64,000 bases of DNA from Sutcliffiella sp. FSL R7-0096 (GTDB taxonomy: Bacteria; Bacillota; Bacilli; Bacillales; Bacillaceae_I). The stretch's first letter is position 1, and each line of letters begins with the position of its first letter. The stretch spans positions 290,001 through 354,000 of the forward strand of contig NZ_CP152003.1 of assembly GCF_038595065.1 (NCBI RefSeq). Direction: 5' to 3'. The position numbers and the translations under genes were made by a program. Shown here one piece after another: positions 1-64,000 of the stretch. Below the pieces are notes generated by a model, which saw only the letters and a list, made by a program, of their open reading frames with translations, made no database searches and was not told the origin of the DNA.

Positions 1-60
1 GTATAACTCAATATGGTTTGGAGGTTTCTACCAGGTACCAATAATTCCTGATTACGAAGA
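1..60 (+). promoter_or_regulatory. Adenine-sensing purine riboswitch aptamer (5' end cut by window edge)
   Basis: The window opens inside a purine aptamer. The P2/L2 segment (ATATGGT loop), the invariant J2/3 stretch TTTCTACC at 26-33, the P3/L3 arm (AGGTACC...CCTG) and the J3/1 stretch GATTAC at 50-55 are all readable. The specificity base, equivalent to xpt position 74, is T52. A pyrimidine U there is known to select adenine, while C selects guanine. The 5' strand of P1 lies before base 1. The 3' side of P3 and P1 is shared with the terminator hairpin at 47-109, the architecture of the B. subtilis pbuE (ydhL) ON switch, in which bound adenine blocks terminator formation. The controlled gene is the deaminase at 133. 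Confidence 0.9.
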
Positions 61-109
61 AAATACAAGAATTTTCACTTGTGCTTTCTTCGTAATCAGG
101 ATTTTTTTT
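47..109 (+). terminator. Riboswitch expression-platform terminator
   Basis: The arm at 47-62 pairs perfectly over 16 bp with 85-100, and an eight-T run follows at 102-109. The 5' arm includes the 3' strands of aptamer P3 and P1, so terminator and ligand-bound aptamer are mutually exclusive. This predicts transcription read-through into the deaminase gene when adenine is plentiful. Confidence 0.9.
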
Positions 110-132
110 GTTGAAAAATAGGAGGGGTCACA

Positions 133-1134
133 ATGAATTTTACTAAAATGCCTAAAATTGAACTTCACTGCCATTTGGATGGGAGTGTTAGACCGGAGAC
201 CATCATGGACATCGCAAAGAAAGACGACATCCGTATACCTTCCTTCGATAAGGAAGTATTGAAAGAAGAACTAATTGCCCCACTAAACTGCGAATCCTTA
301 GATGAATATCTTAAAAAATTTTCTATTCCTAATTTAGTAATGCAGTCAAAAGAAAATTTGAAAAGAATTTCTTATGAGCTTTTTGAAGATGCAGCAAAGG
401 AAAATGTAAAATATATGGAGGTTCGATTTGCACCCTTGCTTCATACGAAAATGGGATTATCTATAGAAGAAATTATCCTTAGTGTGATAGAGGGAATGAA
501 AGAGGCAGAAGAGAAGTTTGATATTCATGGAAATATCATATTGTCATGTATGAGAACGATGGCGGTGGAAAGTGCCTTTGAGGTCGTTGAGAAGGGGAAA
601 GAATTCTTAGGGAAAGGGGTTGTCGCAATTGATTTGTGTGCTTCTGAGGAGGAAGGTTTTTGCAGGGAATTTATTGAACCAATCACATTGGCTAGAGATT
701 ATGGCTATAGAGTAACGATTCACGCAGGTGAAACTGGAATCGGAAAAAATGTGCTTGAGGCAGTAAAATTATTAGGGGCTGAAAGAATCGGACACGGTGT
801 GTTCATTCATGATTGTGAAGAAGCTTATGATATTGTAAAGCAAAAACAGGTTGTACTTGAAATGTGTCCAACAAGTAATGTCCAAACCAAAGCAGTAAAC
901 CAAATCAGTGATCATCCAATCTGCGATTTCCACAGGGATGGAATAAAAGTAACCGTTAATACAGACAACAGAACGGTTTCGAACACAACAATGGCAGAGG
1001 AATGTGATATAGTCTGGAATGAATTTGCTATGAGGGATGTAGAGTATAAACAGATTTACATGAATAGCGTGCAAGCCTCTTTTGCAAATGCAAAGGTAAA
1101 GGAACATCTGAAGAAATATTTACAGTACATTTAA
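133..1134 (+). CDS. add: Adenosine deaminase family protein (adenosine or adenine deaminase)
   Basis: Cytosolic zinc hydrolase of purine salvage that removes the 6-amino group from adenosine or adenine. Visible metal and catalytic motifs are HCHLDGS at residues 12-18, HAGE at 197-200 (catalytic Glu200), RIGHG ending around residue 223 and NTDN at 276-279. The last motif is NTDDP in many classical adenosine deaminases. The length of 333 residues is normal for the family. An AGGAGGGG ribosome site lies 7 nt before ATG 133. The adenine riboswitch just upstream implies induction by adenine, as in the known add riboswitches of other bacteria. That context leaves open whether adenosine or free adenine is the main substrate, and family membership alone does not settle it. 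Confidence 0.88.
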   Translation: MNFTKMPKIELHCHLDGSVRPETIMDIAKKDDIRIPSFDKEVLKEELIAPLNCESLDEYLKKFSIPNLVMQSKENLKRISYELFEDAAKENVKYMEVRFAPLLHTKMGLSIEEIILSVIEGMKEAEEKFDIHGNIILSCMRTMAVESAFEVVEKGKEFLGKGVVAIDLCASEEEGFCREFIEPITLARDYGYRVTIHAGETGIGKNVLEAVKLLGAERIGHGVFIHDCEEAYDIVKQKQVVLEMCPTSNVQTKAVNQISDHPICDFHRDGIKVTVNTDNRTVSNTTMAEECDIVWNEFAMRDVEYKQIYMNSVQASFANAKVKEHLKKYLQYI

Positions 1135-1206
1135 ACATAATCGTCTTTTGAATCCCAGTAAATGGTTGAAATTCAGAAAGAATTGGTATAAAGGTAGCTT
1201 TAAAAT

Positions 1207-1238
1207 AAAACACCGTTTCAGTAAAGAAACGGTGTTTT
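1207..1238. terminator. Bidirectional terminator between add and brnQ
   Basis: A 13-bp perfect inverted repeat (1207-1219 with 1226-1238) is flanked by A and T runs. It lies between the convergent ends of add and brnQ and can serve both strands. Confidence 0.85.
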
Positions 1239-1277
1239 ATGTGTTATGTCGCTCTCACAATTTTATTATGGGAGTCA

Positions 1278-2630
1278 TTAACTAGCCTTTCTTTCAAGCT
1301 GTACACGTTGCGGCTTTTCTTTTTTAACCTGCGCCCAAACATACCCTAACAAACCACCGATAATCGCTGGGAGAATCCACCCCAATCCTACTTCATATAA
1401 AGGAAGAACCGCGGTAAATAGGTTTTCAATAGCCGCAATGCTCATTCCTGCAGCCTTTAACGCATCAGATATTGCGACAACGGAAGTAAAAATCATGCTT
1501 CCTTGATACACTTCTTTTTTTCCTTTAAAGAATGAATGTAAAAAGGTTAAGGCCATCAGACAGACAACAAATGGATAAATGGCGACCAACACAGGTACAG
1601 AGACCGCAATCAATTGAGTTAAGCCCACATTTGCAAAAATAGCACTTATCGTGGATAACATAATAACAAAGGTCTTATAAGGAATGTTTGGTAACAGTTT
1701 ATTGAAATACGAAGAACAAGAAATTATAAGACCGATACTTGTTGTGAGACAAGCGGCAATAACGATTAGGCTTAGTAAAAGTCCACCATAAGCTCCAAAA
1801 AAGTGGGTGGCTGCACCTGATAACACGGCGCCTCCATTTTCTAATTGTCCTAGTGTTTCCACACTTGAAGCCCCAATATAAGATAGGGAAGTATAAATGA
1901 TGGCAAGAAGTCCTGCAGCAATACTGCCTGCTTTTGTTACAGCAATCATAATTTCCTTTTTAGATGTCGCACCTTTTGCTTTCACGGCGTTGATGACAAC
2001 GATCCCGAATACAAAGGCAGCAAGGGCATCCATTGTCAGGTATCCCTCTTGAAATCCAGTGAAAAAGGAGCCATCTACATAACTTTCCGTAGGTGCTTGG
2101 AAACTGCCAATTGGGAAGATAAATGCCGTTGCAATTAAGATTCCTATGAAAATTAATAATAGTGGGGTTAAAACTTTCCCTACAATATCGACTATTTTAG
2201 TAGACTTCAAAGAAAAGAATACGGTAACGCCAAAAAATAGAATGGTGAAGATCAATAATCCAAAGCTACTGCTCTCTTCTGACAAGAAAGGCCTAATTCC
2301 CATTTCAAAGGACGCAGTTCCTGTTCTTGGGATGGCAAATAGAGGTCCGATGGCTAGATACAAAATAACGGTAAATGCAAGTCCGAAAGCGGGGTGTACC
2401 CTGCTTGCCAAGGACTGAAGATCACTTTTGCCCGAATAGCCTAACGCTAATACTCCAAGTAGTGGTAAGCCAACCCCCGTTACGATAAAGCCCGCATTAG
2501 CAGACCATATATTCGTACCTGCAGATTGTCCGAGCATGGCTGGAAAAATTAAATTCCCCGCACCAAAGAATAAAGCAAAAAGCATAAAACCAATGGCTAG
2601 TACAAATGAAAAAGGCATGTTGGTTTTCAT
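1278..2630 (-). CDS. brnQ: Branched-chain amino acid:cation symporter (LIVCS family)
   Basis: Integral membrane carrier that imports leucine, isoleucine and valine with Na+ or H+. The 450-residue protein is almost wholly hydrophobic with about 12 membrane segments. It starts with the family hallmark FALFFGAGNLIFPAMLG near residues 17-34 and ends with a short basic tail, all typical of BrnQ/BraB. AGGAGG sits 8 nt before the ATG at 2630. The gene is divergent from a GntR-family regulator, and three copies of a palindromic motif lie in the shared promoter region, so repression or autoregulation by that regulator is likely. Bacilli often carry several BrnQ paralogues, so exact orthology is not certain. 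Confidence 0.92.
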   Translation of the reverse strand: MKTNMPFSFVLAIGFMLFALFFGAGNLIFPAMLGQSAGTNIWSANAGFIVTGVGLPLLGVLALGYSGKSDLQSLASRVHPAFGLAFTVILYLAIGPLFAIPRTGTASFEMGIRPFLSEESSSFGLLIFTILFFGVTVFFSLKSTKIVDIVGKVLTPLLLIFIGILIATAFIFPIGSFQAPTESYVDGSFFTGFQEGYLTMDALAAFVFGIVVINAVKAKGATSKKEIMIAVTKAGSIAAGLLAIIYTSLSYIGASSVETLGQLENGGAVLSGAATHFFGAYGGLLLSLIVIAACLTTSIGLIISCSSYFNKLLPNIPYKTFVIMLSTISAIFANVGLTQLIAVSVPVLVAIYPFVVCLMALTFLHSFFKGKKEVYQGSMIFTSVVAISDALKAAGMSIAAIENLFTAVLPLYEVGLGWILPAIIGGLLGYVWAQVKKEKPQRVQLERKAS

Positions 2631-2692
2631 CTCAAATCCTCCTGGTAGTCTAGTTGTTTTAAGTAAATATATAGAAAGTTAGTTCGATTAGG

Positions 2693-2773
2693 TAATATAT
2701 TGCATAACACAAGATATCACATGCAGAATATTTATGCAATATATTACGTAGATTTGTTTTATGCAATATATTG
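2693..2773. promoter_or_regulatory. Three-copy operator between brnQ and the GntR-type regulator
   Basis: TTATGCAATATATTA occurs at 2732-2746. It appears inverted and exact at 2693-2707, and with one change (final G) at 2759-2773. The core TGCAATATATTGTA of the third copy is a near-perfect dyad. All three lie between the divergent brnQ and gntR starts, as expected for sites of the adjacent regulator. Binding is inferred from sequence only. Confidence 0.7.
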
Positions 2774-2855
2774 TATTTAAAAGCAGAATGCTATACACTT
2801 TTAACATATATTACTTGAAGTCGTATTTGATTTTTTATAAAGGTGGTTGTTCATT

Positions 2856-3527
2856 ATGCCCATACCTTCTAACTATTCATCTCCCAATCGTGTGTCTGCA
2901 AAAAAGCGCGCTTTTTCTCAAATTCAAGAGTGGATCATCGATGGAACGCTTCAACCGAAAGAAAAGCTAAATGATGCGGAACTTGCACAAGCTTTAGGTG
3001 TGAGTAGAACACCTATACGGGAAGCGCTGCAATTACTGAATGTTCAAGGTTTAGTGGAAATGTTTCCAGGGGTAGGCACGCAAGTAACCTCTGTAAATAA
3101 AGAAGACATAACCAAAATTCTACCTCCATTAGGGGCATTAGAGGCCTTAGCAGCTGAACTTGCAACACCCTTAATTACCCAAGACACGATAAATGCATTG
3201 CGTGAGATAAATAATAAATTCGCTCATGCCATCAAAAAAGGTGATTTTTATTCCGCTTTAAAGCAGGATGAACAGTTTCATAATATTATTGTAGAGAATG
3301 CACAAAACCCGTACCTTGCCAATTCAGTATCCAATCTACAGGCACATGTTCTGCGTCTCTATTTTCACCAATCCATTATTCTTACAGATACTTCTATAGA
3401 AGAGCACGAGTCCATATTAAAAGCATTCGAGAATCGCGATAAAGAAATGGCTGCTAAAATAGCACGCACAAACTGGCTGCGTGCTATTGATGAGTTTTAT
3501 GCGGAGCAAGAAGGCAGCGGGGAATAG
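2856..3527 (+). CDS. GntR-family (FadR subfamily, FCD domain) transcriptional regulator
   Basis: DNA-binding repressor or activator of about 223 residues. An N-terminal winged helix-turn-helix has the GntR signature LGVSRTPIREALQLL near residues 48-62. A C-terminal all-helical FCD ligand domain follows, with conserved DEQFH and HVLRLYFH segments that supply metal or ligand contacts in this family. A TTG at 2847 also opens the frame, but AAAGGTGG ends directly against it. ATG 2856 has correct spacing and is preferred. Divergent from brnQ with three operator copies between them, so amino-acid transport control and autoregulation are the obvious inference. The ligand is unknown. Confidence 0.9.
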   Translation: MPIPSNYSSPNRVSAKKRAFSQIQEWIIDGTLQPKEKLNDAELAQALGVSRTPIREALQLLNVQGLVEMFPGVGTQVTSVNKEDITKILPPLGALEALAAELATPLITQDTINALREINNKFAHAIKKGDFYSALKQDEQFHNIIVENAQNPYLANSVSNLQAHVLRLYFHQSIILTDTSIEEHESILKAFENRDKEMAAKIARTNWLRAIDEFYAEQEGSGE

Positions 3528-3541
3528 ATAAGATAAAGTAC

Positions 3542-3575
3542 AAACGCATCTCTTTTAGTGGAGGCGTTTTTATTT
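3542..3575 (+). terminator. Terminator after the GntR-type regulator
   Basis: AAACGC (3542-3547) pairs with GCGTTT (3564-3569), extended by CTC/GAG past a two-base bulge, and is followed by a T-rich tail. Confidence 0.65.
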
Positions 3576-3714
3576 AAAGTGAACCCGGATCGGGACTTGT
3601 GGTGAGGAAAATGAAAAGAGTATCTTCGCTTAAATGGTGGGGGATGGGGGAACATATGTAACATATGCAAAGGGACGAATCAACCAAAAGAGTTATATAG
3701 AGGGATAGACGCAC

Positions 3715-3789
3715 GTGGATAAGCGGATACAGGAATTGATAGATTTAACAAAAGGGAAATTCAGGTTACAAGATTACTATTTAGTGTGA
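3715..3789 (+). pseudogene. Possible 24-codon 5' remnant of a lost gene
   Basis: A GTG at 3715 with GAGGG about 10 nt upstream opens a 24-codon frame (starting VDKRIQELIDLT) that looks like a real protein N-terminus but stops at 3789. It lies in a decayed region next to two clear pseudogenes. The rest of 3576-3820 shows nothing recognisable. The parent family was not identified and the call is tentative. Confidence 0.25.
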
Positions 3790-3820
3790 CATGGTGATGC
3801 CTGAAGCTCTCAATTACTCT

Positions 3821-4385
3821 CTAAGCGCAATCCCTATCCACCCCGTTCCCCAGCCTATTAAACACCCCAGTATAATCAACAACCAATCCGTCTGCATCAA
3901 CCGCAATGGTAGCTTTATAGTCGTAACAGCGGTAAAGGAAATACCACAATCCGTCTTCCTCACGAAAGTATTGATAGGATTGGGGTACTTTTTTGAATTC
4001 TAGAGTGGGGACATCTATGTAGACCATGTAGAAGTTTTCTTTCCGATTACTATCCTATTCCATTCGATTGATCGGCAGGAGTTGGAGAATGGGTAGTAGA
4101 AATGTCGATGTCTATGAAGCATTGTAGATTATCCGATGCCTCTCCGTCTTGATTGAATCAGTTTCCTTTGCCATCTGTATGTAATTTTAAATCGTACTGT
4201 TATCAACAATCAGCTTAACTTTTCTTGTAATCCAAATGGTGTCTAAGTCTACTTGGTATTGAACTTGGGTGGGAGAGTACATAGATCACTGTGCTTTGGA
4301 CCACTTCACTATCCACCTCTTCCTCTAATTTGGGATATTCACAACCGTATTGCTATTCGTTATTCCAGACTACCTTTTTCTCCAA
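3821..4385 (-). pseudogene. Broken putative glycolipid-binding domain gene (PF06475-like)
   Basis: Reading the minus strand and switching frames gives, in family order: KVVWNNE then a TAG then QYGCEYPKLEEE; VESTVIY-like text; YQVDLDTIWITRKVKL; LKLHTDGKGN with TGA where the family has Trp; FIDIDISTTHSP (family CIDIDI..TPFTNTLPI); and NFYMVYIDVPTLEF through ADGLVVDYTGVFNRL at the C-terminus. The total span of about 188 codons matches the family length. At least three frameshifts and three in-frame stops separate the blocks, so it cannot make the protein. It starts 10 nt past the stop of the methyltransferase gene, suggesting a former operon. The last 68 codons remain open by chance. Assignment is from remembered family motifs, not an alignment. 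Confidence 0.7.
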
Positions 4386-4395
4386 CGGAAATCCC

Positions 4396-4998
4396 TCATT
4401 TCTTTTTAACACTGGTAGATATAAACATGGAAGCATCTTGTTTCATGAATATCCCTTTTCCATGATAAAAAGTCTTCATAGTAATGGATGTAAATCCGGT
4501 TTCTGATAGCAATTGCTTTAGCTCCTCTTGAGAGAATCCGTTGTGGACGGATGGATGCTGTACGCGTTCGTTTTTGTCAAAGTCGACTAGGATGAGTTTT
4601 TCACCGGGATGTAAGGAGTTGTAAAGTTCTTTTAATAATTGTTTTGTGTCTGGGATATGAAGTAGCACCAAGGAAAGTAATAGGATGTCCGCTTTGAGAT
4701 CTGAACTTTCCTTGGTGAAATCGGAATAACGCACACGGGCATTGGTGATGCCTTTATTTTTTATTTTAGCCGCTGCTACCTCGAGCATTTGCTTAGACGA
4801 ATCTACGAGCAGAACGGATTCTACGGAATCGGCTAGCGCTAAACTAACGAGGCCGGTTCCACTGCCATAGTCGATTAGAGATTTAGATTGGCTGTCTCGT
4901 AGTTCCGTTTTTACTTCCTTTGATATGATGTTTGCCAACTTGATTCTTTCTTCTGTATCATACTTTTTTGCCATTTGTTCGAAAACATTTTGTTCCAT
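4396..4998 (-). CDS. Class I SAM-dependent methyltransferase
   Basis: Soluble methyltransferase of 200 residues. SAM-binding motif I is IDYGSGTGLVSLALA (residues 42-56), followed by an acidic loop LLVDSSKQ and a post-motif block DILLLSLVLLHIPD, all typical of the methyltransferase 11/25 group. CGGAGAG lies 8 nt before the ATG at 4998. Methyl acceptor not predictable. It is the only intact gene in a decayed stretch: the broken glycolipid-binding gene follows it and a collapsed transporter gene precedes it, both on the same strand, so its own function may be marginal. Confidence 0.85.
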   Translation of the reverse strand: MEQNVFEQMAKKYDTEERIKLANIISKEVKTELRDSQSKSLIDYGSGTGLVSLALADSVESVLLVDSSKQMLEVAAAKIKNKGITNARVRYSDFTKESSDLKADILLLSLVLLHIPDTKQLLKELYNSLHPGEKLILVDFDKNERVQHPSVHNGFSQEELKQLLSETGFTSITMKTFYHGKGIFMKQDASMFISTSVKKK

Positions 4999-5061
4999 GT
5001 GTCACTCTCCGTATAAATGATTTTTTAGCATAAAAGACCTTAAGCAATTAATCCCTGTTTA

Positions 5062-5250
5062 TCATAATACCTGCGCAATGACCGCTAACATAGGGAGCTC
5101 AATCAATGGACCGATGATAAGGGCCAGGGCAGGATGAATGAATCCGCATGTGCTACTATGCAAGGGTTTTGACTTAATGATAAACCCAGCCCGATTGCAA
5201 TTAAGATGAGGATGAATTGAAATTTTCCGAATGATGCTAATATGTAATGC
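5062..5250 (-). pseudogene. Collapsed membrane transporter gene (ArsB/ACR3 or BASS-like ends only)
   Basis: The minus strand keeps an AAGGAG site (5250-5255) and an N-terminus-like hydrophobic stretch (FGKFQFILILIAIGLGLSLS). Then, in another frame, it shows a C-terminus-like stretch (HPALALIIGPLIELPMLAVI) ending in TGA at 5062-5064. IGPLIELP near the C-terminus recalls arsenite or bile-acid:sodium family carriers. The 8 or so central membrane helices are missing, so an internal deletion plus frameshift is inferred. Family assignment is tentative. The remaining bases to 5480 hold no gene. Confidence 0.45.
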
Positions 5251-5262
5251 TCCTTAAGGTTT

Positions 5263-5277
5263 ACCTAATTAATAGGT
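5263..5277. promoter_or_regulatory. Small dyad, possible orphan operator
   Basis: ACCTA-ATTAA-TAGGT forms 5-bp inverted arms, followed at 5285 by a half-site ACCTA. It sits just upstream of the collapsed transporter gene and may be its former operator. No regulator gene remains nearby. Confidence 0.3.
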
Positions 5278-5482
5278 TAAGTGTACCTAATACATACCAA
5301 AAATGCACCTTTGGGAAAACCATTAAATTATGCCTTGATAATTCCAAAATTTTGATAATATACTAGGGGGATTGCTTTTTAATTAAGGTTGTAATGGTAT
5401 ATTCAAAAGGGCTTAAAGATATAGAACCATTAATATTAAACATCATTATCGGAGTACCTTCAAAACAGAAAAGGAGCAAAGT

Positions 5483-6118
5483 ATGGATATTTTTGTAGAT
5501 TATAGTTGGGAACTATTCATTGTCGCAGAAGTACTGTCATTCTTGGCGTTATTAGGATTCGGTTTATTTAGGTATTTCTTTAACAGGCCAGGGTTCAGCA
5601 TGGTATTTATTGTAGCCTTTCTGATGCTGCTTGTGTTGGAATCTGCCCTGGGGCTCTATGTGTATCAACAAACGGGAGAGATTTCAACGTTCATCATCGT
5701 GATCACAGTATTTGTCATTTACGCATGTACATTCGGTATATTTGATTTCCTTCGATTAGACCGATGGATGCGGCTTAAGATCGGAAAGCTTCGAGGCGTG
5801 GAGCTGCTTACAGAGAAAGACTACGAAATCATGGAGCGGACCAGAAACCCCAAATACAAAGCGAAGAAATACCGCATATCCTCTTTTATTCATCTGGCTA
5901 TCTTTCTTACTGCCCAAATCATCTTCTGGACGATGGGTACTGACAGTGTGTCGGAAATGATCAGCTATCTCAGAGACTTTTCCTGGCTGGAAAATGAAAC
6001 GGCAGAAGGTACACCGTATCCCAATGACACCCTTTATGGAATCGGCGTCATCTGGGGGATCGTCTTTATCGTAGACTTCCTTTACTCATGGTCATATACG
6101 GTGTTTCCGAGTAAATAA
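5483..6118 (+). CDS. Uncharacterised multi-pass membrane protein
   Basis: Not recognised. 211 residues with about five hydrophobic helices: residues 10-30, 36-60, 65-90, 134-155 and 185-205. A basic cytoplasmic-looking loop (residues 95-130, RLDRWMRLKIGKLRG) separates the third and fourth. A short acidic segment precedes the last helix. AAGGAG lies about 8 nt before the ATG. It stands alone, followed by an inverted repeat, so it is probably monocistronic. Clean start and codon use argue for a real gene. No catalytic motif was seen. Confidence 0.75.
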   Translation: MDIFVDYSWELFIVAEVLSFLALLGFGLFRYFFNRPGFSMVFIVAFLMLLVLESALGLYVYQQTGEISTFIIVITVFVIYACTFGIFDFLRLDRWMRLKIGKLRGVELLTEKDYEIMERTRNPKYKAKKYRISSFIHLAIFLTAQIIFWTMGTDSVSEMISYLRDFSWLENETAEGTPYPNDTLYGIGVIWGIVFIVDFLYSWSYTVFPSK

Positions 6119-6127
6119 GAGATGAAC

Positions 6128-6159
6128 AACACCCCATTGGTACATTCTAATGGGGTGTT
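6128..6159. terminator. Hairpin after the 5483 gene
   Basis: AACACCCCATT (6128-6138) pairs perfectly with AATGGGGTGTT (6149-6159). The T run afterwards is poor, so efficiency is uncertain. Confidence 0.5.
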
Positions 6160-6250
6160 AGTCATTCCATCCTTTTACCGACTACCCATTTACATACAAT
6201 CATTACATTTGTAACTACTCCCATTAATGTGAACCAAATAAGATAATAAT

Positions 6251-6433
6251 AGGCTCTTTTCTAAAAGATTGTTGCTATTCACGGGTGAAAAGTACAATTG
6301 GACTTTTCATTGCTTTCATAGTCTTGAATTTGCAAGCAGTATTCTTAGCACAATAGGGAAAAGAGCATGACAGTAAGTAATATAACAGGTTGATTGGAAG
6401 TTACGAAAGCAACAAAATATACGAAAACAGCCT
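6251..6433. repeat. Non-autonomous inverted-repeat element, copy A (183 bp)
   Basis: The left end at 6251-6276 and the reversed right end at 6408-6433 match at 20 of 26 positions (AGGCT.TTTTC...TTGTTGCT). AATAAT is duplicated immediately outside both ends (6245-6250 and 6434-6439). Internal blocks CAATTGGACTTTT and GGGAAAAGAGCATGACAGTAAG recur in copy B at 29720. There is no coding capacity. MITE-like by structure. No autonomous partner is present in the window. Confidence 0.7.
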
Positions 6434-6462
6434 AATAATAAGAACGGAATCAAGGAGGGCAT

Positions 6463-7410
6463 ATGATGACGGTTGTGCGAATGAAAAATATAGTGAAAAG
6501 ATACGGATCACAGTTAGTATTGGATAACATAGACCTGAATTTAGCTGAAGGAGAAATTGTTGGTTTACTGGGACCGAATGGGGCGGGGAAAACGACATTG
6601 ATTCACGTCTTGTCAGGGATCATCGGGTTTGACTCAGGTAATGTCCATGTGTTCGGAAAGGAACAATCATCAAACCTATTGGATATTAAACGGGAAATTG
6701 GGCTTGTGACGCAAGAAATTTCTTTGATAACAGATTTAAGTGCAAGGGAAAACCTGGAGTTTTTCGGAGGTATTTATGGTCTCAAGGGCAAAGAATTAAA
6801 AGAAAGAGTAGATGAAACGTTGGAGTTTGTTGGTTTAAAAGAACATGCCAGAAAGCTGCCTGTCAAATTTTCTGGCGGGATGCAAAGGAGGCTTAACATT
6901 GCCTGTGCACTTGTTCATAGACCTAAGTTTCTAATTATGGATGAACCGACGGTGGGAATCGATCCCCAATCCAGAAACCACATTTTAGAGACAATCCGAA
7001 AGCTGAATGGGCAGGGAACAACGATTTTATACTCCACTCATTACATGGAAGAGGTCCAAAACCTAGCATCGCGTGTTGTTATCATGGATCAAGGGCATGT
7101 CATTGCAGTAGGCACCATCAAAGAACTAGTGAAAAGAATTCAACACGAAGAAAAAATAAAAATGGTAGTAGCAAACCCAACGGACCTTCTTTTAGAAAGA
7201 CTCCATAAGCTTGACGGGATAAAAAAAGTGACACGAAACCACAAGGAAATAACAGTAATTTCACAAGTTGGAGCGGGAAATCTCGATCGTGCACTTTCCA
7301 TTGCAAAAGACTTTGGGGGAATCCTATCCGTCACTGCAGAAGAACCGACCTTGGAGGATGTGTTTTTAACCCTGACCGGTAAAAGCCTTCGTGATGGAGG
7401 GGAGGAATAA
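6463..7410 (+). CDS. ABC-2 exporter ATP-binding protein
   Basis: Cytoplasmic ATPase of an efflux complex with the two permeases that follow. Walker A GPNGAGKT is at residues 37-44, the signature SGGMQRR at about 137, and Walker B LIMDEPTVGID around 157-167, followed by the H-loop STHYMEE. A C-terminal extension of about 90 residues is typical of the drug and antibiotic resistance exporters. ATG 6463 and ATG 6466 both follow AAGGAGG; the second has better spacing. Gene order (ATPase, permeases, kinase, regulator) resembles B. subtilis yvfRSTU with one additional permease. The substrate is probably a membrane-active compound, by inference. Confidence 0.92.
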   Translation: MMTVVRMKNIVKRYGSQLVLDNIDLNLAEGEIVGLLGPNGAGKTTLIHVLSGIIGFDSGNVHVFGKEQSSNLLDIKREIGLVTQEISLITDLSARENLEFFGGIYGLKGKELKERVDETLEFVGLKEHARKLPVKFSGGMQRRLNIACALVHRPKFLIMDEPTVGIDPQSRNHILETIRKLNGQGTTILYSTHYMEEVQNLASRVVIMDQGHVIAVGTIKELVKRIQHEEKIKMVVANPTDLLLERLHKLDGIKKVTRNHKEITVISQVGAGNLDRALSIAKDFGGILSVTAEEPTLEDVFLTLTGKSLRDGGEE

Positions 7411-7412
7411 CC

Positions 7413-8147
7413 ATGATAGTAAGATCTAGTTATTTTATCCTTCGCAGGATGCTCAGAAACTATATAGGTATGGTGATCTTACTGGTTACCCCGATTGCCT
7501 TAATAACTGTTTTGGGAATGATAGCGGATGATGCGGTGAATGAATCTCTTGGCATTCCTATTCAGGATGAAATTGCGGTTACTATGGTTTTCGCCTTTCT
7601 TATGTTTGGTGGCTTTTACACAATGGAGTATATTAGAGGCGACCTGATGACTTCCATGAAATGGAGAATGTACTCCTTGCCATACCAAGCTCATAAGCAT
7701 GCATATTCTATTTTGATTTCAAGTTCACTCTTTAATGTGCTTCAGAGCTTTATCATTGTAGTTTACACATTTTTTGTCTACGACGTCCATTGGGGGAATT
7801 TGGCGTTCGTGTTGTTAACTCTTTTGACAGTATCCATTCTTATCCAATTTTTGTTCACCAACTTGGTTTTAGGGGTGAATAATTATAAAACTGCTGAGCG
7901 GCTTGGGACAGGATTTGGACTGGTATGCTTAATGCTGGCAGAAGTTTGGTTCCCTCTGCCGGAAGGTCGCCTGTTTCACCTGCTGTCAACCTACAGCAAC
8001 CCCTTTTCCCTTGGCAAAAACATGATTTTTGCTAACATGACAGGGGAAAATATAGATAAAGCATTGATCAGCTTTCTTATTCTGATTACTTCATCTATCC
8101 TATTGGCTATTTCAGCCGCGTATTTTGGAAGGCGGAAGCTTCTATGA
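7413..8147 (+). CDS. ABC-2 type permease, first subunit
   Basis: Integral membrane subunit of 244 residues with about six transmembrane helices and no large extracytoplasmic loop, like the compact YvfS-type permeases. It begins 2 nt after the ATPase stop with GGAGGGGAGGA upstream. It overlaps the next permease by 4 nt (ATGA), indicating translational coupling and a heteromeric permease. Confidence 0.88.
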   Translation: MIVRSSYFILRRMLRNYIGMVILLVTPIALITVLGMIADDAVNESLGIPIQDEIAVTMVFAFLMFGGFYTMEYIRGDLMTSMKWRMYSLPYQAHKHAYSILISSSLFNVLQSFIIVVYTFFVYDVHWGNLAFVLLTLLTVSILIQFLFTNLVLGVNNYKTAERLGTGFGLVCLMLAEVWFPLPEGRLFHLLSTYSNPFSLGKNMIFANMTGENIDKALISFLILITSSILLAISAAYFGRRKLL

Positions 8148-8830
8148 CGGTTTTCACTTTTGTATTCAAGCGTTTTTTTCGAAAGAAATCCAATATAATC
8201 TTCCTATTGGCTCTGCCGACGGGGGCCGCATTTCTTCCATCTGGAGAATGGCCGAATATCCCAATAGGCTTCCAATATTACAGTATTGTCCTGTTATTTT
8301 TGGCCGCTAGACTTGGGGGTATCATTTTGGAGGATAGGGAAGATAAGACGTTATTGAGAATAAGTGTAGCTCCTATCACCCATTTTCAGTACTTGTGGCA
8401 AAACTTGTTGGCCTATTCGTTAATTTTGTTTTTTGTCAATGTGGTTTTTGTCATTCTTGGAGTCCTTGTTCATGGAAATGATCTGCCCGAGCCGATTTTA
8501 CTTTTTATCATTTATACGGTTTTTTCCATGACCGCTTTAGGTTTCTCCTTAGCATGGTATTCCTTGTTTCGTAATAAGGAGGTAGCCTTTAGTATATTAG
8601 GAGGCTTCATCATTCTCATGGCAATGCTTGGTGGAGTGATGTGGCCTGTGGAAATAATGCCTGAATATTTTCAGAGAGCGGTGATGTTGCTGCCAACCTA
8701 TTGGGTAGCGGAAGGGACCATTCTTGTTTCCTACGGGACGCCTGTAGAAGAACTGGGTGTACCGATTGTCGTCATGTTCCTCTTTTGTATCGCCTTTCTA
8801 TTATTAGGAAGCAGAAGAAGATTAAATTAG
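8144..8830 (+). CDS. ABC-2 type permease, second subunit
   Basis: Integral membrane protein of 228 residues, about six helices, including a glycine-rich segment (ILGGFIILMAMLGGVMWPVE, residues about 149-168) found in ABC-2 permeases before the final helices. The ATGA overlap with the preceding permease suggests equal synthesis. A promoter-like TATAAT lies in the 80-bp gap before the kinase gene, so kinase and regulator may also be transcribed separately. Confidence 0.88.
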   Translation: MTVFTFVFKRFFRKKSNIIFLLALPTGAAFLPSGEWPNIPIGFQYYSIVLLFLAARLGGIILEDREDKTLLRISVAPITHFQYLWQNLLAYSLILFFVNVVFVILGVLVHGNDLPEPILLFIIYTVFSMTALGFSLAWYSLFRNKEVAFSILGGFIILMAMLGGVMWPVEIMPEYFQRAVMLLPTYWVAEGTILVSYGTPVEELGVPIVVMFLFCIAFLLLGSRRRLN

Positions 8831-8912
8831 TTATGAGCTATAAGTAACATGAGAAGCGGACCTACTGGAATTTGCTATAATAAAAGTAGTATCAATGAGG
8901 GCGGGTATATGC

Positions 8913-10052
8913 ATGATGACTAAATGGAATAGTTGGAATTCCGAATCGGCCACCAACCTTTGGCGTCTTTTAGGGTTACTTTTCCTTAGTCTGCTATGGC
9001 TGCAAAAAGCCGGCGACGAAGGAGGGGTAATCCTTCTGCTGTTTCTTATCGTAATGACATTAGCTCGATGGAGGTTCCGGCTACCAGGCTGGACGGTCCT
9101 TTTGGATCAGGTTGCATGTCTTATGGCCCTCATTTATTGGCCATTTGCCGCATTTGCATTGGCCCTGCCGATTTTTGAAAGTATGTATAGAAGGCAACCA
9201 GTGTACTTTCTCCCGACGCTGTTGGTGATTTTCGTCTATTTTGACTCATCCATTCTGGTTTATGCCGTCTTCCTCCAAGCTGCATTATCAGGCGCAATCC
9301 TTGGAGGGTGGGCGAAAGAAACGGAAAAGAATCAGAGGGACGCCGATCGTCAACGAAGGGGCCGTTACGAATTGGAAAATCTAAAAGAGGAACTCCTAAT
9401 GGCAAATGCCCAAGGTGCACGCCTGGCTGAGCTTTCAGAAAGAAATCGAATTGCCCAACAGCTGCATGATGATGTAGGGCACGAACTAACCGCCTCCGTT
9501 CTTGCCATGCAAGCCTTTGAGCAACTTTGGAAGGAAGGTGACCCGGCAGCAAGTGAAATGTTCACACTAGCTCAACAGCGCCTCTCCAATTCTGCAGTCT
9601 ATTTAAGGGAAACAGTCCATAATTTAAAGCCGGTAAAAGAACTGGGGTTGGAGGGAATACATGACATTTGTGACAAGTTCACACTATGTCCGGTGAACTT
9701 CCAAGTATTTGGCGATACCTCCAAGGTTCCTGCCAATCTCTGGACTATTCTCTTTCCCACTCTTAAGGAAGCCTTAACGAATATTATTCGGCATGCCAAA
9801 CCGACCCAGGTGGAAATATCTTTGGACATCAGCCCTCACATTTTGAGGTTAGCTGTCCATAACGATGGTGTCGTGAAGGATAATAGTGTTCAAGGAGAAG
9901 GTGTGGGTCTAAGGAATCTTCGTCACAGAGCCAAGGCTGTGGGAGGCAGTATATCCACTGACACCACCAGGGGTTTCTTGTTAATCTGTGTCCTTCCAAT
10001 TCAAAATGCAGAACAAAGGAGCACCATTTATGAAAATTCTGATTGTAGATGA
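8913..10052 (+). CDS. Sensor histidine kinase, NarL/DesK-type (HisKA_3)
   Basis: Membrane kinase. The N-terminal third holds four or five hydrophobic helices with almost no extracytoplasmic domain, an intramembrane-sensing layout. Then comes a coiled linker, HisKA_3 with the phospho-acceptor in LHDDVGHELTA (His about 185), and a HATPase_c domain with N-box LKEALTNIIRHAKPT and a late GLRNLRHRA segment. An ATG at 8895 is in frame, but GAGGGCGGG at 8897-8905 favours 8913. The stop lies 23 nt inside the regulator gene. Likely senses envelope-active compounds exported by the adjacent ABC system, as known for LnrJ/YvfT relatives. Confidence 0.9.
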   Translation: MMTKWNSWNSESATNLWRLLGLLFLSLLWLQKAGDEGGVILLLFLIVMTLARWRFRLPGWTVLLDQVACLMALIYWPFAAFALALPIFESMYRRQPVYFLPTLLVIFVYFDSSILVYAVFLQAALSGAILGGWAKETEKNQRDADRQRRGRYELENLKEELLMANAQGARLAELSERNRIAQQLHDDVGHELTASVLAMQAFEQLWKEGDPAASEMFTLAQQRLSNSAVYLRETVHNLKPVKELGLEGIHDICDKFTLCPVNFQVFGDTSKVPANLWTILFPTLKEALTNIIRHAKPTQVEISLDISPHILRLAVHNDGVVKDNSVQGEGVGLRNLRHRAKAVGGSISTDTTRGFLLICVLPIQNAEQRSTIYENSDCR

Positions 10053-10638
10053 CGATGATCTTGTTTGCAAAAGCCTCAAAGTCCTCCTATCCCGCGAAAG
10101 GGACATGGAAGTAATCGGCACAGCCCATAATGGTGCCGAAGCCATAACATCCTGTCGTGGGGTAGTGCCACATGTCGTATTAATGGATATCCAAATGCCT
10201 ATCATGGATGGAATTCAAGCTACACGGCAAATCAAGTCGGAATGGCCGCAGGTTCATATCATGATGTTAACGACCTTTAAGGATGAAAAGAACATCCGCC
10301 TTGCCATACTCGCCGGAGCGGAAGGCTATTTAATTAAATCTACAGAAGTTTCCAGTATGGCCCAGCAGTTGCGAGCACTCATGGCAGGCTCTACTGTATT
10401 AGATGCGGATGTGCTAAGGAAATTGACCCAGCCTGTTGAACAGGAGGGGGTGGAGGGGCTGACCCCTCGGGAAAAAGATATCGCAGGGTTAGTAGCTAAT
10501 GGCCTTTCCAATCGGGAGATCGCCGAACAGCTTTATATTAGTGAAGGCACTGTTCGAAATACCCTATCTATCATATTAGAAAAGCTCCAGCTCCGTGACC
10601 GCACCCAGCTGGCCATCCATTACTTAAAAAAGAATTAA
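10030..10638 (+). CDS. Response regulator, NarL/LuxR family
   Basis: Cognate regulator of the preceding kinase. The receiver domain has the acidic triad VDDDD near residues 6-10, phosphorylation site Asp53 in VLMDIQMP, a conserved Thr/Lys pair, and a C-terminal LuxR helix-turn-helix (LTPREKDIAGLVANGLSNRE). An upstream ATG at 9988 is in frame, but AAAGGAG just before ATG 10030 and the family start MKILIVDDD fix 10030. Length about 202. It overlaps the kinase gene by 23 nt. Expected target: the exporter promoter upstream. Confidence 0.92.
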   Translation: MKILIVDDDDLVCKSLKVLLSRERDMEVIGTAHNGAEAITSCRGVVPHVVLMDIQMPIMDGIQATRQIKSEWPQVHIMMLTTFKDEKNIRLAILAGAEGYLIKSTEVSSMAQQLRALMAGSTVLDADVLRKLTQPVEQEGVEGLTPREKDIAGLVANGLSNREIAEQLYISEGTVRNTLSIILEKLQLRDRTQLAIHYLKKN

Positions 10639-10751
10639 AAGTGACATGCAAAATACTTGAGTTTATTCTTTTTTGCTAAAAATGCAGGATATCGTTTCCT
10701 CTAAAACGAAATTTGGTATATAACAAAGCATAGAGAGAACGGAGTAGATCA

Positions 10752-11210
10752 ATGGAAATTATCGAACTAAGAAAGAAGGATCCATTGCTTGATCAGGCAA
10801 TTCAAGTATTTTGGCAGCAGTGGGGAAGTGAAGAGAACTTTAAGTTTTATGAAGATGCGATTCTCCATTCTGCAACAACCTCTTCTGATATACCAAGGTT
10901 TTATGTGGCAGTTGAAGGTGAAAAGATCATTGGTACTTACGCCATTTTAAGAAATGATTTGAATAGTCGTCAGGATCTGTGTCCATGGTTGGCTTGCCTT
11001 TATGTAACGGAGGAGCATAGAGGGAAGGGGATAGGTGAAAAGCTTTTGGATCACGGATTAAGGGGGGCGGCAGACAAAGGCTATGAGAATCTTTACTTAA
11101 CGACAGATATAGAAAACTATTATGAGAAGTACGGCTGGAAAAATAGTGGTATCGTATATGGTCCTGGCGGTGGCTCGATTAAGCTTTATGAAAAAAAGAC
11201 AGCTCAATAA
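10752..11210 (+). CDS. GNAT-family N-acetyltransferase
   Basis: Acetyl-CoA-dependent acetyltransferase of 152 residues with unknown substrate. Acetyl-CoA binding motif A is visible as LYVTEEHRGKGIGEKLL (residues about 81-97), followed by the beta-5 region YENLYLTTD and an aromatic YEKYGW helix near the C-terminus. A ribosome site AACGGAG precedes the ATG. Monocistronic, convergent with katG, with a terminator between. Confidence 0.88.
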   Translation: MEIIELRKKDPLLDQAIQVFWQQWGSEENFKFYEDAILHSATTSSDIPRFYVAVEGEKIIGTYAILRNDLNSRQDLCPWLACLYVTEEHRGKGIGEKLLDHGLRGAADKGYENLYLTTDIENYYEKYGWKNSGIVYGPGGGSIKLYEKKTAQ

Positions 11211-11214
11211 AAGA

Positions 11215-11253
11215 AAAGCCAGATGAAGGGTCTAATCTCCATCCGGCTTTTTT
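11215..11253. terminator. Terminator between the acetyltransferase and katG
   Basis: AAGCCAGATG pairs with CATCCGGCTT with one mismatch, then a T6 tail. The A-rich 5' flank makes it usable for katG on the minus strand. Confidence 0.75.
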
Positions 11254-11256
11254 GTA

Positions 11257-13461
<2,205 letters not shown>

Positions 13462-13536
13462 TTAGAAGAGTAAGTAGCACACTAACTAGCCTTACAACGT
13501 ACGAAACCACAAAATGAGACAACATCAATTCTTACA

Positions 13537-13551
13537 TTGTAATTATAATAA
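13537..13551. promoter_or_regulatory. PerR-like box in the katG promoter
   Basis: TTGTAATTATAATAA matches the PerR/Fur-type 7-1-7 consensus (TTATAATNATTATAA) at 12 of 14 arm positions. The minus-strand -10 hexamer TATAAT (13547-13542) is embedded in it, so binding would block the promoter. In Bacillus, catalase genes are known PerR targets. Confidence 0.65.
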
Positions 13552-13681
13552 ATAATCGGCCAAATAAAAAGAAATATGCAGAATATTTTTAATAATATCC
13601 TAAGATTTCAAAATTATGGTTGTAGCGCTAATAATTAAAGTGCCTTTTTAGTGGGATTTAATACCCGTGGAAACAGAAAAA

Positions 13682-13714
13682 AAACCAATCGCTACTAGAT
13701 TAGGATTGGCTTTA
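13682..13714. repeat. Inverted repeat in the katG-ycgT intergenic region
   Basis: AACCAATC near 13683 pairs with GATTGG near 13707 with A and T flanks, a weak terminator-like hairpin. Apart from this, the PerR box and the hairpin at 13768, the interval 13441-13855 shows no gene. Confidence 0.35.
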
Positions 13715-13767
13715 CTATATAGGACGAAATTAAAATGAGCTATAAGTGAGAAGGTGGATACTCAAAA

Positions 13768-13811
13768 GAGGCTGTCTAAAGTCAATAATGGGCGAAAAGC
13801 CTGACAGCCTC
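13768..13811. terminator. Hairpin downstream of the ferredoxin-NADP reductase gene
   Basis: GAGGCTGTC (13768-13776) pairs perfectly with GACAGCCTC (13803-13811). T-rich on both sides, so usable from either strand. GAGGCTGTC ends also resemble termini of some insertion sequences, so a solo-end remnant is possible. Confidence 0.55.
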
Positions 13812-13855
13812 AATTTTTGTTTTACATGCATATACCGTAAAGAAGGGTATGTACA

Positions 13856-14902
13856 TTACCGAATCATTTGCTTGATCAATTCTTTATTTCTAGCTTTAAA
13901 TACTTCGTTATGGGAGGAAACCATTGCCACTTTGCTTGCTTGTGGTTGAATATATTGTTTTGCTTTGTTGACTGCATTTGCTGCATCCTGGAAGGCACCT
14001 GCAATCAAATGCAATTTCCCATCATGATTTAATATATCGCCAGCAGCATAGAGTCCTGGTATGGAGGATTCACTATTAGAATTTCCCGCTATGTAATATG
14101 TGTCCACCATTTCAATAGGCAGTTCGCTGTTCTCGATTAAAGTTCCGTCCCGTTCATATCCATGGCTGATAATGACTTCATCAATAGCAAGGCTAGAGAT
14201 ATCCCCGGTTTCATGATTGGTAAGCTGGACTCGTTCGATTACTTCATGGTCTGTGCTCGCAATAAGCCTCGTGATGGAGGTGTGGAATAGACATTTTGCC
14301 GAGTTGTTCAGCAGCTGTGATACCTGTGCCTCGTGAGCGGATAGCGCATCTTTACGATAGGTAACATAGACTTGTTTAGCAATCGGCTCCAGTTCATTCG
14401 CCCAATCGATGGCTGAATTGCCTCCGCCGGATATGATGACAGTTTTGTCTTTAAAGCGTTGCAATGACTTAACAGTATAATTCAAATTTGTCACTTCAAA
14501 TCTCTCTGCCCCTTCGATCGCCAGCTTTTGCGGATGAAGGATGCCTCCACCTACAGCAACGATAACCGTTTTGGAAACATGTCGTTCACCCTCTGAATCC
14601 AACAAAACAAAGAAGCCTTCTTCATTTCGGGTTATTGATTCTACTTTTCTATTTAAAACAACTTCAGGGTTGAAGGTTAAGCCTTGCTCCACAAGCTGTT
14701 CAATCAGTTTTGCTCCAGGCAGAGGAGTCTGTCCGCCAACATCCCAAATCATCTTTTCCGGATACACATGAATCTTTCCGCCCAATTGAGGCTGATACTC
14801 GATCAGCTTTGTCTTCATTCCTCTAAGACCACTATAAAATGCAGAGTAAAGCCCTGCAGGACCGCCACCAATAATCGTTACATCAAACACATCCAGGTTC
14901 AC
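13856..14902 (-). CDS. ycgT: Ferredoxin--NADP(+) reductase, thioredoxin-reductase-like type
   Basis: Cytosolic FAD enzyme passing electrons between NADPH and ferredoxin or flavodoxin. The FAD dinucleotide motif GGGPAG is at residues 12-17, and a second NADPH-binding glycine motif VIISGGGNSA sits around 153-162. The redox CxxC of true thioredoxin reductases is absent, as in the YumC/YcgT group. 348 residues is normal. The start is GTG at 14902, 9 nt after AGGGAG; the ATG one base further out is out of frame. A Fur-like box covers the presumed transcription start, and B. subtilis ycgT is known to be iron regulated, which supports choosing ycgT over yumC. Confidence 0.85.
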   Translation of the reverse strand: MNLDVFDVTIIGGGPAGLYSAFYSGLRGMKTKLIEYQPQLGGKIHVYPEKMIWDVGGQTPLPGAKLIEQLVEQGLTFNPEVVLNRKVESITRNEEGFFVLLDSEGERHVSKTVIVAVGGGILHPQKLAIEGAERFEVTNLNYTVKSLQRFKDKTVIISGGGNSAIDWANELEPIAKQVYVTYRKDALSAHEAQVSQLLNNSAKCLFHTSITRLIASTDHEVIERVQLTNHETGDISSLAIDEVIISHGYERDGTLIENSELPIEMVDTYYIAGNSNSESSIPGLYAAGDILNHDGKLHLIAGAFQDAANAVNKAKQYIQPQASKVAMVSSHNEVFKARNKELIKQMIR

Positions 14903-14935
14903 ATTCCGTCACTCCCTATAGGAATTAGATAAAAT

Positions 14936-14950
14936 TGATTATCATTCTCA
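14936..14950. promoter_or_regulatory. Fur-like box at the ycgT promoter
   Basis: TGATTATCATTCTCA matches the 7-1-7 Fur consensus TGATAATNATTATCA at 12 of 14 arm positions. A minus-strand -10 TATACT (14960-14955) puts the start point inside the box, 34 bp before the coding start. Predicts repression in iron-replete cells. Confidence 0.7.
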
Positions 14951-15064
14951 TTTAAGTATATAACTATTTTACTAGTTTATGCAATATGGGGACGGGTCTG
15001 ATGTGTACTTATTAGCCTTTTTCATTTTTAGGAGCCGGGGACGGGTTGATATTTGGTAAATGTC

Positions 15065-15153
15065 ACAATAACCCGATGAAAAGTTACAATGACCTTCCTA
15101 AAAGTTACAATCCACAGCAAAATAGTTACAATAACCCCTCGAAAAGTTACAAT
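15065..15153. repeat. 21-bp-pitch array, core (G)TTACAAT
   Basis: ACAAT recurs at 15065, 15086, 15107, 15128 and 15149, exactly 21 bp apart. The core is AGTTACAAT from the second copy on, with unrelated bases in between. It lies between the divergent ycgT and 15267 genes. The rest of 14951-15240 shows no gene. Confidence 0.8.
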
Positions 15154-15266
15154 CAACCAAAATGTCGCGGCAATCAGCAGAAAAAATAAGCTAGTATAGT
15201 TGAAAAAACACCATTTATAAGCTACCGTTCAAAGTAGAGAGTATTTCCAGAATGGAGAGAGAGTAT

Positions 15267-15464
15267 ATGATGTTAGCATTAGGTGTTTTAGGAGTGCTAG
15301 TTTTAGTTGGTGGGCTGTTCGCTACGCTTCAGGTAGCGGGAAAAGGAGATCAGGACTATCACAAGGAAACCAAGGGAAATGTGACACGTCTCACGTATAT
15401 TTATATCGCGTTGTTTGTTGTCATTATTATCGGTTTTATTGTTTATTTGAGATGGTTTGTGTAG
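15267..15464 (+). CDS. Small two-helix membrane protein
   Basis: 65 residues with two hydrophobic helices (first 20 residues and last 25) and a polar loop GKGDQDYHKETKGNVTR between. ATG 15252 opens the same frame, but its codons form the purine-rich GGAGAGAGAG that is best read as the ribosome site for ATG 15267 or 15270. It resembles short proteins annotated in bacilli as possible contributors to bacillithiol synthesis, but this was not verified. Followed by a strong terminator. Confidence 0.65.
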   Translation: MMLALGVLGVLVLVGGLFATLQVAGKGDQDYHKETKGNVTRLTYIYIALFVVIIIGFIVYLRWFV

Positions 15465-15476
15465 CATGCTTGCAAA

Positions 15477-15520
15477 GTCAAAAGACCCCCGGGAGGCTAT
15501 CTCCACGGGGGTCTTTTGAC
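15477..15520. terminator. Strong bidirectional terminator between 15267 and glnS
   Basis: A 15-bp perfect inverted repeat (15477-15491 with 15506-15520) with AAAAGACCCCCG arms and a TTTT-containing 3' arm. It ends 11 bp from the glnS stop codon. Confidence 0.9.
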
Positions 15521-15531
15521 TTTTCTTTTTT

Positions 15532-17250
15532 CTATAACTTAAACGAACTCTTCAACGACACAATCTCATTAAACACAAGCTTATCTGAAGTGGTATATTT
15601 CGGATCCACATTAAAGTAGCCGTGGCGGAAAAATTGGAATTTCTCCTGTGGCGCCACACCTTTCATGTTTTCCTCCACAAATCCATTCAACACTTTCATG
15701 GAGTTCGGGTTCACGTGGTCAAGGAAAGATTTTTCCACTTCCACCGAATCCTCTTCCGTGCCAGCAACATTTGCCACTTCAGCTTCCACTTCCGCCTCAG
15801 GCTCCTCATCCAACAGCAACGGTTCAAACAAACGGAACTCAGCAGGAACCGCTTGGGACGCTTCGACCCAGTGCAAGGTGCCTTTCACTTTACGGCCTGT
15901 AAAGCCTGTTCCACTCTTTGTTACCGGATCATACGTACAGTGGATTTCCACCACATTTCCGTCTTCGTCCTTTACAAAGTCCTCACACTTAATGAAGTAA
16001 GCGTGCTTCAGGCGAACCTCATTGCCAGGGAAGAGGCGGAAGTATTTCTTTGGCGGATCCTCCATGAAATCCTCTTGCTCGATATAGATCTCACGGGAGA
16101 ATGGAATTTGTCTAGTTCCCATTTCCGGATTTTCCGGATTGATTTCCGCATCCAGCATCTCCACTTGTCCTTCTGGATAGTTAGTGATGACGACTTTCAA
16201 TGGACGTACAACACCCATCGTACGAGGGGACTTCAATTTTAGGTCTTCCCGTATAAAGTGGTCAAGCATTTGTGAGTCAACAAAACCGGACCCTTTGGAA
16301 ACACCTGTTTCACGAACGAATGAGCGGATTGCCTCTGGCGTGTACCCTTTACGACGCAGTCCGGAAATCGTCGGCATACGCGGGTCATCCCAGCCGTCAA
16401 CAATTCCTTCTTCCACCAGTTTGCGCAGCTTACGCTTACTCATTACTGCATTTGTGATGTTCAAACGGCCAAACTCAATTTGCTGTGGCGTTCCAGCCAT
16501 TTCCGTTTCTTCTACTATCCAGTTGTATAACGGGCGTTGGTCTTCAAACTCCACCGTACAAATGGAGTGGGTTACATCTTCAATAGCATCCTCGATCGGG
16601 TGTGCAAAAGCATACATTGGGTAGATGCACCATTTGTCTCCTGTGTTGTGATGGGTTGCATGAGAAATGCGGTAGATGACCGGGTCGCGCAGGTTGATGT
16701 TCGGTGACTTCATGTCAATTTTTGCTCGAAGAACTTTCTCTCCGTTGCCGAATTCGCCTTTACGCATGCGCTCAAAAAGATCAAGGTTCTCTTCCATAGA
16801 GCGGTCGCGGTAGGGGCTGTCTTTTCCTGGTTCTTTCAACGTGCCGCGGTAAGCGCGGATTTCATCAGCAGAAAGGTCATCCACATACGCTTTGCCTTTT
16901 TTGATTAAAAGAACAGCGCGATTGTACATTTCTTCAAAGTAATCAGATGCAAAGAAAAGCCCGTCCCAATCATAGCCAAGCCATTTTACGTCTTCTTTAA
17001 TGGAGTTAACATACTCAACGTCTTCTTTTAAAGGGTTGGTGTCATCAAAGCGCAGGTTCGTTTTTCCGTTGAACTCGTCTGCGAGGTCAAAGTTGATGAC
17101 GATGGATTTTGCGTGACCGATATGTAGGTAACCGTTTGGCTCTGGAGGGAAGCGGGTGATGACATGGTTGCGTTTGCCGGATTCCAGGTCCTCTTTTATG
17201 ATATTTCGAATAAAATTCGAGTTTGCTGGGTTATGTTCCAAGTTTTTCAA
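15532..17250 (-). CDS. glnS: Glutaminyl-tRNA synthetase
   Basis: Class I aminoacyl-tRNA synthetase that charges tRNA-Gln directly. HIGH is at residues 43-46 ([10 protein letters not shown]), the KMSKS equivalent VMSKRK near 268-273, and a C-terminal two-barrel anticodon-binding region includes an acidic low-complexity insert near residues 475-497 (repeated EAEVEAEV). 572 residues with no YqeY-like appendage. TTG at 17250 touches AAGGAAGG, while TTG at 17241 has normal spacing and may be the true start. B. subtilis lacks this enzyme and makes Gln-tRNA by the GatCAB amidation route, so its presence suggests acquisition in this lineage. A 52-bp tandem array lies upstream. Confidence 0.95.
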
Positions 17251-17385
17251 CCTTCCTTATATAAGAATGCCGGGGGAGCGGGCTATTTCAGCTGTTTTCC
17301 CCACATTTATGATAGTCAATATTGTAACACAAGAAATGGCAAGCGCAAAAGCTTATAAAAGAGAAGAAAAGGCAAGTTGAAAGGA

Positions 17386-17990
17386 TGAGGACCTCAGTTC
17401 AGAACTTTTCACATCAGAGAGGTCCTCATAGCTCGAAGTCAGTCGTCATAGAGACCGTATGGAACCACCAGAACCCGAAAAAAGGAAAAGTCAGTCGTCA
17501 TAGAGGCCGTATGGAACCACCAGAACCCGAAAAAAGGAAAAGTCAGTCGTCATAGAGACCGTATGGAACCACCAGAGCCTGAAAAAAGGGAAAGTCAGTC
17601 GTCATAGAGGCCGTATGGAACCACCAGAACCCGAAAAAAGGAAAAGTCAGTCGTCATAGAGGCAGTATGGAACCACCAGAACCCGAAAAAAGGAAAAGTC
17701 AGTAGTCATAGAGACCGTATGGAACCACCAGAACCCGAAAAAAGGAAAAGTCAGTCGTCATAGAGACCGTATGGAACCACCAGAACCCGAAAAAAGGGAA
17801 AGTCAGTCGTCATAGAGACCGTATGGAACCACCAGAACCCGAAAAAAGGAAAAGTCAGTCGTCATAGAGACCGTATGGAACCACCAGAACTCTGAAGACC
17901 TCAGTTCCAATCGTTTCACATCAGATAGGTCTTCATCGCTCAAATGAAGAGCTCCCCACACGCATTTTCACATCAAAGGAGTCTTCATAG
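17386..17990. repeat. 52-bp tandem array with hairpin-forming outer units
   Basis: A 52-bp unit (AGTCAGTCGTCATAGAGACC...) starts at 17437, 17489, 17541, 17593, 17645, 17697, 17749, 17801 and 17853. The ninth is partial. Units differ by only a few bases. Diverged outer units at 17386-17436 and 17893-17990 share the TTTCACATCA core and form hairpins. GAGGACCT pairs with AGGTCCTC at 17387/17420. GAAGACCT pairs with AGGTCTTC from 17894. GAAGA.CTCC pairs with GGAGTCTTC from 17946, still 52 bp on. Not coding, since 52 is not a multiple of 3. Lies upstream of glnS and downstream of the cytochrome oxidase operon. Confidence 0.9.
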
Positions 17991-18002
17991 CGATTACCAC
18001 CC

Positions 18003-18036
18003 AAAAAAAAGCAGCGGGAAACCTTCATCCCACTGC
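18003..18036 (-). terminator. Terminator of the cytochrome oxidase operon
   Basis: On the minus strand GCAGTGGGA pairs with TCCCGCTGC and is followed by eight T residues (18010-18003). It ends the cbaA transcript. Confidence 0.9.
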
Positions 18037-18051
18037 CCATTCCACCATCCA

Positions 18052-19710
18052 TCACCAAGGCCTGAACGGCGGTGATCCCGGTGGTGCATTTTGTATCATA
18101 TCCATCAACGGAATGGTGTAGGCGAACAAGATCAATGCCACAGCAATTCCGATCCAAAGTTTCCAGTTTTCAAGAATACGCGGTGTTTCGCGAGCATCTT
18201 CTGCCACCTCGCCGATCGGGAATTCCGTATGTGCTTTTGGCGCGAAGAAGGCGAGGTTGATGACGATATAGATCATCAGCATGGATGCAACAAACAGGAT
18301 GACGCCGCCAAGTGCCATTGTCACTTGATTTGCTAACAGTCCTTCAAACCAAGCAGCAGCTGTCGCATGATCCTGGTAAGTAGTAAAAGCAGTTCGACGC
18401 GGTGCCCCGAGCAAGCCGAGTATGTGCATCGCACCAGACATGAAGAACATGCCGACTGTCCAGAGAATCGTCTGAGTCATCGCTAGCTTGTTCATGCGAG
18501 CTGTGAAGGCTCTGCCGCGCAATACTGGAATCAGCCAGTAAGCAATCCCGAAGAATGTCAGGATGACGGTGGATCCAACGGTAATGTGGAAATGTCCCAC
18601 CACCCAAAGTGTGTTATGGACGACAGCATTCATCTGGTTACTGGCATTGATGATTCCGCCGGTTCCAGCTGGGATAAAGAATAGCATCCCCATAAATGGT
18701 GCGAAAAAGCGTGCGTCCTTCCAAGGCAGTTTGCGTACCCAGCCAAATGCCCCTGTTGCTCCTTTAGCCCGACCGGCCAATTCAAACGTTGCAAAAATGG
18801 AGAAGGCGGTTAACAGGGAAGGAACGATTACAGCAAAAGTTAAAACAACCTGCAGGTATTTCCAAAACTCAGAGATCCCAGCTTCCATCAGCTGATGGTG
18901 AAATCCTACGGGAATCGAGAACAACAGGAACAACACGAAAGCCAAGCGGGCAAGCGAATCGCTGAACAGCTTACCGCCGATGATTTTTGGGATACATACA
19001 TACCAAGCGATGTATGCCGGCAAAAGCCAGAAGTACACCAACGGATGCCCGAAGTACCAGAAAAGCGTGCGACTCAATAGAATATTGATGTTATCAACCA
19101 GACCAAGGGACCAAGGTAAGAATTGAAGTAACACAGTTACGGCAACCCCGATGGAAGCGACATACCATAAAAGAATGGTTCCAACTGTCATAAAGCTGAA
19201 CAGTGGTGTTATTTGTCCACGGTTCTGTTTTTTCCAGCGGATGTAATGGACCAATAAGCTGGCGCCACCTATCCAGGTCCCGACCACAAACAGAGTCAGC
19301 CCAACATAATAGAGGGGAGAGGCTTGCAATGGCGCGTAAAAAGTATATAAGACCGATGCGTCATTCGTTAAGATCATTGCAAAGCTCAACAGCGTACCAA
19401 TCGTGAGTACCCAAAAGCCGATCCAACCCAATCTCCTTTCTAAAGGTGTCATCGTGCCAAGTGTCCTGCTCATCCCGGCATGCAAGAATCCGTAGATGAA
19501 ATAAGTTGTCAGCACAAGTGCAAGCAGCACGCCATGTGCAGTCAGCAGCTGGTAATAGCTGATGCTGTAAGGAAGCTCGATAAGTCCCCCGCGGACAAGT
19601 CCCTGGACCACTCCAGCCATCGTTCCCAAAAATAATGCGGCAAAAGCAATATAGATATAGGCCATGCTTAATTTTGAATCATGAATGTCTACTTCCGCTG
19701 CCTGTCTCAT
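18052..19710 (-). CDS. cbaA: ba3-type cytochrome c oxidase subunit I
   Basis: Catalytic membrane subunit that reduces oxygen to water and pumps protons. 552 residues and about 13 helices. The low-spin heme ligand is in TAHGVLLALVL (near residue 70). The CuB/Tyr motif is GHPLVYFWLLPAYIAWY around residues 222-238, with Leu where A-type oxidases have Glu-Val, a known trait of the B family. HHQ is near residue 275 and the heme ligands are in HFHITVG near 375. RBS and start overlap the subunit II stop by 4 nt. Fourth gene of a minus-strand operon with CuA lipoprotein, subunit IIa and subunit II. Confidence 0.93.
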   Translation of the reverse strand: MRQAAEVDIHDSKLSMAYIYIAFAALFLGTMAGVVQGLVRGGLIELPYSISYYQLLTAHGVLLALVLTTYFIYGFLHAGMSRTLGTMTPLERRLGWIGFWVLTIGTLLSFAMILTNDASVLYTFYAPLQASPLYYVGLTLFVVGTWIGGASLLVHYIRWKKQNRGQITPLFSFMTVGTILLWYVASIGVAVTVLLQFLPWSLGLVDNINILLSRTLFWYFGHPLVYFWLLPAYIAWYVCIPKIIGGKLFSDSLARLAFVLFLLFSIPVGFHHQLMEAGISEFWKYLQVVLTFAVIVPSLLTAFSIFATFELAGRAKGATGAFGWVRKLPWKDARFFAPFMGMLFFIPAGTGGIINASNQMNAVVHNTLWVVGHFHITVGSTVILTFFGIAYWLIPVLRGRAFTARMNKLAMTQTILWTVGMFFMSGAMHILGLLGAPRRTAFTTYQDHATAAAWFEGLLANQVTMALGGVILFVASMLMIYIVINLAFFAPKAHTEFPIGEVAEDARETPRILENWKLWIGIAVALILFAYTIPLMDMIQNAPPGSPPFRPW

Positions 19711-20180
19711 TCTTCCGTCACCTCAATTTCCATTTGCATATGCTGATGTCCAATTCCGCAATATTCATTGCAAAGGACAAGGTACGATCCCGCTTCCTTG
19801 AATGTATGTTCCGATTGGTTGATGTGCCCCGGTGTGATCATCATATTGACGTTTGTCATAGGAATCGTAAAGCTGTGCACGACATCCTGACTTGTCACCT
19901 GGAACCTGACGGTGGAGCCTTTCGGAACGGTAATTTTATTCGGTTCATAGCCGAATGTCATGGCTATAATGGTAGCTTCATAGGTATTCTTGTCAATCTG
20001 TTTCAATCCCGGCTCATCAAACGGAGCGGAACCTTTTACATTCTGTGCATCCACGGTGGCCATATGACTAGGTGGATGGTGTCCGTGAGCAAAGGCGGTA
20101 AACCCGATAATGGATAAAAAGACAACCAAGGTCCCAACGCCGAAAATTAACCAATATTTTTCATAACGGTGTAAATGCAT
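19707..20180 (-). CDS. cbaB: ba3-type cytochrome c oxidase subunit II (CuA)
   Basis: Membrane-anchored electron-entry subunit of 157 residues. A single N-terminal helix (residues 12-32) is followed by a cupredoxin domain carrying a complete CuA site CNEYCGIGHQHM (Cys, Cys, His, Met) near residues 138-149. Only one transmembrane helix is present, as in Thermus-type ba3 oxidases. ATGA overlap with cbaA. A GGGGGTAC site precedes the ATG at 20180. Accepts electrons from cytochrome c and passes them to subunit I. Confidence 0.93.
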   Translation of the reverse strand: MHLHRYEKYWLIFGVGTLVVFLSIIGFTAFAHGHHPPSHMATVDAQNVKGSAPFDEPGLKQIDKNTYEATIIAMTFGYEPNKITVPKGSTVRFQVTSQDVVHSFTIPMTNVNMMITPGHINQSEHTFKEAGSYLVLCNEYCGIGHQHMQMEIEVTEE

Positions 20181-20208
20181 CTATTTGTACCCCCTTTTTC
20201 TGACCTGA

Positions 20209-20376
20209 CTAATTTCGTGAAATAAATAAGCTGAACACGCTAACCCACGAAATGACGATAAATGCCCCCAACATAAATACGGCAATCAATGTCCCTTTTA
20301 ATGAAGCTTCCTCCTCTTTCACAGGAAGTTTTTTATTGGTGCTTTTTTCAGGACGTTCATATTGTACATTTGCCAT
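20209..20376 (-). CDS. Cytochrome c oxidase subunit IIa-like small protein
   Basis: A 55-residue reading frame with a clear GGAAGGGAG site 9 nt before the ATG at 20376. A polar N-terminus with PEKSTNKKLPVKEEEASLKG is followed by one helix (residues 28-52). It lies directly before subunit II, where ba3 oxidases encode the single-helix subunit IIa. Size, topology and position all fit that role, and detailed homology was not tested. The transcript continues from the CuA lipoprotein gene 16 nt upstream. Confidence 0.8.
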   Translation of the reverse strand: MANVQYERPEKSTNKKLPVKEEEASLKGTLIAVFMLGAFIVISWVSVFSLFISRN

Positions 20377-20392
20377 CCCTGTCACTCCCTTC

Positions 20393-20752
20393 CTATTCCA
20401 CGACTAGCTTGGAAACCATCTCGGCATGACCGGTTCCGCACATGATGTCACAGATGATTTCATATTCTCCGGGCTCAAGGTTTGCGACAACACTGCCATC
20501 TCCTTGAATCTTCACATCTGTTCCCTTAATGGTGATACCATGATGACCTTCTGCATTTTCATGGTGGATAGCAACTGGTTTGCCAGCTGGTACGGTGTAA
20601 GTAGCCTGATCAAACTCCCAGTTTGAACTCTTGATTGTTACTTCTGCCTCCGCATCTTCTACTGAAACTTCATTAGAACCACAAGCGGTCATAACCCCTA
20701 AAACTAATACAAGTGCAAAGCAGCACGCCAAAAATCTTTTAAAAGAAAACAT
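20393..20752 (-). CDS. CuA-motif cupredoxin lipoprotein
   Basis: A 119-residue exported protein. A signal peptide ends in lipobox VMTAC (Cys near residue 24), followed by a single cupredoxin domain with HHENAEGHH and the full CuA ligand set CDIMCGTGHAEM near the C-terminus. It has no transmembrane helix, unlike subunit II. The in-frame TTG at 20773 is unlikely; ATG 20752 follows AAGGAAGTGG. First gene of the oxidase operon, behind an Fnr-class site. It could be an alternative electron-entry subunit, a copper donor for CuA assembly, or a small subunit-II-like cupredoxin. The choice cannot be made from sequence. Confidence 0.85.
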   Translation of the reverse strand: MFSFKRFLACCFALVLVLGVMTACGSNEVSVEDAEAEVTIKSSNWEFDQATYTVPAGKPVAIHHENAEGHHGITIKGTDVKIQGDGSVVANLEPGEYEIICDIMCGTGHAEMVSKLVVE

Positions 20753-20800
20753 ATTTGCCACTTCCTTTTCCAATTTTTATATAAATTCTTATGCACCTTC

Positions 20801-20844
20801 ATTGTAAAAGGTGGGAGGATTTAAAAGTGTGATAAAAGTCACAC
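20801..20844 (-). promoter_or_regulatory. Promoter with Crp/Fnr-type site at -41.5
   Basis: GTGTGATAAAAGTCACAC (20827-20844) is a perfect TGTGA-N6-TCACA palindrome. Minus-strand -10 TACAAT is at 20806-20801. A start point near 20794 places the dyad centre (20835.5) 41.5 bp upstream, the classical class II activator position, in place of a -35 hexamer. Predicts activation of the oxidase operon by an Fnr/Crp-family protein. Confidence 0.7.
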
Positions 20845-20918
20845 ATCTGGAAGAAAAAGGTGAACATTTTGTTAACAAGTGAGCAAAGCAGAATCCAAAT
20901 CTAAATTATTAAAAACAA

Positions 20919-21046
20919 GTGGATTGGAGTGGAAGGCACTTGACTCCAGCGGGGAAGTAGCGACAATGTGGAGACCCTGCAGGGAAAAGCCCGAGGAGGC
21001 ATGGTCGCCCCGCTTAAAGCGAGTGCCTGCAACGGAAAGGAACGTC
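20919..21046. repeat. Long interspersed Bacillaceae-type repeat, copy 1
   Basis: The stretch GTGGATTGGAGTGGAAGGCAC...GACTCCAGCGGG...CCCGAGGAGGC...GAGTGCCTGCAACGGAAA has the same succession of blocks as 59196-59324 (GACTCCGGCGGG, CCCGCGGAAGCG, ACGGAAAGCAAC). A widespread non-coding repeat in Bacillus-like genomes has this form, as I recall it. A short inverted repeat (CGTCAAA/TTTTGACG) follows at 21043-21070. The remaining bases to 21256 hold no gene. Confidence 0.6.
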
Positions 21047-21256
21047 AAACTTTTCATAGACGTTTTGACGATGCACAATTTTGTTATTAAATGCTAATAA
21101 AAAAGAGGGGGACGTGTGTGAGTGTGAATGCCGAAAAACCATTGTCGATAAACTAAGTCTGCAAAAATATGAAAACCGTTTTCAAAAATGCTGCGCTTTT
21201 ACTTATCATGAAAATGCCTCCTTTTAAATAAGTTGTATTAAGAGGAGGGGGACGCA

Positions 21257-22081
21257 ATGAGCTATGAACCGATCACCCCATGGGAAGAGCATGAATTCTG
21301 GCTGGGCATCCTAAAGGACCATGCTTATTTCATAAGGGATTATTTATCACCCGAAGAAAAGAAATGGGTCAAGCAGGCGGAAACATTTATTGAGACATTT
21401 GGAAAAGTGGAGCAGGAGCTAAGAAAGGTTCCTAAAGATGCACCTGTGGATTCCAGGCCGATGATCCGGCTGTCGGAAATGGCGAATGAAGTGGCTTACA
21501 AGTATTACTTATTCGAAGGAAACCTCTTGAATCTAAGGTTATTCAATCAGGTGAATTTGAACCTGACGCCGACTTATTTAAACGGAACACTTTTGGAGAA
21601 TAGGGAGTATTTGAGGATATTGGAGAGTTATGTCCAGGGACGGGAATACCCGGCCTTATCGCTAGTGGAATTATTGAGCATGTGGCTAGATGATCAGATG
21701 GGGCACGCCGCCTTACTATTAAGACTGCTGGATGGAGTTGAATTCGCACTGGTCGAACGGGCGAATCATGTGAGAGGAAAGTTCTCGCAGTTCATTGTGA
21801 AAAATGACATGATGGAAGGTTATCTTCATTTCGCGGAACCCGGCTTCCCCGCACAGATGAGATTTGCAAAGGAAGTGTCAGTCGAAGTGGTGAAGTTTAA
21901 CAATCTGGTAGCCGAAGTGCTGGAACTATACTTAAATGATGAACTCATTAATCAAAGCACCCTACGATTCTTAGAACATCACTTCCCGGAGTCCTGCTAT
22001 TTTATGAGGAAGCTATCCTACTACGCCCCTTCCATCAGCTATCCAGCCTGTAAGCTGACGAAGCCTACGGTGAGAGGATAG
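21257..22081 (+). CDS. DUF2935 domain protein (ferritin-like fold)
   Basis: Soluble all-helical protein of 274 residues with the duplicated pattern of DUF2935: WEEHEFWLGILKDHAYFIRDYL (as two blocks, residues 9-30) and LSMWLDDQMGHAALLLRLLD (residues 138-157). The recurring Glu/His residues recall diiron or other metal sites, but no function is established. AGAGGAGGGGG lies 7 nt before the ATG. Monocistronic with its own terminator. Confidence 0.85.
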   Translation: MSYEPITPWEEHEFWLGILKDHAYFIRDYLSPEEKKWVKQAETFIETFGKVEQELRKVPKDAPVDSRPMIRLSEMANEVAYKYYLFEGNLLNLRLFNQVNLNLTPTYLNGTLLENREYLRILESYVQGREYPALSLVELLSMWLDDQMGHAALLLRLLDGVEFALVERANHVRGKFSQFIVKNDMMEGYLHFAEPGFPAQMRFAKEVSVEVVKFNNLVAEVLELYLNDELINQSTLRFLEHHFPESCYFMRKLSYYAPSISYPACKLTKPTVRG

Positions 22082-22100
22082 GTATTATAAGAATACAGAT

Positions 22101-22138
22101 AGCCAACTAATTCTAATGGGACTTAGTTGGCTTTTTTT
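22101..22138 (+). terminator. Terminator of the DUF2935 gene
   Basis: AGCCAACTAA (22101-22110) pairs perfectly with TTAGTTGGCT (22123-22132), then seven T residues. Confidence 0.92.
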
Positions 22139-22265
22139 CTGAAGCTTAACTCTTAATAAATCTTCAATTTGGAGGATATAAAAGGGGGAATCTAGAATGA
22201 TGAAATATACAGATTTTAGAAGAGTGGCAGTGTAGTAAGGGTATTCTTATTTCGGGGGTGCACGG

Positions 22266-22418
22266 ATGGAAAACCTATTAGTCATATTATGTAGGACGGC
22301 ATTAGGCAGATTAGTAATAAGATCTAGATTAAAGAGGCTAGTACAAAAGTTAATAATCGCGATTTTCTTCCTCCTGGTTTTCATCGTATCCTTACTAGAA
22401 TGGATTTTAGAGACTTAA
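22266..22418 (+). CDS. Small single-helix membrane protein (50 residues)
   Basis: ATG 22266 follows GGGGGTG by about 6 nt. The product has a basic N-terminal half (RLVIRSRLKRLVQK) and a strongly hydrophobic helix IIAIFFLLVFIVSLL at residues 30-44. Function unknown. It is followed 35 nt later by another small membrane protein gene, so they may be co-transcribed. Confidence 0.5.
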   Translation: MENLLVILCRTALGRLVIRSRLKRLVQKLIIAIFFLLVFIVSLLEWILET

Positions 22419-22453
22419 ATAAATTCACTTTACTTAGAAAAGGAGTGTATCTT

Positions 22454-22591
22454 ATGGCATATATTTTTATCGGAGTGGTAGTGTTTGCCGTCAGCTTTTC
22501 GATAATTAAAGCCATTAAGAAAAGGAAACTACCAAGTAACAACTATACTCCATTTGAAGATATAGAAATGGGTAGGTCAGATAAAGATTAG
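22454..22591 (+). CDS. Small membrane protein (45 residues), possibly DUF3951-like
   Basis: One N-terminal helix (IFIGVVVFAVSFSII), a basic stretch KAIKKRKLP and a polar tail with NYTPFEDIEMG. That tail recalls short Bacillus proteins of the DUF3951 group, which I could not check. ATG 22454 is preceded by AAAAGGAG at proper distance, while an in-frame ATG at 22400 has no ribosome site. Confidence 0.6.
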   Translation: MAYIFIGVVVFAVSFSIIKAIKKRKLPSNNYTPFEDIEMGRSDKD

Positions 22592-22645
22592 AAGAATCTA
22601 CCAATCTTAAAAAACGGCTTTCTGATAGCTGGGAAAATGGACTCT

Positions 22646-22700
22646 GGCATCAACTCGGTCCATTTTGGCATCAACTCGCCTGATTTTGGCATGAACTTTT
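22646..22700. repeat. 21-bp-pitch array, core TGGCATCAACTCG (three units)
   Basis: GGCAT recurs at 22646, 22667 and 22688, exactly 21 bp apart, in TGGCATCAACTCG, TGGCATCAACTCG and TGGCATGAACTTT. Intergenic, between convergent genes. Confidence 0.65.
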
Positions 22701-22727
22701 CAAAAAAAGTGCTCTGGAATGACAAAA

Positions 22728-22751
22728 GCGACCAGAAGTTAACCTGGTCGC
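22728..22751 (-). terminator. Terminator of the manganese catalase gene
   Basis: GCGACCAG (22728-22735) pairs perfectly with CTGGTCGC (22744-22751). The minus strand continues TTTTGTC. Confidence 0.75.
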
Positions 22752-22762
22752 ACGGCAATTGT

Positions 22763-23620
22763 TCAATTATTGAGATCAAAAAGGCCTGGTGCATGTTCAT
22801 TTGGCATATCGGGCATTTCAGGAACCGGATAGCCTTTTGGTGGATCGATAATTGATAGTTCTCCACCATTTCTGCTTGGAGTTGTACCTTGAAAGATTTC
22901 ACCAATCCGCGTATCGTCGAGGCGGAAGTTGAATTGGGCATTATGGAAGCCCATCTCAACATATTTACGGCATTCCGGGTATTTGTTAATATCATAATTT
23001 GGAATCGGAAAAATTTTTCCCCAATCAACGCCAAGGGTTTCTAATGCTTTGGCGAATGCATTTTGGTGGGCATTATCCCGTACAATCAAGAATGCGATTG
23101 TTTCCCTAAGCGTTTTATTGCTGCTCATTTCGTAAATTCTGGACTTTTGTAATACACCAGTTGATTCTAATACCACATTATTAAGTAGGTTTGCGACAAG
23201 GTTTCCGTGGTCATATACCCATGAACCGTTCCAAGGATTTCCTCCTGCATCTACAGGCAGGGAAGATTTAGCACCCATAATATAATGGTGAGGGTTTGCG
23301 CCAGATTGTATGACATCGTCTAATGGAGCTGCATCAGAAGCTTGATTCCCTGGTAGGTCTCCACCGGATTCATTTAACAGTTGGTTAATGGTCGATTGGA
23401 CGAGTTCAACATGACTAAGCTCTTCAAGAAATATCCCTCTGATCAAATCACGATATTGTTTCGCTTTCCCCCTGAAGTTGGCACTTTGGAATGAGAATTG
23501 CATCAATGTTCTCATTTCCCCAAACTGGCCCCCAAGTGCTTCTTGAAGTACCTTTGCAGCATGAGGATCAGGTTTATCCGGCACAATCATATTGATTAAG
23601 TCTTCTTTATAAAAATACAT
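22763..23620 (-). CDS. Manganese catalase family protein
   Basis: Non-heme dimanganese catalase (about 285 residues), similar in kind to B. subtilis YdbD and the CotJC group. Helix-bundle ligand segments are visible: Glu in GGQFGEMRTLMQFSFQ, Glu-Glu-x-x-His in FLEELSHVELV, and later VRDNAHQNAFAKALE with Glu and His. The C-terminal tail is proline rich. A frame-start ATG exists at 23650, but GGAAGGTGAT places translation at ATG 23620. It complements KatG in peroxide removal, and related proteins are spore associated. Confidence 0.9.
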   Translation of the reverse strand: MYFYKEDLINMIVPDKPDPHAAKVLQEALGGQFGEMRTLMQFSFQSANFRGKAKQYRDLIRGIFLEELSHVELVQSTINQLLNESGGDLPGNQASDAAPLDDVIQSGANPHHYIMGAKSSLPVDAGGNPWNGSWVYDHGNLVANLLNNVVLESTGVLQKSRIYEMSSNKTLRETIAFLIVRDNAHQNAFAKALETLGVDWGKIFPIPNYDINKYPECRKYVEMGFHNAQFNFRLDDTRIGEIFQGTTPSRNGGELSIIDPPKGYPVPEMPDMPNEHAPGLFDLNN

Positions 23621-23692
23621 ATACACATCACCTTCCAAGTAAGTTCTCATTTATATTGCCAAGATGATGTGCTTTATATTCGGTCGTTAATG

Positions 23693-24160
23693 CTAGGAGA
23701 TTCTCTTCCTAAAACTATTCTTTTCCTTCGTAATTTTACTGATTCCAAAAACCTTCCCTAACCCGAACTTCGGCATATTTCCATAAACAGATTCGTAATT
23801 CCCCTGTTTAACCAAAAATGTCTCATGGTAGATTCCCACAGCGTCGTTATTACCGACTTTTTTATTAAATTCATTCCATGCTTCCAGGTGCTTCTGTCCT
23901 CTGGCGTATGCCATCAAATCCTCTTCCGAACGCCAGTATTGAAGCAGCAAGGTGGTACGGAGGCTGTAGAAGTGTTCCATGGACAGGCAACCGAGATCTT
24001 TGTTCATGTATAACTCCCTGATCATCGGTGGCATGGCTTTAAAGACCGGGAACCATTTATGAATGGCCCACCATTTGTTGATACGCATTCCAATCGTAAA
24101 AACTACAATATCCTCTTGGTTTTCCACTGTATAACGTCCTGGAAAATTTTCAGCACTCAT
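23693..24160 (-). CDS. DUF4188 protein, monooxygenase-like fold
   Basis: 155 residues. SAENFPGRYTVE, VVFTIGMRINKWWAIHKW and LLLQYWRSEEDLMAYAR are hallmarks of the DUF4188 group, thought to adopt a dimeric alpha/beta-barrel related to small monooxygenases. Function unknown. ATG 24160 follows AAAGGAGAG, and the longer frame to 24232 lies inside the PadR gene. It starts 2 nt after the PadR stop, so it is co-expressed with that regulator and probably its main target. Confidence 0.82.
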   Translation of the reverse strand: MSAENFPGRYTVENQEDIVVFTIGMRINKWWAIHKWFPVFKAMPPMIRELYMNKDLGCLSMEHFYSLRTTLLLQYWRSEEDLMAYARGQKHLEAWNEFNKKVGNNDAVGIYHETFLVKQGNYESVYGNMPKFGLGKVFGISKITKEKNSFRKRIS

Positions 24161-24162
24161 CC

Positions 24163-24714
24163 TTATCTCTCCTTTGAAAGTAATTTTATTTTCGTTTGTT
24201 CGCACCAATCGATGGCGGCTTTGGTAGTACATAAACCATAATCCAAGGTCATGAGCCAGTAGGGGGCATCTGCGTCCTGGATATGATTTTCATTGATTCT
24301 TTTGCTGATTGCTTGAAAAGTATCATGACGGGTGGTCAGTTTTTCTTTGTAGGAATCCAACAGGTCCAAGGTTTGTGATGAGTCTTGATGTCTGGAGAAA
24401 AAAAGCTTGAGAAGCAATTCGTTCTTATCGGTGGCAAGGTCTAAGATGGGGTCTTGAAGCCATTCTTTCAGAGCGATCTTTCCTTTTTCAGTGATGTGAT
24501 ACTCTTTTTTGTCTGGTTTGCCTTCCTGGGATGTATCCTGCACGGATGCATAGCCATTGTCGACCAGTTTCTTTAAGGTCGGGTAAATCTGGCCATAGCT
24601 GATTTTCCAGAAGTGATTCAAGCTGCCGTCCATCGTCTGTTTGATGGAATAGCCGGTTTGACAGCCTATGGTTAGTAGTCCAAGAATGGCGAATTGGGTA
24701 TTTTCCTTTGACAT
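24163..24714 (-). CDS. PadR-family transcriptional regulator (long form with C-terminal dimer domain)
   Basis: 183 residues. An N-terminal winged helix has the PadR pattern AILGLLTIGCQTGYSIKQ and SYGQIYPTLKKLVDNGY (residues 8-55). A C-terminal helical Vir-like domain follows. AAAAGGAG precedes the ATG at 24714. Two overlapping palindromes lie between 24734 and 24765, so autoregulation with the downstream DUF4188 gene is likely. The inducer is unknown; phenolic compounds are typical of the family. Confidence 0.9.
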   Translation of the reverse strand: MSKENTQFAILGLLTIGCQTGYSIKQTMDGSLNHFWKISYGQIYPTLKKLVDNGYASVQDTSQEGKPDKKEYHITEKGKIALKEWLQDPILDLATDKNELLLKLFFSRHQDSSQTLDLLDSYKEKLTTRHDTFQAISKRINENHIQDADAPYWLMTLDYGLCTTKAAIDWCEQTKIKLLSKER

Positions 24715-24733
24715 GGTGAATTGCTCCTTTTAC

Positions 24734-24765
24734 ATATATCTTTTTGATATATATCATTATGATAT
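24734..24765. promoter_or_regulatory. Overlapping palindromes, PadR operator candidates
   Basis: ATATATC-TTTTT-GATATAT (24734-24752) and ATATCAT-T-ATGATAT (24751-24765) are both perfect dyads, adjoining each other 20 bp before the padR start. Confidence 0.6.
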
Positions 24766-24870
24766 AAAAATACCATCTTATTCCTTATAAGTAAATAGAT
24801 AAATAAAAATTGATTATAAGCCTCTAATTAGGGAAATTATGAAGGAAAGCTAATCTTCAAAGAATGGGAG

Positions 24871-25353
24871 TTGAGCAATGACGTGAATAATGCTACATCC
24901 AACTATAGCAGGCGGAATTTGTGGTCGGGGATCCTCTTTGGGTTAGGGATGGTTGCCTTCATAGATGAGACTATCTTCCATCAATTGCTACACTGGCATC
25001 ATTTTTATGACAAGTCGACAACAAATATTGGGTTAGTATCTGATGGGTTATTTCATGCCTTCAGCTGGTTTGCTACGATTGGTGGCTTATTTTTATTTGC
25101 AGATTTACGGAGAAGGAATGCGCTTGTATGGAAAAGGTGGATAGGCGGGATTTATTTGGGGGCAGGAGTTTTTCAATTATATGATGGGATCATTCAACAC
25201 AAAATCATGCGGATTCATCAGATTCGGTATGTTGATAATGTGATAATCTATGACGTGGTTTGGAATGTGATCGCTGCCGGCATGATAGTGGTGGGTGTAA
25301 TTTTAACGATTAACACGAATAATAAGCACCGTTCCCAAGAGGTTTCTTCATGA
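24871..25353 (+). CDS. DUF2243 membrane protein
   Basis: About 160 residues with four hydrophobic helices. The segment FIDETIFHQLLHWHHFYD (residues about 30-47) with its His cluster is the hallmark of DUF2243. The function is not known. TTG 24871 opens the frame but abuts GGGAG; GTG 24883 is an alternative with 12-nt spacing, so the start is uncertain by four codons. It overlaps the CtaG-like gene by 4 nt, a pairing common in Bacillaceae that hints at a heme-copper oxidase-related role. Confidence 0.82.
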   Translation: MSNDVNNATSNYSRRNLWSGILFGLGMVAFIDETIFHQLLHWHHFYDKSTTNIGLVSDGLFHAFSWFATIGGLFLFADLRRRNALVWKRWIGGIYLGAGVFQLYDGIIQHKIMRIHQIRYVDNVIIYDVVWNVIAAGMIVVGVILTINTNNKHRSQEVSS

Positions 25354-26153
25354 GTGTAATGACTCATATCCATCATCATGCAGAGCTAGGTGGTTGGAAC
25401 AGTCAACTTCTGGTGGTTCCTTTTTTATTGGCCCTTCTTTTATATATAGTGGCAGTGAAAAGATCCAATCGAAGATATACCAAATGGCCGCTCAAGCGGA
25501 CTTTGCTGTTTACTGGTGGGATTGTCTTTGCTGTGAGTGCATTGGCAGGTCCGATTGCAGAAAGGGCACATGTGGATTTCTCCTATCATATGTACGCACA
25601 TCTTTTATTAGGGATGTTGGCTCCGCTTTTGCTCGCTTTGTCGGCACCTATGACCCTTTTAATGAGGACGCTGAACGTCAACACTTCCAGGAAGTTATCA
25701 AGGCTGTTAAAAAGTAAACCTATTTCGGTAGTTACAGATCCGGCTGTTACCACTGTTTTAAATATCGGAGGATTGTGGCTTCTATATACCACCCCGTTGT
25801 ATGAAGCCATGCATCAGCATATGTGGCTGTATCTTTTCGTGCATCTTCATGTGTTCCTGGCAGGGTATTTATTTACGATATCCATGATTTATGTTGATCT
25901 GACCACACATAGAAGAAGCTACCTTTACCGTGCCATCATTTTCGTCCTAGCACTTGCAGGACATGGGACTCTATCGAAATTCATTTATTCCCGGCCTCCT
26001 ATGGGTGTGCCGGTAGAACAAGCAGAAAGAGGCGGAATGGTTATGTACTATGGTGGTGATGTGATCGACGGTATCATCTTAGTGATCCTTTGCTATCAAT
26101 GGTATAAAGCTACAAGGCCTAAAGCATTTGGCGAGGTAGCGATGGAAGGGTAG
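25350..26153 (+). CDS. ctaG: CtaG-family cytochrome c oxidase assembly protein
   Basis: Polytopic membrane protein of 267 residues with about seven helices and a His-rich start (THIHHHAE). Family features include FSYHMYAHLLLGMLAPLLL (residues 77-95), a pair of His in HQHMWLYLFVHLHVFLAG, and a C-terminal segment HGTLSKFIYSRPP. Members of the caa3_CtaG group help copper delivery or assembly of heme-copper oxidases. It overlaps DUF2243 by ATGA. The nearby ba3 oxidase operon is a plausible client, by inference from proximity only. Confidence 0.85.
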   Translation: MSVMTHIHHHAELGGWNSQLLVVPFLLALLLYIVAVKRSNRRYTKWPLKRTLLFTGGIVFAVSALAGPIAERAHVDFSYHMYAHLLLGMLAPLLLALSAPMTLLMRTLNVNTSRKLSRLLKSKPISVVTDPAVTTVLNIGGLWLLYTTPLYEAMHQHMWLYLFVHLHVFLAGYLFTISMIYVDLTTHRRSYLYRAIIFVLALAGHGTLSKFIYSRPPMGVPVEQAERGGMVMYYGGDVIDGIILVILCYQWYKATRPKAFGEVAMEG

Positions 26154-26171
26154 GAGAAAAATGAAATAAAA

Positions 26172-26205
26172 AGCCGTGGAGAAGTTGCGCTCCATGGCTT
26201 CTTTG
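26172..26205. terminator. Terminator between ctaG and the coat protein gene
   Basis: AGCCGTGGAG (26172-26181) pairs with CTCCATGGCT (26190-26199) with one G-T pair. T-rich downstream, A-rich upstream. Confidence 0.75.
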
Positions 26206-26209
26206 TATT

Positions 26210-26869
26210 CTAATGAGGCATATTCCCTTGTATGGGTACGGTTGTATAACTTTGCAACATAGCATTCATATCCTGCATGGCAAGCTGTGGAACTTGATAA
26301 TAGCCGTGTTTATTCTGATATAGGAAAATCTCATAGCTCATTTCAATGAAGTTTGGAACACTGTCGGCAACAACGCGACGAAGGACGGGATTGGTCATTT
26401 CAAGCGCCGTCATGGCAAGCAGCGTTGCAAGCCCCTTTGTTTGACCAAGCATATAAGCAGAAAGTCCTTTGTCAGCAAGCTCATTGACAGATTGGTTCGG
26501 TTTTTTCGGTTGAGATGGTGTGATTCCGTACACTACGTCGTGTGTTTGAGTCATCTTATAAACTTGAGTGGAAACAGATGGTTTCTGCCCTGTTTGAAAG
26601 CTTTCCACGATGGTGTTGTACAACTGGGTAACAAAGGTTGTCTGGCGATTCAAGATATCTTTTAATGCCGGATCTTGGATATGCTGATCGTATATTTGAT
26701 ATTGGTCGAGCATACTGATAATGCCGGCAATTATTTCATGGGCATCAAACATTTCATGTCCACCATGGTTTGTATTCGGGGCTTGAGTGCCCGGTGTGTT
26801 CATGTTCATCGTTGGTGGCATCTGATTTTGATTCATATTTTGCCCTTGTGGGGTAGGTTGATTTTGCAT
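26210..26869 (-). CDS. CotF-family spore coat protein
   Basis: About 219 residues. A low-complexity Asn/Gln/Met/Pro N-terminus (NMNQNQMPPTMNMN) precedes a ferritin-like helical CotF domain with a HEIIAGIISMLDQYQIYDQ helix, an internal YNTIVES helix and a TALEMTNPVLRR helix. ATG 26869 is preferred over 26878, which lies only 2 nt from AAAGGAG. The in-frame ATG at 26926 has no site. Role: structural coat protein, supporting a spore-forming host. Confidence 0.82.
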   Translation of the reverse strand: MQNQPTPQGQNMNQNQMPPTMNMNTPGTQAPNTNHGGHEMFDAHEIIAGIISMLDQYQIYDQHIQDPALKDILNRQTTFVTQLYNTIVESFQTGQKPSVSTQVYKMTQTHDVVYGITPSQPKKPNQSVNELADKGLSAYMLGQTKGLATLLAMTALEMTNPVLRRVVADSVPNFIEMSYEIFLYQNKHGYYQVPQLAMQDMNAMLQSYTTVPIQGNMPH

Positions 26870-27018
26870 GGTTTGCATCTCTCCTTTAAATGACATTCCC
26901 TTATATGATGAACAAAATTGTCCCATTCATGTATGAGAGAAGTGGTGGCAAAATATACTTTCCATGATGGACAGGAAATTCATCTCGGGCGGTGAATAGT
27001 AGTGGTGGGGGGATCAGG

Positions 27019-27225
27019 ATGATTGAAACTCTGAAAAAAGTGTTATTGCTTGTGGCAGTACTGGGACAGGTGGTAGGGATTGCTTTACTTCTTGTGAGTA
27101 TTTGGTTGGGCATATTATTTTACATACTTTACGGGCTTGCCATCATTGCGCTTTTCATCGTGCTGATAGTAGAGCGGGCCAAGGAAAAAGAGGAGGATGA
27201 CAAAAATGATTATAGTGACTACTGA
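27019..27225 (+). CDS. Small two-helix membrane protein preceding ybjQ-like gene
   Basis: 68 residues: two hydrophobic helices (residues 7-30 and 33-55) and an acidic/basic tail KEKEEDDKNDYSDY. ATG 27019 follows GGTGGGGGGATCAGG, a strong purine-rich site. The in-frame ATG at 26992 lacks one. It overlaps the next gene by 20 nt, so the two are coupled. Not recognised beyond that. Confidence 0.65.
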   Translation: MIETLKKVLLLVAVLGQVVGIALLLVSIWLGILFYILYGLAIIALFIVLIVERAKEKEEDDKNDYSDY

Positions 27226-27520
27226 GTCGGTACCAGGCAAGAAAGTTGTAGAGTTAAAGGGCTTTGTGAAAGGGAGCACGGTGCAGTCGAAACATATCGG
27301 GAAGGATCTGTTGGCAGGATTGAAAACGATTGTCGGTGGCGAAATTAAGGAATACTCAGAAATGATGCAGGAAGCGCGTCAGAAGGCAATTGGCCGGATG
27401 GTGGAGGATGCAAAGAGCCAAGGGGCGAATGCCATTATTTGTGTGCGCTTGGAAACCTCTAGCGTGATGACGAATGCTTCGGAGATTATTGCGTATGGGA
27501 CGGCCGTGACGGTGGAATAA
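27206..27520 (+). CDS. YbjQ (DUF74) family heavy-metal-binding-domain-like protein
   Basis: 104-residue cytosolic protein, probably a pentamer like other family members. Hallmarks: PGKKVVELKGFVKGSTV near the start, LKTIVGGEIKEYSEMMQEAR in the middle and GANAIICVRLETSSV at the end. ATG 27206 lies 9 nt after AGGAGG; ATG 27197 directly abuts it. Biochemical function is not established. Coupled to a small membrane protein, suggesting a membrane-associated role. Confidence 0.85.
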   Translation: MIIVTTESVPGKKVVELKGFVKGSTVQSKHIGKDLLAGLKTIVGGEIKEYSEMMQEARQKAIGRMVEDAKSQGANAIICVRLETSSVMTNASEIIAYGTAVTVE

Positions 27521-27539
27521 ATTAATTTCGAAATACCCC

Positions 27540-27570
27540 TTTACCTTCACGCTACGTCAAGGTGTACACT
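27540..27570 (+). promoter_or_regulatory. MerR-type promoter with 19-bp spacer
   Basis: TTTACC (27540-27545), a spacer of exactly 19 bp, then TACACT (27565-27570). Within the spacer, ACCTTCACG and CGTCAAGGT form a 9-bp dyad with one mismatch. This is the over-long spacer that MerR-family activators correct by DNA distortion, so the downstream regulator is probably autoregulated. Confidence 0.7.
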
Positions 27571-27594
27571 GATTTTGTCAGGAGGTGATCAGAG

Positions 27595-28362
27595 GTGGAA
27601 TACACCGTACAGAAATTAGCAAAATTGGCTGGGGTGACTGGCAGGACGCTGCGATATTATGATGAAATCGGGATTCTCAAGCCGGCGAGAATCAGTGCTT
27701 CGGGATATCGAATTTACGGGCAGGCGGAAGTGGATAAGCTGCAGCAAATCCTCTTTTACCGGGAGCTCGAGATAGATCTCGAAAGCATCCAAAAAATCAT
27801 CAACGCCCCTTCCTTTGATGAAGTAGAAGCACTTAAAGAACACCGTGACAAGCTTCTGACAAAGCAAAAGCGGCTGGAGGGCCTCATTGAAAGTGTAGAC
27901 CGGACCCTGGCGGCGAAGGAAGGGAGCATTACCATGAGCGACAAAGAAAAATTTGAAGCATTCAAGCAGGACCTGATAGACGAAAATGAAAAGAAATATG
28001 GCGAGGAAGTCAGAGCGAAGTACGGCAACGAGGCAATCGATAAATCTAACTCCAAGCTGAAAGGCATGACCAAGAAGCAATACGAACAAGGAGAGAAACT
28101 TGGGGAAGAGGTGCTCGTTGTATTAAACGAGGCATTCCAAACAGGTGATCCTGCGTGCGACCTTGCGCAAAAAGCGGCGGATCTTCACCGTCAATGGCTA
28201 GGCTTCTACTGGGATTCATATTCCAAAGAAGCACACGCAGGACTTGCCCAGATGTATGTGGATGACGAGCGGTTCACGGCTTTTTATGATAAAAAACAAC
28301 CAGGGACGGCCGAGTTTCTAAGAGATGCCATCCTTATCTATACCGGAATGAAACAGGATTAA
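27595..28362 (+). CDS. MerR-family regulator with TipAS domain, Mta-like
   Basis: 255-residue activator. A MerR helix-turn-helix occupies residues 1-70 (VTGRTLRYYDEIGIL), then a coiled-coil dimer helix (75-110), then a TipAS ligand-binding domain (about 120-250, ending in AIIIY-type FLRDAILIYTG). Length and layout match B. subtilis Mta, a global activator of multidrug efflux genes that binds hydrophobic drugs. GTG start at 27595 after GGAGGTGATC. Own 19-bp-spacer promoter upstream. Confidence 0.9.
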   Translation: MEYTVQKLAKLAGVTGRTLRYYDEIGILKPARISASGYRIYGQAEVDKLQQILFYRELEIDLESIQKIINAPSFDEVEALKEHRDKLLTKQKRLEGLIESVDRTLAAKEGSITMSDKEKFEAFKQDLIDENEKKYGEEVRAKYGNEAIDKSNSKLKGMTKKQYEQGEKLGEEVLVVLNEAFQTGDPACDLAQKAADLHRQWLGFYWDSYSKEAHAGLAQMYVDDERFTAFYDKKQPGTAEFLRDAILIYTGMKQD

Positions 28363-28363
28363 A

Positions 28364-28406
28364 AAAAGAGTGGGGGAGCATCTGAACATGATGCTTCCCC
28401 ACTTTG
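28364..28406. terminator. Bidirectional terminator between the TipAS regulator and the CNNM gene
   Basis: A long stem pairs AGTGGGGGAGCATC with GATGCTTCCCCACT, with A and T flanks, serving both convergent genes. Confidence 0.9.
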
Positions 28407-28409
28407 AAC

Positions 28410-29645
28410 TTATTTTAAGTTTGTTTTTTTCTTCACTTTCACCTGTTTTAACACGTTATCCTCCATCTTGAATATGTCAAAGTGCAGGTGATGGTATTCC
28501 AAAGAATCGCCTTCCTCTGGGATATGGCCGAGTTCTTTGAAAAGGAAGCCGGAAATGGTGTCTTCTTCTTCTGGTACCTTTGTTTTGAACACTTCGTTAA
28601 ATCGGCGGATCGCTATTTTTCCGTGACAGATAATATGGTTATCAGTCAGTTCCTCAATCAGGATTTCTCCCACTTCATCGGTTTCGTCCTCAATTTCCTG
28701 ACCGATCATTGCTTCGATTATATCTTCATGGCTGATGATCCCGGTGGTACCGCCATACTCATCGATCACGATGGCCATATGCTTCTTTTCTTTAAGCATC
28801 ATTTTAAATACGCGTTCAATGGACGTGGATTCCGCTACAAACAGCGGGGTATCATCCATGAAATCCTTAATCTCAAGGTCTGTATTAAGAGACCAGTTGA
28901 GGAGGAATTTTGAATGAAAAACCCCAATGATATTATCCATATTATCCTTGTAGACAGGGTACCTCGTGTAACTGCTTTCCATCACATATTCTCGTGCCTC
29001 TTCAAAGGATACCTCACATGGCAAACCATGAATATCAATACGTGGGGTCTTCAATGCATCCCGCACATCTTTTGTGTAAAAATCAATGGCCCCGATAATA
29101 TGTTGAGATTCCTCTTCAAAAAAAGTCCCCTCTGTCAGGCCGATATCCACCATGCTTTTCAATTCTTCCTTTGAAAGGGTAGCCTCCTGAACCATCCCCC
29201 TTGAGAGAAGGCGGATAACAAAGTTGGTAAACAACGACAATAAGTAAATCAACGGTTTGAAAACAAATAACAAGATCGAAATCACGGGTGCCACAATATA
29301 AGCGACCTTATTGGCAAAGGTAGCAGCAATGGACTTTGGCAGGACTTCGGCAAAAATGATCAGGATGACGGTCAGAACCGCTGTCGCAATCCCAACATTA
29401 AATCCATAGTCAATAGCAATCAACGTCACTAAGGTAGGTAGCATGATGTTGGAAATGTTGTTACCAATAAGAATCGCAGTAATAAATTGATTTGGACGTT
29501 CCACAAGCTTTAAAAGTTTTTGGGCAGCCCGATCCCCGTTTTCCGCCCGTATCTGGATCTTCATTTTATTGACAGCTGTCAGCGCGGTTTCGCTACCTGA
29601 TAAGAAGAATGACATGAATAAGAAAAATGCAAGTGCGACAAACAA
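28410..29645 (-). CDS. CNNM / HlyC-CorC family membrane protein (DUF21 with CBS pair)
   Basis: 411 residues. An N-terminal DUF21 domain (about 1-175) has four helices including LFMSFFLSGSETALTAVNK, whose SGSETAL motif matches this superfamily. Then comes a CBS-domain pair (about 195-315, with VIDEYGGTTGIISHEDIIEAMIG split across the second CBS) and a C-terminal CorC_HlyC domain (325-405). Family members export or protect against Mg2+ and other divalent metals. Start is TTG at 29645, 10 nt after AGGAGG. Several paralogues are normal in bacilli, so no symbol is given. Confidence 0.9.
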   Translation of the reverse strand: MFVALAFFLFMSFFLSGSETALTAVNKMKIQIRAENGDRAAQKLLKLVERPNQFITAILIGNNISNIMLPTLVTLIAIDYGFNVGIATAVLTVILIIFAEVLPKSIAATFANKVAYIVAPVISILLFVFKPLIYLLSLFTNFVIRLLSRGMVQEATLSKEELKSMVDIGLTEGTFFEEESQHIIGAIDFYTKDVRDALKTPRIDIHGLPCEVSFEEAREYVMESSYTRYPVYKDNMDNIIGVFHSKFLLNWSLNTDLEIKDFMDDTPLFVAESTSIERVFKMMLKEKKHMAIVIDEYGGTTGIISHEDIIEAMIGQEIEDETDEVGEILIEELTDNHIICHGKIAIRRFNEVFKTKVPEEEDTISGFLFKELGHIPEEGDSLEYHHLHFDIFKMEDNVLKQVKVKKKTNLK

Positions 29646-29719
29646 TTCGTTTTGCCTCCTAGCGACTTCATAGTATTTTTAGTTTTTAATCAAACACCAA
29701 TCATTATCCATTTTTTTAT

Positions 29720-29884
29720 AGGCACTTTTCTCAAAGAAGTAGGCAATTGGACTTTTTACGGCATATCTACTCTAAAACAGGCATGTAGTTTATTCCGTAC
29801 AGCCGGGAAAAGAGCACGACAGTAAGGGATGTAACGGTTAATTGATAAATACGACAAAGCAAAACAGTTTACGAAAAAGTGCCT
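29720..29884. repeat. Non-autonomous inverted-repeat element, copy B (165 bp)
   Basis: Ends AGGCACTTTTC (29720) and, reversed, AGGCACTTTTTC (from 29884). TTTTAT is duplicated outside both ends (29714-29719 and 29885-29890). Internal blocks CAATTGGACTTTT and GGGAAAAGAGCACGACAGTAAG match copy A at 6251. The rest of 29646-30017 shows no gene. Confidence 0.7.
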
Positions 29885-30017
29885 TTTTATAAATTGACGG
29901 GGTTGGTTTTCTTGAATATGATTTATGGGTTAGGCAAAAAATACACAACAATTACTATGATAATAATACAAATACCCAATAAATAAAAAGAATAAGGCAA
30001 AGGGCGGGGAGAGGAAA

Positions 30018-31184
30018 GTGGAAAAAGACTATAAACCACAATTAGATACCACATTAATCTTTCTCATGGGGATAATGGTTGTGGCAAGCTTGTTTGCATT
30101 GAAAAGTGTGGAGCCGACGCTGCCGCCGGTTCTACGCAATATTGATTTTATGGAAAAGCAATTAATGTGGTTTGTCGTAGGAGCCATTGGCATAGGTTTG
30201 TCCATGCTAATCCACTTTGATTATTTGCGGAACCTCGCCTGGATCACGTTTGGCATTGGCGTCATCCTCTTACTTGGACTGGAATTCAACTTTCCCTCCG
30301 CCCTTGTGAGTGAAATTAAAGGGGCAACAAGCTGGTACACCTTGCCGGGACTAGGAAACATCCAACCCTCCGAGCTCATGAAAATTTCACTGATTTTAGT
30401 CTTAAGTAAGATAATCGCCGACCACAGGGCAAAGTTTGAAGAAGCAACCTTACAGGATAGCTACCTGCTGCTTGGGAAAATCATTGCCGCATCCAGTATC
30501 CCATTGTTTCTTGTTGCCAAACAGCCCGACATGGGGACAACCCTTGTCTATTGCGCCATCATCGCTGCCATGATCCTGGTGTCAGGAATCAAATGGAGCA
30601 TCATTCTCTCGCTTGCTGGCGCAGCCTTGGGATTCATTGCATTATTCTTATATATTTTCATTGCGCATCCAACCTTTTTCCATACGTATCTGATTCCTGA
30701 GTATCAATTGGACCGATTCTATGGTTGGTTGAACCCATACGAATACCAGGATGTGCAAGGGTTTCAATTGGTAAGGTCGTTGCTGGCCATCGGATCAGGT
30801 GAATACACCGGTTCAGGTTATGGGGAAATGAATGTCTACTTGCCGGAAGCGCACACGGATTTTATCTTTGCGGCCATCGCCAGCCAGTTTGGCTTTATGG
30901 GCGCGACCGTTGTCATATCCCTTTTCTTTTTCCTGATATATAAAATTACCTTCATCGCCATGGAGTGCCATGACCCATTCGGCACCTACCTTTGCGCCGG
31001 AGTAATTGGAATGCTGACATTCCAAGTGTTCCAAAACGTTGGAATGACAATCGGACTGCTTCCGATAACAGGGATTCCACTGCCGTTTTTCAGCTATGGT
31101 GGGAGTTCCTTGCTGACGTATATGATAGCGATCGGGATTGTGTTGAATGTGCAGTTGAGGACGAGGAAGTATTTGTTTGAATAG
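30018..31184 (+). CDS. SEDS-family peptidoglycan glycosyltransferase (RodA/FtsW/SpoVE type)
   Basis: Ten-helix membrane enzyme polymerising lipid II glycan strands. 388 residues. Family signatures: IQPSELMKISLIL (residues about 115-127), the KQPDMGTTLVY block with the essential Asp (near 170), and GLLPITGIPLPFFSYGGSSLL near the C-terminus. GTG start with GGGGAGAGGAAA upstream. The length and TGIPLPFFSYGGSS form fit RodA-like elongasome proteins, but no penicillin-binding protein partner is adjacent, so division, elongation or sporulation use is open. Confidence 0.92.
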   Translation: MEKDYKPQLDTTLIFLMGIMVVASLFALKSVEPTLPPVLRNIDFMEKQLMWFVVGAIGIGLSMLIHFDYLRNLAWITFGIGVILLLGLEFNFPSALVSEIKGATSWYTLPGLGNIQPSELMKISLILVLSKIIADHRAKFEEATLQDSYLLLGKIIAASSIPLFLVAKQPDMGTTLVYCAIIAAMILVSGIKWSIILSLAGAALGFIALFLYIFIAHPTFFHTYLIPEYQLDRFYGWLNPYEYQDVQGFQLVRSLLAIGSGEYTGSGYGEMNVYLPEAHTDFIFAAIASQFGFMGATVVISLFFFLIYKITFIAMECHDPFGTYLCAGVIGMLTFQVFQNVGMTIGLLPITGIPLPFFSYGGSSLLTYMIAIGIVLNVQLRTRKYLFE

Positions 31185-31194
31185 GTTATTGGAG

Positions 31195-31229
31195 ACCCTT
31201 ACTGTGGGAGAGCGCGGTAAGGGTTTTTT
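31195..31229 (+). terminator. Terminator of the SEDS gene
   Basis: ACCCTTAC (31195-31202) pairs with GTAAGGGT (31217-31224), followed by a T run. Confidence 0.88.
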
Positions 31230-31304
31230 ATATGCTAAAATTTAACTGTAACAAAATAACAACTCAATCGACTATTAGATAAAGATGTGCAAGGGGGAGT
31301 TCAT

Positions 31305-31840
31305 TTGGGGGAGAACAGGGAGGCATTTATACGTGATGTGTATCAGCCATATCACCAGGACGTTTACCAATACTGTCTTTATTTTACCAATAACATAGAA
31401 GAGGCAAAGGACCTCACACAGGAAACATTTATGAAGGCATTACATAGCATAGGCAGTTTTCAGGGGAAGTCTAGTACGAGAACTTGGATTATTTCAATTG
31501 CTAGAAACACGACAATCGATTTTTATAGGAAGAGAAAGTTTCAACGATTTTTGCCGGAGATGTGGCTCAGGAAAAGCATGAGGGTAGGGAGGAATCCCCT
31601 GCAGATTTGGCGGATAAAGGGGCAGATTGGGAAGTGTTGCAGCAAGCCTTAAGCAGCTTGAAAAAGGATTATAGACAGGTCGTAATTTTACGGGCTTTAA
31701 AGGACTTTTCGGTAAGGGAGACCGCTGAGATACTAGGTTGGACAGAGTCGAAGGTGAGGGTGACCTATCACCGGGCACTCCAAAAAATGAAACAATCCAT
31801 CGGACATGATACAGAAGGGGTGATGTTCTATGAAAAATAA
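31305..31840 (+). pseudogene. ECF sigma factor gene split by a frameshift
   Basis: The first frame (TTG 31305 after AAGGGGGAG) encodes sigma-70 region 2, with EEAKDLTQETFMKAL and TRTWIISIARNTTIDFYRKRK. The second frame, ending at 31840, encodes the linker and region 4, with SLKKDYRQVVILRAL and FSVRETAEILGWTESKVRVTYHRAL. The frames meet at a run of five T (31548-31552). One extra T there would restore one continuous ECF sigma of about 178 residues. This is a true mutation, a phase-variable homopolymer, or a sequencing error; sequence alone cannot tell. The next gene is its probable anti-sigma factor. Confidence 0.82.
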
Positions 31841-32465
31841 TACAGAATGGCTAGAACCATTGAAGAACAGGCCGGGTCTGCTGATGGATGATGAGACGAG
31901 CAAGCGGATGGAGCGGGAGTTGAGGGGGACGGAGCGGAAAGAGAAGCTCCTGCCTTTATGGATACCGTCTGTTGCAGTTTCGGCTCTCGTTGTAATGATG
32001 TTGGTGGTAGTGGGGAAAGGCGTCCTTCCTGGTGATGATGCCGATGGATTATCTGCAGAAATGAAAGAAACTCTTAGTGTCTTTCATGAAACGGGAGAGC
32101 CTGCCTACTATTTGACGGTACTACCATTTGAACCGGAGCAAATTTCCGCTACGGAACTTCAGTTAAGTTTTTCGAGAAGTGTGGCACTAACCTATATTGG
32201 GAATTATGCGGATAAGGAGCATATCTCCGTTTACATCTATTTTGACATGCCTGATGGATTTAATTTCGGTCCCACTGATTACGAGAAAAATTTTGAAACA
32301 ATTAATGGTGATAAGATTGATTACTCTGTTAAACAGACTAGGCCAGACCTCCAGACAATATCTTGGATACAAGATGATGCCACTTTTCAAATAATGAACA
32401 TGCACGATCCACTCATTGAAGCTGAAATTGAAGAACTCATCAACTCCATGAAAAAGTATGAATGA
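31830..32465 (+). CDS. Putative membrane anti-sigma factor or sigma-linked protein
   Basis: 211 residues: cytoplasmic basic N-terminus (about 50 residues), one helix PSVAVSALVVMMLVVVGKGV (residues 46-65), then a secreted domain with no recognised fold. It overlaps the sigma gene by 11 nt and has GGGGTGAT upstream, so it is translationally coupled. One-helix topology next to an ECF sigma gene is the basis of the call; no zinc anti-sigma motif is visible. Confidence 0.7.
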   Translation: MKNNTEWLEPLKNRPGLLMDDETSKRMERELRGTERKEKLLPLWIPSVAVSALVVMMLVVVGKGVLPGDDADGLSAEMKETLSVFHETGEPAYYLTVLPFEPEQISATELQLSFSRSVALTYIGNYADKEHISVYIYFDMPDGFNFGPTDYEKNFETINGDKIDYSVKQTRPDLQTISWIQDDATFQIMNMHDPLIEAEIEELINSMKKYE

Positions 32466-32522
32466 TACGGGTTGTCTGATATATAATGGGAAGTAGAGAA
32501 GAATAGAAACGGGGGTTCAAAG

Positions 32523-32933
32523 ATGTATTTATTTGGTTTGATTTTATTTGCAATCAGCTTTGGTCTGATAGGTTTCGGGGTGTTCACCACGCTAGTCAGA
32601 TCAGAAAAGAAAAAAGGGCGCATTGCGCTTGTGATGGGAACGTTGTTGCTTATTACGACGTTTGTCATGTACACGTATATGCCGTCGACTTCGGGTGAGG
32701 ATCGAATTACGGTGGAAAGTGTGGCAGTGACAGAAGATGAGAACGGTGCTTATCGTTGTTCGGTAACGGAACAGGATTATGATGGACTGACCTATCATTA
32801 TGAAGCGGCAAGTGAAGAGGATGCAGAAGCATTTTGTGGAAAGGTTGAGGTTGGAGGAAAGTATTTGATTTCGTTTGAATACGATTTAAATACTGAGGAG
32901 TATACCTTGGTGGAATTGAAAGTCGAAGAATAG
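32523..32933 (+). CDS. Hypothetical membrane-anchored protein
   Basis: Not recognised. 136 residues: two N-terminal helices (residues 3-24 and 36-54), then an acidic extracytoplasmic domain with two Cys (YRCSV and AFCGK) that could pair. AACGGGGG lies before the ATG. Located after the sigma/anti-sigma genes, but separated by 57 bp. Confidence 0.7.
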   Translation: MYLFGLILFAISFGLIGFGVFTTLVRSEKKKGRIALVMGTLLLITTFVMYTYMPSTSGEDRITVESVAVTEDENGAYRCSVTEQDYDGLTYHYEAASEEDAEAFCGKVEVGGKYLISFEYDLNTEEYTLVELKVEE

Positions 32934-33044
32934 ATGGGGATTAGAGGTCTGCTTGTTGGGATAGCGGCTGTAATCGGTGTGATTATGGTGATTAGTTTTA
33001 TTGTCTATGATACTGATTTAAAAGCTCGTCCCGGTAGGGAATGA
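32934..33044 (+). CDS. Possible 36-residue membrane peptide
   Basis: ATG directly follows the TAG of the previous gene. The product has one helix (LLVGIAAVIGVIMVISFIV) and a short polar tail. The ribosome site is weak (GAAAG), so translation would depend on coupling. Plausible but unproven. Confidence 0.35.
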   Translation: MGIRGLLVGIAAVIGVIMVISFIVYDTDLKARPGRE

Positions 33045-33086
33045 ATGATATAGAAGAGAGGAACACTAAACCTGTCTCCAAAAACA

Positions 33087-33119
33087 AAAACCCCTCGTCC
33101 AATCTGGACAAGGGGTTTT
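33087..33119. terminator. Terminator between the 32.5-kb genes and the subtilisin gene
   Basis: AAAACCCCT pairs with AGGGGTTTT, continued by GTCCA/TGGAC. Symmetric A/T flanks serve both convergent transcripts. Confidence 0.9.
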
Positions 33120-33127
33120 CACTTAAT

Positions 33128-34603
33128 TTATCTCAGCAACGCATGATGTGCATTAACAATTCCGTGGCCGTATAGTTCGTCGTAGCCGTTTTTACCTGCA
33201 TCTACTGCAGTTTGTTGTAACTTTGTTTGAACTTGTGCTGGAGATGGTTTTTTTCCGGTTTTTTCTAGTACCTTCGCGATATAGGCTGCTGCAGCTCCTG
33301 CAACCTGAGGAGCTGCCATCGATGTACCGCCTTTCCAGCCATATCCATCACCGAATAAACCTTTTGCTTCAATTCCTCTGGCGGTATTGAATGTCAAATA
33401 TGTTGGCACTGCACTTAAAACTAAATGTTTACTGCCGCCAGCATTGTTCACTCCAAGATCTCCACCAGGCGCCCCTAAATTAATGGCACCATTACCATAG
33501 TTTGAGTAATATGCTAAACGGTTTTCAGTACCAAAACCTGCACCAGTTGAAGAAACTGTCAAGACTCCAGGAATCTGGGCTGGAACATATTTAATAGCGC
33601 CTTTTGCTTCCCAGCCATCGTTACGGCCGGCATTAATCGTATCTGCCACTTTGGAAGGGTTGCTTAAATCATACGCAGAGTTTCCTGCAGAACCGACAAC
33701 TGTTACCCCTTTGTTGACTGCATAACGGATGGCACGAGTGTATGCCACATAATCAGCAGCACTGTTACCGGTGCGGATTTTTTCACCAGTTGCTGGATCT
33801 GTGTAGAACCATTGACCAAGTAATCTTGTTCCGCCTAAGCTCATGTTAATAACATCTACGCCATCATTTGCAGCAGCTAAAATGGCATCCGTGATCCAAA
33901 TTTGCTGAGCTCCGCCCGTTGCACCGAATACTCGGTAGGAACGTAAAGTTACCCCTGGAGCTACACCTTTCATTCTGCCGTCTGCTCCGATCGTTCCTGC
34001 AACATGCGTTCCGTGACTGTTAAAATCCCAAGAATCAGTCGTTCCCGGCACGAATGTTTTAGAACCTTCCAAGTCCACATTTGCCGCTAAATCAGGGTGG
34101 TTAAAGTCAAACCCAGTATCAATAACCCCAACGACTACTTCACTTCTTGCGTCTTTGTATAAACCATGACTTGCTCCGTTATTTGTCACCTGCTCAATAT
34201 CCCATTGGTAGCCTGATTCCCAGATGTTTTCAATGATAGAAGCTGGAGATGATTGCCCTTCTGCTTCTTCATTTATTTCCGGTAAATCAAGTGTTACTTC
34301 AACGGAAGGACCAACAGATAGTACTTGATTGTTTCTCATTATGCTCTTTAAAAAAGAACCAGTATTTTCCGCAGATACTTCAATAATCCCAATTTGAGGA
34401 ACGGAATATGTAACTTCTCCTCCAGCATCTGAGACAAGCTGTTCCACGTTGTTTGGAAGACTTTCGGATTTAAATACTACGAGTAAACTAGAAGAATCAA
34501 CTTGGTTCTCCTTCACACTGGCTGAAGCACTGAAACCTAAAGTAGATAAAGCTAACACGACTGTCAAAAGTAGGACGAATGCTTGTTTAAATGAATTTTT
34601 CAT
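33128..34603 (-). CDS. Secreted subtilisin-like serine protease (S8)
   Basis: 491-residue extracellular protease. Signal peptide about residues 1-29 (hydrophobic core FVLLLTVVLALSTLGFSASA). An inhibitor I9-like propeptide follows (40-105). The S8 catalytic domain has Asp162 in VIDTGFD, His197 in NSHGTHVAG, oxyanion Asn308 in GSAGN and Ser428 in GTSMAAPQVAG. The whole triad is present. AAGGGGA lies 7 nt before ATG 34603. Monocistronic with a strong terminator. Probably degrades protein for nutrition; closest subfamily not determined. Confidence 0.95.
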   Translation of the reverse strand: MKNSFKQAFVLLLTVVLALSTLGFSASASVKENQVDSSSLLVVFKSESLPNNVEQLVSDAGGEVTYSVPQIGIIEVSAENTGSFLKSIMRNNQVLSVGPSVEVTLDLPEINEEAEGQSSPASIIENIWESGYQWDIEQVTNNGASHGLYKDARSEVVVGVIDTGFDFNHPDLAANVDLEGSKTFVPGTTDSWDFNSHGTHVAGTIGADGRMKGVAPGVTLRSYRVFGATGGAQQIWITDAILAAANDGVDVINMSLGGTRLLGQWFYTDPATGEKIRTGNSAADYVAYTRAIRYAVNKGVTVVGSAGNSAYDLSNPSKVADTINAGRNDGWEAKGAIKYVPAQIPGVLTVSSTGAGFGTENRLAYYSNYGNGAINLGAPGGDLGVNNAGGSKHLVLSAVPTYLTFNTARGIEAKGLFGDGYGWKGGTSMAAPQVAGAAAAYIAKVLEKTGKKPSPAQVQTKLQQTAVDAGKNGYDELYGHGIVNAHHALLR

Positions 34604-34857
34604 AATTTTCCCCTTCCCAAAAGTTAATGTAACATAAAAACAAGAAAGTACTCAGTCCCTCCCTCCATGTGCACCCAAAAGGTCATACACGAATAACTAA
34701 ATTTTATGTCAAAAATTAACGGATTGCCCATGCTAAAAGACTTAATTTTCAGAATTTTGTGTAGGTGAAAAGAACTTGGGGGACACGGTACCTGTCTTCC
34801 TTGACCGACCACCTGGAGTAACAGAGTTCCAACATTTGTTCATCCAATTCCAGCAAG

Positions 34858-35238
34858 GTGGCTCTATGGGTATTCTTCATTTTAGTGGAGGAGCATTCGC
34901 TGATAGATAAGACGGAAACAGAGGTAGGTGCCAAACATCGCCAAACATATCGGGAGGGCAAACGTGTGGAGACGTATATCGTGGAAACACTGGCTTATGA
35001 GGACAAGCCCGATAGGAAACATAAACAAATAGCTTTTTTACTTGGAAAAGCATTTGAAATCAATTTGTCTTTTACACTGGAAAAGGTGGATGAGACGCAT
35101 ACCCGCTTCATTTATGCCGGGCATAATAAAGGGGTTAATTTTGTAGGGCGGGCGATGTTGAAGCTCGGCAGCGAGAAGAGTAATAACAAGGTAGTGCAGG
35201 AGTACATGGACCGGGTGGAAGCGGAATCCATGAAATAG
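34858..35238 (+). pseudogene. 5'-truncated SRPBCC (START-like) protein gene
   Basis: The open frame reads like the C-terminal three quarters of a polyketide-cyclase/SRPBCC protein: EEHSLIDKTETEVGAKHRQTYREGKRVE, read as two blocks, then LEKVDETHTRFIYAGHNKGVNFVGRAML. The usual N-terminal strand and helix are missing, and the first codons (VALWVFFILV) do not fit. GTG 34858 has only a weak site, CCAGCAAGG. Upstream 34604-34857 holds no clear start. Could still express a truncated protein. Confidence 0.55.
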
Positions 35239-35275
35239 AAAGGGGGCTGACCCATTAAGAGTAGCCCCTTATGTA

Positions 35276-36043
35276 TTAGTGAACAGATTTAACTTCCTTC
35301 GTTCTTTTAAGTGAGAACAGCAAATAGATACCGATTCCTGCAAACATCAAAATGCTGCTGGCTAAAAGTTGATTACCTTCTGATAGGTCAGTAAAGCTGA
35401 CCAAGTATTCCGGAACGATGTAAAAGATCGGCAATACAATCGACACGAACGTTTTACTCCAAATAGAGATCCCAATCAATAACGAAATGGCCAAGCTTGC
35501 TACCACCAAATTACCATAATAGCCAAGCAGTATAATCGGGGACTCGATATAATTAGGGAGGAACATCAACCCTGTAAACAATGCAATCGATATAAAGCTA
35601 GCCAGGTACAAGAAAAAGAATTCTTTACCCTTGGAAAAGTTATGGCTGGAAATAAGCCGAAATGTCCACATGTAAGCAAGAAGCAAGATGATGCAAACAA
35701 GAGGGTAACCAATCAACTCCACGAGCGAGTATTGAAACCCGCCAAATACGATGTCCTTAAGAACGATTCCGGCAAATGCCCCAAGGATGATGATGGGAAC
35801 ATATTTAGCCCAGCCTCGTACATCAAAGGACATTTCGCCGGAGATCTGCTCCATGTATTCTTTAGGGGAGCTTCCGATGATATGTTCGACACTCTTGTTC
35901 TCTTTTTCGGCCTCATATAAATGCACCGATAATTCGTCGGTTATTTCATCGATCTCCCTTGTCTTTTTGCCGCAAGAAAAAAGGTAGATCCGAAGGTTTT
36001 CTATGAAGGTTTGGCTCTTTTTAGTTAATGGTAGATGGGTCAT
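35276..36043 (-). CDS. HAAS/DUF1700-like membrane protein of a PadR operon
   Basis: About 255 residues. A cytosolic helical N-terminus (TFIENLRIYLFSCGKKTREIDE, in two blocks, then ITDELSVHLYEAEKENKS) resembles the HAAS signalling domain found next to PadR regulators. Six hydrophobic helices follow. ATG 36043 follows AGGAAGGAGAA. Third gene of the PadR-DUF1129-HAAS operon. Molecular function unknown; membrane-stress signalling is a family-level guess. Confidence 0.72.
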   Translation of the reverse strand: MTHLPLTKKSQTFIENLRIYLFSCGKKTREIDEITDELSVHLYEAEKENKSVEHIIGSSPKEYMEQISGEMSFDVRGWAKYVPIIILGAFAGIVLKDIVFGGFQYSLVELIGYPLVCIILLLAYMWTFRLISSHNFSKGKEFFFLYLASFISIALFTGLMFLPNYIESPIILLGYYGNLVVASLAISLLIGISIWSKTFVSIVLPIFYIVPEYLVSFTDLSEGNQLLASSILMFAGIGIYLLFSLKRTKEVKSVH

Positions 36044-36060
36044 GTTACTTCTCCTTCCTA

Positions 36061-36741
36061 TTAGTGAGTGTGGTAGGCACGTTGAATCAGTTTTCCTGTA
36101 CCGAGTAGAATGAGTGCGATGATCAGATAAATCCACCATTCTATCAAAATTCTTGGCCCGAAGTCAGGAACAAGCCAGGCGAAAAATAAAATGACCGCAA
36201 AAGATCCTCCCCCAAAAAGGCCGGCTTTCCAATAGGCTCGCTTTGCTTTTTTCTTTTCACTAAAAAGACTGGACCGAACTAAAGTGAAGATCACTTTCAC
36301 GCCTAGTGCGGAAACGCCCAACACGGCCAAAGCCAATACGATCAAGTTCCCTAAAGGAGAAGGAGCTTTTATTTCCGTAAACATAGGCATCACCAGATGG
36401 ACAATGGATAATACGAGAGCGAACCATCCTAAGGAATTACTGACTTGGGAGCTTATGAAGGGGATCACATCCCGTTTTTTATCTTTAGGCAATCCTTCAA
36501 TCAGCTCATCTGCATATGCTTTGGGATCGGAACCAAGTAGGTCTGTTGCAGATCGCCCTTCATGTTGCGCTTCGAGCATATGATCGAGAAGCTCCATCAA
36601 TAGCTCTTCACTTTCATGCACCGCCACTCTTAAATCTGTACGGATGTAAAGTAGGAAATCCTCATATAATTGGAGATTATCATCACTCAACAGCTTTCGT
36701 TTTTCATTATTCTCTTCAATCAACTTCTTCGTATGGCTCAT
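36061..36741 (-). CDS. DUF1129-like membrane protein of a PadR operon
   Basis: About 226 residues. A cytosolic helical segment LYEDFLLYIRTDLRVAVHESEELLMELLDHM (split over residues 20-55) contains the pattern of DUF1129/HAAS proteins, followed by four or five membrane helices. ATG 36741 overlaps the PadR stop by ATGA and has AGAGGGGAA upstream. Co-translated with PadR and the following HAAS-like gene. Confidence 0.75.
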   Translation of the reverse strand: MSHTKKLIEENNEKRKLLSDDNLQLYEDFLLYIRTDLRVAVHESEELLMELLDHMLEAQHEGRSATDLLGSDPKAYADELIEGLPKDKKRDVIPFISSQVSNSLGWFALVLSIVHLVMPMFTEIKAPSPLGNLIVLALAVLGVSALGVKVIFTLVRSSLFSEKKKAKRAYWKAGLFGGGSFAVILFFAWLVPDFGPRILIEWWIYLIIALILLGTGKLIQRAYHTH

Positions 36742-37070
36742 TCTTTTTCCCCTCTTTGCAATAATTGACTTACAGGCCCTGCGATCAGCAGCCATTCACT
36801 CGAGATTCGTTCAAGTTCTTCTTTTCCCGCGTCTGTTAGAAAATAGTACTTGCGGTTCGGGCCGGATGCGGATGGGCGCATTTCCCCTATGATAAATCCG
36901 TTCTTTTGCAGTCGGAGCAGTACCGGGTAGATGGTGCCTTCACTGATGTCTGGTAAACCTACCTTTTGCAGTTGCTGGGACAGTTCATACCCGTAAACCG
37001 CTTTCTCCTCGACAATCGCCATCACGCAGGCATCGAGGATTCCTTTTAATAGCTGGCTTCTTGCTGCCAT
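36738..37070 (-). CDS. PadR-family transcriptional regulator (short form)
   Basis: 110 residues, a single winged-helix domain. The PadR signature is YGYELSQQLQK followed by SEGTIYPVLLRLQKNGFI (residues 26-60), with a beta-wing GPNRKYYFLTDAG. The short type lacks the C-terminal ligand domain. Three copies of a 19-bp palindrome lie upstream, so it probably represses its own operon with the DUF1129 and HAAS membrane proteins. Confidence 0.92.
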   Translation of the reverse strand: MAARSQLLKGILDACVMAIVEEKAVYGYELSQQLQKVGLPDISEGTIYPVLLRLQKNGFIIGEMRPSASGPNRKYYFLTDAGKEELERISSEWLLIAGPVSQLLQRGEKE

Positions 37071-37134
37071 ATGTTCACCTACTTTTGTTATGGTTAGCGT
37101 TATGTTGATTCTGGAAGTTAACGTTTTGTATATC

Positions 37135-37230
37135 TACCTTGTAAAGCAAGGTACTGGAGCGGAGCGACGTCGGTATCTTGTATTACATGATACTTTCATT
37201 ATATGTAAAGCTATCTTGTATTGCAAGGTA
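37135..37230. promoter_or_regulatory. Three palindromic operators upstream of padR
   Basis: TACCTTGTAAAGCAAGGTA (37135-37153), TATCTTGTATTACATGATA (37174-37192) and TATCTTGTATTGCAAGGTA (37212-37230) share the dyad TAYCTTGTA-x-RCAAGGTA. Starts are 39 and 38 bp apart, within 160 bp before the PadR start. Strong candidates for its binding sites. Confidence 0.75.
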
Positions 37231-37310
37231 TATTTGGAAAAATTTTAAAGGACTCTCCGCCCTCCATGTAGAATTTCTAAAGCAAAAGGAAAATAAAGGA
37301 GAGCGTTACC

Positions 37311-37988
37311 ATGACCATACAAACTCGAACCATCCATACATATGAAGAAGCAGTAGCGGTGATCAAGGAGGTGGGGTTGCTCCCCCTTGCACCACTGTTT
37401 GATGATTATCCATCGCTTGGAAGCATCACTCCAAAAGAAGCTTGGCATTCCGATACCGATCAGGACCCATGGATTTGGCGGACTCAATTTGCTGCAGACG
37501 GGGTGGCGGCATATGGGAAATTTATCAGGAAAAAAGCGGTGTTCCTTTCAAAAGACTTGCTTCCGCTGGTGCTCGCGGCACTTGCAAGTCATGAAACCAT
37601 GGAAGAACGGTATGAAAAAGGGGAAGTGTCCCGTGAAGCCTTAACTCTTTTTGACCTCATTTCGGGGAATCAAGGAATTGATACGAGAGTATTGCGCGCA
37701 GAAGCAGGGATGAAGGAAAAAGACAAAAAGAAGGCGTTCGATCAGACTTTACTAGAGTTGCAGGGGAATCTGGACATCGTCGTCTCTGGTACAAAAGAAA
37801 AGCAGGACGAAAGCGGGGAGAAGAACGGCTGGAGCAGCACTTCCTATGAAACGATGGAGCATTGGTGTAAAAAGAATGATATTGCTGCATCCGAGCTTAA
37901 TAAAGAAGAGGCAAAAAAACAGCTAGAGCAGCATTTCTCAAGGTTCACTACTGCCGCGACTATGAAAAAGATCAAGAAAGTCTTTTGA
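37311..37988 (+). CDS. Uncharacterised protein, possibly AlkZ/YcaQ-related winged-helix protein
   Basis: 225-residue soluble protein. YEEAVAVIKEVGLLPLAPL, DPWIWRTQFAADGVAAYGKF and REALTLFDLISGNQGIDTRVLRAEAGM look like the winged-helix DNA glycosylase-related group annotated as AlkZ-related in bacilli. The last block resembles a helix-turn-helix. The assignment is from memory of such proteins and not confirmed. AAAGGAGAG lies 8 nt before the ATG. Alone. Confidence 0.6.
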   Translation: MTIQTRTIHTYEEAVAVIKEVGLLPLAPLFDDYPSLGSITPKEAWHSDTDQDPWIWRTQFAADGVAAYGKFIRKKAVFLSKDLLPLVLAALASHETMEERYEKGEVSREALTLFDLISGNQGIDTRVLRAEAGMKEKDKKKAFDQTLLELQGNLDIVVSGTKEKQDESGEKNGWSSTSYETMEHWCKKNDIAASELNKEEAKKQLEQHFSRFTTAATMKKIKKVF

Positions 37989-38003
37989 TCAAACGTTTGT
38001 TCA
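37986..38003. repeat. Palindrome TGATCAAACGTTTGTTCA
   Basis: An 18-bp near-perfect dyad (one mismatched pair) immediately at the stop of the previous gene. It belongs with four related copies at 51361-51470. Confidence 0.55.
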
Positions 38004-38059
38004 AAAATAGAAAGGGTGCAATACGATGGGCAGCAGGAACATACAGATAGCAATTTTTA

Positions 38060-39220
38060 ATGGAAAGGCTGGAATCACTCATGCGTGGTAGAAAACTCAA
38101 ACTGCTCTGGGTGAAAATAGGGTTCATCCTCTGTATATTCTTCGCCATTCCGGTCTATTATTCCATATCTGGTCCTCTTCTTGCAGGCTACTTGTTAGCA
38201 GCCGGAAGCTACCTCGGCCTGTATTTCTCCCTGCCGCTTTGGCGGAATGAATGGGTAGTTTATCTAGTTGCTAGCACTTCGGTTGTCCTGATTCAGCAGT
38301 ACATACTGACTCCGTTTGACGTTCTCCCTTGGCTACTGGTCTATTTTCTGTTATTGGAAGGCATACAAACACCAGCAGGAAAGCGGGCAGTCACAAACGC
38401 GATAGCTGCCCTTCTTCCAATAACATTACCTCTAAGCAGAATGGCCTTTACAGATCTATCTTTCTATCATTTTTTCCTGCTTATTTTAGTGGGAGGAGCA
38501 GGGGCTTTTACCCATCAGTACTTTCGTGACAACGAAAAATTCGATAGAGAGTGGAAAAGGTTGTTGGTGGAGTATCGTGCACTGAAAAGGCAGGTCCTTG
38601 AAAATGAGGAGGTTGCTAGAGTCGAGGAGCGGAACCGGATCGCACGGGATATTCATGATTCAGTCGGACACCAGCTGACGGCGCTCATGATGCAACTGGC
38701 AGTGGCGGAGCAGGCGGCAGGCGAAGAGAAGGTCGCTTCCATGGTGAAGCAGTCCAAGCAGTTGGCACGAGAAAGCCTTGATGGGATGCGAAAAGCGGTG
38801 AAAGCCTTGCAGGGAGAAGAGGAACAGGGGATCTCGTCTGTGATTCATCTGATCAGAAAGTTAGAGGCGGAAAGTCAGATGAGGGTGCAGTTGACGACGA
38901 AAACCGGTGTACTTTCGCAGCCCCTTACCAATGAGCAGAATATAGCGGTATACCGATTTGTGCAGGAAGGTCTCACCAATGCGATGAGGCATGGGAGCTC
39001 AAGGGAAATCTCCATCACACTTGAAATCATGGGAGAGCACAGTTTTCAGGTCGAAGTGGAGAATAAGAGGGTGGTTTCAAGGCCTGTTGAAGAAGGCTTC
39101 GGACTGCAAAATATGCGGAAGCGTATGGAAAGCCTGAACGGTCGGATGGAGCGGGAAGTCACCGGGGGTTATTTTACAGTGAAGGGAATTTTCCCTTTGA
39201 AAGGAGTTACATATAAGTGA
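38060..39220 (+). CDS. Sensor histidine kinase, LnrJ/DesK-like
   Basis: Membrane kinase with four or five N-terminal helices (residues about 18-150) and almost no external domain. HisKA_3 follows with RNRIARDIHDSVGHQLTA (phospho-His about 199) and HATPase_c with QEGLTNAMRHGSSREI and GLQNMRKRM. ATG 38060 has no ribosome site; ATG 38081, behind GGAAAGGCTGGA, may be the true start. It overlaps the regulator by 4 nt. Size and neighbours match B. subtilis LnrJ (YfiJ), which senses linearmycin-type polyenes; the ligand here is unknown. Confidence 0.9.
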   Translation: MERLESLMRGRKLKLLWVKIGFILCIFFAIPVYYSISGPLLAGYLLAAGSYLGLYFSLPLWRNEWVVYLVASTSVVLIQQYILTPFDVLPWLLVYFLLLEGIQTPAGKRAVTNAIAALLPITLPLSRMAFTDLSFYHFFLLILVGGAGAFTHQYFRDNEKFDREWKRLLVEYRALKRQVLENEEVARVEERNRIARDIHDSVGHQLTALMMQLAVAEQAAGEEKVASMVKQSKQLARESLDGMRKAVKALQGEEEQGISSVIHLIRKLEAESQMRVQLTTKTGVLSQPLTNEQNIAVYRFVQEGLTNAMRHGSSREISITLEIMGEHSFQVEVENKRVVSRPVEEGFGLQNMRKRMESLNGRMEREVTGGYFTVKGIFPLKGVTYK

Positions 39221-39855
39221 TTAATATATTGCTAGCGGAGGACCAGGCATTGGTTCGACAGGGCATAAAAATGATGATCGAGCAACATCCATCGTTTCGT
39301 GTTGTGGCAGAAGTGGCAACCGGGAAGGATGCAGTGGACGCTTATGAAAAGCATCTCGTAGATCTTGTGCTGATGGATGTTCGTATGCCCGTCATGACGG
39401 GCATTGAAGCGACCAAGCTCATCAGGCAGCGTGATCCGAACGCAAAAGTGCTGATACTGACCACTTTCGCAGATGACGAGTATGCGATGGAGGCGTTGAA
39501 GCTTGGGGCATTGGGCTATCTTTTGAAGGATGCGGATGCGGCAAGCCTATTGACCTCGATCGAGAGCTGTCTGAATGGCGGGATCTCGATTGACGCATCT
39601 GTAGCGGGGAAGGTGGTGCCGAGGTTGATCAACCGTCCGCGAGAAGCATCTGGCATGGAGCCGGTCGAGTTGACCAGTCGGGAGCGCTCTATCTTACAGC
39701 TTGTCGGGGATGGGAAAAATAATCAAGAGATTGCAGAAGCCTTGCACCTGTCTGTTGGCACGGTGAAAAATCATGTGACCGCCATTCTGCAGAAGCTTGG
39801 CTTGAGGGATCGCACCCAGCTTGCGATCTTTGCGATTCGGAATGGGATTGTGTAA
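39217..39855 (+). CDS. Response regulator, LnrK-like NarL family
   Basis: 212 residues. Receiver with Asp54 (VLMDVRMP), Thr in LTTFADDEY and Lys in LLKDADA. C-terminal LuxR helix-turn-helix LTSRERSILQLVGDGKNNQE. GTG start at 39217 after AAAGGAG, overlapping the kinase stop (GTGA). Expected to activate the ABC exporter genes 1.5 kb downstream. Confidence 0.92.
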   Translation: MINILLAEDQALVRQGIKMMIEQHPSFRVVAEVATGKDAVDAYEKHLVDLVLMDVRMPVMTGIEATKLIRQRDPNAKVLILTTFADDEYAMEALKLGALGYLLKDADAASLLTSIESCLNGGISIDASVAGKVVPRLINRPREASGMEPVELTSRERSILQLVGDGKNNQEIAEALHLSVGTVKNHVTAILQKLGLRDRTQLAIFAIRNGIV

Positions 39856-39902
39856 GAATAGGAAACCGCCTAAATGCATATCTGGAAAAAGGAGGACGAT
39901 AA

Positions 39903-41171
39903 ATGGATCCTAACCAATATGATTTGTATATGAAAACACGGTTCCAACGTATAAAAGATCGGGTAGGGGGTAAGAAGTCCAGACAATATACAAATGGGGA
40001 ATGGAGTGGCTGGGAGCAACAGATTGAAAATGAAAGACTGCACCGGATGATGAATGCCGTTCTTTTTCTTTTGTTGTCTGCATCCATCTTCCTTGGTTCC
40101 ACGCCGTTGATTTTCCTTTTTTTCGCCATTTACACATACATGTGGGGGAACTTCTTTTATCTCAGCTATGTGGCCAAAAGCCTAGAGATCTGCATAATAG
40201 AGGAGCGGTTGAAGCAATTCACTGAGGAAAAGGGAATGTTACGACTAAGGATCACCCACAACAGTCTGCTTCCGATATTTTTTGGAAAGCTCAGGGTGGG
40301 GACGGACAAGAACATATTGTTTCGGCACGGGGATGAGCTAATACATATCAATCAGTTACATTTCCATTTTCAACAGGTGGGTAGAAGCCAATGGGAGGTG
40401 GAGCTTCCCTTTACGGCTGTGAAAAGAGGCGTGGCACAGCTTCGGTTGTTCGACATGGAAATCGATTCTTTCTTTGGGTGGGGCAAGGTGTATCTTCAGA
40501 CAAGGGATAGGATGAAGTTTGAAGTAATCGTCTACCCAAGAAGTGAGCAGGTAATGGGGCTTGAAAAAATCCTTCCGAAAAAACAGGGGGAGCAGCCTTC
40601 CAGAAGTTCATTATTTGAAGAGAAAAGTAGAGTGCTTGGCACCAGGGAATATGTAAATGGGGATCCTTTCGGACAGATACATTGGAAGGCGACGGCCAGA
40701 ATGGCTAGTCTGCAGTCCAAAGTGTATGAGCGGACCTCCCAATTATCCTGGCTATTCATCATTGATATCAGCACAAGTAGTTTGGAGGAGAAACTTCGCG
40801 GGATGGCCTTTTTGGTGCACTATGCCACAAAGCACAACATTACTATAGCCATTCTGGTGAACATCAAGAAGTTTGGGAGTCCGTCGTATATCGTGTTGAA
40901 TGCAGGGGAAGGTAAGCAACAGCTGCATGCTGCTTTGATGCTGCTGGCCCGGATCCAGGTGGAAAATGTGATAATCCCACCGTCGATGTTTGCACAAGTG
41001 GTCCATCAACATGCACTAACATATCCATATGTGATTGCCTGTGCAGAACAAGTGACAATCGAGAAGTGGAATCTACCGCAGTCCACAGAGGCATTCGCCC
41101 TGGAGGCTACAGGGAAGGAAGTGAAGATGGTGAGGATACCATTTCAGGCAAAGCGGAAGGTTGTGGGGTGA
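39903..41171 (+). CDS. DUF58 domain protein
   Basis: 422 residues. Two close membrane helices near residues 48-85 are followed by a beta-rich region. The DUF58 core carries the signature LGTREYVNGDPFGQIHWKATAR (read as two blocks near residues 242-263), and a vWA-like C-terminal half has IIDISTSS. DUF58 proteins usually pair with MoxR ATPases and transglutaminase-like proteins; none is here. It sits between the kinase/regulator pair and the exporter, 47 nt after the regulator, so it is probably in the same transcript. Role in the exporter system unknown. Confidence 0.85.
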   Translation: MDPNQYDLYMKTRFQRIKDRVGGKKSRQYTNGEWSGWEQQIENERLHRMMNAVLFLLLSASIFLGSTPLIFLFFAIYTYMWGNFFYLSYVAKSLEICIIEERLKQFTEEKGMLRLRITHNSLLPIFFGKLRVGTDKNILFRHGDELIHINQLHFHFQQVGRSQWEVELPFTAVKRGVAQLRLFDMEIDSFFGWGKVYLQTRDRMKFEVIVYPRSEQVMGLEKILPKKQGEQPSRSSLFEEKSRVLGTREYVNGDPFGQIHWKATARMASLQSKVYERTSQLSWLFIIDISTSSLEEKLRGMAFLVHYATKHNITIAILVNIKKFGSPSYIVLNAGEGKQQLHAALMLLARIQVENVIIPPSMFAQVVHQHALTYPYVIACAEQVTIEKWNLPQSTEAFALEATGKEVKMVRIPFQAKRKVVG

Positions 41172-41201
41172 AGCATGTGCTTCGCCTATTTTTTTTGCTA
41201 A

Positions 41202-41245
41202 AGGCTGTTTTCGCAAACTTTGTTGCTTACTTGAGAAAAGAGCCT
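41202..41245. repeat. Minimal inverted-repeat element, copy C (44 bp)
   Basis: AGGCTGTTTTCG at 41202 and the reversed right end AGGCTCTTTTCT (from 41245) are the same termini as copy A at 6251, with the TTTGTTGCT block present once and the interior deleted. As a hairpin it may also act as a weak terminator between the DUF58 and ABC genes. Confidence 0.6.
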
Positions 41246-41353
41246 TGCGTAAAAGTGACCAAAGTCACCCCTATCCTCGGAAACTAATGACCTTCTTCAG
41301 GTTAACTCTCCTCCCACCGATAGTATAGTAGAAGTAATAAAGGGGGCATCCAT

Positions 41354-42286
41354 ATGCTAGAAGCCATTCAACTAACGAAATCATTCAAAAACACCCAAGC
41401 CGTCAAGGGTGTTAATGTATATCTGGAGAAAGGGGAAACGGTGGGATTGCTTGGACCCAATGGAGCCGGCAAGTCCACCACCATTTCCATGCTCTCCTCC
41501 CTTGTCCCACCGACAAGCGGGGATGTTTTACTCAAAGGGGAAAGTGTCAAAGAGCAGCCACAGCACCTCCGAGAAATCCTTGGGGTGGTTCCACAAGAAA
41601 TTGCCGTCTTCCCTGAGCTTACAGCCTATGAAAATATGAGTTTTTTTGCAAAGATTTATAAACTGCCAAAAAGTGAGCGGAAACAGCGTATAGAAGAGGT
41701 TTTGACGTTAGTAGGCCTGGAACAACGACAAAAGGAACCGGTCAAGCAATTTTCCGGGGGGATGAAGCGCCGTCTTAATATTGCGGTGGCCTTGCTACAC
41801 CGGCCGGAAATCTTGATCATGGATGAACCGACAGTCGGGATCGACCCGCAATCAAGAAACTATATCCTCGAAACGGTGAAGAAGCTGAACGAGGAAAATG
41901 GAATCACGGTCCTTTACACAAGTCATTACATGGAGGAAGTCGAATTTCTCTGTCAGCGCCTCTATATCATGGACCGCGGGGAAGTGATCGCCTCCGGGAC
42001 AAAGGAAGAAGTGAAGAATATCCTCTCGTCCGAGCACACGATCGAAGTGGAAGTAGAAAAGATAAAGCCGGAATTCATCGGAAAACTGGAGACCATACCG
42101 GCCATTTCTACCGTGACAACGTTGGAAAAGAAAATCATCCTGTTGGCACCGAAGAAAATAAACCTCCTAGAAGACGTTTTCGATGCTGCCAAGCAGACAG
42201 ACAGTCCGCTCAAAGGAATACAAATAAAAGCGCCGACACTTGAAGATGTCTTTTTGCATCTGACCGGTCGCAAGCTTCGGGATTAG
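41354..42286 (+). CDS. ABC exporter ATP-binding protein, LnrL-like
   Basis: 310-residue ATPase. Walker A GPNGAGKS at residues 34-41, signature FSGGMKRR near 136-143, Walker B ILIMDEPTVGID near 154-165, H-loop TSHYMEE. A C-terminal extension is shared with the 6463 ATPase, to which it is clearly paralogous. A GGGGGCATCC site precedes the ATG. With the two permeases that follow it matches B. subtilis LnrLMN (YfiLMN), an exporter for membrane-targeting polyketides. Confidence 0.92.
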   Translation: MLEAIQLTKSFKNTQAVKGVNVYLEKGETVGLLGPNGAGKSTTISMLSSLVPPTSGDVLLKGESVKEQPQHLREILGVVPQEIAVFPELTAYENMSFFAKIYKLPKSERKQRIEEVLTLVGLEQRQKEPVKQFSGGMKRRLNIAVALLHRPEILIMDEPTVGIDPQSRNYILETVKKLNEENGITVLYTSHYMEEVEFLCQRLYIMDRGEVIASGTKEEVKNILSSEHTIEVEVEKIKPEFIGKLETIPAISTVTTLEKKIILLAPKKINLLEDVFDAAKQTDSPLKGIQIKAPTLEDVFLHLTGRKLRD

Positions 42287-42297
42287 GGGGAGCGTAC

Positions 42298-43560
42298 GTG
42301 TTAAGTGCATTTATCAAAAAAGATCTCCTTCACTTACTTCGGGATAGAAAAGAAGTCCTGATCTTGCTCGCGATGCCATTTGTGTTGATTACCATCCTTG
42401 GCTTTGCCTTAGGGGGAAATGCTAGCGGGGACATCACGTTGAATGCTCAGGTTGCGGTCATTGACAAAGGAGATCTACAAGCAGAGTTGGAACAGTTTGA
42501 TGAATGGATGCTGACGGAGAATATTCCTGAGGAAGCCAGAACCTCCATCCTAGACGTTGCCGAACAGACCTCCATGCCAGAATTGCTCGTGGATACAGTA
42601 ATGAAAGAGGAACTTCAAAATCTGCTGAAAGTAAAAGAAGAAACAGATCTGGAAACCACACTGGCTGATGACAAATTTGCGGGAATTCTACAGTTCCCGG
42701 AAGGTCTTCGACTGGAAACCTGGAAGGGACAATTCTTTAAGCAGGGAAGCGGCATGGAATTGCAGCTCTACCTGAACGAGGAAAAGGGACTAGAAGCCAG
42801 TGTCATCTCAAATGTGGTGGAGAACTTTACCGATCAGATGCGACTGCATACGGTATTGACACAAGAGGCACAACAATTAAACCAGGCCCCACCGGAGTTT
42901 GAAGCGATAGCCGAGGTGACAGGTGAAACAGTGACAGTGGACGGGAAGGTGCCCGTGGATTCCTTTGGCTATTTTGCAGTGGGTATGAGTACGATGTTTG
43001 CTTTATATGTTGTGTCCTTTGTTGCTGGCTATGCCTATTACGAAAAAGCAACCTTTGTGTATGACCGCATCCTGTTAACCAATACAAACCCCTGGACCTA
43101 CGCGACAAGCAAGTGGTTGTCCGCCGTTTTAATCTGCTTTTTGCAACTTTGTGCCCTATACGGATTGGCAGCGGTGATTTATCAGGTAATCTGGTCAGAT
43201 CTCCTAGCATTCCTTGCCATCACCCTTTTCTTCAGCTTTGTGGTCGGTTCGATGGCAGTGTTGATCACTGCTTTGAATTATCGCTTTGAAACGCAACGGA
43301 TATCCACCATGTTTTCTGGATTCCTTGTCAGTGTGTTTGCTTTCTTGGGTGGAAGCTTTATCCCTTGGAATGAGGTTTCCGACACGATGTTTACCATCGC
43401 ATCCTTCACGCCAAATGGTACGGCCCTGCAAGGATACTTGAAAATATTAAGTGGTGGGGAGCTTGCAGGTGTGACCGATAATCTTTTCCGCTTAGCGGTG
43501 GTGAGTATTGGCCTCATCTTGATAGCCATTCCTATTTTTCCAAAAAGGAGGTTGATCTAA
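42298..43560 (+). CDS. ABC-2 permease, LnrM-like
   Basis: 420 residues. Helix 1 (20-40) is followed by a large extracytoplasmic domain of about 170 residues (polar, acidic, including GETVTVDGKVPVDSFGYFAVGM at its end), then five helices. This is the ABC-2_membrane_3 layout of YfiM/YhaP-type exporters. GTG start at 42298 after GGGGGAG. It ends one base before the next permease start. Confidence 0.88.
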   Translation: MLSAFIKKDLLHLLRDRKEVLILLAMPFVLITILGFALGGNASGDITLNAQVAVIDKGDLQAELEQFDEWMLTENIPEEARTSILDVAEQTSMPELLVDTVMKEELQNLLKVKEETDLETTLADDKFAGILQFPEGLRLETWKGQFFKQGSGMELQLYLNEEKGLEASVISNVVENFTDQMRLHTVLTQEAQQLNQAPPEFEAIAEVTGETVTVDGKVPVDSFGYFAVGMSTMFALYVVSFVAGYAYYEKATFVYDRILLTNTNPWTYATSKWLSAVLICFLQLCALYGLAAVIYQVIWSDLLAFLAITLFFSFVVGSMAVLITALNYRFETQRISTMFSGFLVSVFAFLGGSFIPWNEVSDTMFTIASFTPNGTALQGYLKILSGGELAGVTDNLFRLAVVSIGLILIAIPIFPKRRLI

Positions 43561-44664
43561 ATGAGGGCGATTCTAATCAACCATTTACAGTATTTAAAAA
43601 GACAGCCTTTTGCAGTAATCGGAATGATTGTTTTAACGTTTGTGTTTGCCCTGGCCTTAGGGCAGGTGAACCAAGGTGCTCCGGGAGAGGTCCCTGTTTT
43701 TTCAACCACCCTTACCGAAGTGGAACAAGCAGAACTGATTCAGGCTTTGAATGCAAAAGTGGAGGATACCATCTTTGTTTCTGAAAAGGAAACCGCTGTG
43801 AAGGAAAAACTCGAAAAAGGGACAGCTGACATCGGGATGCAATTGGAGAAGGATCGTTACAAACTCTATCTTAGTGCCATCACTCCCAACACAACACTGA
43901 TAGAGGCGCATGTAGCGAACGTGCTGCAGTCAGAGAGTACGCTTACCCTCGCAGCTCAAAGGCTTGATTCTTCAACAGATGAGTTGAGGGAAAAGGTAGA
44001 AGAAAGCAGCAGTCTCTTTGCGGTCTCAGAAAAATCCTTTAAAGAAAGTGAGTTCATCTATGATTCTTCTCTGCAGGCCTTGTTCGGATTCTCGCTTTTC
44101 TTTGTCATCTTCACGGTCACCTACACGGTTAGTACTGTATTGGAGCAAAAGAGGAATGGAATGTGGAATCGGATGATCCTTTCTCCATTGACGAAGGTTC
44201 AATTGTACTTGGGACATGTAAGCTTCAGTTTTTTGTTGGGATACGCGCAACTGGCGCTCATCTATACTTTTTTCCACTTCGTTTTAGGAGTGGATTTAAG
44301 GGGGGGATATCCAATGATTCTCCTTGTGATCATTCCATTTTTGTTTGCGATCGTGTCCCTCGGTATACTCATCAGCGCTCTTGCCACCAACCTAAGGCAA
44401 TTGGATGCTGTCATCCCATTGATATCTGTGAGTATGGCCATGATCGGGGGCGCATACTGGCCGCTGGAAATCGTTCAATCTGAGGCTTTGCTCACCTTGT
44501 CCAGACTAATCCCGATGACGTACGGGATGGAAATGCTAAAAGGGGCAACCCTCTTGGATTGGTCCTGGTCGCAATTTCTCCTTCCAGCCTCCGTTCTATT
44601 TTTCATGGGTGTCCTCTTTATGGGAGTCGGATTGAATCTTATGGAGCGGAAAGCAACTGTGTGA
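43561..44664 (+). CDS. ABC-2 permease, LnrN-like
   Basis: 367 residues. One N-terminal helix, an external domain of about 150 residues, then five helices, parallel to the preceding permease and so probably forming a heterodimer with it. AAAAGGAGG lies in the end of the preceding gene and ATG 43561 follows its TAA directly. Last gene of the exporter operon; 44665-44760 shows no clear terminator. Confidence 0.88.
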   Translation: MRAILINHLQYLKRQPFAVIGMIVLTFVFALALGQVNQGAPGEVPVFSTTLTEVEQAELIQALNAKVEDTIFVSEKETAVKEKLEKGTADIGMQLEKDRYKLYLSAITPNTTLIEAHVANVLQSESTLTLAAQRLDSSTDELREKVEESSSLFAVSEKSFKESEFIYDSSLQALFGFSLFFVIFTVTYTVSTVLEQKRNGMWNRMILSPLTKVQLYLGHVSFSFLLGYAQLALIYTFFHFVLGVDLRGGYPMILLVIIPFLFAIVSLGILISALATNLRQLDAVIPLISVSMAMIGGAYWPLEIVQSEALLTLSRLIPMTYGMEMLKGATLLDWSWSQFLLPASVLFFMGVLFMGVGLNLMERKATV

Positions 44665-44745
44665 ATTAATTTTGGGGGACGGATTGTGACGCGCGGCTTT
44701 TGTCGAGATCCATTTTTCTAAAAATACTGACTTCTCCTTTGTTTC

Positions 44746-44772
44746 TTAACAATTAACTTCCTATGTCGATAA
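44746..44772 (+). promoter_or_regulatory. SigmaD-like motility promoter
   Basis: TTAA (44746-44749), 15 bp, then GTCGATAA (44765-44772), close to the sigmaD consensus TAAA-N15-GCCGATAT. It lies 35 bp before the chemoreceptor start, as expected for a motility-regulon gene. Confidence 0.6.
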
Positions 44773-44807
44773 AATGTTTATCTGTTAAAAACAAAGGAGA
44801 CTCATAC

Positions 44808-46799
44808 ATGTTCACATCATTACGAGGCAAACTGGTCTTTTCGTTTTTGTTATTAATATTCCTGATAATAGGAAGCGTCGGGGTCATTACATACAACCAG
44901 GCAAAAGGGAAGATAGACAAAGACGTTGTGGCAAATGCGGAAGCTTCCATGAGCGATCTGGAAAAAACCATTCACATTTATTTAGATAACTACTCTAACA
45001 TACTCGCTTCCATCGGGAGTACGTCATTGGTCAGTGATTTTCTGGTCGATGCCTCATCAGCGAATGAAGCCACTATGGTAGAGGGATTCAATCGGGTATT
45101 GGAAAATTATCCTGATATGCAGGTGCTTTACCTGGCAACCAAGGAAAAAGGGTTCTTTTCATACCCGACAGTAGACCTGCCGTCAGATTTTGACCCAACC
45201 ACAAGGACTTGGTATCAAGATGCCATGCTAAGTCCCGGTGAAGTCATCTTTACGGATGTGTATATGGATACATCTACTAATGAACCGGTAATAACCCTTG
45301 CCAAAGCCGTAACCGGAAACGGAATTGTCCAAGGGGTACTTGCAACCGATATAAACCTTTCTTCTTTAGAGGAATTGGTAACCCAAAAAGAATTGGGACA
45401 TGGTGGATACAGCATTCTTTTGGATAAGAACGGGGTAGCGCTAGTACATCCTACTTTGATAGGGGAAAATCTGTTAGAAAAGGACCTGCCGTTTATCGAG
45501 AACATCTATCAGGAAGAAGCGAGGGATGGGGTCCAAAGATACACCTATGATGGGGAAAAAAGAATCCTGGCTTTCAACACTATCCAAGCGACAGGCTGGA
45601 AAATTGGTGGAGTCTTCTTGGAAAAGGACATGCTGCAACTGGCTTCTGGTATTTTGCGCACCATCATTATAGTTGGAGTAATAGCACTTGTTGTCGCAAC
45701 GATCTCTACCATTTTACTAGCTGGCTACATTACTAGGCCGATCTTAAAGCTGAACGCCGAAGTGACCAAGGTTGCAGAAGGAGATTTAACAGGGGATATC
45801 GAAATTCGCTCCAAGGATGAAATAGGTGTGTTGGCAACTTCATTTAAAACAATGCTTGTTAACATGCGCGAGATGATTGGGACAGTGGCAGATTCTTCTC
45901 AAAAAGTGAAGGTGGCCGTTGAGGATATGAGTGCCGTTACAGAAGAGGTTTCCGCGACAAGTGAAGAGATGAACCGTGCGATTGAGGAGCTTTCAAAAGG
46001 TGCGGTTCAACAAGCGACCGACCTTGAAGGCACAAGCTCACGCACACAAAATCTTGCTGATAATATAGAAGATGTTTTATCTAAACAGGAGACTCTAGAT
46101 GCACTTTCCGGACAGATCATCACGGCCAATGAAACGGGTGTAAGGAAACTAGAAGTCCTTCAGGGGCATACACGTGAATCAACGGAGATCGTGATGAGCC
46201 TCAGTTCGTTGATGACCCAGTTTACGGAGAAAATCAATAGTATCGAAGAAATCACGCATACCATCAATGAAATTTCCAATCAGACGAATCTGTTGGCGTT
46301 AAATGCAAGCATTGAAGCGGCACGCGCCGGCGAACATGGTCGTGGATTTGCCGTCGTGGCAACGGAAGTGAGGAAGCTGGCCGAGCAAACCGCCGATTCG
46401 ACCCATCACATTAAAGAGACGATTTCAAGTATCCAGGAAGAGTCCAAGGTGATATTGGAAGAGATGGAGAGAACAAACCGAATCTCTGGGGAGCAAAGTG
46501 TTGCTGTAAAAGATACCGGTGAATCCTTTGGGGAAATTGCCACCAACATTCGCTCCATTGTAGGGTTCCTCGAGGACATCATGGCTAACATGAACGAAAT
46601 GAACGAGTCCAAGGAAGAGGTGCTCGCCTCCGTTCAAAGCATCTCCGCCATCGCCGAGCAATCTGCTGCAGGCACGGAAGAAATCGCCGCTTCCACAGAC
46701 GAGCAGGTGAAAGCGATCAGCAGTATCGCTTATTCGGCCGAGGAGTTGCTCGCGATGAGTGAGGATCTCAGCGAATTGATAAAGAGGTTTAAATTGTAG
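44808..46799 (+). CDS. Methyl-accepting chemotaxis protein (dCache receptor)
   Basis: 663-residue chemoreceptor. Helix 1 (residues about 9-31). An external double-Cache sensor follows (35-280; [12 protein letters not shown] close to its end), then helix 2 (near 287-310), HAMP (310-365) and a cytoplasmic signalling coiled coil with hairpin tip [20 protein letters not shown], ending in [19 protein letters not shown]. Matches the B. subtilis McpA/McpB/TlpA class. ATG 44808 follows AAAGGAG; the frame open from 44763 has none. Dicarboxylate or amino-acid sensing is typical, ligand unknown. Confidence 0.93.
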
Positions 46800-46813
46800 G
46801 ATATTTTTGGGGG

Positions 46814-46852
46814 ACCCCGGCCGGGTGGATTTTTGGATGGCCGGGGTTTTTT
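46814..46852 (+). terminator. Terminator of the chemoreceptor gene
   Basis: ACCCCGGCC (46814-46822) pairs perfectly with GGCCGGGGT (46839-46847), then T6. Confidence 0.93.
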
Positions 46853-46890
46853 GAAAAGGATTTATTGAGGGCATTCACTATACAAGGAGA

Positions 46891-47030
46891 GGTTTCCTGA
46901 TATAATCCAGGATTTCCTGATATATGTTGATTTTTCCGGATATAACTCAATTTTTCCGGATATCTCTCAAAATTTCCTGATATAACTCATTTTTTCCTGA
47001 TATATCCTTCGGTTTTCCCGATATCTTTAT
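46891..47030. repeat. 20-bp-pitch array, core TTTCCTGATATA
   Basis: GATAT recurs at 46899, 46919, 46939, 46959, 46979, 46999 and 47020, each inside TTTCCTGATAT, TTCCGGATAT or TTCCCGATAT, with variable bases between. Seven units at 20, 20, 20, 20, 20 and 21 bp. Between the chemoreceptor terminator and the next ECF sigma promoter. Confidence 0.85.
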
Positions 47031-47132
47031 TTTTGCAAAGGTATTTTAAGTGTCCCCCGCACTATTCCCGCCGCTTTGCTCCAATATCACCCCACTTTTA
47101 CCCCACCTCAGCAAAATTTTACTAGATTGCTT

Positions 47133-47161
47133 GGAACGTTTTCCAAAAGTCGCTTGTCTAA
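47133..47161 (+). promoter_or_regulatory. ECF-sigma-type autoregulatory promoter
   Basis: GGAAC (47133-47137) and TGTCTAA (47155-47161) are separated by 17 bp, fitting the AAC...CGTC pattern of ECF promoters, and lie 25 bp before the sigma gene. Suggests positive autoregulation. Confidence 0.5.
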
Positions 47162-47185
47162 TTAGGGAAAGGAGGTCACAACATA

Positions 47186-47716
47186 GTGAAAAGATTAAAA
47201 GCATTGTTCAAATCGTCCGCAAGTGGCCCGACATTCGAGTCCCTGATAAAAGATGAACAAGAAAAATTATATAAGATAGCCTATGCCTATGTGAAAAATG
47301 AACAGGATGCATTGGACGTGGTGCAAGAGGCGATCATCAACGCATACAAGTCATTCCCGAAACTTGAGAATCCCCAATATTTTTCCACATGGATGACCCG
47401 TATTCTGATCAACACCGCAATCAACGAGCTGCGAAGAAGAAAAAAGATTACCTTCCTTGATGTAGAAAAGCATGAACAATCCGTCAAGGAAACGCATCTT
47501 TCTATACATAAGTTGGACCTTGCCCAAGTACTGGAAAGGCTGAAACCAGAACAGCGGAGCTTACTGATGATGAGGTTTACCTATGGTTACTCCATCAAAG
47601 AAATGGCGCAGATTTTTGAAAAGCCAGAAGGAACGATCAAGTCGCAGTTACACAGGACACTCGCTCAGGTAAAAGCGGAATTGGAAGAAGGGGGAGAGAA
47701 GTATGGAGAAGCTTAG
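47186..47716 (+). CDS. ECF-type RNA polymerase sigma factor
   Basis: 176 residues. Region 2 (YKIAYAYVKNEQDALDVVQEA, in two blocks, near residues 29-49) and FSTWMTRILINTAINELRRRKK; region 4 with LKPEQRSLLMMRFTYGYSIKEMA and PEGTIKSQLHRTLAQVK. GTG start at 47186 after AAAGGAGGT. It overlaps the anti-sigma gene by 14 nt. Related in layout to B. subtilis SigV/SigM-type envelope-stress sigmas; regulon unknown. Confidence 0.93.
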   Translation: MKRLKALFKSSASGPTFESLIKDEQEKLYKIAYAYVKNEQDALDVVQEAIINAYKSFPKLENPQYFSTWMTRILINTAINELRRRKKITFLDVEKHEQSVKETHLSIHKLDLAQVLERLKPEQRSLLMMRFTYGYSIKEMAQIFEKPEGTIKSQLHRTLAQVKAELEEGGEKYGEA

Positions 47717-48995
47717 CCGCGAAATCGGGTCTGAATTTGAGGAGATATATGTACCAAAGAAAGAACTGGATGCGAGGGTGCAGAAAGCATTGGAAATTGC
47801 GCAAAAGCGGGAACGGAAGAAGTCCTCCAGGTTACAAGCTTTAAAAATGAATGCTGTTGCCGTTTTGGTAATCGGGATTGTCGCGGTCTTGTTCCAATCA
47901 AACTTTTGGGATACAGATAGTACTTCTGGATTTGGGTATCAAAAGGGGATTATATATAACCATAGTGGAGGCACGACGGGAATTAAACAAATAGCAAAAG
48001 AAGGCCGCGTCCACCATTTAAACCTAGAAGAGGAAACCTCAAATGTGAAGGTACAATTGAAGGAAGCCTATTACGATGCAGGCGTTGTGATGGTAGGTTA
48101 TCAAATGGAATCAAAAACCCCATTTGAAGGGAATGTACTTGTTCATCTTACTGCTAGGGATGCAACAGGCTATTATACTTCCAGATTCATGGACTTGGAT
48201 CCAAACCACACCGAGCAAGGGGTATTTCAGTTTGAACACTCGGACTATTTCATTGAGGATGAAAACTTTGAGCTTAGGCTCATTTTCATGAATGAGGATC
48301 ACAAGAAAGAAGAAATAAGCTTTCAGTATACACTCGAAAAAGCTTCCGGTCTAATGGAAAAGGCCGTAGGGAATGAAGCGGAAAATCAAGCTGGTGTCTG
48401 GCTAAGAGTGGATCATGTGAAAGAAACGATGTCCCAATTAGAACTTATTGGCACGATGCGTCTGCCAGAACACTTTGGGGATATCCAGGAGGAAATCTGG
48501 CCCCAGCTCGCATTGGTTGGTACATCTGAGGACGGCTCCATTAAAGTTTCAACCCCAAATGGTCAAGGATGGGGTTACAATTCCCCTGAAAAAGTGGATA
48601 TAAGATTACAGGGAGAGTTTGCCCCGTTACGCGATGTTAAGGAAACGAAAGCAATTCCTTTTATCAGTAAACGGGACACACAAGAAATTTCGCAAAGCCT
48701 GGAAAAGGGGACCACGATGGAAGTCATGGGCCAAACAATCAAGGTCAATCAAATAGTACAAAGCCCCGATGAAGTAACAATCAACATTTCAAAGGGGAGC
48801 TTGCCGGTGGAATATATAGTGGGGTTTGTAACTTTAGGGGTGATAGGTGGTTACAGCGAAAACGTGGATTCCTATAAATTAACGGGTGATAGGATGGAGT
48901 TGACCTATAAATTGAGAGGAAATCCAAGGGACTTAGAAATAAATCACCTTCCTGTGGAGCATTTCTTTAGCGACTTAAGAGTTGATGTGAAATGA
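47703..48995 (+). CDS. DUF4179-type membrane anti-sigma factor
   Basis: 430 residues. A cytosolic N-terminus of about 45 residues binds the sigma by inference, one helix follows (MNAVAVLVIGIVAVLFQSN, near residues 49-67), and then a large extracytoplasmic beta-rich region containing the DUF4179 domain. The gene overlaps the sigma gene by 14 nt and has GGGGGAGAG upstream. Single-pass topology and coupling support anti-sigma function. Confidence 0.82.
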   Translation: MEKLSREIGSEFEEIYVPKKELDARVQKALEIAQKRERKKSSRLQALKMNAVAVLVIGIVAVLFQSNFWDTDSTSGFGYQKGIIYNHSGGTTGIKQIAKEGRVHHLNLEEETSNVKVQLKEAYYDAGVVMVGYQMESKTPFEGNVLVHLTARDATGYYTSRFMDLDPNHTEQGVFQFEHSDYFIEDENFELRLIFMNEDHKKEEISFQYTLEKASGLMEKAVGNEAENQAGVWLRVDHVKETMSQLELIGTMRLPEHFGDIQEEIWPQLALVGTSEDGSIKVSTPNGQGWGYNSPEKVDIRLQGEFAPLRDVKETKAIPFISKRDTQEISQSLEKGTTMEVMGQTIKVNQIVQSPDEVTINISKGSLPVEYIVGFVTLGVIGGYSENVDSYKLTGDRMELTYKLRGNPRDLEINHLPVEHFFSDLRVDVK

Positions 48996-49003
48996 TGATT
49001 TTT

Positions 49004-49035
49004 GAAACGGCGGTCTCGTTCAGTCGTTTCTTTAT
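49004..49035 (+). terminator. Possible terminator after the anti-sigma gene
   Basis: GAAACG (49004-49009) pairs with CGTTTC (49025-49030), followed by TTTAT. The stem is short. The remaining bases to 49199 show only AT-rich promoter-like sequence. Confidence 0.45.
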
Positions 49036-49199
49036 AAGTAATTATACTTAATAAACATCCACTAATAGTAAAAACATAATTCTATATTCCTCTTTTTAAT
49101 TTCCACCCTGATAATTTTTCAGGTGTTTACGAAATATCTTCTTGATTTCGACAAAATACTTCTAACAGAAGAATATATTGGTAGATAACAAGGGGGATT

Positions 49200-50240
49200 A
49201 TGGTGGAAAGTCAGAATATTAAGTCTCGTAAAGAGAGAATTGAGACACAAAAAAGGGCAAGCAAAATGAAGAGAAATAGAAAAATGGTTAGTTATGTCCT
49301 AGCTGGAACGCTTGCAGCTAGTGCATATATCACGGTCAATATAAAAAGCGGTGGAGTGTTGGCAAATGCCCAAGTTTATCAAGTAAAGCCAGGTGATACC
49401 CTATATTCACTAGCTCAAAAACACGGCTTGTCCGTCAATGAATTAAAGGCGCTTAATGGTCTAAAGTCTGATGTTATCAAAGTGGGGCAAACATTGAAGG
49501 TTAGTGAGGCTGGTTCGAAAGATAGGGAAACGCAAAGAGTCGTTCATCATACGGTTACCAAAGGCGATACTTTATTCTCAATCTCCCAGAAGTACGGAAC
49601 AACCGTCTCAGCAATTAAACAACTAAATGCTTTAAAGAGTGATGTCATCAAAGTAGGAAAAACGCTTACAGTCAGCAACGGCCAAACGGCTGCTGTTTAT
49701 AAGGTAAAGTCAGGAGATACATTGTTTAGCATTGGTAAAAGGTTTAGTGTTCCAGTGGGGTTGATCCAGAAGGAAAATAACCTCACAACAGACATTATTT
49801 TTGTTGGTCAGCAGTTGAGCATCCCGACTACTAAAAGCCTCCCAGTAAAAGAAAATAAACAGGAAACAGTAACAAAGGCATATTACACGGTTGCGCCAGG
49901 AGAAACATTATGGGGAATAGCCAACAAGTTCAATCTATCTGCTTACAAATTGAAAAAGGATAACAACCTCTCCTCTGATCATGTATTGATAGGCCAAGAA
50001 CTTAAGATCCAAACGGACGGGTTAATAAAAGCCAATGCCGTCATAACCGGAGTGGTCGATCGTAATTCAGTGGAGTTTATAATTGAAGGTGAAAAAGAAC
50101 CACTTGTCTTACGTGTGGCATATGGCACAGCAGGGAATTATGATCTCATCGCTGGGGCAGAGCTAATGATCATTTATAAAAATGGGGTTAGCCCCGTGTT
50201 GGTTGACCTTGTGTTTGCTAATGAGGGGTTTGGTTACTGA
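49200..50240 (+). CDS. Four-LysM exported protein
   Basis: 346 residues. A basic N-terminus and hydrophobic segment (residues 30-46, signal or anchor) are followed by four LysM domains at about 59-101, 116-158, 166-208 and 228-270, each with GDTL or GETL and a terminal VGQ.L or IGQ.L block. A C-terminal unknown domain (275-346) has ANAVITGVVDRNSVEF. LysM binds peptidoglycan or spore coat glycan. No hydrolase domain is present. AAGGGGGATT precedes ATG 49200. A shorter start at residue 23 is possible. Confidence 0.88.
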   Translation: MVESQNIKSRKERIETQKRASKMKRNRKMVSYVLAGTLAASAYITVNIKSGGVLANAQVYQVKPGDTLYSLAQKHGLSVNELKALNGLKSDVIKVGQTLKVSEAGSKDRETQRVVHHTVTKGDTLFSISQKYGTTVSAIKQLNALKSDVIKVGKTLTVSNGQTAAVYKVKSGDTLFSIGKRFSVPVGLIQKENNLTTDIIFVGQQLSIPTTKSLPVKENKQETVTKAYYTVAPGETLWGIANKFNLSAYKLKKDNNLSSDHVLIGQELKIQTDGLIKANAVITGVVDRNSVEFIIEGEKEPLVLRVAYGTAGNYDLIAGAELMIIYKNGVSPVLVDLVFANEGFGY

Positions 50241-50252
50241 TAATAAGGAAGG

Positions 50253-50282
50253 GGATCACTTTACTTTGAGTGGTCCTTTTTT
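50253..50282 (+). terminator. Terminator of the LysM gene
   Basis: GGATCACT (50253-50260) pairs perfectly with AGTGGTCC (allowing one G-T) at 50269-50276, followed by T8. Confidence 0.9.
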
Positions 50283-50350
50283 TTGCAGAAATCATGAAAA
50301 AAAGCCAATTTTAAAAGGAAAATGCTACTAATTAGTGTTAGGTAAATGGG

Positions 50351-50560
50351 CTTCGGACACAAATCTTCTTTCTTCGGACAAGAAATGCGAGAAATGCGTG
50401 AGGTTCGGACATATTACTTAGGAGTTCGGACAACTTTTGCTGGTCGTTCGGACACCCAAAAAATTCGTTCGGACAAGAACGGGGAAACTTTGGACAAGTT
50501 CACGATAACTTTGGACAACTTTTAAAAAACTTCGGACTACTTCCCGAAAACTTTGGACAT
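50351..50560. repeat. 21-bp-pitch array, core TTCGGACAA (ten units)
   Basis: GGAC occurs at 50355, 50376, 50407, 50428, 50450, 50471, 50492, 50513, 50534 and 50555. Spacings are 21, 31, 21, 22, 21, 21, 21, 21 and 21. The first six units are TTCGGACA; the later ones mostly TTTGGACA. Spacer sequence is not conserved. The same core, reversed, forms the array at 63703. The interval 50561-50719 shows no further structure. Confidence 0.92.
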
Positions 50561-50719
50561 TTAAAAAGGAGGAAGCAATTCCAAGCAAACACGCACCCCC
50601 ATCCATCACTCCCCTTCCGAGCAACAACCAACCTCCCCATGGAATAACTCTCAATTAAGAAGGTATTTTGCCAGCTTTATAGAAATAGTTTCCAATGATA
50701 AAAAGAAAGCAGGTACCCC

Positions 50720-51361
50720 ATGTTCAAAAACAAACCAGCCTTATATATTTCTGTATCACTGATTGCCATCGCAATGATGATGTCCTTTCCCTTTAAACTT
50801 AGCGCACCATACGGACCTGAACGAGTTTCCATATTGGCGATACCTACTAGGACAGTGGAAGGACCGGTGTATCTGGGAATGATCATTGTATCCATTCTAT
50901 TGTTAGGATTAGTCTTCTTGGTGCTGGCTTTGAAAAAATATCGTGCACGCGCTGTCCTTATTGCCATTCTTCTATTTGTGTTTGGTCCGTTAAAGATTGC
51001 AGAGGCATACCAGGATACCTTTGCTACAGGCCTCGATGCAATTTCGTATGACCGGGACAGGAGTACCTGCTCCTATGAGAAGAAGAATGACATAACCATG
51101 ACAGCACATTGCGAATTATATCTTCAAAACCATAGTAAGGAGGATGTGACATTAATGCTCACTTTTTATGAAGAAGAGTATGCAATAGGGTCACACTATA
51201 TGAACGGTGCAGGTCCATTCGAAGTAACCGTCCTAAAACAGAACCAGAATCCTATAATTGTGAAGCGAGAGCTGAAACTAGAAAAGGAGCAGCCTTTTTC
51301 AGGATCTGATAGTCATTTCAACGTCATTGTGGAAGCCAAAGGAAAGAAACGAATACTTTAG
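50720..51361 (+). CDS. Hypothetical membrane protein with exported domain
   Basis: Not recognised. 213 residues: three helices (residues 8-26, 50-73, 77-95) and a soluble C-terminal domain of about 110 residues with two Cys (STCSYEK and AHCELYL) and a beta-rich look (EDVTLMLTFYEEEY). AAAGAAAGCAGG upstream of the ATG. The stop overlaps the first base of the palindromic repeat cluster. Confidence 0.72.
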   Translation: MFKNKPALYISVSLIAIAMMMSFPFKLSAPYGPERVSILAIPTRTVEGPVYLGMIIVSILLLGLVFLVLALKKYRARAVLIAILLFVFGPLKIAEAYQDTFATGLDAISYDRDRSTCSYEKKNDITMTAHCELYLQNHSKEDVTLMLTFYEEEYAIGSHYMNGAGPFEVTVLKQNQNPIIVKRELKLEKEQPFSGSDSHFNVIVEAKGKKRIL

Positions 51362-51470
51362 TCAAACGTTTGTTTAATATCTCCAATCCGTTGGTATTCC
51401 TAATCAAACGGCAATTCATCAAACGTTTGTTTAAAGGGATTCACCAACATTAATCAAACGTTCGTTCAAT
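51361..51470. repeat. Cluster of ATCAAACGTTTGTTTA palindromes
   Basis: TCAAACGTTTGTTTA at 51362, a half-site TCAAACG at 51404, TCAAACGTTTGTTTA at 51419 and TCAAACGTTCGTTCA at 51454. The same dyad is at 37986-38003. The cluster fills the gap between a converging gene and the metH terminator. Confidence 0.65.
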
Positions 51471-51473
51471 AAA

Positions 51474-51512
51474 AAACCCCGCTTGGCCACTCCACACGGC
51501 CACGCGGGGTTT
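51474..51512. terminator. Terminator of the methionine operon
   Basis: AAACCCCGC (51474-51482) pairs with GCGGGGTTT (51504-51512), extended inside by TGGCC/GGCCA. The minus strand continues with T6. Confidence 0.92.
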
Positions 51513-51517
51513 CTTAT

Positions 51518-54500
51518 CTACAACACATTGAAATACCTAGCCTCTGGATGGGCAAACACAATCGCTGACACCGAGGCTTCCGGCTCCATCATACACCCAT
51601 CTGTCAGCTCCACGCCGATATCCTCCGGCTGGATCAATTTGAACAGCTTCTGCTGATCATCCAGGTTTGGACACGCTGGGTAACCAAACGAAAAACGCTG
51701 GCCTTGGTACTTGGCGGAGAATCGTTCCTTCATGGTAAAGCTGACAGGATCCGGGAAGCCCCAGCGGTCCCGCATTTGCTGGTGGACCAGTTCGGCAAGG
51801 CCTTCTGCTGTCTCAAGGGCTAAAGCCTGCAGGGCATGGCTTTCCAGGAATCGGCCTTCCTTTTTATAAGCGGCACCGAGTTCGCGAATTCCTCGTCCGG
51901 CAGTTACCGCAAACAGTCCCACATAATCCATCACGCCACTTTCACGTGACTTCACATAATCGGATAAACAGAGATGAGGTGCTTTTGCCTGTCTTGGAAA
52001 ATCGAATTGCTCAATCACTTTGGACGTGTCTTCCGGATCATAGATGAACAAGGTATCTCCTTCTGACTGGGCCGGGAAGTATTGGTACACGGCAGCTGGA
52101 GTGATCAGTTTTTTCAGCTTCGCCTCCGATAACAACTGATCCACCACTTCCTTCACCTGCAAGGTGCGTTCGTCTTTTTCAGCCAACAACTTCTCGATTT
52201 TCCCTTTCACCCCAAGATGATGACCAATCAACATTTGCATATTGATGTATGGCTCAACATGGGAGACGGAGATGTTCCGTAGCAGGTGGCGTTTTGTATC
52301 ACTTGGCGTGAAGACACGGACATCCCGCGAGACTGTAGAACGAACCTTTACGGCTGTCGCCACCGCACTACTATCTGACACATCTCCAGAAGCATTTCCT
52401 GCAAAAGCCTCGGCCTCACTCAGCTTCTTCCGCTTCGCAGCCTGCTCGGTAACCAACACTTCCAACTCCTCAGGGGAGCGAAGCTGATTGGCAAGGGACA
52501 AGCCGTTCATCGCATCTTTTGCGTACAGGACAAGCCCTTCGTATTCTTTGGAGATCTTGTTATCTGTGAACTTCCTCGATAACGCAGCCCCTCCTACTAA
52601 AATCGGGACCGAAATATCCGACTGCTTCATATCATGCGCCGTCAATACCATCTGTTGAGCGGATTTCACAAGCAGCCCGGATAAGCCGACGATATCTGGT
52701 TTCTCTTTTTTGATAGCCTGTATCAAGTCGGTGGAAGTCACTTTGATGCCGAGATCGACCACGTTATAACCGTTGTTGCTCAAAATGATGTCGACCAGGT
52801 TTTTCCCGATGTCATGCACATCGCCCTTTACAGTCGCAAGCAAGACCTTTCCTTTTGAGGAGGAGGTATCGCTTGCTTCCATGTGTGGCTCAAGAAAAGC
52901 AACGGATGCTTTCATGACCTCTGCGCTTTGTAGAACTTCCGCAACGATCAGCTGATTGTCGTTAAAGAGCCGGCCGACTTCCTTCATCCCGTTCATCAAT
53001 GGACCATTGATGATTTCAAGTGGAGTGGGATAGGCGGCCAACGCAAGCTCAAGGTCAGGGAGGAGCCCTTCTTTTGTCCCTTCCACCACATAGTAGGCAA
53101 GTCTTTCATCAAGAGGCATATCCGGAATATTGGATTTTGCCTCTTTCTTTTTGCCGCGGTAAAAATCAGTGAATAATGCGAGTGACTCATCGGTGGTCTC
53201 AAACAGCAATTTCTCAGCCATCTCAACCTCTTCGGCTGGGATGGAAGCAAAACGCTCCAGCTTTTCCGTGTTGACGATCGCATAGTCGAGGCCTGCCTGT
53301 GTGCAGTGATAGAGATAGACAGCATTGAGCACTTCACGCCCAACAGGTGGGAGCCCGAAAGAAACGTTGCTGACGCCAAGAATCGTCAGACAGGCAGGGA
53401 AGTGTTCTTTTATCAGACGGATCCCCTCAACGGTTGCATTCGCCGAACCGATATACTGTTCATCACCGGTACCGACAGGGAAGACAAGTGGGTCGAAGAT
53501 AATATCTGTCGGAGAGACCTTGTACTTGTTTACCAAAAGATCATAGGATCGCTTGGCAATCTCCAATTTCCGTTCAGCGGAGACACCCATCCCCTCTTCA
53601 TCGATCGTCCCGACGACAAGTGCCGCACCGTATTTATGGACAAGTGGTACGATGGCGTCAAAGCGCTCCTCGCCATCCTCGAGGTTGATGGAATTGATGA
53701 TCGCTTTTCCTTGCGAGTATTTCAAAGCGGCCTCGATGACTTCTTCGTCCGTGGAATCGATGACAAGCGGTACCTTCACTTTCTTGACGACCTCTTGTAC
53801 AAAGGCTTTCATATCCTCCAGCTCATCGCGATCAGGATCTGCCAGGCAGATATCGATGACGTGGGCTCCGCCTTTGACCTGGGCACGCGCCACTTCTGCC
53901 GCTTCTTCAAATTTCTTCTCCGCAATCAATCTCTTAAACTTGCGGGAGCCGATGACATTGGTTCGCTCCCCGACCATGATCGGGCGTAGGGAAGGGTCGT
54001 CATAGATGAATGACTCAATCCCGGACACGCTATGGTGGTCGGAAACGTTGGAATTGCCACGCGGCTTGTAATCCTGCATTACATCCGAAATCGCGCGAAT
54101 ATGGTCTGGGGTGGTCCCGCAGCAGCCGCCGACAATGTTCAGCCAACCTTGCTCGGCAAAGCCAGCTAGCTTAGTGGCAAGGGACTGAGGTGTTTCATGG
54201 TAATGACCTTCCTCATCCGGCAAGCCGGCGTTTGGATAGCAGCTGACCGCACTTTTAGAAAGGTTGGAAAGCGTACGGATGTGATCCTGCATGAATTCCG
54301 GACCTGTCGCACAGTTCAATCCGACTGCAAGTGGCTTCATGTGCTCCACAGAAACGTAAAATGCATCGATCGCCTGACCTGCAAGGGTGGTTCCCATCGG
54401 TTCGATGGTACCGGAGATGATGACAGGGATGGTGACACCAGTTTTTTCAAAAGCTCGCTGGATCCCAAGGAACGCACATTTCACATTCAGCAAGTCCTGG

Positions 54501-54994
54501 CTCGTCTCTACTAAAAGACAATCGGAGCCGCCGTCCAGCAATCCACGTGCTTGCTCCTCAAAGGAATCTGTTAACGCATCAAAGGTGGTTCCACCCGTAA
54601 CGCTCAGTGTTTTCGTTGTCGGACCGATGGAGCCTGCCACAAAGCGGGGCCATTCCGGTGTGGACACAAGAGCTGTTGCACGCTTGGCAATTTCCGCTCC
54701 TAAACGATTAATTTCGTAAGCCTTGTATCCAAGATCATATTCATCAAGGACAAGATCAGTCCCGCCGAAAGTATTTGTCTCCACAATATCGGCACCGGCG
54801 TTCAAATACTCCACATGGATACGCTCGATGACATCAGGGGCGGTGATATTCAGGTTTTCATTACAGCCGTCGTATTCTTCTCCACCAAAATCATCAGGTG
54901 TAAGATTAGCTTGCTGTAGCATCGTTCCCATGGCGCCGTCCATGATCAATATTTTCTTTTGCAGCTGTTGTTCTAGTAGTGTGATAGGTTTAGA
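51518..54994 (-). CDS. metH: Cobalamin-dependent methionine synthase
   Basis: Transfers methyl from methyltetrahydrofolate through B12 to homocysteine. About 1158 residues with the full modular order. The homocysteine domain (about 1-320) has zinc Cys in [10 protein letters not shown] and [10 protein letters not shown]. The pterin domain (330-610) has [13 protein letters not shown]. The B12 cap and B12 domain (640-880) have the His ligand in [10 protein letters not shown]. The C-terminal AdoMet reactivation domain (900-1158) has [15 protein letters not shown] 54994 follows AGGAGGG; the longer frame to 55051 lies in the upstream gene. It overlaps that gene by 5 nt. Under the SAM-I riboswitch at 59.4 kb. 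Confidence 0.97.
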
Positions 54995-56849
54995 CATTTT
55001 GAACCCTCCTGGATGAATGGAACGGACCGTATTTTTTGGCATAGGTGGCAAGCTCGACTGTCAGTTCATAACGCATGAATGGTGTGATCAGATAGATGCC
55101 ATTGAATAGTTCAAGTGCCGCATCCAGCAGCCCCTTCGCGATGTTCAGCCCCTCAAGGCTTGCCTGCTGCGGGTCATCCTGGTGATGGTTCATCGCTTCA
55201 AGCACCTGTGGAGTCAGCTTGATTCCCGGCACCTCATGGTGAAGGAAATTTGCGTTCCTGCTGCTGATCAACGGCATGATGCCAATATAGATGGGGGCAT
55301 CGATATGTTTGGTAGCATGATAGACTTCCAATAATTTTTCCTCTGAAAAGACGGGCTGACTGATAAAGTAGTCTGCTCCCGCATCTATTTTTTTCTCCAG
55401 CCGTTCGACGGCCTTATCGATGACGCGCACGTTCGGATTGAAGGCTGCCCCGACAGAAAAGTTGGTGCGTTCCCCAAGCTCTTTTCCGGAAAGGGAGACG
55501 CCCTGGTTGAATTGCTTGATCATATTGATCAGTCCGAACGACGTCACATCGTAAACGGAGGAGGCCCCAGGGAAATCACCGACCTTCGTCGGATCACCAG
55601 TCACGGCCAGGACATCGTGGATGCCTAGCTGATGCAGTCCCATCAAGTGGGATTGCAAACCGATGAGATTTCGGTCGCGACAGGTGATATGGATAAGTGG
55701 GCGCAAGCCGATGTCCGATTTCACGATCGAGCCGAGTGCGGTGTTGCAGACCCTTGGGGAGGCAAGGGAATTGTCCGCCAACGTTAGCGCATCAATGCCC
55801 GCATCCTTCAACGCCTGTGCGCCGCTCATGAATTTTTCTGTGTTCAACTTACGCGGTGGATCTAGCTCCACGATGATGGATTGTTCCTTTTTTGCCTTTT
55901 CAAAAATAGGTGTCGGCACGTCCTTCTTTTGCGAAGGGATGATGATTTTTCTTTCTTTTCGCTTTACCTGCTTTTCTTTTAAAGGAGCTACGTCCTGAAG
56001 CGCCTCGGAGAAAGCCTGGATATGGGCAGGCGTTGTCCCGCAACAGCCCCCTAGCAAACTCACACCCTGATCCCGAAAAGCCAATGCCGTTTGTTTAAAA
56101 TATTCGGCATCACTCTCGTACTCCAGCTTCCCGTCGACATAGGAGGGAAGGCTCGCATTAGGATAAGCAGAAAGGTAGGCATGCTTTGGAATCGATACCT
56201 CCTCGAGCGTCGAAATCATGTGGAAAGGTCCCAACCTACAATTGAGGCCAACGATATCTGCACCAAGTGATTCCAAGCGGTTGAGGGCATCTGTGATATG
56301 CACGCGGTTCTGCAGGAAGCCCACTTCCTGAAGGGAAACCTGGGCGATGATGGGCAGGTTCGTTTCTTTTCTAGCAATCTGCAAGACTGTTTCCAGTTCC
56401 TCGAGGTCATAGAAGGTCTCCAGCAAGATCCCATCCACCCCTTCAAGCAGCAGGCAGTAAAGCTGCTCCCGGAAGGTGCGTTTGATCTCCTCAAGCGGAA
56501 TGGCTTCAGGCTTGATGGCACGGATGCCGCCAATTGTACCCACCACATGGGCGTCAGGTTGATCTGCCACCGCTTTTTTGGCCAGCCTTACCGCTGCGCT
56601 GTTTATTTCTTTCACCTGATCCTGTAACCCGTAGCGCTCTAGTTTATGATAATTGGCCGCATACGTATTTGTCTGGATGAGGTTCGCACCGGCATTAAGA
56701 TAAGCCTTGTGGATGTTATAAATTTGACTAGGATGCGACAGGTTCAGCTCCTCAAAGCAACAATCCGATCCGAAGGAATAGAGGAGGGTCCCCATCGCAC
56801 CGTCTGCAATCAATATTTTGTCCTGCTGTAAACTATCTAAGATTCCCAT
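54990..56849 (-). CDS. yitJ: Bifunctional homocysteine S-methyltransferase / 5,10-methylenetetrahydrofolate reductase
   Basis: 619-residue fusion. The N-terminal homocysteine methyltransferase domain (1-285) has zinc Cys in GLNCRLGP and [10 protein letters not shown]. The C-terminal MetF domain (about 320-610) has EFDPP-like [23 protein letters not shown] and ISQPVF blocks. Supplies methyltetrahydrofolate to MetH and may methylate homocysteine itself. Same architecture as B. subtilis YitJ. It overlaps metC by 17 nt and metH by 5 nt. Confidence 0.94.
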
Positions 56850-58035
56850 GATATACCCTCCGTTGTTCTAGGTCTGCATTTCTAGCTGTAGTTATCTGTT
56901 GTAATGCCTGTTCAAAGTCATTTATTAAATCATCCGCACTTTCGAGGCCTACTGACAGGCGAAGTAAAGAATTCGAGATGCCACGTTTCAACCGTTCTGC
57001 TTCTGGCATCGCCGCATGGGACATTTTCGCCGGGAAGGAGAGGATTGATTCCACTGCCCCTAAGCTAACGGCAAATACGGGGATCTCCACCTCACCGACA
57101 AATTTCCGGAGGTCTCCTTCACTGTGTAGCTCAAAAGAAAGAACGGCACCTGGTCCCTGAGCCTGCCTGTGTTGAAGCGTGAAACCGGGATGGGTCGTCA
57201 ATCCTGGAAAATAGACATTCTTTACAGCAGGATGCTTTTCTAGGTAACTAGCAATCTTGTAGGCTGACTTTTGTGACTGTTCGAGCCTGACATGCAACGT
57301 CTTGAGTCCTCTTAAGACGAGCCAAGCATCTTGGACACCAAGTACGGCCCCGAAGGAATTTTGCAAAAAGGCTAAACGATCCGCAAGTACGGGATCCTTT
57401 GCCACCGCAAGTCCTGCCACCACATCACTATGTCCGGATAGGAACTTGGTGGCACTGTGAAGGACAAGGTCCGCGCCAAGCTCCAGGGGCTTTTGCAGTG
57501 CCGGTGTCAGGAAGGTGTTATCAACAAACGTCCAGGCTCCCGTGGATTTGGCAAGTGTGGATATCGCCGTGATGTCCGTCACTTTTAACAAAGGATTAGA
57601 TGGTGTCTCCACGTAGAAAAGCTTGGTGTTGGCTTGAATGGCTGCTTTCACTTTATCCAAGTCCGTCATATCCACAAAAGTATGCTCCACTCCATAGCGG
57701 GTCAGCACCTCTGAAACCATCCGGTAAGTACCACCATAAACGTCTTCTGAGATCAATACGTGATCCCCTTGTGAGAGAAGGAGGAAAGCAGTCGAAATCG
57801 CCGCCATCCCGGATGAAAAGGCAAAACCTCTTGTTCCTTCTTCCAGCTGGGCGATCGTTTCCTCGAGGGCCTCCCGGGTCGGATTGGCAGAACGGCCATA
57901 ATCATATTTGCCAAAGGAATCGATATCTGATTGATGGAAGGTGGAAGCATGTTGAATGGGCACGCTGACAGCACCATTGCTCTTGTCTACCTTGTGGCGA
58001 TTGTGCAACAGCTTCGTTTGAAAAGAATGGCTCAC
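56833..58035 (-). CDS. metC: Cystathionine beta-lyase
   Basis: PLP enzyme of the Cys/Met metabolism family that cleaves cystathionine to homocysteine. 400 residues. The PLP lysine is in [13 protein letters not shown] (near residue 196), phosphate-binding in FSSGMAAIS, and cofactor Tyr/Arg in [10 protein letters not shown]. The second position after metI in a Bacillus methionine operon supports MetC over the gamma-synthase role. It overlaps metI by 4 nt and the downstream yitJ by 17 nt. Confidence 0.9.
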
Positions 58036-59150
58036 GATAGGACCTCCTTTTGGATGGAAGCAGCCTTTAGCGCCGCCTCTAAGTCTTCAATCAAGTCTTC
58101 TGCGTCTTCAATGCCGACCGAAAAGCGCAACAGCCTGTTGCAAACACCGGTCTCGATGCGGATTTTTTCCGGGATGTCCGCATGTGTCTGGGTGGCAGGG
58201 TACGTGATGAAGCTTTCTACGCCGCCGAGGCTTTCGGCAAAAGTGATGAGGTTGAGGTTCTGGAGCAACGGGTTCACCCATGCCTCATCTTGGATTCGGA
58301 AGGAGAGCATCCCGCCCCTTCCCGGATACAGCACATCTGTGATGGCATCGTGTTGTCTCAAGTAATCAGCAATTCGCTTCGCATTCTTTTCGTGCCGTTC
58401 CATGCGAAGGGAGAGAGTCTTCATCCCGCGAATCAATAGCCACGAATCGAATGGACTCAGCACGGCGCCAGCTGCGTTATGGTGGAGGGAGAGTGATTCA
58501 CAAAGCTCCGCGCCTTTTGCGACAATGAGTCCTGCGAGCACATCATTATGCCCGCCAAGGTATTTGGTGGCGCTATGAATGACGATGTCTGCGCCTAATG
58601 TTATGGGGTTTAATAGAACAGGAGTGTAGAACGTATTGTCAACGATCAAAAGGATTCCGTGAGCTTTCGCAAGCTGGGAAACGGCTTCAAGATCTGTTTC
58701 TACCATCAGGGGATTGGTTGGAGTCTCCACAAAAATGGCCTTCGTCTGTGGAGTGATTGCGTCTTCGATACGTGAAAGATCGGTCGTGTCCACATAGCTA
58801 CAACACAGTCCCCATTTCTTATAGCCTTCTTCAAAAAGACGGTATGTGCCGCCGTACAAATCCTTACATACGATAAGATGGTCACCGGTCTTGAAAAGGG
58901 AAAGGATCGTCAAAATCGCAGCCATGCCGGAGCTACAGGCAAACCCTTGGTCGCCGCCCTCGAGGTCTGCAATCGCTTTTTCCAACACATGTCGCGTCGG
59001 ATTTCCGGTTCTTGTGTAGTCATAACCTGTTGATTGCCCAATCCCTTCGTGTCGATAGGCAGTGGAGAAATAAACAGGCGGATTGACGGTTCCAGTGGCA
59101 GTTTCTGAGCGGTTTCCAATTTGCGCAAGCTTCGTTTCCGTTTTATACAT
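58032..59150 (-). CDS. metI: Cystathionine gamma-synthase / O-acetylhomoserine thiolyase
   Basis: First enzyme of the operon, condensing acylhomoserine with cysteine (or sulfide). 372 residues. PLP Lys in IHSATKYLGGHNDV (near residue 195), with YDYTRTGNPTR at 43-53. AGGAGG lies 9 nt before ATG 59150. The gene follows the SAM-I riboswitch, with a 130-bp interspersed repeat inserted in the leader between switch and start. Overlap of 4 nt with metC. Confidence 0.92.
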   Translation of the reverse strand: MYKTETKLAQIGNRSETATGTVNPPVYFSTAYRHEGIGQSTGYDYTRTGNPTRHVLEKAIADLEGGDQGFACSSGMAAILTILSLFKTGDHLIVCKDLYGGTYRLFEEGYKKWGLCCSYVDTTDLSRIEDAITPQTKAIFVETPTNPLMVETDLEAVSQLAKAHGILLIVDNTFYTPVLLNPITLGADIVIHSATKYLGGHNDVLAGLIVAKGAELCESLSLHHNAAGAVLSPFDSWLLIRGMKTLSLRMERHEKNAKRIADYLRQHDAITDVLYPGRGGMLSFRIQDEAWVNPLLQNLNLITFAESLGGVESFITYPATQTHADIPEKIRIETGVCNRLLRFSVGIEDAEDLIEDLEAALKAASIQKEVLS

Positions 59151-59195
59151 GATAAAGGCCTCCTATATTTGCAAGTGACGACTTTCTATAGGCAG

Positions 59196-59324
59196 AGTGG
59201 ATGGGGATTCAGTCTTCCAAGGTGTGAGACTCCGGCGGGAGAAGCGTGTCAAGGGTGGCCCCGCATAAGCTGAGGAAGCTCACAAGACCGCCCGCGGAAG
59301 CGAACACCTAGAACGGAAAGCAAC
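59196..59324. repeat. Long interspersed Bacillaceae-type repeat, copy 2, in the metI leader
   Basis: It has the same block order as 20919-21046: GAGTGGATGGGG, GACTCCGGCGGG, a GAGGAAGCTCAC block, CCCGCGGAAGCGAACACCT, ACGGAAAGCAAC. Lies between the riboswitch terminator and the metI ribosome site, so it is transcribed as 5' leader whenever the operon is on. Confidence 0.6.
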
Positions 59325-59354
59325 AGGGGAGCTTCAGAGATAAGAAAAGGCCGA

Positions 59355-59393
59355 GAATAAAAAGAAAAAGCCTTCTATAAGAAGAAGACTTTT
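59355..59393 (-). terminator. SAM-I riboswitch terminator
   Basis: On the minus strand AAAAGTCTTCT (59393-59383) pairs with AGAAGGCTTTT (59376-59366), then a CTTTTTC tract. Formed when SAM holds the aptamer, stopping the methionine operon. Confidence 0.88.
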
Positions 59394-59410
59394 CTATCAA
59401 AAGTTCATTC

Positions 59411-59530
59411 TTCTCATCTCTGCAAGCATCACAGCTTGCTGGAATTAGCACCTTTTCAACGTCCGATCTAACGGGCGCTGCTGGTTGCTGAGGTGTCTTC
59501 GGGCCATTCCCTCAACCTCTCTGGATAAGA
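59411..59530 (-). promoter_or_regulatory. SAM-I riboswitch (S-box) of the methionine operon
   Basis: Minus-strand hallmarks in order: CTTATCCAGAGAGG (P1/P2 start), GGGAATGGCCCGAAGA with the K-turn and pseudoknot region, CAGCAACC, GGTGCTAATTCC (core junction), GCAAG and GAGATGAGA closing P1 at 59420-59412. All conserved S-box elements are present. Controls metI-metC-yitJ-metH through the terminator at 59355. High SAM gives termination. Confidence 0.96.
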
Positions 59531-59725
59531 AAGTTCACTATTTAATTATCTGAACAATTTAATTATTTTACTAATTTACAACAGGTAAGGGGGAAATGCA
59601 ATGTTTTTTTCTGAATGATTTAATTTTATGCGGTAAAGGGGTGGGGTAGAAGTTGCAAGTATGGAATTTTTGTAAATGATTAATACGTTTGATGAAAATT
59701 ACTTTGTATAGTAGATCTTTCAACT

Positions 59726-59925
59726 AATCCCTTCACAATAACGCTTAATTCCTTCGTTAACTTGTTCAATTCCCTCACAACGACTGCCATTCCTATAGAT
59801 TTGGTGTCATGGAGGAATTTCAAAAAATTAATCCCTTCACAAGAGAGAGAAATCCCTTCATAAGTGGAAAGAATTCCGTCATATCTCCTCTTAATCCCAT
59901 CATAACGCAAAAAAATCCCTTCACA
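59726..59925. repeat. 21-bp-pitch array, core AATCCCTTCACAA
   Basis: AATCCC or AATTCC blocks start at 59726, 59747, 59768, about 59788, 59830, 59851, 59872, 59893 and 59914. Spacings are 21, 21, 20, 42, 21, 21, 21 and 21; the unit at about 59809 is eroded. Lies between the divergent methionine operon and cydDC. Other bases of 59541-60000 show no gene. Confidence 0.85.
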
Positions 59926-60042
59926 TGAAAAGGAGGGCCCAATTGTAGCTTGAAAAATCCGTTACTTTAATAACGGAAGAGGGAAAACATAAATATGTCA
60001 TAAAATGGTCAATCCCAAAAGAAGAAATTCAAACGGGCATGT

Positions 60043-60082
60043 TATATAATGTTAACTATAAAGTATGTGAAGTTTTTCACTA
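60043..60082 (+). promoter_or_regulatory. cydDC promoter with Rex-like operator
   Basis: A TATAAT is at 60045-60050, with a TG two bases before an overlapping TATATA (extended -10-like). Just downstream of the expected start point, ATGTGAAGTTTTTCACTA (60065-60082) matches the Rex consensus TTGTGAANNNNTTCACAA except at the two ends of the arms. In Bacillus, cyd genes are known Rex targets, so repression by high NAD+/NADH is likely. The same bases also fit the Fnr pattern TGTGA-N6-TCACT. Confidence 0.65.
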
Positions 60083-60134
60083 ACTAAACTATTCCATCCG
60101 ATTTTCACTTACAGAAAAGAGGGGTTTTAACGAT

Positions 60135-61868
60135 ATGACTGATTTAAAAACGATCGCAAAATCACATAGAGGCACAAGAATGACGCTAATCCTAATCGCC
60201 ATCCTGACAGGGGCGACGGTCATCGGGCAGGCGTATTTCTTTGTCACCATCGTCGATCGCGTGTTCCTAAGGGGCCACACGTTCCAAGAGATCCTCCCAT
60301 TCCTTGGGGGGCTTCTTGCGGTATTGGCTGCAAGAGCGGCATTGGCCTATTGGAGCGGTCTCACCGGCGTGAAGCTTGCTGCCAAAGTAAAACGCGATTT
60401 CCGGATTGCCTTGCTCCGTAAATTTTCTAATAGCCCGGTTCAAGCTTCCCTAAAAGGTCAATCTGGCCAAAAGGTGAGCGTCATGATGGATGCGGTGGAT
60501 GAAATTGATCCGTATTTCAGCAGGTATGTGCCACAGGTCATCCAATCGAGCATCATCCCGATCATGATCTTGATTGCTGCATTCAGCCAGCATGTAAATA
60601 CAGGGTTGATCATCTTGGTCACAGCACCGTTCATTCCGATTTTCATGATTGTCGTAGGCTTGAAAACGAAGAAGAAATCAGAAGAGCAGATGGATAAACT
60701 GAACGCATTTTCCGGAACGTTCCTTGATACCTTGCAGGGGCTGACGACGTTGAAGCTGTTCGGTCGCTCTGCCAAGCAACAAGAAACAATTGAAAGCAGT
60801 AGCTTAAGCTTCCGTGATGCGACGATGGAAGTGTTGAGAATCGCATTTCTATCTTCCTTGATGCTTGAGTTCATTTCGATGCTTGCCATCGGATTGATCG
60901 CGCTTGAGGTAGGATTACAGCTTGTTGTTTTTGAAAATGTGACGTTCTTTACTGCTTTTTTCGTATTGGTATTGGCACCTGAGTTCTACCTTTACCTGAA
61001 GGAGCTTGGAAGCGCCTTTCATACAGGGCGCGGAAGCATGGGAGCAGCGAAAAAAGTGACAGATGAGCTCGCAGAAGAGGAGGCACCTATGGAATGGGGA
61101 GACGAATCCCTAACAACAGAGGACGGTCCGCCTTCTATCCAATTGAAAAACCTGGGCTTCCGTTATGGGGAACAAGGCTTTGCCATAAATAATTTATCAG
61201 TGGATATTCCGCCCTATACGCAGCTTGCCTTGATTGGTCGAAGTGGTGCGGGAAAATCAACATTGCTCAACCTGATGGCAGGGTTGATCCGCCCGACAGA
61301 AGGCGAAGTGCTGGTGGATGGAAAACCATTATTTGAATATGAGGAAAAAGGATGGTTTGACCGTGTGAGCTATATCTCGCAGAATCCTTATCTTTTTTCC
61401 GGAACAATAGCAGAGAACATCGCTATCGGTGGAAAAGCGGAAGCGACACAAGCGGAAATAAAAGCCGCTGCGGAGAAAGCGGGAATCCTGACGTTAATAG
61501 AATCTTTACCTGAAGGCTTCCAAACGAGGATCGGAGAAGCGGGAAGAGGATTATCCGGAGGGGAGAAGCAGCGATTAGCGTTGGCACGGGCCTTTTTGAA
61601 AAAGCCGTCGGTTATCCTGTTCGATGAACCAACAACAGGACTCGATCTGCAGACAGAGCGGATATTGCAAGCTTCCATGAAGGAACTGGCCAAAACGTCG
61701 ACTGTCATTACCGTTGCACACAGACTGCATACGATCAAAAAAGCGGACTCCATTTTACTGCTCGAATCAGGTGAATTAATCGCCCGAGGAAAACATGAAG
61801 AGCTGGTCGAAGCAGTACCGGCTTACCGTGAAATGGTGTCTGCCCAGCAAGGAGGGAGCGCAGGATGA
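60135..61868 (+). CDS. cydD: Thiol reductant ABC exporter, first subunit (CydD type)
   Basis: Half-transporter with fused membrane and ATPase parts, needed for cytochrome bd assembly and cysteine/glutathione-type thiol export. 577 residues. Six helices occupy residues about 15-310. The ATPase has Walker A GRSGAGKS (near 372-379), signature LSGGEKQR (near 477) and Walker B VILFDEPTTGLD. AGAGGGG precedes the ATG. It overlaps its partner by 4 nt. B. subtilis names the first gene cydC and E. coli cydD; the symbol follows the protein-family convention. cydAB is not in this window. Confidence 0.92.
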   Translation: MTDLKTIAKSHRGTRMTLILIAILTGATVIGQAYFFVTIVDRVFLRGHTFQEILPFLGGLLAVLAARAALAYWSGLTGVKLAAKVKRDFRIALLRKFSNSPVQASLKGQSGQKVSVMMDAVDEIDPYFSRYVPQVIQSSIIPIMILIAAFSQHVNTGLIILVTAPFIPIFMIVVGLKTKKKSEEQMDKLNAFSGTFLDTLQGLTTLKLFGRSAKQQETIESSSLSFRDATMEVLRIAFLSSLMLEFISMLAIGLIALEVGLQLVVFENVTFFTAFFVLVLAPEFYLYLKELGSAFHTGRGSMGAAKKVTDELAEEEAPMEWGDESLTTEDGPPSIQLKNLGFRYGEQGFAINNLSVDIPPYTQLALIGRSGAGKSTLLNLMAGLIRPTEGEVLVDGKPLFEYEEKGWFDRVSYISQNPYLFSGTIAENIAIGGKAEATQAEIKAAAEKAGILTLIESLPEGFQTRIGEAGRGLSGGEKQRLALARAFLKKPSVILFDEPTTGLDLQTERILQASMKELAKTSTVITVAHRLHTIKKADSILLLESGELIARGKHEELVEAVPAYREMVSAQQGGSAG

Positions 61869-63589
61869 GAGAATTAGCACATGTTGTGAAACTGGTCATG
61901 TTGGAAAAGAAAGACATACTCCTGTCCATTTTGCTCGGATTCTCTGCAGGGATTACGGCTGTGGGGCTGTTTGCCTCTAGTGGTTACCTCATTTCCAAGG
62001 CGGCACTTGCTCCACCGATCTATACGTTGACGGTGATGATTGCGGTATTGAAGCTTTTCGGTTTTGCGAGGGCATTCAGCCGCTACGGCGAGAGACTATA
62101 CTCGCATAGGGCGACCTTTACAATATTAAGTAATCTACGCGTTTCTTTTTATAAAAAAATAGAGCCCCTTGCGCCACAGATTTTTCAGAAGTATCGCAGC
62201 GGCGATTTGCTTGCACGGATTGTGGGGGACGTGGAGAGCTTGCAGAATTTCTTTCTTCGCGTATTTTATCCACCGATTGTGCTAGTGCTCATCTTTTTAA
62301 GTACGATATTTTTCATTTCGTTTTTCTCTGTGTATTTAGCAGTAGTGATGTTGATCGGACTGATTTTGACAGGCTTTGTGGTACCGGCTATCTTTGCGGT
62401 AGGACAACGTCGATTGCAAAATCGTGTCAGGGAAGAGCGAGGGTCGCTTTCTACAGAGGTGACGGAGCTACTTTACGGATTCCGGGATTTGAAAATCTAT
62501 CAGCAACTGGAAGGTAAGGAAAAGTTGCTTGCCGATGCTGCAGGTTCTTATGTGGCGGAGCAAGAGCGAGAAGGGAAACAGGCGATGTTCAATCAATCGG
62601 TGAACACGTTTATCACGTTGCTTGTTTCATGGACCTTGCTTGCACTTGGAGCCTATCTGACGGTGGAAGGACAGTTTGATGGGCTGTTCCTTGCGATGCT
62701 TGTGATGATCTCCTTGACTGTATTTGAAAATGCCGCGCCGATGGCGGTTTTCCCTAATCATTATGAAGATAGCAGACGGGCTGCAGCAAGGCTGAATGAT
62801 GTGGTGAGTGTGGAATCGCCAGCCAGGGACGCAACTTTGGGATCAAAGATGGACTTACCAGCAAATAAGGCGTTTTCCTTCCAAATGAGAGATGTTAACT
62901 TCCGTTTTCCGGGAGAATCCCGCCTGACATTGGACGGGGTGAGTATCAACTTGCCTGAAGGATCCAAAACGGCAATCGTCGGTCCAAGCGGATCCGGTAA
63001 ATCTACGTTATTACAGCTGCTGTTGAAAATCTATGACGCGGAGAAAGGGATTGTTTCACTGGATGAGTGGGATTATGCTGCAGTGGAGCAGGAGGACCTG
63101 TGGAGCAAAGCGAATGTCGTCATGCAGGAAAACCACTTTTTCTACGGCACGATCAGGGAGAATCTAGCTCTTGCCAAGGATGGACTGGGCGATGAGGAGA
63201 TGCTGGAGGCGTTGGGCGCAGTGAAGCTTGACGGGTTCTCTTTGGATGATGAGGTGTTGGAAAAAGGGGAGAATCTTTCCGGTGGAGAGAAACAACGCCT
63301 AGCGATAGCACGTTCGTTGCTGAAGGCAGAACGCTTGTGGTTGCTGGATGAGCCGACCTCCTCCGTGGATGCTGTGACAGAAGCGACGATTTTGGAGGAG
63401 CTTTTTGAAAAAGCGGCAGATGATACATTGGTGCTCGTAAGTCATCGATTGACTGGCCTGGAGAAGATGGATCGGATCATTGTCATGGAGAATGGCCGTG
63501 TTGTGGAGGCAGGCACGTTTGATGAATTGATGAAGGCGCAAGGTTATTTTTATGAGATGAAAGAGATTGAGAAGAGTGTGTTTATGTAA
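61865..63589 (+). CDS. cydC: Thiol reductant ABC exporter, second subunit (CydC type)
   Basis: 574-residue partner half-transporter. Six helices (about 18-305, including LYSHRATFTILSNLRVSFY in the first intracellular loop). The ATPase has Walker A GPSGSGKS (near 373-380), signature LSGGEKQR (near 472) and Walker B LWLLDEPTSSVD. ATGA overlap with cydD indicates a heterodimer. Last gene of the operon; a hairpin follows. Confidence 0.92.
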   Translation: MRELAHVVKLVMLEKKDILLSILLGFSAGITAVGLFASSGYLISKAALAPPIYTLTVMIAVLKLFGFARAFSRYGERLYSHRATFTILSNLRVSFYKKIEPLAPQIFQKYRSGDLLARIVGDVESLQNFFLRVFYPPIVLVLIFLSTIFFISFFSVYLAVVMLIGLILTGFVVPAIFAVGQRRLQNRVREERGSLSTEVTELLYGFRDLKIYQQLEGKEKLLADAAGSYVAEQEREGKQAMFNQSVNTFITLLVSWTLLALGAYLTVEGQFDGLFLAMLVMISLTVFENAAPMAVFPNHYEDSRRAAARLNDVVSVESPARDATLGSKMDLPANKAFSFQMRDVNFRFPGESRLTLDGVSINLPEGSKTAIVGPSGSGKSTLLQLLLKIYDAEKGIVSLDEWDYAAVEQEDLWSKANVVMQENHFFYGTIRENLALAKDGLGDEEMLEALGAVKLDGFSLDDEVLEKGENLSGGEKQRLAIARSLLKAERLWLLDEPTSSVDAVTEATILEELFEKAADDTLVLVSHRLTGLEKMDRIIVMENGRVVEAGTFDELMKAQGYFYEMKEIEKSVFM

Positions 63590-63612
63590 GTTGGGGGCTT
63601 TGTTTTGATCTG

Positions 63613-63655
63613 GCCGTCTGGGGAGAATTGCTGATCCTTGGACGGCTATATTTTA
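63613..63655 (+). terminator. Probable terminator after cydDC
   Basis: GCCGTC (63613-63618) pairs with GACGGC (63641-63646), with GGGA/TCC inside and a TATATTTTATAT tail. Moderate stem. Confidence 0.6.
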
Positions 63656-63702
63656 TATTGGATGGGGGCGAAGGGGCTGGTTGGGATTGGCGGAAAAATG
63701 AA

Positions 63703-63912
63703 ATGTCCGAAGTTTTTCTGATCTTGTCCGAAGATTTGGCGGAGTTGTCCGAAGATTCGAGAAAGTTGTCCAAAGTTTTGGGATTCTTGTCCGAACCAAA
63801 TTTTCAATTGTCCAAACGCCGCCCACTCTTGTCCGAACAAGCTATGGCAAATGTCCGAACCCCCATCCCAAAAGCATATTAAGTGTACGAACCCATGAAA
63901 TAGTTGTCCGAA
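63703..63912. repeat. 21-bp-pitch array, core TTGTCCGAA (reverse of the 50.4-kb array)
   Basis: GTCC occurs at 63705, 63726, 63747, 63768, 63789, 63810, 63831, 63853 and 63906, with a mutated unit (GTACG) at 63884. Spacings are 21 six times, then 22, 31 and 22. Core TTGTCCGAA or TTGTCCAAA. It is the reverse complement of the 50351 core. The last 90 bases of the window show no gene. Confidence 0.92.
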
Positions 63913-64000
63913 TGCTTTTTCACAATCTTAAAATCCCACAAATCCCCCCAATATCAGCATAATACAAACATTCAAAAGACTAATTTGCCAAAAACCCTTC

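Follow-up and report, generated by a model that had tools for sequence, protein, structure and literature searches.

Two arrays of ten short units, lying on opposite strands of one stretch of chromosome, raise the question of whether their common word is a signal that is read and, if so, by what. The window (the whole stretch of DNA that was analysed, 64,000 nucleotides) spans positions 290001-354000 of the single 4.9-Mb contig of a Sutcliffiella genome, G000 in the following. An initial annotation had located both ten-unit arrays correctly and had read them as a recognised signal and not as a recent duplication. The features of the two loci are:

49200..50240, plus strand: gene of a LysM-domain protein, upstream neighbour of array 1
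about 50252-50287: terminator-like hairpin and T-run between the LysM gene and array 1, read by eye
50320..50351, plus strand: leader 5' of unit 1 of array 1, starting with AAATGC, taken from the alignment
50352..50559, plus strand: array 1, ten TTYGGACA-type units with steps of 21-31-21-22-21-21-21-21-21
50720..51361, plus strand: next gene downstream of array 1; its 213-aa product has no Pfam match
61865..63589, plus strand: ABC transporter with membrane and ATPase domains, neighbour of array 2
63704..63912, minus strand: array 2, ten TTYGGACA-type units, one of them TTCGTACA; steps in the sense of the array 21-32-22-21-21-21-21-21-21

By our own ORF calls array 2 lies 3' of the ABC transporter gene and between convergent genes. 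The core of both arrays had been proposed to be the 9-mer TTCGGACAA. Exact copies of it were found in only 3/10 units of array 1 and 5/10 units of array 2, with one lone copy at 12005, and the word that is conserved in both arrays is TTYGGACA. These nine copies exceed what 100 dinucleotide shuffles of the window contain (0.64 on average and never more than 3). The step outline claimed for array 1 was reproduced, while that of array 2 had to be corrected from 22-31-22-21 to 21-32-22-21. When aligned by position, the spacers of the two arrays proved unrelated, so that the arrays are not inverted duplicates of each other.

Genome-wide the strict two-unit pattern TTYGGACA-N13-TTYGGACA gave 126 matches in G000 versus 0 for a reversed control pattern. 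Because of this difference and the excess of the 9-mer over shuffles we concluded that the arrays are not due to chance. The first set of loci covered 117/126 strict matches and five loci were added afterwards. Arrays were called by chaining at least two units in loci with strict pairs, a procedure that may miss arrays devoid of such a pair. On this basis further arrays with the same core do exist: G000 carries at least 29 arrays with a minimum of two units, and 22 of these have seven units or more. The arrays occur in either orientation; thus the opposite strands of arrays 1 and 2 are real, yet the special relation implied by the term 'inverted sister' is not.

Sixteen arrays have exactly ten units and follow one template of 21, 31/32, 21/22, 21/22 and then 21s. 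Step 1 was 21 in 16/16 arrays, step 2 was 31 in five and 32 in 11 arrays, steps 3 and 4 were 21 or 22, and steps 6-8 were 21 in 48/48 cases; steps 5 and 9 were each 21 in 15 arrays and 20 in one. Spacers of the ten-unit arrays share position-specific bases. G precedes U6 in 16/16 arrays, C precedes U7-U10 in 61/64 cases, T follows U10 in 16/16, and the spacer 3' of U5 tends to TTTGAAAATTTGG. A T-tract located ~20 bp before unit 1 and an A-tract located ~6 bp before it are loosely common to the 16 arrays, the T-tract being weak in array 1. Units within an array are not interchangeable. Because every unit position carries its own signature, the arrays are probably anciently diverged copies of one element in which the cores and the rhythm were held. 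The statement that they are no recent duplication therefore stands with the qualification that an ancient one is probable. Inspected by eye as possible MITE or transposon ends, the arrays had diverged spacers, no target duplication and weak AAATG/CATTT ends.

The 190 steps of the 22 longer arrays were 21 bp (149), 22 bp (16), 20 bp (2), 32 bp (17) and 31 bp (6); i.e. 167/190 were of 20-22 bp and 23/190 of 31-32 bp. Two turns of B-DNA correspond to 21 bp and three turns to 31.5 bp. Both step classes are near whole turns, which points to a protein located on one face of the DNA duplex. Step coherence was 0.98 at 10.5 bp, but it stayed at 0.91-0.98 whichever period between 9 and 12.5 bp was assumed. 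As the value barely depends on this choice, it was dropped as a proof of phasing. The helical period is not fixed by the step lengths on their own, and the phasing argument thus rests on the existence of two step classes.

Neutral tandem duplication would likewise produce arrays by common ancestry, with a core that is conserved only by youth or chance. Orthologous arrays bear on this reading. A total of 25 comparisons was made with 22 arrays of G000 and their counterparts in G013, G002 or G008, three arrays being compared with two species. The anchored pair 4460837/L172, which has an insertion sequence (IS) inside, was omitted, the badly aligned pair 2005764/L182 with a core difference of 64% was kept, and deleted units were not counted. 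Core sites differed in 165/1714 cases (9.6%), spacer sites in 666/2746 (24.3%) and flank sites in 1736/6750 (25.7%), and core divergence was below spacer divergence in 24/25 comparisons. Fisher's test of core versus spacer gave p = 1e-36 for sites that are not independent. Core positions 3 and 6 held 95/165 core changes. Thus, we concluded that the core words are under purifying selection, and cores that are conserved between species while spacers drift agree with the recognised signal of the initial annotation. Arrays do gain and lose units, as neutral duplication would have it, and an array beside an IS in G047 reaches 37 units. On the other hand, cores alternate with spacers in one and the same copy, and yet the two diverge so differently; neutral duplication is already disfavoured and we regard it as improbable. 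In the G013 copy of array 1 eight units are left, two having been lost in register, and steps 1 and 2 are 18 and 30, off the template.

The preference of changes for positions 3 and 6 is also what coding heptad repeats would show. TTY GGN CAA would be read as Phe-Gly-Gln, 21 bp equal seven codons, and the variable core positions would be third codon positions with synonymous changes. Yet the 31/32-bp step breaks the reading frame inside all 16 ten-unit arrays, and stop codons are depleted to a similar degree in each of the six frames. Because of these two results a coding repeat was rejected, and we see next to no chance for it.

The position of the arrays with respect to genes was assessed with our own ORF calls. 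The 22 longer arrays are intergenic, 16 between tandem genes, five in convergent gaps and one in a divergent gap, which is doubtful because the nearest left ORF is 1.1 kb off. The baseline of 110 gaps of 200-900 bp comprised 71 tandem, 15 convergent and 24 divergent gaps. Divergent gaps thus are mildly avoided by the arrays (1/22 versus 24/110). Within tandem gaps, 11 arrays are sense and five antisense to the genes. This bias would fit a role at the RNA level, where transcribed arrays would act as a sponge, a small RNA or a 3'-end signal. In RNAalifold the sense strand showed weak core-to-core pairing of -11.5 kcal/mol; for the reverse strand no pairing was obtained. The 52-nt repeats of B. 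coagulans are reported to be transcribed, and an RNA-level role was considered for 52-nt repeats by Subirana and Messeguer (PMC8161180). The folding of single arrays, however, did not exceed that of shuffles, with a mean z of -0.58 in sense and +0.56 in antisense for 16 arrays, and the template is kept in antisense arrays. An Rfam search of four array loci gave no match at the arrays. Thus a function as RNA seems quite unlikely. The only match of that search was an unrelated SAM riboswitch (RF00162) at L037 1541-1645 in G000.

Origin and terminus (about 2.35 Mb) of G000 were taken from the GC skew of sampled stretches. In this genome 18/22 long arrays lie in the origin half (p = 0.004), but only 1/7 short ones; in G014, with an origin estimated from synteny, 10/19 long arrays do so. 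Because the origin bias of G000 is not matched in G014, anchoring of the chromosome is not claimed. The RacA ram, Noc and parS sites of Bacillus number some dozens per chromosome and are single palindromic sites. The arrays resemble them in the dozens of sites and, in G000, in the origin bias; they differ in not being single palindromes and in the missing bias of G014.

The distribution of the arrays among relatives was uneven. At least one strict pair is present in 12/15 relatives of the genus, with numbers from 1 to 96 compared with 126 in G000, and G000 and G013 have the most; G010 and G015 counted as array-free. At the site syntenic to array 1 the array is kept in G013, whereas G003, G004, G008, G012 and G001 have both flanking genes but lack an array. 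The upstream LysM gene is also kept in G014, G009, G007 and G002, there with a different downstream neighbour. Three of these (G014, G009, G007; L194, L196, L198) carry 3-4 copies of a AAACGTTTGT repeat, 54-58 bp apart, 3' of the LysM gene, and G002 has no array there. With 0 to 126 pairs per genome and five species devoid of array 1, a vital function hardly fits. This turnover is the main doubt about a binding scaffold: either any one array is of little consequence, or mobile-element biology accounts for the arrays in part.

In the order, 42/397 genomes match the two-unit pattern. About 15 genomes have a single match to the control, and lone matches outside the genus are weak for this reason. 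Clear matches outside the genus were seen in G040 (52) and G160 (65). Arrays of this kind exist in genus-specific versions elsewhere: Halobacillus locisalis has two eight-unit arrays, both with steps of 21-21-21-21-19-21-21 and with unrelated spacers. Metabacillus kandeliae and G040 have TTTGGACAGT arrays. An origin from phages or plasmids was discarded, as a blastn search with one array against both yielded no match. Three viral contigs matching the pattern consist of short, near-identical tandem copies and were set aside. A wider pattern scan of contigs returned 67 stretches, 11 of which were read as arrays; those from MAGs, cyanobacteria, Treponema and Planctomycetes may be unrelated repeats.

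The word itself changes with the position of the unit. In G014, where unit numbers were deduced from the order of pairs, TTCGGTCA is the usual form of the units that precede the last one, and the last unit is TTCGGACA, at many unlinked loci. At the ortholog of the G000 array at 424077 in G004, G012, G001, G008 and G013, TTYGGTCA prevails in units 7-9 or 6-9 and the last unit is TTCGGACA, whereas G000 has TTYGGACA in units 6-9. G013 has the TTCGGTCA form at one locus and TTYGGACA in its other listed arrays, which stem from a search for TTYGGACA only; the shift thus is not simply genome-wide. It is hard to see how drift alone could alter the same units at loci that are not linked. Judged from sequence comparison, a shift in the preference of a trans-acting reader could do so. 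Around the 424 kb locus of G000, in L212, L217 and relatives, a G+C-rich repeat (GCGCGCAGACGCCCGCGGGAGG...) is found near the array or in its place in several species.

A 1419-bp element interrupts arrays in G002. Its OrfA matches HTH_Tnp_1, and its OrfB has matches to rve and to the IS3-family transposase of NCBIfam (E 2.2e-85). A search of 16 genomes of the genus identified the IS in seven, in G001 weakly, and did not detect it in G000 or G013. Sites were examined for 25/33 matches; the eight left out were three pieces of G002 copies, a G009 end without a locus, three weak G001 matches and a weak one in G002. All 25 examined copies or ends in Sutcliffiella were located in or beside arrays. 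Twenty of them (G002, G004, G007, G009) had TTYGGNCA units on every readable flank; IS ends of G004 and G009 often coincide with contig ends, so that two ends may be one copy. Sixteen of the 20 are in forward and four in reverse orientation, all four reverse ones in G004. Of the forward copies, 10/11 left ends have the start of the closest core 23 bp ahead of them, and 10/11 right ends are followed by a core start at a distance of 2 bp. The two exceptions are one unit off, beside an altered core. The IS thus inserts at a fixed base of the unit with NNTT^YGGNCA as a target and a 4-bp duplication, which was visible in 5/6 copies with both flanks. In relatives, therefore, an IS recognises one exact base of the unit, and the rhythm is common to unlinked arrays; both fit the recognised signal proposed initially.

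The four IS copies of G014 (77-78% identical) reside in arrays of a second type, GTTSGTGCC, and all four show a 4-bp duplication (GTTC, ATTG, GTTG, GTTC). The G006 copy (90% identical) has the GTTSGTGCC type on its right side only. The idea that the ends of the IS mimic the core (TGGACA) was abandoned because the G014 copies, with the same end motif, sit in GTTSGTGCC arrays. G000 contains a 21-bp TTTTGGCACGAACTT array of this second core type at L034 2539-2643 (about 363540), the type used by the IS of G014 and G006.

Relatives of OrfB (E up to 1e-70) were found in 32/299 genomes of the order, 30 of which had a locus for inspection. These 30 loci, one per genome, include five from Sutcliffiella, and in six of them (L289, L293, L298, L300, L302, L308) one IS end was not located. 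An array was defined as at least four units with steps of 20-22, 31-32, 42-43 or 52 bp, flanking or spanning the element. It was present at the element in 19/30 loci, with 11/30 falling below four units, while control windows 600-800 bp away had an array in 1/30 (G047, with a very long array) and random 400-bp windows of G000 in 3/200. With at least three units the respective numbers were 22/30, 2/30 and 5/200. The cores at these IS relatives mostly differ by genome, e.g. ATATTATC, TCGCCAAT, GATTCGGC, GGCCGGAT and CTATGCGC. In G226 (L303) the IS3-family relative lies inside a 52-bp array, which by eye resembles a 52-nt family of B. coagulans given in PMC8161180. The long array of G047 (L309) is of the CCTATGCGC type, and its units follow one another without a break to one side of the IS3-family element.

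Such an association may mean that the arrays are landing or binding sites of IS3-family transposases or of a domesticated relative, that they spread with them, that the transposase is the reader and that the host gains little. IS relatives in arrays of 20-22- or 52-bp period in 19/30 genomes, mostly with genome-specific cores, would agree with this, as would the 25/25 examined Sutcliffiella copies or ends and the appearance of the arrays as diverged copies of one ancestral element. However, G000 and G013 have the most strict pairs and no detectable IS, and yet their cores diverge less than their spacers. Moreover, the examined G002 copies interrupt arrays. Finally, OrfB proteins that are 90% identical (G002, G006) are found at different array types, so that the IS seems to follow arrays and not to make them. 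We thus consider it rather unlikely that the arrays are made or maintained by the transposon.

Bacillus is known for non-coding tandem repeats of 20-21 and 52 nt with constant length and species-specific sequence (PMC8161180). Subirana and Messeguer noted in 2021 that 20-21 nt equal two helical turns; a protein polymerising on DNA or on transcribed RNA was suggested, and the 20-21-nt repeats were called enigmatic, with no function known (PMC8161180). Bacillus subtilis 168 is poor in repeats according to the same authors. The arrays are alike in length, in being non-coding, in the presence of several families per genome, in a short conserved signal and in species-specific sequence. These repeats are defined by at least four repeats with at least 60% of equal length +/-1, and 167/190 array steps are 20-22 bp; the frame-breaking step in 16/16 arrays and the absence of a frame-specific lack of stops mark the arrays as non-coding, and the short word TTYGGACA is shared by 29 arrays. 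On the other hand, the accessible part of that paper contains no fixed template of ten positions with a single three-turn step and no selection on core versus spacer (PMC8161180), and a term search of its main text found neither 'transpos' nor 'insertion sequence'. In the open-licence literature we found no report linking insertion sequences to 20-21-nt Bacillus arrays.

Dispersed intergenic REP elements are targets of IS, including the IS3-family members IS1397, ISKpn1 and ISPsy8 (Tobes and Pareja, PMC1525189). Like REP and BIME, the arrays are dispersed intergenic repeats and specific targets of an IS3-family IS, as seen with 25/25 examined copies or ends. Yet REPs are palindromes, whereas the arrays are direct repeats without a palindrome, with up to ten set sites, and fold no better than shuffles. 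CRISPR arrays have identical repeats and acquired spacers; the present arrays do not fit this type, since their spacers drift by substitution between orthologs and have position-specific bases in common. We conclude that the arrays are a variant of the Bacillus 20-21-nt repeats which, as an IS target, work like REP. Neither the fixed ten-position template nor the use of such arrays as targets by an IS3-family IS was found in print.

Several repeat families of like length and different sequence were seen in the window, i.e. GTTACAAT, TTTCCNGATAT (20 bp) and AATCCCTTCAT arrays. Positions 15062-15166 hold a 21-bp array of the GTTACAATNACC type with five clear units, the core of which recurs at 21 bp in two stretches of G013. 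A TTTCCNGATATA array with a 20-bp period and about seven units is located at 46893-47033. At 59830-59934 there is a AATCCCTTCATAA array of 21 bp with about five units and a core that recurs in three G013 stretches. Elsewhere in G000, L248 4243-4595 (about 4784300) is a tandem array with a 52-bp period in which a TCACGAAG-like word recurs at internal spacings of 21/31; by eye it resembles the 52-nt family that PMC8161180 lists for B. horikoshii. This array alone suggested that the 52-nt class might equal 21+31, which was discarded as not general among 18 published consensus repeats. In 17/18 of these consensus repeats a best inverted pair could be identified, at distances of 16-38 bp, 18 bp being the commonest.

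Taken together we favor the view, at about an even chance and on the grounds of sequence, that the arrays are a DNA scaffold for a putative oligomerising host DNA-binding protein, which the IS exploits. Sites of 8 bp in one orientation, about two and once three helical turns apart, would all be presented on one face of the DNA. A putative host protein would line up there and multimerise over about 20 helical turns of the intergenic region, usually 3' of a gene. The effect would likely be structural, i.e. a local nucleoprotein filament or the organisation of supercoils or the nucleoid, and not promoter control. In relatives an IS3-family IS has adopted the arrays as a target. A broader version, to which we would assign only a minor share of the likelihood, is a chromosome-structuring system of the whole order. 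One or several readers would lay protein on a two-turn ruler, the recognised word would drift by species and by position in the array (from TTYGGACA to TTCGGTCA before the last unit), and a branch of IS3-family insertion sequences would insert at the edge of the word, whatever it is. In such a system the IS probably would sense the assembled complex and not the bare sequence.

For the enigmatic repeats of Bacillus these results provide three handles, the first being the evidence that selection acts on a short word and not on the spacer. The fixed anatomy of the arrays predicts how binding should depend on spacing. The IS, marking one base of the unit, is a natural probe that makes recognition testable by a transposition assay, and array-directed IS could serve as safe-harbour delivery tools in these bacteria.
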